Below, piece by piece: positions 1 through 30,572 of a stretch of 30,572 bases of DNA. The DNA comes from a virus. Location of the stretch: positions 1-30,572 of the IMG/VR virus record IMGVR_UViG_3300025127_000156; one strand, written 5' to 3'. How positions within the stretch are numbered: position 1 is the first letter of the stretch; each line of letters opens with the position of its first letter. The translations under genes and the position numbers were made by a program. The notes under the pieces are model-generated. The model ran no database searches and had not been told where the DNA came from. It was given only the letters and a program-made list of their open reading frames with translations.

Positions 1-443
1 TATCACCGGCAAGCATAGCGTGTGTTCCCGTAAATGTTATTGTGTTTTTATTTGCTAAACAAGGGTCGGGATACCCACTTCCGGGATTACCACTTGTATG
101 TGATTGCCAATCTACTGTTACCCCATTGATATTCATAAAAACATCAACCCAAGTGTTTGTAATGTTTACAATCCTTAGTGTAATTACATAACTTAATGTA
201 CAATCATTAGGTGCAGTATATGTGGATGTTGTTTCATTGTAATCGTTATTAGGGTCTCCCGTTTTTATTGTCGTTGGTACTGCAATTGCTGTACCGGGTG
301 TTGTTCCTAAATGATACCCACTTACGGGATTATCACAACCACAAGAATAGGGACCGGTAGGTGTGTTTCTTGACCTTATTTCTTGGTCGGGTATTGTTTC
401 ACCAAAATTCCTTTTTGTTGTAGTATCCATATACAAATTTGCA
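1..443. repeat. Left copy of the 443-bp terminal overlap
   Basis: Bases 1-443 match 30130-30572 at a constant offset of 30,129 with five single-base differences (positions 128, 200, 239, 293 and 326) and no indels. The reading frame of the tail gene continues through the join, so this is best read as contig-end overlap of a circular or circularly permuted genome. A genuine direct terminal repeat is possible but would place both copies inside one gene. All five differences fall in third codon positions and are synonymous. Confidence 0.95.
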
Positions 444-1120
444 AATTCTGATGAATTTAGATACCCATTAAAAATTACATTAAATCCGGCAAACTCAAAT
501 ATCTTTTGTAGTATTCTTTTTAATCGCAAAGACAATACAAAATTTACTCTTGGATTTAAAGGTATATTTCCATTTGTATCCAACTCCATTGTACCGTCAT
601 TAATTATTTGATAAACATAATCAACTTGTTGTGGTGGATTTATACCATCAAAAAATAATTGTTTCCAACTATTTGTAACATTTTCATATGTAAATGCGTG
701 TGCAAATTCTGTATAATCTAATTGGTTGAGTGTAGCATCTCCTAAACTGTCTAATAAATTTGCTACTTGATTAAATATAACAACATCATAAGATATTTCT
801 GTTTGTTTCTCTAGTGTACCAAGTAATCGCATAAATCCCTCAATAACCCTTATACCATCAACTTCCATATATACATCTACTTTTTTATATGGATTAAATG
901 ATAGGTTATATCTATCCAAGTCATAAAAATGCTCAAAAAATCTATTGTTATTTGTGGTTGCCGGTAGTTTAAATGATTTGGAATAACTAGCGTTTTTATT
1001 TTTCAAACTCCTAATTTCATCAATTTGGAATGTCAATCCTATGTTTTCATTCCCGTAGGTATCCAATCTTGAATATTGTTGCCTACCATTACTACCTCTT
1101 GACGCAAATAATTCTATCAT
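1..1120 (-). CDS. Tail hub/baseplate-like protein, 5' part (continues at 30130)
   Basis: ATG at 1120 opens a frame that reaches base 1 without a stop and, through the terminal overlap, continues to the stop at 29087. The joined protein is 720 aa, of which codons 1-373 are here. The first ~225 residues (start MIELFASRGS, then SYSKSFKLPATTNNNRFFEH) resemble the N-terminal domain of tail-tip proteins of Bacteroidetes phages. From about residue 250 a cysteine-containing, Thr/Asn/Gly-rich beta-type segment begins that looks inserted. The start overlaps the stop of the 526-aa gene upstream as ATGA, typical of translational coupling. Role inferred: a structural protein at the tail tip next to the receptor-binding candidate. 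The part played by each domain is not established from sequence. Confidence 0.85.
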   Translation of the reverse strand, partial: MIELFASRGSNGRQQYSRLDTYGNENIGLTFQIDEIRSLKNKNASYSKSFKLPATTNNNRFFEHFYDLDRYNLSFNPYKKVDVYMEVDGIRVIEGFMRLLGTLEKQTEISYDVVIFNQVANLLDSLGDATLNQLDYTEFAHAFTYENVTNSWKQLFFDGINPPQQVDYVYQIINDGTMELDTNGNIPLNPRVNFVLSLRLKRILQKIFEFAGFNVIFNGYLNSSEFANLYMDTTTKRNFGETIPDQEIRSRNTPTGPYSCGCDNPVSGYHLGTTPGTAIAVPTTIKTGDPNNDYNETTSTYTAPNDCTLSYVITLRIVNITNTWVDVFMNINGVTVDWQSHTSGNPGSGYPDPCLANKNTITFTGTHAMLAGD

Positions 1121-2697
1121 AATCTTTGTATTCTAGTTTCGTGTCCTTGTTGTATTTGTACAACATACTGTATCAGTTTATCATTTGCTTTTGTCTGTTT
1201 TATATAATCTTTTTCAGTAACAACAACCGGTATCCATCTTGCAGCATTTTGTCCTTGTGCTGTATATCTTGGTTGATACATATATACATCGGGACTTGTA
1301 AAAAGTTCTTCCATATGAATTGCATCATCTTCTGTAATAAAATCAGAATTTGCTTCAAATACATTTATTGCATTTACATTATATGTTTTTGTACCACCCT
1401 CGTATGCACCATAATCCCATAAATTACAAGGATTATCCTTAAATGTTCTTATATTTTTGCTTCCGTAAAATTGCTTAAAATTACTACGAGTGATATTAGT
1501 AGATTTTTGACTTTTTTTAGTGAAATTATAGTAATCCCACGCACCCATTCTATTTAAATATGCAAGACGAATAGTTTCAAAACCTTTACAATCATTTTTA
1601 TCAATTTCAAAATTGTAATATGCACTTATTCTTGTTGCACCGGCATTGGTTGCATATACTCTATAAGTAGCAACATCACCCCATTGACTTGTACTGACGG
1701 GGTTACCATTTGTTTGTCGCCAACCTAGATTTGCATTTACTGTACTATTTATCATATTTTGAGGACCAACTCCTACATATAATATTGATTTGTCTTCTTT
1801 TCTCAAGTCATAAGGATTAATTGCACAATCTGATAAATCCGGACAATACGAACCACCATTATCATCAAAATTTCTTACCCTTGCTTGCCATATTACTGAA
1901 CCGTTATCACTTAATGCATCTGCATATATATAATATGCACAACTTCTTTCACAAGGTTCTTGTGCTAATTGATTTGGTATAAATGTATCATCGTGTGCGT
2001 GTTCCATTGGTAAATCTTGGCCACCTTTTCCACTTTTACAAAATGTACCATTAATAAATGCTAAAGTATGGTAATCGCTCAATCTTACTTTTCTGTTATA
2101 TGATGGTTGTGTAAATGTTAAAAATTTTCTTGCATTATTTTCCAATAAAAAAGGAGTGATATTGAATGTATCCAATCCTTGATGTTGTTCTGTTGCATTA
2201 AAATAATAGTAACAATTTACAAGACAACCATTTTTGGATGGTGTTGGGTTTGACATAACCTCACCATAAAATGTTCCATTTTCAATAAAAAAAGATGCAC
2301 CTACCCTAAATGATACTTTAATCATATTGTTACTATTACGAGCAAAATTATCTATAAAATGTATAGCGTGCCTTTTTTGTCTCATACCGAGATATTGTCT
2401 TGTACTTTGTGGAAAATCTGTTCCACCTATTGTTTCACCATAACCACTATTATCTGTTCGTGTATGGTCTTGTAATATCTGCTCAATTCTAAATACACCG
2501 GTAGGTGATTGTAGTTTTGCTCTGACAACATCATCTATTAATATCTCTAGATGATATTTAAAATCAAACACTTGGTCTGCTATGTCTGCAATTATTGCTT
2601 TTCCCGTCATAACAAATACGCAATCTTTATATGACGCATTAATCAGTCTGTTTTCGTCCTCTGTATTCGTTAATGTTAAATATTGTTCTAATGCCAT
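1117..2697 (-). CDS. Structural (tail-region) protein, 526 aa
   Basis: A 526-aa protein beginning MALEQYLTLTNTEDENRLIN. It is rich in Asn, Thr, Tyr and aromatic residues with short beta-type stretches, the composition of a virion structural protein, and has no signal peptide or membrane segment. It sits between the HK97-gp10-like gene and the 720-aa hub gene, with a TAATG overlap upstream and ATGA downstream, so it belongs to the same coupled tail unit. Several cysteines (for example in QEPCERSCAYY, and in YCPDLSDC, roughly mid-protein) could form a local metal site. I do not recognise a defined Pfam family. The position suggests a tail-tip, distal-tail or adaptor component. Confidence 0.8.
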   Translation of the reverse strand: MALEQYLTLTNTEDENRLINASYKDCVFVMTGKAIIADIADQVFDFKYHLEILIDDVVRAKLQSPTGVFRIEQILQDHTRTDNSGYGETIGGTDFPQSTRQYLGMRQKRHAIHFIDNFARNSNNMIKVSFRVGASFFIENGTFYGEVMSNPTPSKNGCLVNCYYYFNATEQHQGLDTFNITPFLLENNARKFLTFTQPSYNRKVRLSDYHTLAFINGTFCKSGKGGQDLPMEHAHDDTFIPNQLAQEPCERSCAYYIYADALSDNGSVIWQARVRNFDDNGGSYCPDLSDCAINPYDLRKEDKSILYVGVGPQNMINSTVNANLGWRQTNGNPVSTSQWGDVATYRVYATNAGATRISAYYNFEIDKNDCKGFETIRLAYLNRMGAWDYYNFTKKSQKSTNITRSNFKQFYGSKNIRTFKDNPCNLWDYGAYEGGTKTYNVNAINVFEANSDFITEDDAIHMEELFTSPDVYMYQPRYTAQGQNAARWIPVVVTEKDYIKQTKANDKLIQYVVQIQQGHETRIQRL

Positions 2698-3218
2698 TAT
2701 TGATAATCTTTTAGTGCAAATTTCATAAATGCTGATATGTCTTTTGCGTATGCTTTTCTAATTTCCGGTGGCAATTGTTTTGTTTCGTATCTGAATGCAT
2801 TACTAAAAAATCTTGTTGCCCTACGACCATACAAAGCAATACTTCTGCCTATAAGATAAGATAGTGTTTTATGTTTTATAAATCTACCTTTTTTATCTCT
2901 ACCTTGTATTCCTTTTCTTTTTACCCACGCTTCAATCACTCCCTTTTTTATATTTTTTCCTTTGTATCGGAATGGACTTTTATATGCTTTACGACCACTT
3001 TTGCTACCCTTAACTCCTTTATCTACAAATTTCCAATAGTATGGTCCCGTAAAATCCAATTCCAATGCACCACTAGGATATACATTTACATCATAGGTTA
3101 ATTTTCTTGCAAGTGTTCCGGTATCTACACCATCTTGTTTTGCAAGATTATTTACTGCCCGTTGTACTACCTTTTTAGCAAAGGCATCCAATACCTTTTC
3201 TATATTCCTAGTTTGCAT
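2697..3218 (-). CDS. HK97 gp10-like neck/tail-completion protein
   Basis: A 173-aa, strongly basic protein. Residues 30-70 carry the pattern GVDTGTLARKLTYDV followed by LDFTGPYYWKFVDKGVKG. This resembles the HK97 gp10 family, in which a small alpha/beta protein joins head to tail and carries a G-x-Y-x-x-x-x-(D/E)-x-G motif. The middle (residues 75-115) is Lys/Arg-rich (SKSGRKAYK, KGKNIKKG, KGIQGRDKKG), consistent with a face near DNA. It sits 3 bp after the 150-aa structural gene and overlaps the 526-aa gene as TAATG. Family assignment is by motif only. Confidence 0.75.
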   Translation of the reverse strand: MQTRNIEKVLDAFAKKVVQRAVNNLAKQDGVDTGTLARKLTYDVNVYPSGALELDFTGPYYWKFVDKGVKGSKSGRKAYKSPFRYKGKNIKKGVIEAWVKRKGIQGRDKKGRFIKHKTLSYLIGRSIALYGRRATRFFSNAFRYETKQLPPEIRKAYAKDISAFMKFALKDYQ

Positions 3219-3221
3219 ATT

Positions 3222-3674
3222 TTATTCCTCTGGTGGTGTATCACCGGAATCATTTAGTGCTATTACATAACCAATATCTGTTCCGGCTGTTGCATTTACA
3301 GTTATTTCTGTTATTGTTCCACCACCTTGTAGCATACTTGTAAAAACAAGGCTACCACCCGGTGCTAAACTTTGTGCCATACTTAATTTACCACCTACTG
3401 CTGTTGATAGTGTAGCTGTGTTTGCTGCATCAAGGTTTGTTAATCTTACATATTTTACTCTATCAACTTGATATTCTGTATTCCTAGCAGATGCACCCGT
3501 TGCAGAAAATTGTAGTATTATATTTGGTCCCGATGTTACCCTAAAAACATTACTGACATAATTTGCTACTTCCGGTATGACTAAACTAGATACAGTATCA
3601 TATGTTGTACCATTCAAGGTAATTTTTTCAGATATATCTACTGTTAATGTTTGTGTTACTACTGATGTTGCCAT
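3222..3674 (-). CDS. Small beta-rich structural protein, 150 aa
   Basis: A 150-aa protein of almost pure beta character: alternating Thr/Val/Ser strands, many Gly and Ala, few charged residues, and an acidic end (GDTPPEE). It has no signal peptide or membrane segment. It lies between the 163-aa neck/tail protein and the gp10-like protein. Candidates are a decoration protein, a tail tube-like protein or a small fibre, and the sequence does not decide between them. I do not recognise the family. Spacing to neighbours is short (20 bp upstream, 3 bp downstream), so it is co-transcribed with them. Confidence 0.75.
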   Translation of the reverse strand: MATSVVTQTLTVDISEKITLNGTTYDTVSSLVIPEVANYVSNVFRVTSGPNIILQFSATGASARNTEYQVDRVKYVRLTNLDAANTATLSTAVGGKLSMAQSLAPGGSLVFTSMLQGGGTITEITVNATAGTDIGYVIALNDSGDTPPEE

Positions 3675-3694
3675 TTTATTTAATTTTTATTTAT

Positions 3695-4186
3695 TTACAT
3701 TGTATCCAAATCACAAGCAGAATAATTGAATGATACTCTTATACTAATATCTGCAACCCAACCACTAACATCATTGTCAAATCTTTCTGTGAATGGTTGA
3801 CAAACTATTCCTTCTTGTAATCTATAATCGTTTTCAAAATCTATATTTACATTTGGTACATTACCATTTTTTAATTTTGAAACAATATCTCCTATTGTTT
3901 GTAATGTATCACTCAATACATCATTTTCATTTCCTTCGTCTTTGCTAACCAAATCCATTATGTAAAATTTAAAGTCATATTGCAATTCATTATTTAAATA
4001 TTGTGCATTCTCTATACTTAAATGACCTACTACATAATCCCTTTCCCTAGTTTCTATTTCCCATATATCACCAAAACTAAATGACATAATACCACTATTT
4101 TCGGTACATATATCTTCAAATAAATCAATTAGATTTTTAAGTGTTGCATTTTTATAATAATCCCCGTGTTCGTTTAATATTGGCAT
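3695..4186 (-). CDS. Neck/tail-completion-like protein, 163 aa
   Basis: A 163-aa alpha/beta protein beginning MPILNEHGDYYKNATLKNLI. Residues 75-125 contain the central helix SDTLQTIGDIVSKLKNGN and a following strand, and the end reads DVSGWVADISIRVSFNYSAC. This layout (N-terminal helix, beta-sheet with FKFYIMDLV, helix, final strand) resembles tail-completion or tail-terminator proteins of Bacteroidetes phages. It begins 3 bases after the end of the GT frameshift extension, directly downstream of the tail chaperone, which supports a tail-assembly role. The assignment rests on architecture and context, not on a certain family match. Confidence 0.65.
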   Translation of the reverse strand: MPILNEHGDYYKNATLKNLIDLFEDICTENSGIMSFSFGDIWEIETRERDYVVGHLSIENAQYLNNELQYDFKFYIMDLVSKDEGNENDVLSDTLQTIGDIVSKLKNGNVPNVNIDFENDYRLQEGIVCQPFTERFDNDVSGWVADISIRVSFNYSACDLDTM

Positions 4187-4188
4187 AA

Positions 4189-4976
4189 TTAATTTCTGTT
4201 TTTCATTGATTCATAATCTTTAGAGTAACATAAAAAAGTAAAACATTCCTCTGCTGTCATTTTTAAAATTTGATTTTGTTTTGTTATATCCCCGTTGCTC
4301 ATATTATATATTACTCCGTACCAACCCCATTTGCTTGCAAAGTCGTTTTGGTTTGCAAGTCGCCTTTCGTTTTCATCATCTTTTTTTGTTCTTTGCTCAA
4401 ATATAATTGCATAACGCTCTGATACTCCTTTCCTATAGTTAAAAAAAAATTGGCCGCCCCATTTGTTGTAGCCATACTTAATTTATCCCTAAACATCTGT
4501 GCCCTTTCAAAACATTCATCACTATTATATCCCTCGATAGCATATTTGGAATTTTTCTTGCCATATTTTGACTTTGTTATTGGTCTGTACAATATGGCCA
4601 TTATGTAGTGCATATTTTTCCATATATCCTCTAAATAGTTATCCAAATCCACAAACTCACCAAATGTTATATCTTTTAAGTTTGGGTGGAAACCATAATC
4701 AACACCATCAATATTTATTATTGTATTTAATGTAGTGTTCATTTTTTTACTTGACAATGTTTGTAATTGTACTTTAATTTTGTCAATATCTGTTTTCCTT
4801 ATTTGTTTTACAGTATCAATTGGTAATTTGGTAAATGCACTTATTGCATACAAATCAATCAAATGTTCATCATTTATGTCTTTTGTATTTTTCATAAAAT
4901 CTTGATACATTCCAAGTCCTACTTCATTCCATTTTTCGGGTATTCTATATTCCTTGTCTTTAACTGTTAATAACAT
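4189..4976 (-). CDS. Tail assembly chaperone GT fusion by -1 frameshift (262 aa)
   Basis: This is the predicted long product of the tail chaperone gene. Ribosomes read codons 1-199 of the 221-aa gene to the heptamer A_AAA_AAG (4386-4380, in register as CAA AAA AAG), slip back one base and continue in the -1 frame. That frame is open for 63 more codons to TAA at 4191-4189, giving 262 aa. The extension contains FASKWGWYGVIYNMSNGDI and then KMTAEECFTFLCYSKD, which recalls the T domains of phage tail chaperones (WGWYG followed by a short helical ECxTFL segment). In lambda and many siphophages G and GT escort the tape measure protein during tail assembly. The T part also has its own ATG at 4302 (37 aa) as an alternative way to make it. 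The frameshift is inferred from sequence, not measured. Confidence 0.8.
4311..4976 (-). CDS. Tail assembly chaperone G-like protein
   Basis: The zero-frame product is 221 aa. It is a mainly helical, soluble protein (start MLLTVKDKEYRIPEKWNEV) with the segment HPNLKDITFGEFVDLDNYL near residue 100 and a long C-terminal helix. It ends 22 residues after the slippery site (last residues ANGVGTE). It has no catalytic motif. Known role of the class: the short G product is made in excess over GT, and both bind the tape measure protein. Here it is the first gene after the terminase and follows a candidate late promoter (4996-5014). Canonically it would sit just before the tape measure gene; here the 163-, 150-, 173-, 526-, 720- and 418-aa genes, plus a small 43-aa ORF, lie in between. 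Confidence 0.75.
   Translation of the reverse strand: MLLTVKDKEYRIPEKWNEVGLGMYQDFMKNTKDINDEHLIDLYAISAFTKLPIDTVKQIRKTDIDKIKVQLQTLSSKKMNTTLNTIINIDGVDYGFHPNLKDITFGEFVDLDNYLEDIWKNMHYIMAILYRPITKSKYGKKNSKYAIEGYNSDECFERAQMFRDKLSMATTNGAANFFLTIGKEYQSVMQLYLSKEQKKMMKTKGDLQTKTTLQANGVGTE
4334..4386 (-). promoter_or_regulatory. Programmed -1 frameshift signal: A_AAA_AAG plus hairpin
   Basis: The slippery heptamer A_AAA_AAG occupies 4386-4380 in the correct register (CAA AAA AAG). A perfect 8-bp inverted repeat follows: CTTGCAAA (4359-4352), a 10-nt loop, and TTTGCAAG (4341-4334). The 20-nt gap between slippery site and stem is longer than the usual 5-9 nt, so the hairpin may be only partly stimulatory, or A_AAA_AAG may slip without help, as this heptamer is known to do efficiently in bacteria. 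Confidence 0.75.
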
Positions 4977-4995
4977 AATTCAATTTGGTTTTCAT

Positions 4996-5014
4996 TAGTA
5001 AATATAAATTTTAT
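4996..5014 (-). promoter_or_regulatory. Candidate late promoter of the tail operon
   Basis: The minus-strand sequence ATAAAATTTATATTTACTA occurs here, about 20 bp before the chaperone start, and recurs exactly (19 of 19) at 21682-21700 before the portal unit. It contains TATATTTA, close to the Bacteroidetes -7 box TAnnTTTG, but no clear TTG at the -33 spacing. The lack of a -33 box and the shared extended sequence suggest a separate, perhaps phage-factor-dependent, late class. Confidence 0.55.
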
Positions 5015-5041
5015 ACATTTGGTGCGTATTTGTTAGGCATT

Positions 5042-5092
5042 AAGAGGGGTGGTTGGTTTTAATCATAATACTTGTTTCCCAATCCCCCTCTT
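5042..5092 (-). terminator. Stem-loop after terL (weak terminator or processing site)
   Basis: AAGAGGGG pairs with CCCCTCTT (plus-strand arms 5042-5049 and 5085-5092), extended by a second TTGG/CCAA stem after a small internal loop, around a ~22-nt apical loop. It starts 6 bp after the terL stop. On the minus strand no U-run follows, so it is not a textbook intrinsic terminator. It may be an RNA stabilising or processing element separating the terminase transcript from the tail operon. Confidence 0.45.
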
Positions 5093-5097
5093 TCCTT

Positions 5098-6411
5098 TTA
5101 TTGCACATAATACTTTCCAACATTCGGTCTCAACTCATAATACATTCGCATCATTATCGCATCACTAAAATCCGGTGAACGACCAATAATTGCTTTGACT
5201 TTTTCCTTTGGCAGTATTGCTAACTTACTATCTTTATCAATTTTATCCCTACGGACTTGTTCTAGTTCTTTTAAGACACTTTCTTTTATTTTAGGATTGT
5301 TACTATTAATGAACATATTTCCTGCGTTTATACACTCTGCTAATTTATAGTAACATTGTGTTTTTAAATTTACATAATTCTCATTATTAATAACCTTTCC
5401 ATTGTTTTTAAATCCTCTACACTTTAAAATGTCTGTAACACCACCACCAATTCCATCATCATCTACGATTATGTTTGATAATCTTACATTTTGTGTTCTC
5501 TGTATGTCTTTTATTATATTACTTGCTTCCACAATAGTATTTGTATCTAATACCCTTATTTGTTCTGCTCGTAATCCATTCCAATATATAATAACTGTTT
5601 TGTCCTTACCAAATCTTGCTACATCACAACTAATATATTTTTCCCCACCATTCAAGTCTTGATTATCAAATAAATTTAGTATTGCATTGTATTCGATTAA
5701 TTTATCCTCACTATCGTCATATTCCCAATTTCCAAATAACAACCTTTGTTTACTTATTTCATCAAGTTTCTGTAATTGGTCCTCATAGTGCCTACTGATG
5801 TGTATGTTATCACTCGCTAATGATTGTATGAATTTACGATATTCTTTTAACTCATTATTTTTATTAGGCAAATAAAATTCATTGTACACCCAATTTTTTG
5901 CCGGGTTACAACTCATAAATAATTTTGGTATTAGATTATTCTCGTCAAGTTTATATCTTAACCTAGATGACAGTATTGTTTTGGCTTTATGTGTTATTTG
6001 GTTACACTCATCAACAAAGGCATATGTTAATTCAAGTGAACCTAAACTATCGTAATTAGGGTCTGCAGGATAATGAAATAAATCTTTTAACATTATTTCA
6101 CTACCATTATAGAATTTAATTATGTTGCTACCTGCGTTAAATGTAAAATCCTTTCCACTAACAAGTTTCCATTCTTTACATATTTCAAAGAAAGTATTTA
6201 ATGTTGTTTTTTTTAGATTGTCAAGTTTACTTCTACCAATTAGGCATCTTATTCCTTTGTATTTTATACAAGAATAAATAATCCAAGCACAACCCAAATA
6301 GGATTTACCACCACCGGCACCACCACCGAATAATAATTCAGTTGTTGTGTTATCCAACAAGTATCTAAATGCTTTACTTTGTTTTGGTGTGAATTCACTT
6401 TCAATCCTCAT
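5098..6411 (-). CDS. terL: Terminase large subunit
   Basis: A 437-aa DNA-packaging motor protein with an N-terminal ATPase and a C-terminal RNase-H-like nuclease. Walker A is LLFGGGAGGGKS (residues ~27-38), Walker B is LTYAFVDE (~130), and the coupling motif is MSCNPA (~167). The nuclease acidic residues are visible in CDVARFGKDKT (~258), in IIVDDDGIGGG (~315) and in the C-terminal SPDFSDAIMM (~413). Length and order match full TerL proteins, so it appears complete. It overlaps the small subunit gene by 11 bp. The packaging mechanism (cos or pac) cannot be deduced here; circular permutation of the contig is compatible with headful packaging. Confidence 0.95.
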   Translation of the reverse strand: MRIESEFTPKQSKAFRYLLDNTTTELLFGGGAGGGKSYLGCAWIIYSCIKYKGIRCLIGRSKLDNLKKTTLNTFFEICKEWKLVSGKDFTFNAGSNIIKFYNGSEIMLKDLFHYPADPNYDSLGSLELTYAFVDECNQITHKAKTILSSRLRYKLDENNLIPKLFMSCNPAKNWVYNEFYLPNKNNELKEYRKFIQSLASDNIHISRHYEDQLQKLDEISKQRLLFGNWEYDDSEDKLIEYNAILNLFDNQDLNGGEKYISCDVARFGKDKTVIIYWNGLRAEQIRVLDTNTIVEASNIIKDIQRTQNVRLSNIIVDDDGIGGGVTDILKCRGFKNNGKVINNENYVNLKTQCYYKLAECINAGNMFINSNNPKIKESVLKELEQVRRDKIDKDSKLAILPKEKVKAIIGRSPDFSDAIMMRMYYELRPNVGKYYVQ

Positions 6412-6739
6412 CAGTTAATTTGATATTGATTTGTATAGGTTCCTCGCCACTTGTTAAATCAATCCTCTGTTGTTCATTCCAACCTAATTTTGTTTTTGCC
6501 GCGTGTATTACAACGCTTGGTATTTTATCGCTAACACATTCATAATACTTGCTCATAATAAAATCCTTTGCAAGTAATTCCATATCCTTTACTTGTTCTG
6601 CAAACACCTCATCTTCTTTTAACCATTTATAGTATGTACTTCTAGGAATGTTTGCACTTTTACAAGCAGTTGTTACAACTCCTAAACTATTTTCTAATGC
6701 TTTTAGCATATTATCCTTATTGTGTCTACTTTTGTCCAC
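6401..6739 (-). CDS. terS: Terminase small subunit
   Basis: A 112-aa protein directly before and overlapping terL. Residues 8-45 form a helix-turn-helix (LENSLGVVTTACKSANIPRSTYYKWLKED) of the kind that recognises the packaging site. Residues 50-95 are helical (oligomerisation) and include HAAKTKLGWNE, a segment often seen in small terminases. The tail (SGEEPIQINIKLTDED) is likely the TerL-contacting end. The start overlaps the end of the epimerase gene by 14 bp. Identification relies on HTH plus position and is strong in this context. Confidence 0.85.
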   Translation of the reverse strand: MDKSRHNKDNMLKALENSLGVVTTACKSANIPRSTYYKWLKEDEVFAEQVKDMELLAKDFIMSKYYECVSDKIPSVVIHAAKTKLGWNEQQRIDLTSGEEPIQINIKLTDED

Positions 6740-7580
6740 TTTTTATTTTTTTTATCCAATCCTCTAATGTGTATTTTGGTTTCCATTTCAATAGTTTTTT
6801 ACTATCATTTTTAGGCAATATAGCATATTCTCTCTCCCCTCGTGGTTGTGCAATATATGTTCTTGTCCATTTAAACATATCTGCAATATCATTTATAGAA
6901 TATTCTTGCTCTGAACTTAAATACCATTCTGAATTGTGTTTCTGTTTCTCTACTTTTAATATCCCGTCAATTAAATCTTTTATATATGTAAATTGTCTTG
7001 TTTGTTTTCCGTTGCCATATATTGTTAATGGTATATTGTTTTTGTATTGTTCCTCAAATTTACCAATAACTGTTGCATAATCTCCTTTACATATTTGGTT
7101 TTCACCATATACATTATAGAAATAACATATTTGATAGTTTATGTCATACCATTCTCCATAATTCTTAATCAGTTCTACCATTTTACTTTTTACCCAACTA
7201 TATGGACTTAGGTTTTCATTGTTTCCAAATTTACTACTTGAAGCACTATAAATTAATTTTGCATCATTTTTCCTACAATGCTCTATAACACTAGTTGTTC
7301 CCATTAAATTATATTGGAATAACTTTTCTATGTCTTTAAATGAAGGTACAACCCTACTATATTCTCCGAAATGATAAACAATATCAAATGCATCGTAATT
7401 ATCAATATCCCAAGTATTGCCATCATAATATGTAACACCATCTATATGATTTTCCTTTTTACCGGTAAAATAATTGTCCAACGAATATATATCGTGTTGA
7501 GCATATTTTATATTTGTTGTTAATGCTCGTAATAAATTGCTTCCGATAAATCCTGCACCACCCGTTACTAATATCCTCAT
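6726..7580 (-). CDS. NAD-dependent nucleotide-sugar epimerase/dehydratase
   Basis: A 284-aa extended short-chain dehydrogenase. The N-terminus has the Rossmann motif TGGAGFIGS (residues 6-14), an acidic residue ending the second strand (SLDNY) and the catalytic YxxxK as SPYSWVKSKM (~127-136), preceded by the Ser-rich SASSSKFG. The C-terminal part carries YNVYGENQ and GNGKQTRQFTYIKDLIDGI, typical of UDP-glucose 4-epimerase/dTDP-glucose dehydratase relatives. It should interconvert or modify a nucleotide sugar; the exact substrate is unknown. It overlaps the glycosyltransferase gene upstream as ATGA, so it probably supplies or tailors the sugar donor for the two adjacent transferases. Confidence 0.85.
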   Translation of the reverse strand: MRILVTGGAGFIGSNLLRALTTNIKYAQHDIYSLDNYFTGKKENHIDGVTYYDGNTWDIDNYDAFDIVYHFGEYSRVVPSFKDIEKLFQYNLMGTTSVIEHCRKNDAKLIYSASSSKFGNNENLSPYSWVKSKMVELIKNYGEWYDINYQICYFYNVYGENQICKGDYATVIGKFEEQYKNNIPLTIYGNGKQTRQFTYIKDLIDGILKVEKQKHNSEWYLSSEQEYSINDIADMFKWTRTYIAQPRGEREYAILPKNDSKKLLKWKPKYTLEDWIKKIKSGQK

Positions 7581-8461
7581 TTGTATTTTTTATAGAATTT
7601 TTTTACTTTCTCGCTTTTTATTTCTCTGACTTGTTTTAATTTTAATTTGTATTCCTTTTTTTCTATTTCATTCCAATCAATATCTTTTCTTCTTGCAAGT
7701 CCGTGTTTAAAATGACCTTTCCAATTTACATAATGATGTGGTCTGCCAAATCTTTTTATCGTTTTACAATATTGAGGCCATACTTCCTCTAGGCTTCTAG
7801 ATTTTAGTACCTTTTTTTCAAATGCGTTATTCTGATACAATTCATCTTGGTTTCCACCTTTCATTTTTACTATTGTGCTTGTTTTATCAATAGTGAAAAT
7901 ATTGAATAATGCTGTACAATATCTATTATCTAATACTTGTAAACATAAATCCACATCTTCGTTATATTTCATTCGCCATCTATATGGCATATTGTTTTTT
8001 ATTAATAATGCAGAATACACATGACAATTTAAATAGAATGGTTTTTTATCTGAACTACCCGGAACAACAAATGTGGAATAATTAAATCCACTAATATGTA
8101 AATTAATGTATCTGTCTGTAAATTCCTCAACACATTCTATTGCTGTTTGTGTTTTACAAGGTATTTTTTTACCATTTTGTACTCTCCTTATTTGTCTGAT
8201 ATTGTCGTCAAATATCCAATGTCTTTCGTGGCCATTTTTTATACTATGTTCCCAAGCAAAATTTCTTGCCGGATAACTCCCTTGACCTAAATTACTAAAA
8301 TCTGTTTTTAATATATATTGTTCGCCTATGTGTTCGCAATACAAATCATATTCTTGTGGCTCTACCACTACAAGAAAATCAACCCCATCCTCTTTAAAGA
8401 ATTTTGCTGTCTGATGATTTTCCCATCTACCCTTTGATACTATATAGATTGGATATTTCAT
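7577..8461 (-). CDS. TET-associated glycosyltransferase-like protein, copy 2
   Basis: A 294-aa protein with the TAGT-type GT-A pattern. The start is PIYIVSKGRWENHQTAKFF, then VVVEPQEYDLY, the NLGQGSYPARNFAWEHS segment (~60-74), the metal-binding HWIFDDNI (~82-89) and a second acidic motif YNEDVDLCLQVL (~165-176). TAGT enzymes are known from comparative genomics as transferases that glycosylate modified bases in phage DNA, usually near TET/JBP oxygenases. Here none is present. It is about 30 residues longer than copy 1, with a very Lys-rich C-terminus (EKKEYKLKLKQ, VKKFYKKYK) that could bind nucleic acid. It overlaps copy 1 by 4 bp. The acceptor and sugar are unknown. Confidence 0.75.
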   Translation of the reverse strand: MKYPIYIVSKGRWENHQTAKFFKEDGVDFLVVVEPQEYDLYCEHIGEQYILKTDFSNLGQGSYPARNFAWEHSIKNGHERHWIFDDNIRQIRRVQNGKKIPCKTQTAIECVEEFTDRYINLHISGFNYSTFVVPGSSDKKPFYLNCHVYSALLIKNNMPYRWRMKYNEDVDLCLQVLDNRYCTALFNIFTIDKTSTIVKMKGGNQDELYQNNAFEKKVLKSRSLEEVWPQYCKTIKRFGRPHHYVNWKGHFKHGLARRKDIDWNEIEKKEYKLKLKQVREIKSEKVKKFYKKYK

Positions 8462-9240
8462 TTTTTCATTAATGGTATTTGCTTAAATGTTTTCCATATC
8501 CTACTTGGTTTTACCTCTGATTGTCCATTCTTTTCATATTCTACAAACCATTCGGGATATTCATTAGCAAGTGTCATATTCATCTTTTTTCTACCATTGT
8601 TCATATAATCAACACTTGAATTGCAACCACCTTTCATACTTCCACTTTTTGGCTTCTTTAAACTAAATTTATTAAAAACCATTGTTACCCAACCCTCTTT
8701 TAATAATCGCACACTAAAATCTACATCTTCACTTGTTCTTGGCTGGTATCTTGCTTTAATTTCATTATTAATTAATTGAAAACAATATATCATTTTATTA
8801 ATATCAATATCATTTTTTTTAGAAAAAGCAAATCCATCGTGAGTAAAACAACCACCACCATAATTCACACACCTATCTGCTATTTCCTCTATTTCCAATA
8901 ATGCTTTTGTTGGGTTTTCAATTTTTGTTCTTGCTCTAAAACCTTTTCTTTTATCCATTGGTCTGAAAAATACTGACTGTATATTATCATCAATCTGCCA
9001 ATGTTTTTTATGTCCATTTAATTTAGACCAATTTATACAGAAGTTCCTAGTGTAGTAAACTCCCATATTGTCCTTTTGGATATTTACAACTTTATCTTTT
9101 CCAAACCTTTTTACATAACTTTGATAATCTTGTGGCTCAACCATATAGAAATAATCAATATTATGCTCGTCAAATAGCAAGTGTGTAGTACAAGTTTCTG
9201 CCCTATCCTTACTGATTATACATATTGGATATTTATTCAT
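8458..9240 (-). CDS. TET-associated glycosyltransferase-like protein, copy 1
   Basis: A 260-aa paralogue of the next gene. It keeps the same ordered motifs: KYPICIISKDRAETC at the start, YMVEPQDYQSYVKRFG (~30-46), NMGVYYTRNF (~58-67), HWQIDDNIQSVFFRP (~80-94) and RTSEDVDFSVRLL (~165-177), then KSGSMKGGC. The paired acidic motifs (DDN and EDVD) match the two metal and substrate sites expected for a GT-A fold. Divergence from copy 2 in the middle suggests a different acceptor or sugar rather than a recent duplicate. It overlaps the ParB-domain gene by 8 bp, so all four genes of the module are translationally linked. Base glycosylation is inferred from family and context only. Confidence 0.75.
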   Translation of the reverse strand: MNKYPICIISKDRAETCTTHLLFDEHNIDYFYMVEPQDYQSYVKRFGKDKVVNIQKDNMGVYYTRNFCINWSKLNGHKKHWQIDDNIQSVFFRPMDKRKGFRARTKIENPTKALLEIEEIADRCVNYGGGCFTHDGFAFSKKNDIDINKMIYCFQLINNEIKARYQPRTSEDVDFSVRLLKEGWVTMVFNKFSLKKPKSGSMKGGCNSSVDYMNNGRKKMNMTLANEYPEWFVEYEKNGQSEVKPSRIWKTFKQIPLMKK

Positions 9241-9856
9241 ATTTTAAACTGCTTAAATCTTGTCTGTTATCGTATGGATATATTGCACTCCATACTCTAT
9301 CAGATTTTAAGGAAAATTCCATTTTATGTTTTATTGCAAATTCCTCTCTATCCTTTTCGCTTTCAAAGGCAATATAAATTTTGTATTCTTTATCTTTTTG
9401 GTCAAACTCCGGCATACCTACCCATTCACTATTTTCATCACCGGTATTTACTTTTGCTACATCATCAGGGTTTTGCCATACCGGTAAAGCCCAATCGTCA
9501 AGTTTTGTAGTATCCCAATTGGCTAACATATTCCAATCCCATTCACCATAACCTACATTGTCCTTTATGATTATTTCCTCACAAACCTCATCATAACTTT
9601 TTTTTTGTCCGGTTTTTTTATGTGCTTCCCTATCATATATTACAACGGGTATTTCTTTTAATCCGGCAACCTTACACGCTCTGTATCTCATATTCCCACC
9701 TAAAATAATCATATTTTCATCTACGATTATTGGTCGCATATCTAACATTTGTGGTAAATCTTTTATGCTTTGTACTAATTTTTCAAATTTACTATCCTTA
9801 ATAATTCTAGGATTGTTAGGATTTACTTTGACTTTGTTTATCTTTATTGTCTGCAT
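9233..9856 (-). CDS. ParB N-domain (ParB/Srx fold) protein
   Basis: A 207-aa protein. Residues 1-75 are a ParB/sulfiredoxin-fold domain: NKVKVNPNNPRIIKD, then LVQSIKDLPQML, then RPIIVDENMIILGGNMRYRACKVAG, including the characteristic GGNMRYRA nucleotide-binding loop. The middle holds WDWNMLANWDTTKLDDWALP, a pattern common in phage ParB proteins linked to DNA methylases. The C-terminal ~60 residues (YKIYIAFESEKDREEFAIKH) form an extra alpha/beta region. Phage ParB proteins of this type are often NTP-using accessory factors of DNA-modification loci. Being coupled to two TAGT-like genes supports that here. It overlaps the DUF3310-like gene by 41 bp. Confidence 0.75.
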   Translation of the reverse strand: MQTIKINKVKVNPNNPRIIKDSKFEKLVQSIKDLPQMLDMRPIIVDENMIILGGNMRYRACKVAGLKEIPVVIYDREAHKKTGQKKSYDEVCEEIIIKDNVGYGEWDWNMLANWDTTKLDDWALPVWQNPDDVAKVNTGDENSEWVGMPEFDQKDKEYKIYIAFESEKDREEFAIKHKMEFSLKSDRVWSAIYPYDNRQDLSSLKYE

Positions 9857-10130
9857 AATTTTCTTTTTTATTATATAACTCTAATTCAAATTTCAAATGG
9901 TCAATAGCTTTCTGTATGTCTTGCTGTGCACTATTGCCCGGTTTTTTTCCTGCCCTTAATAAATAAGTTACTGCTGTTCCTAAATTGTAGGTTAATAAAA
10001 AGTCATCTATAACCTCGTGTGCTTCTATATGTTTAAATAACCCCGTGTAATAATCTGGTGTATCCACTTCTGTGGATTGTTCGTATGTCATATTTCTTGT
10101 ATAATCGTAATAGTATTTACTCTTTGTCAA
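9816..10130 (-). CDS. DUF3310-like protein
   Basis: A 104-aa protein with the segment PDYYTGLFKHIEAHEVIDDF, then TYNLGTAVTYLLRAGKKPG and AQQDIQKAIDHLKFELEL, the recognisable core of DUF3310 (once called a nucleotide-kinase-like family). It is helical and soluble. The Ser/Lys-rich tail lies over the 41-bp overlap with the ParB gene. The function of the family is not known. It is common in phages near nucleotide or DNA-modification genes, which fits the adjacent module. Confidence 0.75.
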   Translation of the reverse strand: MTKSKYYYDYTRNMTYEQSTEVDTPDYYTGLFKHIEAHEVIDDFLLTYNLGTAVTYLLRAGKKPGNSAQQDIQKAIDHLKFELELYNKKENYADNKDKQSQSKS

Positions 10131-10350
10131 TTTTTTTAGATTTTTTTGTTTTTAATTGTTTAAAGTATGTGTACATTGTGGATTTACACGCACCACAATT
10201 TGTATTTACACTATAATTAGTATTATGTATTTCGTTGTATAAAGTTGTCATTTCTGACTTGTAATGTTGGTTTCTTGCAACACCGGTTTTTATACCTTCC
10301 CATATATAGTCTAATTTTTCTTGTTGTTCTTTTGTTAATTTTTTTGCCAT
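10117..10350 (-). CDS. Small basic protein with CxxC, 77 aa
   Basis: A 77-aa Lys-rich protein (start MAKKLTKEQQEKLDYIWEGI) with NCGACKSTMYTYFKQL near residues 51-65 and a very basic tail (KTKKSKKIDKE). The single CxxC pair and helical character suggest a small nucleic-acid-associated or regulatory protein. I do not recognise the family; no function is assigned. The start is preceded by an A-rich leader, and the end overlaps the DUF3310-like gene by 14 bp. Confidence 0.65.
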   Translation of the reverse strand: MAKKLTKEQQEKLDYIWEGIKTGVARNQHYKSEMTTLYNEIHNTNYSVNTNCGACKSTMYTYFKQLKTKKSKKIDKE

Positions 10351-10366
10351 TTTTTATTATTTTAAA

Positions 10367-10579
10367 TTACCATTTTCCTTTTGGACAAGTTTCTGTTTTC
10401 CAACTTGCCTTTGTTTCTACCGGACAACCACACACAGAACATTCTTTATGCTCGTGTATAAATTCCGGACAACGAGAACAACAATGCACTCTATCGTAAT
10501 ATGTTGTTTCGTTTACATTTTCAAATCCACTCAATACTCTCTTACTCACTGCTTTTAGGTAGTTATAACTCTTGACCAT
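10367..10579 (-). CDS. Small zinc-ribbon-like protein
   Basis: About 70 aa from the start at 10579 (MVKSYNYLKAVSKRVL); an in-frame upstream ATG at 10603 would give 78 aa but deepens the overlap with the previous gene. The metal-binding part reads HCCSRCPEF, then ECSVCGCPVETKASWKTETC and PKGKW: pairs of cysteines as in the small CGCP zinc-ribbon proteins found widely in tailed phages. Its role is unknown; such proteins probably bind nucleic acid or a host factor. Confidence 0.7.
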   Translation of the reverse strand: MVKSYNYLKAVSKRVLSGFENVNETTYYDRVHCCSRCPEFIHEHKECSVCGCPVETKASWKTETCPKGKW

Positions 10580-10781
10580 TAGGCTTGCTCTGTCCTTTTT
10601 CATTTTTTCTTATTAATTTAATTATACCAAATGGTTGATACCCCTCTGTATATACAACATCAATATCTTGAAAATCAAGTTTGGTAATATCAACTCTATA
10701 TTCTAACTCTCCATTAGCATTGAAAAATTCAAGAACGGGTATATGAAATTCAGTAAGATTAATTAATTCATTCAGATTCAT
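10563..10781 (-). CDS. Hypothetical protein, 72 aa
   Basis: A 72-aa protein, start MNLNELINLTEFHIPVLEFF, then EYRVDITKLDFQDIDVVY and a basic end. It is alpha/beta with no recognised motif. It overlaps the sigma-like gene by 14 bp and the zinc-ribbon gene by 17 bp (or 41 bp with the longer start), which supports it as a real coupled gene. No function can be given. Confidence 0.6.
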   Translation of the reverse strand: MNLNELINLTEFHIPVLEFFNANGELEYRVDITKLDFQDIDVVYTEGYQPFGIIKLIRKNEKGQSKPNGQEL

Positions 10782-11286
10782 CTATTTTATTTTTAATATG
10801 TTCCTTAACATTTTTTATTGTGTAAAAAATACTCCTACGACTGATACCCGTTTTTTCTGATAATGATGTATATGTATATTTTGTTCCCTCGTTTGTTCCA
10901 AAATAATATAACTTAAAAAGTTCCCTATCATACCAATATATATCATCAAGAATTGTCATAATTTTTTCAATACTATTATCTGCTGTACTATTAGTAAATA
11001 TAAAATCATCCAAATTAGTTCGTGTATAATCAATATGTTGTGTTCCGTATTTTTTTATTTTGTAATAAAATCTGCTCGTTTTAGAGTGATACATATTTGC
11101 CATTATTCTTGCACCAAAAAAAAACAACCTACCATTTTTTTTGATAGATTGTAATTCATCTTTTGGATATTGGTACATAGCCAATATACATTCGTGCAGT
11201 AAATCGTCTGCCATTTCTGTTTTACATATATTCTTGGCTATGTCAAGTAGTTTGTTGTATTCGGAATTTGTAATATCCACGAACAC
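10768..11286 (-). CDS. Sigma-70-like transcription factor
   Basis: A 172-aa protein resembling small phage sigma-like factors. Residues 22-45 (CKTEMADDLLHECILAMYQYP) recall the start of region 2, an aromatic/basic segment with FGARIMANMYHSKTSRFYYK follows, and residues 140-165 form a region-4-like helix-turn-helix (TYTSLSEKTGISRRSIFYTI). The start is GTG at 11286, with a second GTG two codons later; no ATG lies near. It would redirect host RNA polymerase or act as a late-gene activator. The distinct late promoter class in this genome would be a natural target, but that link is inference. Confidence 0.6.
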   Translation of the reverse strand: MFVDITNSEYNKLLDIAKNICKTEMADDLLHECILAMYQYPKDELQSIKKNGRLFFFGARIMANMYHSKTSRFYYKIKKYGTQHIDYTRTNLDDFIFTNSTADNSIEKIMTILDDIYWYDRELFKLYYFGTNEGTKYTYTSLSEKTGISRRSIFYTIKNVKEHIKNKIDESE

Positions 11287-11335
11287 AATAATATGTATTT
11301 TGCAAGTTAATTCGTAGTTATTTCCTAAATACTTA

Positions 11336-11731
11336 TCAACACACCCATCTTAATAGGTATTTAACTTTGTCTTTGTATTCAGATATTTGCTCTTTTAAAT
11401 CAGTAATGTTTGACTTGTATGTTTCTCTAGATAATTGTTGCATTTGCTGTGCTATGTCATCACCAAGATTTTGTCCAAATATATATTGTTCCCCTTGTCC
11501 AAACATATTACATTTAACACATTGTGGTTTTACATTATCTTCGTGCCATCTTGTTGCACTATGTTTTCTGCTCATAAAATGTCCGGCTTGTATTTCTTTC
11601 CAATGTTTTTGTACACCACAAGTGAAACACTCAACCATACCATTATCATTAGCATTTTTTAATCTAACATATTGACTAAAAACTTTGTCTAGTTCTTTGC
11701 GTAATTTGGCTACTGATTGTTTTTTAGCCAT
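11336..11731 (-). CDS. ninG: NinG/Rap-like recombination endonuclease
   Basis: A 131-aa protein with the NinG signature: CFTCGVQKHWKEIQAGHFMS (~35-54), then RWHEDNVKPQCVKCNMFGQGE (~61-81). The two CxxC pairs form the zinc site, and the GHF / WHEDNV histidines match the HNH-like catalytic part. In lambda, NinG (Rap) cleaves Holliday-type and D-loop junctions in recombination. Here it should act with the SSB and the annealing-protein candidate at the head of the early region. It lies 1 bp after the HTH gene. Confidence 0.85.
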   Translation of the reverse strand: MAKKQSVAKLRKELDKVFSQYVRLKNANDNGMVECFTCGVQKHWKEIQAGHFMSRKHSATRWHEDNVKPQCVKCNMFGQGEQYIFGQNLGDDIAQQMQQLSRETYKSNITDLKEQISEYKDKVKYLLRWVC

Positions 11732-11732
11732 T

Positions 11733-12041
11733 TCATTTTACTGAATGACTTGTTAATATATCAGAAATAACTTTATCCACAAATTTAATGCCGGTAATAT
11801 CAATTTTTGGCTCAATTAAGGTATATTTACTAAACGATACCTTTTCGCCATATCTGTTTGTACTACTTACAAATTCACTTTTTATATTATATCCCTCATC
11901 TTTTAATTCGCAAATACGAGAGGTTAATCTCATTATTCCGTATTCTTTCATTGCTTCAAGTGCAGTTATACTACCTTTGTCATTAAAGTGTCTTAAAATT
12001 CTTTCTTTTTGTGTCATTATTTTACGATTTGATTGAGCCAT
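11733..12041 (-). CDS. Helix-turn-helix (HTH_39-like) protein
   Basis: A 102-aa protein whose residues 9-75 form a winged-helix domain: MTQKERILRHFNDKGSITAL, then RLTSRICELKDEGYNIKSEF and RYGEKVSFSKYTLIE. This matches the small phage HTH proteins placed in the HTH_39 group. An internal ATG at 12017 (residue 9) overlaps the preceding stop as TAATG and may be the true start. It is likely a regulator or DNA-binding accessory of the early region; its operator is unknown. It contains a perfect DnaA-box-like 9-mer at 11773-11781, noted under findings. Confidence 0.7.
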   Translation of the reverse strand: MAQSNRKIMTQKERILRHFNDKGSITALEAMKEYGIMRLTSRICELKDEGYNIKSEFVSSTNRYGEKVSFSKYTLIEPKIDITGIKFVDKVISDILTSHSVK

Positions 12042-12292
12042 CTTTTTAAAGAATAAATTGCTCGGTTAATAAAAGTTGTATTGAATGTTGATATTACATC
12101 CAAGGTCGGTATTTCAATTATTAGTGTGGATAGTTCCTCATTTTCTACCATTTCACCATCACCATTTACTGAATGTTCTATAAATACTGATAGGTGTGTC
12201 GTGTTTCCATCCACTTCTAATTCCTTTATACTATGTGCTTTGACATAAACTTGGTTTTTGTCGCCACTAAATTGTTTAGTTAATCGTGTCAT
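12017..12292 (-). CDS. Hypothetical protein, 91 aa
   Basis: A 91-aa protein, start MTRLTKQFSGDKNQVYVKAH. The middle is a beta-type segment (THLSVFIEHSV, LSTLIIEIPTLD) followed by a C-terminal helix (FINRAIYSLKRWLNQIVK). No recognised family. It overlaps the Pyr_excise-like gene by 17 bp and the HTH gene, which supports it as a coupled member of the operon. Confidence 0.6.
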   Translation of the reverse strand: MTRLTKQFSGDKNQVYVKAHSIKELEVDGNTTHLSVFIEHSVNGDGEMVENEELSTLIIEIPTLDVISTFNTTFINRAIYSLKRWLNQIVK

Positions 12293-12773
12293 AAGGTATG
12301 TTTGTTAGTTGTTTTTCGTTTTGATTTGGTATATGTTTTTTGGCATTAATATAATAATTCCAATATGCTTGTATGCTACAATCTGTTTTATATTTGTCCG
12401 GCATACATTGTGGTGGTTGTATAAATTCTCCTAATGGTATACCGATAGGCTCTAGTGATAATATGTCTTTGCATTTAATCCAAGATTGATGGATTTTACC
12501 ATATCTTTGATAGTATTCTATGTTTATAGATACAAAATAATCGTATAACCAACGATATGTAGTAGCATTTAGTCTTGCCCATTGTGTGCTAGGATGATTG
12601 TAATATGCTTTTTTGTAGGGTATGTAGGAATTGTCATAATTTAATTCCTCTGCATAATGATGATGTGCTGTACACAACATTTGTGCTGTTTCTAAAATCA
12701 TTTTGACACAATGCTTGTTGTATAGGTATCTTGGTGCCTCTGTTGCATTAGAGTGTAAATAAAAGATGTTCAT
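12276..12773 (-). CDS. Pyr_excise-like (PF03013-type) protein
   Basis: A 165-aa protein, read from ATG at 12773 (MNIFYLHSNATEAPRYLYNK); a start at 12815 is rejected because the promoter candidate would lie inside it. The pattern NKHCVKMILETAQML, then NHPSTQWARLNATTYRWLY, RYGKIHQSW and PPQCMPDKYK is that of a phage family usually linked to pyrimidine-dimer DNA glycosylase (Pyr_excise). True glycosylase activity is uncertain for phage members. It would act in DNA repair or in metabolism of modified bases, and it is the first gene after promoter 12802-12810. Confidence 0.7.
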   Translation of the reverse strand: MNIFYLHSNATEAPRYLYNKHCVKMILETAQMLCTAHHHYAEELNYDNSYIPYKKAYYNHPSTQWARLNATTYRWLYDYFVSINIEYYQRYGKIHQSWIKCKDILSLEPIGIPLGEFIQPPQCMPDKYKTDCSIQAYWNYYINAKKHIPNQNEKQLTNIPYDTIN

Positions 12774-12801
12774 AATATGTTTTTTGTATTTGTTAATAAG
12801 T

Positions 12802-12810
12802 GTAAATATA
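12802..12810 (-). promoter_or_regulatory. Candidate promoter before the Pyr_excise-like gene
   Basis: Minus-strand TATATTTAC at 12810-12802, followed by a leader (CACTTATTAACAAATACAAA) nearly identical to those at 15167 and 16616. The start codon lies 29 nt downstream, as at those sites (27 and 31 nt). The -33 TTG is not obvious at the 21-nt spacing, so it may be weaker. It overlaps the end of the 135-aa gene. Confidence 0.5.
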
Positions 12811-12818
12811 AACAAAAT

Positions 12819-13226
12819 CTACTTATCTATATCATTATTACCAATTTTTTTTGCTTTGTTTATTGTTTGTGTTATAAGTAAATCATTTTCCTTTGACCAT
12901 TCCAAATGTCTTTGATATTCTTGTTGCACCTCTCCATCATACTTGAATTTTTTTAACCATACATTCCAATTTCTGACATTTACAAATCCACCATTTTCGT
13001 GAAATTTAATTCCTTGCTCAAAAGCAAAATTCACTTTGTCCATTGTCATACTTGAATAACTTTTTACCAAATCATTAAATAACATTTGTGCCATTAATAC
13101 GACTTGTTGTGTATCCGGTTTTTGTCCAAGCATTAAATAACTTTTACTAATTAAATCAACACAATCATTTTTTAAATTTGTTTGGTCGTGTTTATATCTA
13201 TAAAAAATTCTGTCTTTTTTATCCAT
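12819..13226 (-). CDS. Putative replication accessory protein, 135 aa
   Basis: A 135-aa helical protein (start MDKKDRIFYRYKHDQTNLKN). Residues 50-95 (LFNDLVKSYSSMTMDKVNFA, then VNVRNWNVWLKKFKYD) resemble short replication proteins that follow replisome organizers in phages, where a helicase loader is often placed. No Walker motif is present, so it is not an AAA+ loader. It overlaps the replisome-organizer-like gene by 8 bp. Function inferred from position only. Confidence 0.5.
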   Translation of the reverse strand: MDKKDRIFYRYKHDQTNLKNDCVDLISKSYLMLGQKPDTQQVVLMAQMLFNDLVKSYSSMTMDKVNFAFEQGIKFHENGGFVNVRNWNVWLKKFKYDGEVQQEYQRHLEWSKENDLLITQTINKAKKIGNNDIDK

Positions 13227-13815
13227 TGTTCATAATGTTTCTTGCTTCTGCCCAAGTATTTAGTATGTTAGGTTTTTCTGTTTTTCCCATTGTTTTGGAA
13301 TTTCTTTGCCAAGTTGCTAATCTCCGTTTTGTATCCCAAGTTCTTTGTAGTTCAAATTTCATTTTAGTTTTGGACTTGTTTGGTTCTGTCCAATAATCAA
13401 CAAATTGTTGTAACATATCTTTAGGATATTCGTTTATATAATTATCCACACTCATTAAAAATTCTGCTCGTCTTGTTGTTAAATCTACCTTTGGTTTTTT
13501 ATCCTCTACTTGATACTGATTGTATTTTACCACACTAATCATTGTAAATTTATTTGTGGTTTGCATATCAATATATTTCATACGCTTTAGTTTTTTTAAT
13601 CTAACATAAACGGTACTTGGTTTCATATATAATTCCTCACTTGCTGATATTCTGCCGGTAATAAATTGACCTACCTTAACCGGTATGCCATTCACTTGTG
13701 ATGTTTTTCTGTTGGCTTTTAACAAACACCAAATAAATACTTTCAGCAATTCTGCTTCTGAAAACAATCCATTGTCAAGTATTTTTCTGTGTAGTTTTAT
13801 CCAACCATTTAGCAT
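13219..13815 (-). CDS. Replisome-organizer-like wHTH protein
   Basis: A 198-aa protein whose N-terminal ~90 residues are a winged helix of the phage replisome-organizer/DnaD-like type: GWIKLHRKILDNGLFSEAEL, then KVFIWCLLKANRKTSQ, VKVGQFITGRISASEEL, and STVYVRLKKLKRMKYIDMQT. The C-terminal part is basic and Trp-rich (LQRTWDTKRRLATWQRN), likely DNA-binding. Such proteins bind the phage origin and recruit the host helicase. A perfect DnaA-box-like 9-mer lies within it (13442-13450), an arrangement seen in phages whose origin is inside the initiator gene. It overlaps the DnaA-domain-like gene by 7 bp. Confidence 0.7.
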   Translation of the reverse strand: MLNGWIKLHRKILDNGLFSEAELLKVFIWCLLKANRKTSQVNGIPVKVGQFITGRISASEELYMKPSTVYVRLKKLKRMKYIDMQTTNKFTMISVVKYNQYQVEDKKPKVDLTTRRAEFLMSVDNYINEYPKDMLQQFVDYWTEPNKSKTKMKFELQRTWDTKRRLATWQRNSKTMGKTEKPNILNTWAEARNIMNNG

Positions 13816-14231
13816 AGTGTATCTATTAAGTATTTTCGTTCCCTCTCTAATTTTTCTATGTGCATTTCAACTTGATATAATTGTTGATGTGTTCTATTTT
13901 TATGTTTCTCCTTTGCTACTGCATCACTCATTTCATAGTATTGTGAGCAAATTTTAGTGTATGCTTCGTAATAATCGGGATAAATTCTTGCATCACTCAT
14001 ATAACCATCGTGTTGTTTCATATAATAATAACATAAACTCCTATCCCTTTTTAAATGTTTTGGTACTTGTGATGGTATTAATCCCAATTCATACATTAAT
14101 AGGTTTGCATAAATTATTCTTGCTGTACCAAGTTTGCCTTTTTTACCCCTACTATCCAATTCATCGTGATTCAGATTAAAATAATCATCAACTAGGTATT
14201 TTATTTTTTTTATTTCTTTACTATAGTTCAT
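13809..14231 (-). CDS. DnaA domain-IV-like DNA-binding protein
   Basis: A 140-aa protein. Residues 25-80 resemble the C-terminal DNA-binding domain of DnaA: GTARIIYANLLMYELGLIPS, then KHLKRDRSLCYYYMKQHDGY, the second being a diverged form of the DnaA signature GRDHSTVxxAxxK. The AAA+ domain is absent, so it is a stand-alone binding domain. The remaining C-terminal half is a charged helix (HQQLYQVEMHIEKLERERKY). It could compete with or guide host DnaA at the phage origin. It overlaps both neighbours by 7-11 bp. Confidence 0.6.
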   Translation of the reverse strand: MNYSKEIKKIKYLVDDYFNLNHDELDSRGKKGKLGTARIIYANLLMYELGLIPSQVPKHLKRDRSLCYYYMKQHDGYMSDARIYPDYYEAYTKICSQYYEMSDAVAKEKHKNRTHQQLYQVEMHIEKLERERKYLIDTLC

Positions 14232-14625
14232 ATTCGTGTTTTAAATCCATAATTATTTCTTGGACAATATCTTCATCCAATCTTTTGTTCCACACTTTTT
14301 GTAGTGTTTCACTTCTGTGCAATACTTCCTCACCATATATGTATGCTAACATATTTGCTACCTTTTCCGGACTGCTACAATCTGTGTATGTTTCTCCAAA
14401 ATTATCGTTTTCATAGTCTTGTATAATTTTCATTGCTTGGAATGGGTTTGTAAATTTACTAATCCATTTTTCTGCCCTTACAAATCCAATAATATGATAA
14501 TCAGTATTCCATAATTCGTGGTGTAAATCGTTAGAGTATGTACCATCCAAGTCTAAATCTTGTAATTTTTCAATGGTTTCCTCTGCTATTTCAATTTCTA
14601 GGTCGTTTAAATTTAAATATGCCAT
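14221..14625 (-). CDS. Hypothetical phage protein, 134 aa
   Basis: A 134-aa acidic protein with the segment LHHELWNTDYHIIGFVRAEK, then FTNPFQAMKIIQDYENDNFG and SSPEKVANMLAYIYGEEVL. This pattern recurs in a widespread phage family of unknown function (I associate it with DUF7222-like proteins, without certainty). It is soluble and helical with no catalytic motif. It lies in the replication block. Confidence 0.65.
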   Translation of the reverse strand: MAYLNLNDLEIEIAEETIEKLQDLDLDGTYSNDLHHELWNTDYHIIGFVRAEKWISKFTNPFQAMKIIQDYENDNFGETYTDCSSPEKVANMLAYIYGEEVLHRSETLQKVWNKRLDEDIVQEIIMDLKHEYEL

Positions 14626-14638
14626 AATTCTTTTTTTT

Positions 14639-14923
14639 TTATCTATCGTCTCGCATCATTTCTGCCCAATTCTCTCTTTGTATTGCTTCGTATTCGTAGT
14701 CCTCTATTTCATCACATTCCTCTCCACATTCTGCACATACCATTTCTATGACATCTGCGTGTTCCTTACAATCACTACACAAATCTGTTTCTGAAATAAA
14801 TTTAGCATCACAACAATTTGATGTTTCTCCCTCTATAATTTCTGCACCACAACATCTTGATACCATTCCATACCCGTATCCATCATCTATTGGATTTGAT
14901 AATTTCCATTGGTCGTAATTCAT
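14639..14923 (-). CDS. Cysteine-rich zinc-ribbon protein, 94 aa
   Basis: A 94-aa acidic protein. It contains three cysteine clusters: SRCCGAEI with SNCCDAKF (~23-41), LCSDCKEHA (~48-56) and MVCAECGEECDE (~61-72), enough ligands for two zinc ribbons. The N-terminus (MNYDQWKLSNPIDDGYGYG) and C-terminus are low in charge pattern. Such proteins are common in early regions of Bacteroidetes phages. Function unknown. Confidence 0.7.
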   Translation of the reverse strand: MNYDQWKLSNPIDDGYGYGMVSRCCGAEIIEGETSNCCDAKFISETDLCSDCKEHADVIEMVCAECGEECDEIEDYEYEAIQRENWAEMMRDDR

Positions 14924-14924
14924 A

Positions 14925-15140
14925 TCAGATAATTTTTGCTATTTGTGTTCTTATTGCCCATAGGTTATATTTAGGGAGAAAGTCATTTCCATTCACATAC
15001 GCTAGTTCTGTATGACAATTATTACAACATATTGTAGTATCATCTTTTAATTTTATTGGGTCTGTTAGTTTAATTGTACTAGGTTCTGTACACTTAGTGC
15101 AAATAATAGTTTTGGCTTTGTAGCCTCTGTAATTTTCCAT
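14925..15140 (-). CDS. Zinc-ribbon protein, 71 aa
   Basis: A 71-aa protein with two Cys pairs, ICTKC (~13-17) and ICCNNCHTEL (~37-46), spaced as in a single zinc ribbon. It is the first gene after the promoter at 15167-15199, with a 27-nt leader, so it probably heads the replication operon. Possible roles are binding nucleic acid or host RNA polymerase; nothing more can be said. Confidence 0.65.
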   Translation of the reverse strand: MENYRGYKAKTIICTKCTEPSTIKLTDPIKLKDDTTICCNNCHTELAYVNGNDFLPKYNLWAIRTQIAKII

Positions 15141-15166
15141 TTTGTATTTGTTATTTGTTTATAAGT

Positions 15167-15199
15167 GTAAATATAAACACTTTCCAATAGACTAAACAA
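15167..15199 (-). promoter_or_regulatory. Early promoter candidate of the replication operon
   Basis: Minus strand: TTG at 15199-15197, a 21-nt spacer and TATATTTAC at 15175-15167, fitting the Bacteroidetes pattern TTG-N17-23-TAnnTTTG apart from the last base. The 15-mer ATTGTTTAGTCTATT around the -33 box and an upstream AAAACTTTTTTA are shared with 16616-16648, as is the spacer length. Confidence 0.7.
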
Positions 15200-15225
15200 T
15201 AGATTTAAAAAAGTTTTATTTTTTT

Positions 15226-15582
15226 TTAGAATGGCACATCATCCTTTAAATCCTCTGCACCTACTTGCTCAATAAAATTGCCTTGCTCATCTCTCGGATT
15301 TAATGGTAAATGCTTTAATATCTTAAAAGCATCTGCACTTGTATAATAGTTTCCTTGATATTCTCTACTTGAAACATTATAGTGTACTTCTACTTGGTCG
15401 CCAACTTTAAATTGGTCAAGCATTCCTACTTTATAATCTCCAAATAAATTAAAACAAATTTCATTATTGTATTCTGTTTCTTTATCTACAACAAATGATT
15501 GTTTAACCCATTCCTTTCCGGTTTTGCTTGTACCGGTTTGCATTTCTGTTATTTTTGTAATTCTACCAAATTGTGTGTTCAT
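15226..15582 (-). CDS. ssb: Single-strand DNA-binding protein (DUF3127-like OB fold)
   Basis: A 118-aa OB-fold-type protein (start MNTQFGRITKITEMQTGTSK, then KEWVKQSFVVDKETEYN and FKVGDQVEVHYNVSSREYQG). It matches the DUF3127 proteins that substitute for SSB in Bacteroidetes and their phages. The tail ends KDDVPF, the acidic tip with terminal Phe by which SSB proteins recruit partners, which strengthens the call. It should coat single-stranded DNA during replication and recombination. It overlaps the small gene upstream by 4 bp. Confidence 0.8.
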   Translation of the reverse strand: MNTQFGRITKITEMQTGTSKTGKEWVKQSFVVDKETEYNNEICFNLFGDYKVGMLDQFKVGDQVEVHYNVSSREYQGNYYTSADAFKILKHLPLNPRDEQGNFIEQVGAEDLKDDVPF

Positions 15583-15788
15583 AATTTTTTTATGTATTTT
15601 ATTAGTTGTTTTATTATATATTCTATTTGTTCTTTATTAATCCAATCTACAAACTCGTAACTATCAAAGCAGATAGTAAAGTCATCACCATTTTCATCAC
15701 GACCTCTCAAATACACTTCGTTTTCGTGTGCTTGAAATGTATTTATATCGTGCATTCTTTTATGTATGTGTGTTTTATCTTTAGCCAT
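15579..15788 (-). CDS. Hypothetical protein, 69 aa
   Basis: Read from ATG at 15788 (MAKDKTHIHKRMHDINTFQA), which overlaps the stop of the previous gene by 8 bp; a longer frame from TTG at 15821 is possible but would overlap more. Residues 30-50 form a beta stretch (EVYLRGRDENGDDFTICFDS) and the C-terminus a basic helix ending in IKKL. No recognised family. It sits between the annealing-protein candidate and SSB. Confidence 0.6.
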   Translation of the reverse strand: MAKDKTHIHKRMHDINTFQAHENEVYLRGRDENGDDFTICFDSYEFVDWINKEQIEYIIKQLIKYIKKL

Positions 15789-16173
15789 TTCGTTTAAAGT
15801 TTTCTGATTCATCCTCACCAAAAACTCCTAAACTATAAAGACCGGCTAATTTTAATACTGCTCGGCTCATTGCTCTTTTTTCTGCCATTTCTATAACATA
15901 CCAAGAGTTCGTATTTCCATCAGCATAGGATTTTCCTTTTAATGCACTACCAAATGTTTGTATATTATTATCCCCTAATGTTGCATATGCCTTAACAACT
16001 GCAAAATCGGGTTCACATTTGACAACTTCGTAATCAATATTAATATCATTATTGGCTTGTATCTTATCAATACCGGCTCTAGTGATAATTGTAAAATGTT
16101 GGTGCTTGAATATATCCTCTGCAATCAAATCGTTTTCAGAGAATATTCTATTTAGAATTTCTTTTTTCTTCAT
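15781..16173 (-). CDS. Putative single-strand annealing/recombination protein
   Basis: A 130-aa protein with the features HQHFTIITRAGIDKIQ, then YEVVKCEPDFAVVKAYATLG, QTFGSALKG and SWYVIEMAEKRAMSRAVLKL, then FGEDESENFKR. The EMAEKRAxSRAxLKL helix and FGEDE end recur in small phage proteins found beside SSB genes and resemble the core of Rad52/ERF-type annealing proteins. Position in an operon with SSB, and a NinG gene further on, supports a recombination role. The family assignment is tentative. It is coupled by ATGA to the small membrane gene upstream. Confidence 0.55.
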   Translation of the reverse strand: MKKKEILNRIFSENDLIAEDIFKHQHFTIITRAGIDKIQANNDINIDYEVVKCEPDFAVVKAYATLGDNNIQTFGSALKGKSYADGNTNSWYVIEMAEKRAMSRAVLKLAGLYSLGVFGEDESENFKRNG

Positions 16174-16307
16174 ATTATTATATTTATTAGGTATCTTAAA
16201 AAATCGTGTCCACTATAGGTAAAAAATAACCAAAAGGGAAACATTATTAATAATAACCCTAGTACAGATATGTACCAAGGTTCATCAAGGTTTTGTTTTA
16301 AGCTCAT
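16170..16307 (-). CDS. Small single-span membrane protein, 45 aa
   Basis: A 45-aa frame that fills the gap exactly: ATG at 16307 overlaps the previous stop as ATGA, and its TGA overlaps the next ATG in the same way. It begins MSLKQNLDEPWYISVLG and has one hydrophobic span (about residues 12-30, LLLIMFPFWLFFTY), then a short basic end. Coupling on both sides and the clear transmembrane segment make it a likely real gene. An early-expressed inner-membrane protein could act on host physiology or superinfection; no family is recognised. Confidence 0.7.
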   Translation of the reverse strand: MSLKQNLDEPWYISVLGLLLIMFPFWLFFTYSGHDFLRYLINIII

Positions 16308-16585
16308 AATTTCTTACTTTTTAGTGTAGAATAAATGTCGCTAAAAACATTTAAGCATTGTTGAAATGCTTCAATTCTGTATTGGCAAAAATCTACCATC
16401 ACATCATTGTTTTCGTTTTTGTATTTAATTAATTCTTGTTCTATGGTACGAATAGATTCCTCTATTGTTAATTTACGAGAGTTAAATTCAAATAAAACAT
16501 CTCCTAATTTTACCATTTCTACTTGTTTTAAAGATTCACTATACATATTCTGTAATTCTGTGAAATAAATGTCTGATAAAGCCAT
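16304..16585 (-). CDS. Hypothetical early protein, 93 aa
   Basis: A 93-aa helical, charged protein (start MALSDIYFTELQNMYSESLK) with likely coiled-coil character (EESIRTIEQELIKYKNEN). It is the first gene after the promoter at 16616-16648, so probably among the earliest expressed. No recognised family. Early position is compatible with a host-takeover role, but the sequence does not show one. Confidence 0.65.
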   Translation of the reverse strand: MALSDIYFTELQNMYSESLKQVEMVKLGDVLFEFNSRKLTIEESIRTIEQELIKYKNENNDVMVDFCQYRIEAFQQCLNVFSDIYSTLKSKKL

Positions 16586-16615
16586 TGTTTAAATGTATGT
16601 ATTTGTTAATATGTG

Positions 16616-16648
16616 GTAAATATATAACAAAAATAATAGACTAAACAA
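16616..16648 (-). promoter_or_regulatory. Early promoter candidate of the recombination operon
   Basis: Minus strand: TTG at 16648-16646, a 21-nt spacer and TATATTTAC at 16624-16616. It shares ATTGTTTAGTCTATT and AAAACTTTTTTA with the promoter at 15167-15199, and the leader TTAACAAATACA with that at 12802. It drives the 93-aa, membrane, annealing and SSB genes. Confidence 0.7.
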
Positions 16649-16690
16649 TTTAGATAAAAAAGTTTTTAGATTTATGATTATAATATTATT

Positions 16691-16718
16691 TAAATATATA
16701 TATATATATATATATTTA
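16691..16718. repeat. 28-bp perfect A/T palindrome
   Basis: TAAA, an (AT)n core and TTTA form a self-complementary 28-bp stretch. It could extrude as a cruciform or act as a duplex-unwinding element. A simple AT-repeat slippage origin is also possible, and its length may vary between isolates. Confidence 0.8.
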
Positions 16719-16807
16719 TTATTGTTTGTGATAATTAGTTGATAATTAGTTGTTTTTTTGTTGTTATCTTGTTGTTATACTAATGTTACAACTTATTGAT
16801 AATCAAT

Positions 16808-17542
16808 TTAATGCAGTTCCATTGGTACTACAATAGGAATTGTACCATTTTCCAATACTACACCACAACTAATAATGTATTTTTTTGTAAAGTTTTTTGC
16901 GTATGCCATTGCGTATGACCTATCGTCAACCCCACAACCAACTTGCATCGCAAATAATTTTTTATCTTTATTCACATACCAATCTACATACGCTTCTGTG
17001 TGTATATGACCTTGTACTATACTTGTTTGCCATTCTCTTAATCTTTTAGTTGCACCCTTTCCGGAACTACCGGTACCGTGTACATATTTAACTCCATCTA
17101 TTGTATGTTCTTGTTGAAAATCCCAACCGGGTGTTTTTATTACCTCATCATAATCTCTTATCCAACGATTAGATATACCGGCACTAAATGCTTTACGACA
17201 AATAAGGGCATCGTGATTTCCAATACATACTTTTGCCTTTGGGAATGCATTATAAAATGGTTGTATCTGTGCTATTGCTCTATCCAATTCCTCACCGGCA
17301 CCAAATCCATCGGGGTCTTGCTCGTGATATGATGTGTAATGATTATCTATAATGTCGCCAATAAAGACAACTTTATTACATCTATATTTTATATATGTAT
17401 CAATACAATGCTTTAAATATCCCTCTCGTGTAAAAGGAGAATGTAGGTCTCCAATTACCAAAACATTATTGAAATGTTCATCTCTTAAGTCTTGTATTAT
17501 TTTTTCTTCGTTTGGTCGTAATCTATAACGGTTATTTGGCAT
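16808..17542 (-). CDS. Calcineurin-like metallophosphoesterase
   Basis: A 244-aa protein with the complete metallophosphoesterase motif set: VIGDLHSPF (D-x-H, ~30), VVFIGDIIDNHY (GDxxD, ~64), KVCIGNHDALI (GNHD, ~106) and VQGHIHTEAY (GHxH, ~180). The length suits a single-domain phosphoesterase. Phage members may process nucleic-acid ends, cyclic nucleotides or other phosphate esters; the substrate is not evident. It overlaps the holin gene by 11 bp and ends the lysis-side operon, just before the A+T-rich region. Confidence 0.85.
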   Translation of the reverse strand: MPNNRYRLRPNEEKIIQDLRDEHFNNVLVIGDLHSPFTREGYLKHCIDTYIKYRCNKVVFIGDIIDNHYTSYHEQDPDGFGAGEELDRAIAQIQPFYNAFPKAKVCIGNHDALICRKAFSAGISNRWIRDYDEVIKTPGWDFQQEHTIDGVKYVHGTGSSGKGATKRLREWQTSIVQGHIHTEAYVDWYVNKDKKLFAMQVGCGVDDRSYAMAYAKNFTKKYIISCGVVLENGTIPIVVPMELH

Positions 17543-17930
17543 TTTTGATTTTTTCTAGGCCTCTACTACCAAAATATGCACCAAAGGCAGTTATACTTAA
17601 AATTTGCCACAAGTCAATCCAACTATCCTTTATTTCCATATCCACAAACCCAAAATCCATTAAAGTAAATGTTGTTAATGCAATTAATAAAAACGCTAAT
17701 GTTAGTGGTCTGATTGACTTTGCTAACCAATTATTGCTTTGCATATCTGCATTCCATCTTTTTGTTACCTCAACTTGCATATTCTGTTCAAAATCCAAAA
17801 TGATTTGTTCCATTTCCCTTTTTGCCAATTCTTTTTCCTCTGCTGATGTATGTAATTTGTCCACTACATCACCAACATTTTTAACCAAATCACTTGCTCC
17901 CGAACTAAATATCTTACTTAATATACCCAT
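17532..17930 (-). CDS. 3TM-family phage holin
   Basis: A 132-aa protein. The N-terminal ~60 residues are a charged amphipathic helix (EEKELAKREMEQIILDFEQN), followed by NNWLAKSIRPLTLAFLLIAL (first span, ~70-88) and a second hydrophobic pair (DLWQILSITAFGAYFGSRGL, ~105-124). The SxRP-TM and final GAYFGSRGLEK motif is typical of the GTA-type 3TM holin family. It should form the membrane lesion that releases the adjacent M15 endolysin. It overlaps that gene by 13 bp. Confidence 0.85.
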   Translation of the reverse strand: MGILSKIFSSGASDLVKNVGDVVDKLHTSAEEKELAKREMEQIILDFEQNMQVEVTKRWNADMQSNNWLAKSIRPLTLAFLLIALTTFTLMDFGFVDMEIKDSWIDLWQILSITAFGAYFGSRGLEKIKNAK

Positions 17931-18268
17931 ATTGAATGATTTTTATTTCTATCGCTATCACAATGTACAAATGTCTTTGCTATACCAATCCTACGAAATC
18001 CGGCTTTAATTAAAGCATATACCATTGTTAATCTATCGGGACCATTTGCACAATGTATATCTGCTGCACAATAACGCATATGACTAGAATTTTTTGAGCC
18101 ACCTATTGCTTGATTATGTTCCGGTGTTCTGTATCCGGAGTTTATATAAAATGGAATACCAGCAATTTCTCTTGCACTATCAATCATTTCCAAGAAATTC
18201 TTTTCCATTAATTTTCCACTACCTTTTTTTGTAGGGCAGTCAAATTCTTCGTGTGTAAAGTATTTCAT
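17918..18268 (-). CDS. M15-family peptidase (endolysin candidate)
   Basis: A 116-aa single-domain peptidase. The fold motifs are FYINSGYRTPEHNQAIGG (~41-58), the zinc-binding SSHMRYCAADIH (~62-73, His then Asp) and FVHCD (~99-103, His). These match D,D/L,D-peptidases of the M15_3/VanY-like group, which cut the peptide stems of peptidoglycan. It has no signal peptide, so release depends on the holin next to it. The start overlaps the upstream small membrane gene by 1 bp. Confidence 0.85.
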   Translation of the reverse strand: MKYFTHEEFDCPTKKGSGKLMEKNFLEMIDSAREIAGIPFYINSGYRTPEHNQAIGGSKNSSHMRYCAADIHCANGPDRLTMVYALIKAGFRRIGIAKTFVHCDSDRNKNHSIWVY

Positions 18269-18474
18269 TATTTTTTTCGTATGTATTCTAAAATGATGTC
18301 AATTTTCTTTTTTATTTCTTCCATATTTTCTGCATTCTTTTCGTGATGCTTTGAAAATGTATTCTTTACCTCGTGAATACTAAAAAAGAAAAATCTATAC
18401 AAGGCATAAAGTGAGCCAATCAACAATACCAATGGTAATCCGTAACCCTCTATTAATTCTAAAATTTCATTCAT
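18268..18474 (-). CDS. Small membrane protein with coiled-coil tail (lysis-associated)
   Basis: A 68-aa protein: one transmembrane helix (GLPLVLLIGSLYALYRFFFF, residues 12-31) and a charged cytoplasmic or periplasmic helix (ENMEEIKKKIDIILEYIRKK). This layout is frequent for accessory holin or spanin-like proteins directly before endolysins in Bacteroidetes phages. Start overlaps the 39-aa basic gene as ATGA. The exact lysis role is inferred. Confidence 0.65.
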   Translation of the reverse strand: MNEILELIEGYGLPLVLLIGSLYALYRFFFFSIHEVKNTFSKHHEKNAENMEEIKKKIDIILEYIRKK

Positions 18475-18590
18475 CTGCCTTGTCCTCTATATTTTTTTTT
18501 ATACCCATTTTGACCTCTGCTAGCGTTTTTGCTATGCTTATGCCTTTTCTTTTTTGATTTATAGGTATATGTACTAATCTTTTTTGCCAC
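18471..18590 (-). CDS. Small very basic protein, 39 aa, GTG start
   Basis: A frame from GTG at 18590 to TGA at 18471. The protein begins VAKKISTYTYKSKKKRHKHS and ends GYKKKYRGQGR. The Tyr/Lys-rich body with a terminal (K/P)YRGQG(R) resembles a recurring class of tiny basic proteins in Bacteroidetes phages. Its stop overlaps the next ATG as ATGA and its start overlaps the previous gene by 17 bp, supporting coupled translation. It could bind DNA or RNA; function unknown. Confidence 0.6.
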   Translation of the reverse strand: MAKKISTYTYKSKKKRHKHSKNASRGQNGYKKKYRGQGR

Positions 18591-18747
18591 GCTTTTTCCT
18601 ATAATATAAGTATCTATCTACTGTATAAATTATAGATACCACCAATAATGTTATCTGTAACACTTCCTCTACTGCTGTAAAACTAATTGATAGGGATATA
18701 CTATTTAACCCTATTACATCTGCGTTTTCTTTTACTATTTCTTTCAT
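18574..18747 (-). CDS. Small membrane protein, 57 aa
   Basis: Read from ATG at 18747 (MKEIVKENADVIGLNSISLS); a TTG four codons upstream is an alternative. It has one hydrophobic span (VLQITLLVVSIIYTVDRYLY, about residues 29-48) and a basic tail (RKKRGKKD). Placed in the lysis cassette, it is likely a holin-like or accessory membrane protein. No named family is recognised. Confidence 0.6.
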   Translation of the reverse strand: MKEIVKENADVIGLNSISLSISFTAVEEVLQITLLVVSIIYTVDRYLYYRKKRGKKD

Positions 18748-18808
18748 TTTCCTTATCAATGTAGCTTTTCAGCTTTATTTCGTTTTGTTTTTTTGGTCTA
18801 TATTTCAT
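18701..18808 (-). CDS. Possible 35-aa basic ORF overlapping the membrane gene
   Basis: An ATG at 18808 overlaps the connector stop as TAATG and opens 35 codons (MKYRPKKQNEIKLKSYIDKE, then ERNSKRKRRC). It would overlap the 57-aa membrane gene by 47 bp in another frame. The coupled start argues for translation, but the short length and overlap make it uncertain. Confidence 0.3.
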   Translation of the reverse strand: MKYRPKKQNEIKLKSYIDKENERNSKRKRRCNRVK

Positions 18809-19368
18809 TATATGCTACTATCTAAAAAATCTTGTAAAGTTATATTTGTATCTTTATATCCTCTCATTCCTAAATTCATACCATTATTGTAATTGTTTTT
18901 GCTTGGTCTAACATCATCACCGGAGTTTGTATTATATTCGGGATATAGATTATTATTCTCACATAAATGTTCGATTAATCTTTCTGTATACCATTCAGCA
19001 GTATTCATTACTGTATTTCTTAAATAATTTAATTCCTCTAGTGGTGGTGTTGTTGAGGTTTCACTTGTTTGCCTAACAATATCTTTATTCATTATTTTAT
19101 ACCCTAAGAATGGAATTGCTTCATATAATGTCCAATGTACCAAAGCATCTTGTATATAATCGTTGATTAAATCTTCGTATGGTTGTTGTAGTGCATTGTT
19201 TGCTATATCGTCTTGTAGTTTTTTATACAATTTACTACCTAATTTTGTCCAAATATGTAAATCTTGTGCAACTTTCATATATGGCCTTAATATCTCTACA
19301 TCAACATTACCATTAATTGTCGTGCTTCTTTTTAACTTGTCCTCTGATATGAATAATGCTATTGACAT
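18808..19368 (-). CDS. Head-tail connector (DUF6712-like)
   Basis: A 186-aa helical protein (start MSIALFISEDKLKRSTTING). Residues 28-55 (LRPYMKVAQDLHIWTKLGSK, then LYKKLQDD) and 75-100 (LVHWTLYEAIPFLGYKIMNK) match the DUF6712 pattern of Bacteroidetes phages, a head-completion/connector protein comparable to the gp6-type adaptors that bind the portal. It directly follows the portal gene, as expected for a connector. The C-terminus is Asn-rich. Confidence 0.75.
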   Translation of the reverse strand: MSIALFISEDKLKRSTTINGNVDVEILRPYMKVAQDLHIWTKLGSKLYKKLQDDIANNALQQPYEDLINDYIQDALVHWTLYEAIPFLGYKIMNKDIVRQTSETSTTPPLEELNYLRNTVMNTAEWYTERLIEHLCENNNLYPEYNTNSGDDVRPSKNNYNNGMNLGMRGYKDTNITLQDFLDSSI

Positions 19369-19377
19369 TTTTTTATA

Positions 19378-21240
19378 TTATTTTAAGTATCCTCTATTTG
19401 GCATATCAATTGGTGCTTGGTAAACTCTTTGGTCATTACTTTCCGGCTTAAATCCTCTTGCTCTTGCCTTTGTTTTATTAATTAATTCATCTGTATCGTA
19501 ATTTGGTTTATTTCCAAATTTAGTTACATATATCTTTCTCATCCATCTATGATGGCAATTAGGCCCCCCTTTGTAGAGCCAAATATTGTATACATCACTA
19601 CCATTTGGACCAAATCCTTTATTTGCTGCAATACTTGACAAACTATGTTTTTGTCCTATTATATCTTCTTTACGATATATTTTATTTGCTTGTACCATTT
19701 TTTTACAAAATGTTCGTTCTGATTTATGATTTTTGGTTTTCCCACTATATGAATATCTTACTCTATATAAATTAAAATCATCATCATATCCATCTTGTTT
19801 AGAACCTCTTTTTCTTGCTTCACCTACACGAGCAAAAGATATTTTATTGCTTAAAGCATTCAAATTATGCTCAAAATCAAACTCTTCGTGTTCATCTTCG
19901 GGATTAATTTCCTCCTCACTTAACAACTCCCAATTATCCAAATCTTCCTCCTCACCATAGTTAGCAATAAAATAATCTAATGCTTGTGTTTTAGCCAATT
20001 CCTCTTTTTGTGCTCTCTCTTTTTCCTCTTGTAGCACTTGCGATTTTGGTGCATATCCCAATTCGGCTCTTATTTCATCTTCTGTTAATACATCTGCTAA
20101 AATATCTGCATCAAACATTGAATTTAGTGGACTTAGATTTTTGATGGTTAGATTTGCGTTAAGATTATTGGTCGTACACACCATTTTAAGCGATTTTAAG
20201 AGCATTTCTTGGTATGGTGCTATAACAGTATTGGAATACAACTCATACGCTTCTAAAATCTCATTTCTGCCACCTAATTGTCCATCTGTTTTAACTCCTA
20301 ACAACATTGGACTTGTAACTCTGTGTCCAATCATTATATTTTGTATGCATAATTCATTTAAAACAGTATATTGTTTGTCTGCATCACTTAATTGTATCGG
20401 TTGTAAATCCGGCTTTGTATTTGCATCATCACTAAATGTTAATACAAACTTGCCGGCATTTCCTGCACCGGTAAACTTTTTTTGTATCTGATTTTCAATA
20501 GCAAATCTTTCCTCATCTGTTGGTACACCATTGTTAAAATTTATCCAAAAACTAGGTGAAAAACCATTTTGTATGTTAGCCAAGTGAAAATTGCTAGTAA
20601 GATTGTCGGTAAGTATCCAATTAGTACTTGCCACATAATCCGGAGTGTGATATATGTCCATACCAACAGTATACAAGCCGTGATAATAAATAGCATTAGG
20701 ACTTGTTCTATTATTAGTATCAAAAGCGTCAATTTTGTGTGGTGCATATTGTTTTTGTCTTATTTTTGTCCAATCATTACTTACATAATAACACTTAACA
20801 TTACCTAATGCATCGGGTTTGCCACTTCTAACCTTTTCTACCGGTATATGATGTATTTGTACAATCTTTGTTCTTTCTACATTCCATATAATGTTCCAAG
20901 CATATGCTCCGTGTAACTTTAAATCAAATGCAGTTTTTTTCAATAATTCATCTACACTTTGTCCTTTCCCATTGATATTAGCAAAAAATTGTTTTAATTC
21001 TACTTGATTAGATAAATCACCGGTATCTTCAATAACTATTTCTTGTCCGGCAATCATTTCTGATGTTGCATTTACAATAGCAGAATGTGTAGCACTTGAA
21101 TTGTACAAGTCAATTAAAAATTGTGGATATTGGTTTCTATATTCACCCTCACCAAATTCAATCCAATCTACCCTATCAGTTTCTACAATTTTAGGTGCAG
21201 TTTGTTGTTCTAAATAAACTTGTGATAGTCTCGTTTTCAT
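19378..21240 (-). CDS. Portal protein with extra C-terminal CxHxW domain
   Basis: A 620-aa protein. The first ~400 residues are portal-like: IVNATSEMIAGQEIV, FDLKLHGAYAWNIIWNVERT, IHHIPVEKVRSGKPD, and RVTSPMLLGVKTDGQLGGRN, which resembles the portal P-loop-adjacent region, then LTEDEIRAELGYAPKS. The last ~170 residues form an additional domain with KQDGYDDDF, IIGQKHSLS and a cysteine/histidine motif YKGGPNCHHRWMRK (~553-566), seen in capsid proteins of Bacteroidetes phages and possibly a metal-stabilised module. At 620 aa it is longer than plain portals (about 400-500). It lies at the end of the head block, not next to terminase. Confidence 0.85.
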   Translation of the reverse strand: MKTRLSQVYLEQQTAPKIVETDRVDWIEFGEGEYRNQYPQFLIDLYNSSATHSAIVNATSEMIAGQEIVIEDTGDLSNQVELKQFFANINGKGQSVDELLKKTAFDLKLHGAYAWNIIWNVERTKIVQIHHIPVEKVRSGKPDALGNVKCYYVSNDWTKIRQKQYAPHKIDAFDTNNRTSPNAIYYHGLYTVGMDIYHTPDYVASTNWILTDNLTSNFHLANIQNGFSPSFWINFNNGVPTDEERFAIENQIQKKFTGAGNAGKFVLTFSDDANTKPDLQPIQLSDADKQYTVLNELCIQNIMIGHRVTSPMLLGVKTDGQLGGRNEILEAYELYSNTVIAPYQEMLLKSLKMVCTTNNLNANLTIKNLSPLNSMFDADILADVLTEDEIRAELGYAPKSQVLQEEKERAQKEELAKTQALDYFIANYGEEEDLDNWELLSEEEINPEDEHEEFDFEHNLNALSNKISFARVGEARKRGSKQDGYDDDFNLYRVRYSYSGKTKNHKSERTFCKKMVQANKIYRKEDIIGQKHSLSSIAANKGFGPNGSDVYNIWLYKGGPNCHHRWMRKIYVTKFGNKPNYDTDELINKTKARARGFKPESNDQRVYQAPIDMPNRGYLK

Positions 21241-21671
21241 TATGCTTGAATGTATATATTATTAGTTGTTGGATTTGTATGTTCTTTATATGTTACTTCT
21301 TTTCCAAATTTATGTGTGGTTTCAAAGTTTCCATAAGGATATAAAATTAGCTTTCCTCTTGCGTGTACATAACCATCATCTTTTGATATTACACTATATG
21401 TATAACTACCCGTTGGTTCAAAATGTACCTTACCATTTGATAAATCCTCATCTGCTTCATTAAATACAACATTGAATAACATATTACTAAACCTCATTGT
21501 ATGTTGTATAGTAAAAGGGTCAACGGTTTTTGTTTCCTTTGATAAATCATTTGTTAATGTAAACAGATAATCTTTATCCAAATTGCCCGCCCTTTCTGTA
21601 CTTTTTAATGGTGCAGTTATATTTCCCGTTGTTGAGGGGAATGAAGCATTAGGTCCCATTACATATATCAT
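21240..21671 (-). CDS. Structural protein, 143 aa
   Basis: A 143-aa mixed alpha/beta protein (start MIYVMGPNASFPSTTGNITA) with TIQHTMRFSNMLFNVVFNEA and an end rich in Thr/Asn. It is the first gene after the candidate late promoter and is joined to the portal gene by a 1-bp overlap. A small structural or neck component is likely. I do not recognise the family. Confidence 0.65.
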   Translation of the reverse strand: MIYVMGPNASFPSTTGNITAPLKSTERAGNLDKDYLFTLTNDLSKETKTVDPFTIQHTMRFSNMLFNVVFNEADEDLSNGKVHFEPTGSYTYSVISKDDGYVHARGKLILYPYGNFETTHKFGKEVTYKEHTNPTTNNIYIQA

Positions 21672-21681
21672 AAATTCTTTA

Positions 21682-21700
21682 TAGTAAATATAAATTTTAT
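21682..21700 (-). promoter_or_regulatory. Candidate late promoter of the portal operon
   Basis: Exact 19-nt copy of the tail-operon element (ATAAAATTTATATTTACTA on the minus strand), with TATATTTAC at 21692-21684 about 13 bp before the 143-aa gene. No TTG stands at the -33 position. It follows a strong terminator, so it should begin a new transcription unit. Confidence 0.55.
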
Positions 21701-21719
21701 TGATTTATTACATTAATAC

Positions 21720-21749
21720 AAAAAAAAGAGGGTAAACATACCCCCTTTT
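21720..21749 (-). terminator. Intrinsic terminator after the tube-like gene
   Basis: On the minus strand AAAAGGGGGTA, a 4-nt loop and TACCCTCTTTT form an 11-bp stem with one G-U pair, followed by a run of eight U. It lies 24 bp after the stop of the 193-aa gene. This is a textbook rho-independent terminator ending the capsid/tube transcript. Confidence 0.9.
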
Positions 21750-21772
21750 CTTACATATATATAAACGATAGA

Positions 21773-22354
21773 TTATGAATTTACCAAAGAAACATCAAAT
21801 CCACTATTATCAAAAGGTGCTGATGTATAATCTTCTAGGAAATACATTGGTTGTGGCTCACTACCCGTGAATGTATAGTCATAACCATTCATATCACCGG
21901 CTGCAGTACCACTTGCTTCAGTACCCGTCAATAAATCCATTCCATTCTCACAACCAACTACTACGATAACATTGTGTCCATTATCATATTGTTGTTGTAA
22001 TTCACAGAATATGATTGTTCTGTTCTGTGTTAATAATTTCAATTCATTTCTATCTGCGACTTTTAACGCATGTAGTTTGATATTTACACTCGGCTCATAA
22101 AAAACTGTTCCATTTTCTGATGAACCGGTAATTGTTTCTGTTAAAGAGGCAGTCCCTCTTGGTAGGTCATATTGGTATAGATTGTTTGCTGAAGCAACAC
22201 CACCCTCTGCTATATCAACTGCGTTGATTTGTCCGGCAGCCGGTGCGTCTTTAGTAAATGATGTATCAGCAAGTGTTTGAATATAAATTCTTTTCACTCC
22301 ACCCATTACATTTTTACAATCTAGACCTCTACCTTTTGTTAAATTACAAGCCAT
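21773..22354 (-). CDS. Tail tube-like major structural protein
   Basis: A 193-aa beta-rich protein, start MACNLTKGRGLDCKNVMGGV, with GTASLTETITGSSENGTVFY, then RNELKLLTQNRTIIFCELQQ and MNGYDYTFTGSEPQPMYFL. The order and spacing match a common Bacteroidetes phage structural protein that I take to be the tail tube (gpV/gp17-like) protein: beta-sandwich, GTxSxTE loop, final TFTGxE strand. It follows the major capsid gene and precedes a strong terminator, fitting high expression. Tube identity is inferred, not shown. Confidence 0.7.
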   Translation of the reverse strand: MACNLTKGRGLDCKNVMGGVKRIYIQTLADTSFTKDAPAAGQINAVDIAEGGVASANNLYQYDLPRGTASLTETITGSSENGTVFYEPSVNIKLHALKVADRNELKLLTQNRTIIFCELQQQYDNGHNVIVVVGCENGMDLLTGTEASGTAAGDMNGYDYTFTGSEPQPMYFLEDYTSAPFDNSGFDVSLVNS

Positions 22355-22372
22355 ATTTTATTTTTTTAGTAT

Positions 22373-22398
22373 AAGGGAGAGAAATTAATCTCCCCCTC
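22373..22398 (-). other. Stem-loop between capsid and tube genes
   Basis: The minus-strand RNA can form a 10-bp stem (GAGGGGGAGA with TCTCTCCCTT, two G-U pairs) around a 6-nt loop, starting 12 bp after the major capsid stop. No U-run follows. It may modulate readthrough or protect the capsid mRNA end, giving different amounts of the two proteins. Confidence 0.6.
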
Positions 22399-22410
22399 AT
22401 TATTAGTTAA

Positions 22411-23334
22411 TTATGATAAATGTACAACCTCTGAGCCGATACCTACTTGTGTACCACCCGAGAATTTTGCTACCAATCTGATATTATCCGAGCCATCTAA
22501 TGCACTCATATCAAGCATTCTTACTTCTGTTTGGTCAGAAATTAAATCTGTACCGAACATTAAGTTTGATTTTCTTGCTGCAACGATAGTATCATCCGGC
22601 ATACCTGGACACATAGCGATTTTAACGCCATTAGCCATTGGAATGTAATCACCTTGCATATTGTATGCATTTAAGTATCCTAATTTAGATACTGCATCAA
22701 TATAAAATCTGTATGATTTTGTATTCATATATAAGTACAAGTCATCTTTTCCATATACTGTACCCGGTACTGTAGTTAATGCTTTTTCAATGTTTGCAAT
22801 GATATTGTTAGCATCAAATGCAGCAGTTTTACTTGCTGTTACTACATTACCATCTGCTGCAAACGCACCCGTTGTTGCTGTTAAAAATCCTTCAAATTCT
22901 CCGGCAGTTGCTTTTGCACCCGTCCATAAGTTTTTCTCAACTCCATCTGCTATTGTACCCGCAACATAAGAGAATACAAAACTTGTAAAATCAGATGAGA
23001 AATCAGAATTGTTTGCACCGGCTTTCATTTGTGCTGCTTGCCAATCTGCTAATACATCATTTTTACATAATTGTAAATTTACTTCTAATAATTTTGGCTC
23101 TAGAATTTTGTCTGTTAATTCTGTACTACCTTGTGCATCAAAATCACAACTTGCATTTTTAACAAGGCCATCACTACTTTGTGTTAAGCCAAAAACAGAA
23201 ATTGCTCTTTTGTATTTTATATTTTCGTAACTAGTTAAAAAGTCTAAACTTTTTGCTTCAAGAAATGCTGCCGAAATATATTGACCAGCGTGTTCTCCTG
23301 CGTATGTTACATTTGTTAATTTTGGATTTGCCAT
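22411..23334 (-). CDS. Major capsid protein (HK97-fold type)
   Basis: A 307-aa protein rich in Ala, Gly and Thr without membrane segments. It begins MANPKLTNVTYAGEHAGQYI, has a long N-terminal helical part (LEVNLQLCKNDVLADWQAAQ), the segment VEKNLWTGA and later PNGVKIAMCPGMPDDT-like loops (VKIAMCPGMPDD), then a C-terminal sheet ending GSEVVHLS. This matches the HK97-like capsid family of Bacteroidetes phages. The preceding scaffold and protease genes fix its role. No obvious N-terminal delta domain longer than usual; the scaffold is separate. Confidence 0.85.
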   Translation of the reverse strand: MANPKLTNVTYAGEHAGQYISAAFLEAKSLDFLTSYENIKYKRAISVFGLTQSSDGLVKNASCDFDAQGSTELTDKILEPKLLEVNLQLCKNDVLADWQAAQMKAGANNSDFSSDFTSFVFSYVAGTIADGVEKNLWTGAKATAGEFEGFLTATTGAFAADGNVVTASKTAAFDANNIIANIEKALTTVPGTVYGKDDLYLYMNTKSYRFYIDAVSKLGYLNAYNMQGDYIPMANGVKIAMCPGMPDDTIVAARKSNLMFGTDLISDQTEVRMLDMSALDGSDNIRLVAKFSGGTQVGIGSEVVHLS

Positions 23335-23354
23335 TTTTTCAAATTTTAATTTAA

Positions 23355-23975
23355 TTATTTATTTAAGTTATATAAAAATCTTTCTTGTGCAGTCAATCTG
23401 TTATATTCTTGCTTTGTTAATTTAACAGCTTTTTGCTCTGAAAATTTTCTAATGTTTATGTTTTCTGTTGCCGGTTCCTTTTTAAGTTTTTTTGATAACT
23501 CTAAATTTTCACTTTGCAACTCCTCTATATTTTCGTCTTTTGCTAACGATTGATTTGTTACTTCCTCTATTTCAGATTTAAGAGTATTTATTTCCTCTCT
23601 TAATTCTTGGAATATAGTCATAACTACTTCGCTAAATTCTGACAATTTGTTTTCCACAGACATTTCCTCTTTGTCCTCGTCTTTGTAATCCTCATCATCA
23701 TCACCGGCTTCCACTTCCTCTTCTGCTTCTTCCATACTAGCGATAATTCCTTCCTCTTTTACCTCAAACTTTTTACCATCCTCTAGTTCATAAGTTCCTA
23801 CCGGTACCGGAATTGTTGTTCCGTCCTCTGTCATAACCATAACCTCAACACCCTCTCCTAGTGCATCGGCTTCTGATACGATAATTGTTCCGTCTTTTAG
23901 TTTGCCCTCAAAGGCTAGTGCAACCGGCTCATCTTCTATGCCTAATGCTACTCTTATTCGTGTTTTAATATCCAT
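23355..23975 (-). CDS. Capsid scaffold-like protein
   Basis: A 206-aa protein directly before the major capsid gene. It has an N-terminal beta segment (~20-80, with VALAFEGKLKDGTIIVSEAD and GTYELEDGKKFEVKEEG), a very acidic middle (EEAEEEVEAGDDDEDYKDED) and a coiled coil (VMTIFQELREEINTLKSEIE, ~115-160). The C-terminus is basic (LTKQEYNRLTAQERFLYNL), as is typical for scaffold contact with the capsid. It should direct procapsid assembly and be removed by the XkdF-type protease. Confidence 0.7.
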   Translation of the reverse strand: MDIKTRIRVALGIEDEPVALAFEGKLKDGTIIVSEADALGEGVEVMVMTEDGTTIPVPVGTYELEDGKKFEVKEEGIIASMEEAEEEVEAGDDDEDYKDEDKEEMSVENKLSEFSEVVMTIFQELREEINTLKSEIEEVTNQSLAKDENIEELQSENLELSKKLKKEPATENINIRKFSEQKAVKLTKQEYNRLTAQERFLYNLNK

Positions 23976-23985
23976 AGTTATTTAT

Positions 23986-24516
23986 TTATTGTATTGCTGA
24001 AATTTTGTTAATTTTTTGACTTGCTTCTATAAGAGAATCTATAGTATCTCGTGTTTCGTCAATTCGTTTTGCAGTAAAATCTAAAAAACGCTCTAACTTA
24101 TTATCTTCATTTACTAAATCTTTATATATATCAATGCTGTCTACTTTAACTCCTAGGTCATTTGCTGATTTTTCCAATTTTTCTAAAGTATCTTGAACTT
24201 TTTTTTGTCTTTCTGTTGCCTTTCTGATATTACTTGAATATTCATCCCCTAAATTTCTAACCTTATTTAGTTCCTTTTCAGCATCAGAAAATTTTTCTAC
24301 AACATTATCAATTATAGATGTAATTATTCTAGTTGTTCCTGTCAAAGTACCAACTTTATCAGAATAATCATCCACAAATTTTTCTGCATCTTCTCTAAAA
24401 GCTACACTATCGTCAAAAATAGTTTTAGCATCTCCAATAACTGACAATTCAATTTTTTTTGGTTTTAGTCTTGTTTTTTCTAATTTTACCTTATTTATAA
24501 ATTCTATCTGCGACAT
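23986..24516 (-). CDS. Coiled-coil protein of the head-assembly operon
   Basis: A 176-aa protein almost wholly helical (start MSQIEFINKVKLEKTRLKPK) with coiled-coil stretches around residues 60-120 (VEKFSDAEKELNKVRNLGDE, then RQKKVQDTLEKLEKSANDLG) and 145-170. It lies between the protease and scaffold genes and has its own promoter candidate at 24531. A head-assembly or internal protein is plausible. No family is recognised. Confidence 0.6.
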   Translation of the reverse strand: MSQIEFINKVKLEKTRLKPKKIELSVIGDAKTIFDDSVAFREDAEKFVDDYSDKVGTLTGTTRIITSIIDNVVEKFSDAEKELNKVRNLGDEYSSNIRKATERQKKVQDTLEKLEKSANDLGVKVDSIDIYKDLVNEDNKLERFLDFTAKRIDETRDTIDSLIEASQKINKISAIQ

Positions 24517-24530
24517 AGTATATGTTTTAA

Positions 24531-24560
24531 GTAAATATAGTTTGTTTGTATTTATTACAA
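24531..24560 (-). promoter_or_regulatory. Promoter candidate before the coiled-coil/capsid genes
   Basis: Minus strand: TTG at 24560-24558, an 18-nt spacer and TATATTTAC at 24539-24531, within the TTG-N17-23-TAnnTTTG pattern. The start codon lies 15 nt downstream. It would drive the coiled-coil, scaffold, capsid and tube genes up to the terminator at 21720. Confidence 0.6.
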
Positions 24561-24565
24561 ATTCG

Positions 24566-25804
24566 TTATTTTTTATCTATTTGCTTTAATTTTGATATTG
24601 CCCAATTAATACCACTAGAGCCACCCCAAGCATCCCACATTATTCCACCACAACCCTCTGAATATGGTACATCTTTGTGTTGTTGATGTCGTTTAAATGA
24701 CGCCATTCTTGCAATAGTATCTCTTGATATTGGTTTCCTATCTGCTAATTGTCTTGCCCTTGTCCAACCTACCTTTGTACCACAAGTGCTACCATTTTCC
24801 TCTTTATATTTTATTGCTCTTTTAGCGTTATTGGTTGCACCTTTCGGATAATCAGTATAGCTTTCTAATTCACTTTTTTTTTTACCCTCAATAGGTACAC
24901 AATTAGGAACTTTTTTACCGTCTTTTATTTTATGACCTATCGGCTCATAACCATCCCAACAAGGATTTGGACTAATAAATTCACTATCCAATACCAATTC
25001 TGATAGTGCTTCAATAATATCGTGGTCGCTACAAGGCATAAACAAACCATCGTGTTCGTGATAACCCTCACAACCCATTTCTTTTGCTACTTCTATCGCT
25101 TCCTCTTTGGTTTCATATAATGGCATTCCATCAATTTCTGCTACTTTCTCGTATTTCTTTTTCTTTTTCTTTTTTCCTAGTGTTTCCATTTTATCTACAA
25201 AATATCCTTCAATACTTAATCCCTTCAATTCTCCCTCTTTTATCCTATTCCATACCTCATCATTCTCAATTCGCATTGTTACAAACCAAGTACCATTAGG
25301 CACATTAAATCCATATAGTTTTGACTTGTCCATTTTTGCATCTTGTACAATCCAACTCTCTATTGTGTGTACCCCATCTGTATTTTCATTGTGTTGTATT
25401 GTTGCACTATTGTTATTGTTATAGCGTAAATACATTTCACTTGCTTTTTTTACAGTTTCCTCTGTAAAGTACACATAGTATTCTTGTCCACTAGTTTCGT
25501 CAAATCTATATATTTGTTTGTTAGGTATTAATGCCGGACTGATTAATAATCTCTGCTCATCAATAGTTTTAGCCAATACCAAATTATTTTTTTTCTTATT
25601 TAGGTATACAAAATCCACTTCTATTGCCGGTTCAGATACTAAAGAAATTGCGTCAATAGCAACATCCAAATTTTCATCATCAACAACAAGTTCTACAATT
25701 TCAGTATATTGGTTTGCATTTTCACATTCTTGCAAACTATCATACATACAATCTCCTTTTGTACCCCACTTATATTTTCCATTTTTACATTTATTACACG
25801 GCAT
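24566..25804 (-). CDS. XkdF-type prohead protease with multiple cysteine modules
   Basis: A 412-aa mosaic protein. An N-terminal Cys module (MPCNKCKNGKYKWGTKGDCM) is followed by an XkdF-like protease domain (~35-210), with the candidate catalytic His in SATIQHNENTDG (~137) and Ser in GELKGLSIEGYF (~200). Three further modules follow: GMPLYETKEEAIEVAKEMGC with EGYHEHDGLFMPCSDHD, PCWDGYEPIGHKIKDGKKVP with NCVPI, and a C-terminal ~95 aa with YPKGATNNAKRAIKYK, TCGTKVGWTRARQLADR and CGGIMWDAWGG. The protease should mature the capsid and scaffold. The cysteine modules recur in Bacteroidetes phage head proteins, and their role is unknown. Confidence 0.8.
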   Translation of the reverse strand: MPCNKCKNGKYKWGTKGDCMYDSLQECENANQYTEIVELVVDDENLDVAIDAISLVSEPAIEVDFVYLNKKKNNLVLAKTIDEQRLLISPALIPNKQIYRFDETSGQEYYVYFTEETVKKASEMYLRYNNNNSATIQHNENTDGVHTIESWIVQDAKMDKSKLYGFNVPNGTWFVTMRIENDEVWNRIKEGELKGLSIEGYFVDKMETLGKKKKKKKYEKVAEIDGMPLYETKEEAIEVAKEMGCEGYHEHDGLFMPCSDHDIIEALSELVLDSEFISPNPCWDGYEPIGHKIKDGKKVPNCVPIEGKKKSELESYTDYPKGATNNAKRAIKYKEENGSTCGTKVGWTRARQLADRKPISRDTIARMASFKRHQQHKDVPYSEGCGGIMWDAWGGSSGINWAISKLKQIDKK

Positions 25805-25814
25805 AATTTTAATT

Positions 25815-27725
25815 TTAGATTGTTGCTTTTCGTCTTATTTTAGTTAATTTATCTTGTTCGTTTGTCATATCATCTGCAACTACAAATGCTTTGACAACAC
25901 CGGAAGTGTTTCCACCACTCCCATCATTACCGGCAAATGCCCTACCACCACCGGCTTCGTTAATCGTACTTAATAATGGTTTAAACATTCTTGTACTTTT
26001 TGCATTGATAACACTTTCCCCTTTACTTAATTTTGCAGTCGTGCTATCACTATTTCCGGTACCAAATCCACCTACAATACCACCTTGTGCAAATGCCGGT
26101 GTGTTTTGTATATTCTTGACTTGTAACATACCTTGTGTTATTGCTAATGCAGCAAAAATTGCACCGATAGGAAAACCAAAATCTGCAAGTGATTTTGTTG
26201 CAGATTGGAATGTATTAATTAACGCTTCTGCTATTGCACCTCTTTTCTTGGCACCGGCAAATTGTTTTTTAATTTTTTCCATTTCCATTTGTTTCCTACC
26301 CTCAATCTGTGCAGTCAATTCTGCATTACCCTCTGCTGCCTTTAATTCACCGGCAAATTTATTCTCTATTGATTGTAGTTCATTTGCTTCTCTTTGTGCA
26401 GTTATATTTGATATTGATGAAGCCATTTGTGATGCTATATCTAAAGTGCTTTGCATTTGTTCATATACTGCATCCCTTTCCTCTTCCCTTGCTTTGTCTC
26501 TTATTTCCTTTAATTTTTCCTCTTTTTGTCTTTCAATATCCTCTGTATCCTCACCGGCTTTTATTGCCAATTTTATAAGTTCGTCATAATGCTGTTCTGT
26601 TTCAAGCAATTCTTTTTCCAAACCACTTATACTTTCTGCTGCAATTTGATTTTTAATATCAAGTAATTCTTTTTCTAACGATACTTGATTTGTTAATTGT
26701 TCTGACCTAAATCCCGTGATTTGTGCTTCAACACCTTTTTTCTCATTTATTGCTTCTTGTAATTTTATACGATTTTCTTGATTGTCTAACTCTTTTAAAT
26801 CTGCTTGTGCTGCCGCAATTTGTAAATCGGCTAGTGCCAACATATCCTTTTCTTGTTTATCAAGAATCTCTCCTAATTTTTTATTTGCATCTAATCTTTC
26901 TTGTATCGTAGCATTTTCATTATCTCTAATCTGTCTTTGTTTTTCTGCAAGTCTATCATTTTCCTCTATTAATCCTTGCATCTGTACTTTTGCTAGTGCC
27001 GCAGTATTTTCTAATCTCCTATTTGTCTTGGCTGTTTGTATTGCTTGTTGTACATCAATTTCACCTATACCCTTTGTAATTTGTTTTGTTATGTTTACTG
27101 TTTCTGTGACTGCTTCACCAAAGTTATCTACAATGCTTTTACCGGCATCCACAACATTATCTTTTATTTCTACGATTGACGCTGTTGTTTCTTTTATACC
27201 TTTTTCTAATTTTTTAATTTTCTTTGTATCACCACTACCTAAAATAGATTTTTCCCAAGCAAGTACTGCTTCTTGTATTCCTAATTTTAATCCATAAAAT
27301 GCTAATTGGAATGGTGCAATGGCAATAGTCATTATCCCTTTTATGACTTTTCCTAATGCATCAAAATTCTCATTATTTGCTGATACACTTTCATAAACAG
27401 ATACAAGTACATTTACGACTTGATTAAATACATTAGAAATAGTGTCAAATACTATCGCTATTGCATCTGCTATTTTTTGGTTTCTCTGTAATGCTTCTGA
27501 TAAAAATTCAAATACTTTAGATATAACCATTACGATACCGGTTGCCTTAACAAGACTACCAAAACTTGCACCAATTTTTTGTACACCTTTTGCAGCTTTT
27601 GGTGCTGCCTTTGCAGTATCCTCGGCGGCTTTACCTACATCTTCAATTCCCTCTTTTACATCTTCTAGTTTTTTCTCACTATCACCGGTATCAACACCGA
27701 CTTTTGCAATTATTTCTTCAGCCAT
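25815..27725 (-). CDS. Tape measure protein
   Basis: A 636-aa protein of long helices. An Ala/Lys-rich N-terminus (AAEDTAKAAPKAAKGVQKIG) is followed by hydrophobic segments (~65-160, including VFNQVVNVLVSVYESV and GIMTIAIAPFQLAFYGLKLG), a large charged coiled coil (~230-470) and a second hydrophobic segment (~515-535, IGAIFAALAITQGM). The Gly-rich end includes FAQGGIVGGFGTGNSDSTTA and SKGESVIN, typical for phage tape measures. At ~0.15 nm per residue a tail near 95 nm is expected. It lacks a lytic domain. Its chaperone genes are not adjacent, unlike the usual order. Confidence 0.9.
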   Translation of the reverse strand: MAEEIIAKVGVDTGDSEKKLEDVKEGIEDVGKAAEDTAKAAPKAAKGVQKIGASFGSLVKATGIVMVISKVFEFLSEALQRNQKIADAIAIVFDTISNVFNQVVNVLVSVYESVSANNENFDALGKVIKGIMTIAIAPFQLAFYGLKLGIQEAVLAWEKSILGSGDTKKIKKLEKGIKETTASIVEIKDNVVDAGKSIVDNFGEAVTETVNITKQITKGIGEIDVQQAIQTAKTNRRLENTAALAKVQMQGLIEENDRLAEKQRQIRDNENATIQERLDANKKLGEILDKQEKDMLALADLQIAAAQADLKELDNQENRIKLQEAINEKKGVEAQITGFRSEQLTNQVSLEKELLDIKNQIAAESISGLEKELLETEQHYDELIKLAIKAGEDTEDIERQKEEKLKEIRDKAREEERDAVYEQMQSTLDIASQMASSISNITAQREANELQSIENKFAGELKAAEGNAELTAQIEGRKQMEMEKIKKQFAGAKKRGAIAEALINTFQSATKSLADFGFPIGAIFAALAITQGMLQVKNIQNTPAFAQGGIVGGFGTGNSDSTTAKLSKGESVINAKSTRMFKPLLSTINEAGGGRAFAGNDGSGGNTSGVVKAFVVADDMTNEQDKLTKIRRKATI

Positions 27726-27841
27726 TTTCCTCTTATTATATCGTTATTTTTTGTCTTTAATTTTATACCAAAGAACATCATTGTATCTTTCAATACTGTC
27801 ATATTCATTTCTACTATTTTTCCTAAAATCTTAAATCTCAT
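27710..27841 (-). CDS. Small ORF, 43 aa, before the tape measure gene
   Basis: A 43-codon frame (MRFKILGKIVEMNMTVLKDT to KWLKK) begins inside the end of the 418-aa gene and ends 16 bp inside the tape measure gene, filling the 105-bp gap. The overlapping arrangement suits a coupled gene. A second frame, continuing the 418-aa gene after its TAA, also reads 28 protein-like codons, so the reading here is uncertain. Confidence 0.4.
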   Translation of the reverse strand: MRFKILGKIVEMNMTVLKDTMMFFGIKLKTKNNDIIRGKWLKK

Positions 27842-29087
27842 ATCCTGCTAATTTTCTAAATGATACATTATTTATTATTCCACTACCGGCACCGGTTGTT
27901 GAGTTAATCATAAATTGTATATAATTACCACCGGTTGTTCCTTGGTGCATAAATCGGTATCTACCCTCTTGTGTTATTGGTATTATATCACGATTATTTC
28001 CATTCAATAATAGATTAGGGTCTGCACCATTAATTCCTTTTGCATCAAATTCTATCATTACATTTGCACCCAACCAAGGTGTTGCATTTGACCTTATTCT
28101 AAAATTCCTACTTCCATCACCTACCATTTTAACACCACCACCTTGCATAAATTCTATTGTGTTATTTCCAACAACATTACCCGGTGTCCAATTTTGTCCG
28201 TTATTCGCAAATGTTGGGTTAAGTATTTCATTATCTTGAAATAGTATTTGGTTTCTAACCTCAATTATTTTTACTTGTAAATTTATAGAATATGGCTTTG
28301 AAAATTGAGAAACATAAACATAAATAGCATTTTTACCTGCAAAATTTAGTTGTCTTTTTGATATGTCATTGGTTCTAACACCTATATTCACGATAAATTC
28401 ATCATTAAAAATTTCACAAGGTCTGCACATACCCTCACCACTAGATAAAAATGTATCTCTTTGATAAAAATATTCTTTTTGGTCTATTACTGTTGCTTGT
28501 CTACCATCAGATGTTTGTGCAATACCGGTAAAATGCATATAATATGCAGCATTCATATCCTTTGGTGCAGTATAAAATCTTTGTCCAACAACACCACCTA
28601 AAAATAACTCAATTATCTCTTCCTCATCATCTGCTCGTGCCGGTATAGTACCAAAATAATGTGTTTCAGATATATTTGCTCTTTTACCAAAAGTCGTGTC
28701 TAACGCACTAAAAGTATTTAACCCATAGTTTTCACTATAACTATTATAACCTTTAATTACACTATACATACCATTGTCTATTGAGGTGTTATCGTACCCT
28801 ATTGCAACATTACGATTGCCACTTGACAATAAATGATTTTGTCCTAATAAAACATTTCCTCTAGTTGATGAATTGTTTGCTCTATTTGTTGAGGTTTCAA
28901 AATTTGATTTTATACTTTGTGCAAATGCATAACATTCACCATCAATAAATCTATAACCATAGTCCAAACAATCTCTTTCTGTACCATTTGTTGTTGTTAC
29001 TTTGTCATCTCTTTGTCTGTCAAAATCTGATTGGTCATCTACAAAAAGTACAAGCCCTAGTTCTGATATGCTGTCTATTGTTCTCAT
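27831..29087 (-). CDS. Receptor-binding/tail fibre candidate
   Basis: A 418-aa protein. Residues ~75-120 resemble YadA-head-like repeats of fibres (GNVLLGQNHLLSSGNRNVAI, then GYDNTSIDNGMYSVIKGYNS), followed by a cysteine pair in GMCRPCEIFND (~225). The last ~130 residues form a carbohydrate-binding-like beta-sandwich (NPTFANNGQNWTPGN, ending GSGIINNVSFRKLAGYEI), the layout of the CBM_4_9-type modules. It should bind a host surface sugar or protein. It follows the hub gene with a 1-bp overlap (ATGA-type context) and precedes the tape measure. Confidence 0.65.
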   Translation of the reverse strand: MRTIDSISELGLVLFVDDQSDFDRQRDDKVTTTNGTERDCLDYGYRFIDGECYAFAQSIKSNFETSTNRANNSSTRGNVLLGQNHLLSSGNRNVAIGYDNTSIDNGMYSVIKGYNSYSENYGLNTFSALDTTFGKRANISETHYFGTIPARADDEEEIIELFLGGVVGQRFYTAPKDMNAAYYMHFTGIAQTSDGRQATVIDQKEYFYQRDTFLSSGEGMCRPCEIFNDEFIVNIGVRTNDISKRQLNFAGKNAIYVYVSQFSKPYSINLQVKIIEVRNQILFQDNEILNPTFANNGQNWTPGNVVGNNTIEFMQGGGVKMVGDGSRNFRIRSNATPWLGANVMIEFDAKGINGADPNLLLNGNNRDIIPITQEGRYRFMHQGTTGGNYIQFMINSTTGAGSGIINNVSFRKLAGYEI

Positions 29088-30572
29088 TATACCCTAATTA
29101 ATTCTACGCTTGATAATTTATTTTTGTCTGTATTATAGTCAACCTTATTTAATCTATAAAATTGGTCTTGTATTTGATATTTCGCTGAAAAATCTAAATT
29201 TAATATATCTGTTGCAGACAATACAATTTTACATTTTAACAATCTAGCATTATTGTTATATTTTTCATTGATATAATCTTTCCAAAACCTATTGTATAAT
29301 GTTCTTGTCGGTTGATTAGGTAATCCAACTATTGCACTAGGATTTATTGCACCAAATAAAAATGAATTAGATGAAGATGTACAACTTGCTATTTTTTTAT
29401 TATAGTGATGTATCTCGGGGTATTGATTAAATGATGTTCCCGGCAATACCCATTGAAACAATCCATTTGTAATGTCAATAATTTCCATAAAAGTACCGGT
29501 TGTTAAATCATCATTGTTATAACTACCTTTTAAGTGTACAATTCTTGGTTTATTTTTAAAAGATACAATTCCGTCATCTTCCTCTTTTCCGGAATGATGT
29601 AGATGTGTTGTATTGGCACCCTCTATTGTTCTTAAAAATGGTGCTGCAAATACTTTTAATTGTATATTTTCTATTTCCTCACTATCTGTACTAAATTGTA
29701 CCTTTTGCTGTCCGTAATGTATATCATTATCCAAGAAATAAGTATCCAAATAATAATCATTTGGCTCGTTTGCGTGTAAAAAATTTAATTCTTTCGGTAT
29801 TTCTACTGTTTCTAATTTTAATTCATTAATATCAACCTTATTTGTCCAATCAAATACATTAGAATTAATGTAATTAGGGTATGGAGTGAACTCTATTGTT
29901 CTGTTTCCTTTATCCTCTGTAATTACATTAAACATAGTCATCACATCTTTAACAACATCAGCCATTTTTACATCAGAGAATTGTGTTTCCATTAAACTAT
30001 TAATACTTTGGTCTTGTACTACAAACACAAATAGATTATCGTTACCGGCACCCAAACATAAGTTCCATTGATTTATGTGGTTTGGTGTGTTTTGTGTTGC
30101 ATAACTTGCGTGAAATGTAAATGCAGCAGTATCACCGGCAAGCATAGCGTGTGTTCCCGTAAATGTTATTGTGTTTTTATTTGCTAAACAAGGGTCGGGA
30201 TACCCACTTCCGGGATTACCACTTGTATGTGATTGCCAATCTACTGTTACCCCATTAATATTCATAAAAACATCAACCCAAGTGTTTGTAATGTTTACAA
30301 TCCTTAGTGTAATTACATAACTTAATGTGCAATCATTAGGTGCAGTATATGTGGATGTTGTTTCATTATAATCGTTATTAGGGTCTCCCGTTTTTATTGT
30401 CGTTGGTACTGCAATTGCTGTTCCGGGTGTTGTTCCTAAATGATACCCACTTACCGGATTATCACAACCACAAGAATAGGGACCGGTAGGTGTGTTTCTT
30501 GACCTTATTTCTTGGTCGGGTATTGTTTCACCAAAATTCCTTTTTGTTGTAGTATCCATATACAAATTTGCA
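29087..30572 (-). CDS. Tail hub/baseplate-like protein, 3' part (start at 1120)
   Basis: This frame is open to the right window end; the apparent start at 30565 is an internal TTG codon of the gene that begins at 1120. It covers the inserted-looking domain (TGPYSCGCDNPVSGYHLGTT, then NTWVDVFMNINGVTVDWQSH), then the hub-like region with KMADVVKDVMTMFNVITEDK and NSNVFDWTNKVDINEL. The DWTxK and VKDVMxMFN pair recurs in hub proteins of Bacteroidetes phages. With the left part the full protein is 720 aa. It may load the receptor-binding protein onto the tail tip. Confidence 0.85.
   Translation of the reverse strand, partial: ANLYMDTTTKRNFGETIPDQEIRSRNTPTGPYSCGCDNPVSGYHLGTTPGTAIAVPTTIKTGDPNNDYNETTSTYTAPNDCTLSYVITLRIVNITNTWVDVFMNINGVTVDWQSHTSGNPGSGYPDPCLANKNTITFTGTHAMLAGDTAAFTFHASYATQNTPNHINQWNLCLGAGNDNLFVFVVQDQSINSLMETQFSDVKMADVVKDVMTMFNVITEDKGNRTIEFTPYPNYINSNVFDWTNKVDINELKLETVEIPKELNFLHANEPNDYYLDTYFLDNDIHYGQQKVQFSTDSEEIENIQLKVFAAPFLRTIEGANTTHLHHSGKEEDDGIVSFKNKPRIVHLKGSYNNDDLTTGTFMEIIDITNGLFQWVLPGTSFNQYPEIHHYNKKIASCTSSSNSFLFGAINPSAIVGLPNQPTRTLYNRFWKDYINEKYNNNARLLKCKIVLSATDILNLDFSAKYQIQDQFYRLNKVDYNTDKNKLSSVELIRV
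30130..30572. repeat. Right copy of the 443-bp terminal overlap
   Basis: Matches bases 1-443 with five mismatches (30257, 30329, 30368, 30422 and 30455). See the left copy; the unit genome is therefore 1-30129. Confidence 0.95.

Follow-up and report, generated by a model that had tools for sequence, protein, structure and literature searches.

Organization of the G-like gene and its surroundings

The window analyzed in this study is a 30,572-nucleotide stretch of viral DNA (IMG/VR record IMGVR_UViG_3300025127_000156). Its two ends, 1-443 and 30130-30572, overlap by 443 bp at 98.9% identity with 5 mismatches. It therefore represents a circular or terminally redundant phage genome whose assembly contains some strain variation. 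The source virus is a Bacteroidota-type tailed phage. The features of the locus are listed below.

4311 to 4976, minus strand: G-like ORF in the 0 frame, 221 aa, putative tail assembly chaperone
4189 to 4443, minus strand: T-like extension that follows the T9 run in the -1 frame, reading FNYRKGVSERYAIIFEQRTKKDD...KWGWYGVI...FTFLCYSKDYESMKNRN, with its stop at 4191-4189
4441 to 4449, minus strand: T9 run, conserved frame-change site, in register and read AAT TTT TTT TTA in the G frame
4439 to 4441, minus strand: +1-frame TAA where the T9 run ends; loss of one U would give a truncated G of 178 aa
4380 to 4386, minus strand: A_AAA_AAG heptamer, in register, unconserved and probably incidental
4334 to 4359, minus strand: 8-bp inverted repeat proposed as a stimulator, unconserved and outside the predicted minimum-energy fold
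5098 to 6411, minus strand: large terminase subunit gene directly upstream of G (Terminase_3, E=5e-14)
25815 to 27725, minus strand: tape-measure protein gene (phrog_3336, E=1.5e-14)

The predicted G-T fusion has 262 aa. The -1 frame is already open from 4485, and hence it covers the T9 run too. A 37-aa ORF in the T frame begins with an ATG at 4302. A TerL-like match was found upstream of G in 141 of 148 relatives with sufficient flank, and by this comparison the gene order terL-G-T is conserved. The tape-measure gene is on the same strand of the circular genome, downstream of G/T at a distance of about 7 kb, with several genes in between. Upstream of the small terminase gene, two adjoining minus-strand genes at 7577-9240 (260 and 294 aa) are similar to one another (KYPIYIVSKGRWEN / KYPICIISKDRAET). 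Both look glycosyltransferase-like, and they adjoin an NAD-dependent epimerase-like gene (7580-6726).

The A_AAA_AAG heptamer and the hairpin are not conserved

The original prediction described a canonical ribosomal -1 frameshift at A_AAA_AAG, assisted by the downstream hairpin, which would join a T-like extension to the G-like protein. The elements it named were all present: the 221-aa ORF at 4976-4311 on the minus strand, the in-register heptamer at 4386-4380, 22 codons ahead of the stop, 63 open -1 codons ending at 4189, and an exact 8-bp inverted repeat (4334-4341/4352-4359) 20 nt past the heptamer. The alignment of relatives that it had proposed gave a divided answer. Six related loci keep the -1 frame and the T9 run, which lies about 60 nt upstream of the heptamer in the window, but A_AAA_AAG occurs in 0 of the 6. 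Three relatives 99% identical to the window carry CAAAAAATG in place of the heptamer and retain the entire -1 frame. Among the listed more distant relatives, only L029 has an identical heptamer equally far from the run. The conserved in-register heptamer of the X_XXY_YYZ type at this locus is U_UUU_UUU within the run.

The conserved T frame also starts about 60 nt before the heptamer. Conservation covers the residues NYRKGVSERYAIIFEQRTK, which the -1 frame encodes from the T9 run to the heptamer, and the peptide Gln-Lys-Lys-Asp-Asp, which had been put forward as the diagnostic junction, does not mark the frame change. In-frame heptamers are common in this AT-rich genome, with 33 of the homopolymer type and 84 of the X_XXY_YYZ type in 8,359 codons, and about 0.4 would be expected by chance between the T9 run and the G stop. 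The hairpin region was as stable as shuffled sequence (z = +0.67), and the unconserved 8-bp stem was missing from the minimum-energy fold. The 20-nt gap to the hairpin, previously regarded as unusual, needs no explanation. These results suggest that the G-like protein does acquire its T-like extension by a programmed frame change, as predicted and as the relatives support, whereas hairpin-assisted slipping at A_AAA_AAG is very improbable.

The T9 run is retained at the junction across relatives

The relatives were gathered by G or T protein similarity, blind to the run. The search with the -1-frame protein returned 191 relatives in the first alignment and 585 and 469 in two others, many of them overlapping. 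The best 80 loci of each list of relatives were examined, which gave 179 distinct junctions among the matches listed. Junctions were located via KWGWY and not via the T run. A run of T9 to T12 was found at 179 of the 179 distinct junctions examined (143 T9, 34 T10, one T11, and one T12), and none had eight or fewer T's. As a background, only 12 of 4,220 200-nt windows elsewhere within the same loci contained at least nine T's in a row. The T frame was -1 relative to G at 174 of the 179 junctions. The five exceptions (L031, L049, L060, L082, and L094) were single-base variants or fragments; in L031 and L060 the run is present and the frame is disturbed through an apparent indel. Near relatives differed by one T in two cases, L094 against L092 (T10 and T9) and L082 against L076 (T9 and T10), and the difference in L094 sets G and T in a single frame. 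Those in L082 and L094 could be sequencing errors or DNA-level slippage or length variation.

The junctions were then placed on a quick tree of 79 non-redundant lineages, in which several deep branches are unsure. About 5 phase changes in the G frame and 8 length changes were counted, and the run never fell below nine. Depending on the lineage, the run starts at codon position 1, 2, or 3. The +1 frame is shut within 0-8 codons in 79 of 79 lineages. Comparison across these relatives showed that the frame-change site is the T9 run.

Three other homopolymer runs were observed in genes of the window. A second coding-strand T9 (11116-11124) lies in a sigma-factor-like minus-strand ORF at 11286-10768 (RLFFFGARIMANMYHS), where the gain or loss of one U would shorten the product from 172 aa to 68 or 60. 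An A10 (24874-24883) in the minus-strand gene 25804-24566 and an A9 (9598-9606) in the minus-strand gene 9856-9233 are placed so that one A gained or lost would truncate the protein.

Both frames carry the mark of coding selection

Substitutions were counted in 315 close pairs; these are pair counts and not independent events. Before the run, the counts at G codon positions 1, 2, and 3 were 702, 678, and 2314, which is the wobble pattern of G. In the overlap they were 619, 813, and 890, as when both frames are constrained. Past the G stop they were 15, 291, and 42, the wobble pattern of T. As judged from these substitutions, both frames are under coding selection. The comparison with relatives also showed that the T-frame protein is conserved from the T9 run through to its end.

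Two further explanations were considered: an internal start could yield T as a protein of its own, or the -1 frame could be the end of G after decay or misassembly. An ATG is available at 4302 in the window, and GenBank lists gp41 of phage P12024L, the T piece of a relative, as a gene of its own. However, conservation of the T frame extends further upstream than any start codon. In the stretch from the run to KWGWY, this frame has no ATG in 160 of 174 loci and no ATG, GTG, or TTG in 108 of 174. Since those 108 loci lack start codons there, synthesis of T as part of a fusion is the simplest explanation. The T wobble pattern past the G stop speaks against decay or misassembly, as does the recurrence of this split in many separate assemblies and in two cultured phages. 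We therefore regard both explanations as highly unlikely.

Cultured phages of the family

When the window G and T were compared with named phages by tblastn, no match was found. With divergent T pieces as queries, the Nonlabens (Persicivirga) phages P12024L and P12024S were found to belong to the family. Both have the order terL-G-T. In P12024L, a T9 was read directly at the junction of gp40 and gp41, both annotated as hypothetical. P12024S has the same layout at gp38-gp39, and its T is 98.8% identical to that of P12024L. Their G is about 22% identical to that of the window. As the original prediction had anticipated, ordinary annotation misses the T link, and both phages carry G and T as two unconnected hypothetical genes. 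The genome-collection search gave a single match, a Bacteroidetes MAG.

Three other phages were rejected. Flavobacterium phage 11b and Cellulophaga phi10:1 matched only at the terminase, and portal genes adjoin the terminase there. In Flavobacterium phage 6H, the G-like gene ends without a T9, and the -1 frame stops at once. This 6H gene (L258, 10927-10352) is a fold-level relative of G, and a long putative tail protein is encoded downstream of it. Its end carries U_UUU_UUC, and after it comes a long unannotated ORF, an arrangement that is possibly a different recoding or a sequencing error.

Transcription or translation as the step of the frame change

Two products are predicted for the gene at 4976-4189. 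One is G, with 221 aa in the 0 frame, and the other, presumably scarcer, is a G-T fusion of 262 aa. The fusion would leave the G frame at the T9 run and continue in the -1 frame. In the mechanism that we favor, RNA polymerase would slip on the T9 tract, with U9 RNA on an A9 template, so that some transcripts gain one U or lose two. Normal translation of these mRNAs would yield G-T, and transcripts that lose one U would yield G cut off at the run. By analogy with lambda, the slippage rate would set the ratio of G to G-T.

A previous report considered that a run of nine A's or nine T's whose length is conserved among all homologs is very likely to serve purposeful transcriptional slippage (Baranov et al. 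2005, PMC1088944). Such an A/T homopolymer, of at least nine and of conserved length among homologs, is what we found here. The RNA:DNA hybrid spans 9-10 bp (PMC5009743), and the T9 tract is about as long.

The same run could instead be a site of ribosomal -1 frameshifting, in which two Phe-tRNAs slip on U_UUU_UUU/A/G with no stimulator, similar to the lambda type. This is possible because every run examined contains U_UUU_UUU in register, and -1 is the sole productive frame. The G/GT shifts known from phages have been attributed to the ribosome, and some have no stimulator (PMC5009743). The length of the run argues for the polymerase: a ribosomal heptamer needs only seven T's, whereas the run stays at nine or more through all three phases. 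The force of this argument rests on the ninth T and on few independent phase changes, because the amino-acid constraints of the two frames (...FF... in G and FF[F/L] in the fusion) explain about eight T's. Furthermore, U_UUU_UUC, which is synonymous for G, was never seen at the run, although TTC makes up 22% of the upstream Phe codons in G. No RNA structure above background was detected downstream of the run in 136 loci (mean z -0.34, against -0.36 and -0.26 in control windows), and there was no excess of structure upstream of it in the same number of loci. The closure of the +1 frame would suit a mechanism that errs in both directions. This argument is weak because the Phe and Arg/Lys codons concerned (F-R/F-K) are also constrained by the overlapping G frame.

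One quantitative point counts against slippage. Lambda makes G and G-T at a ratio of 30:1, for which a slippage rate well below that of the bacterial genes would be enough. In comparable bacterial genes, slippage amounts to 15-55% (PMC4256274).

Transcriptional slippage is favored because the length of the run is kept regardless of phase and no stimulator was found. Ribosomal frameshifting at the run is a possible but less likely explanation. These comparisons suggest that the locus is a two-product gene with its frame change by transcriptional slippage at the T9 run, to which we assign a probability of about 0.64; the frame change most likely takes place during transcription.

Putative role of G and G-T as tail assembly chaperones

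From the two-frame architecture and by analogy with lambda, we infer that G and G-T are tail assembly chaperones. Comparison of relatives showed that the G and T frames overlap and that a net -1 shift between them would give a G-T fusion. G matched phrog_32199, which has no assigned function, with E=1e-8, as did 61 of 61 aligned relatives. A match to phrog_166, annotated as a tail protein, was found in 2 of these 61 relatives. The Pfam search with the window G protein gave no match, and a weak Phage_TAC_7 match (E=0.0018) was obtained in 1 of the 61 relatives. A fold search of BFVD with G weakly matched an annotated chaperone (E=0.026), and sequence and fold searches of the PDB gave no match. 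The AlphaFold model of G had a pLDDT of 86. Known G/GT pairs sit just before the tape-measure gene and beside that of the major tail protein; G/T here follows the terminase, about 7 kb upstream of the tape-measure gene.

Comparison with known systems

The lambda-type G/GT frameshift in the tail assembly chaperone gene was reportedly treated by Xu, Hendrix, and Duda in 2004. The present locus resembles that system in its overlapping ORFs, in the short C-terminal T, which a net -1 shift late in G adds, and in having the shifted frame as the only productive one (PMC5009743). It differs in several respects. The site here is a T9-T12 homopolymer kept by length, whereas the lambda-type heptamer varies among phages. 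G and T have no clear sequence match to known chaperone families and adjoin the terminase, away from the tape measure. The mechanism here is probably transcriptional.

Programmed transcriptional slippage has been described in bacteria for Shigella mxiE and spa13, Citrobacter tssM, Thermus dnaX, and IS elements (PMC1088944, PMC4256274). These genes share with the present locus a slippage-prone, length-conserved A/T run of at least nine, a product in the shifted frame, and no RNA stimulator found. In contrast, the candidate described here is a tailed-phage chaperone-like gene conserved across a wide viral family.

Meaning for the phage family

To our knowledge, nearly all long-tailed phages are assumed to use ribosomal frameshifting for G/GT. 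We consider it reasonably probable that, in a large family of Bacteroidota-type tailed phages, the balance between the chaperone isoforms is set by programmed slippage of RNA polymerase on T9, and not by ribosomal frameshifting. In the open literature, with subscription papers and preprints outside the scope of the search, we found no account of a phage tail-chaperone gene that uses transcriptional slippage. If the slippage reading is true, this is the first such case that we could find.

For annotation, a simple rule follows, namely to join G and T across a run of at least nine T's beside terL. Applied to hundreds of viral contigs and to two cultured phages, it would mend annotations in which T is overlooked or stands as a gene of its own. 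It seems that these phages arrived at the same protein architecture by way of the polymerase. If this is true, selection keeps the isoform ratio and not the mechanism.
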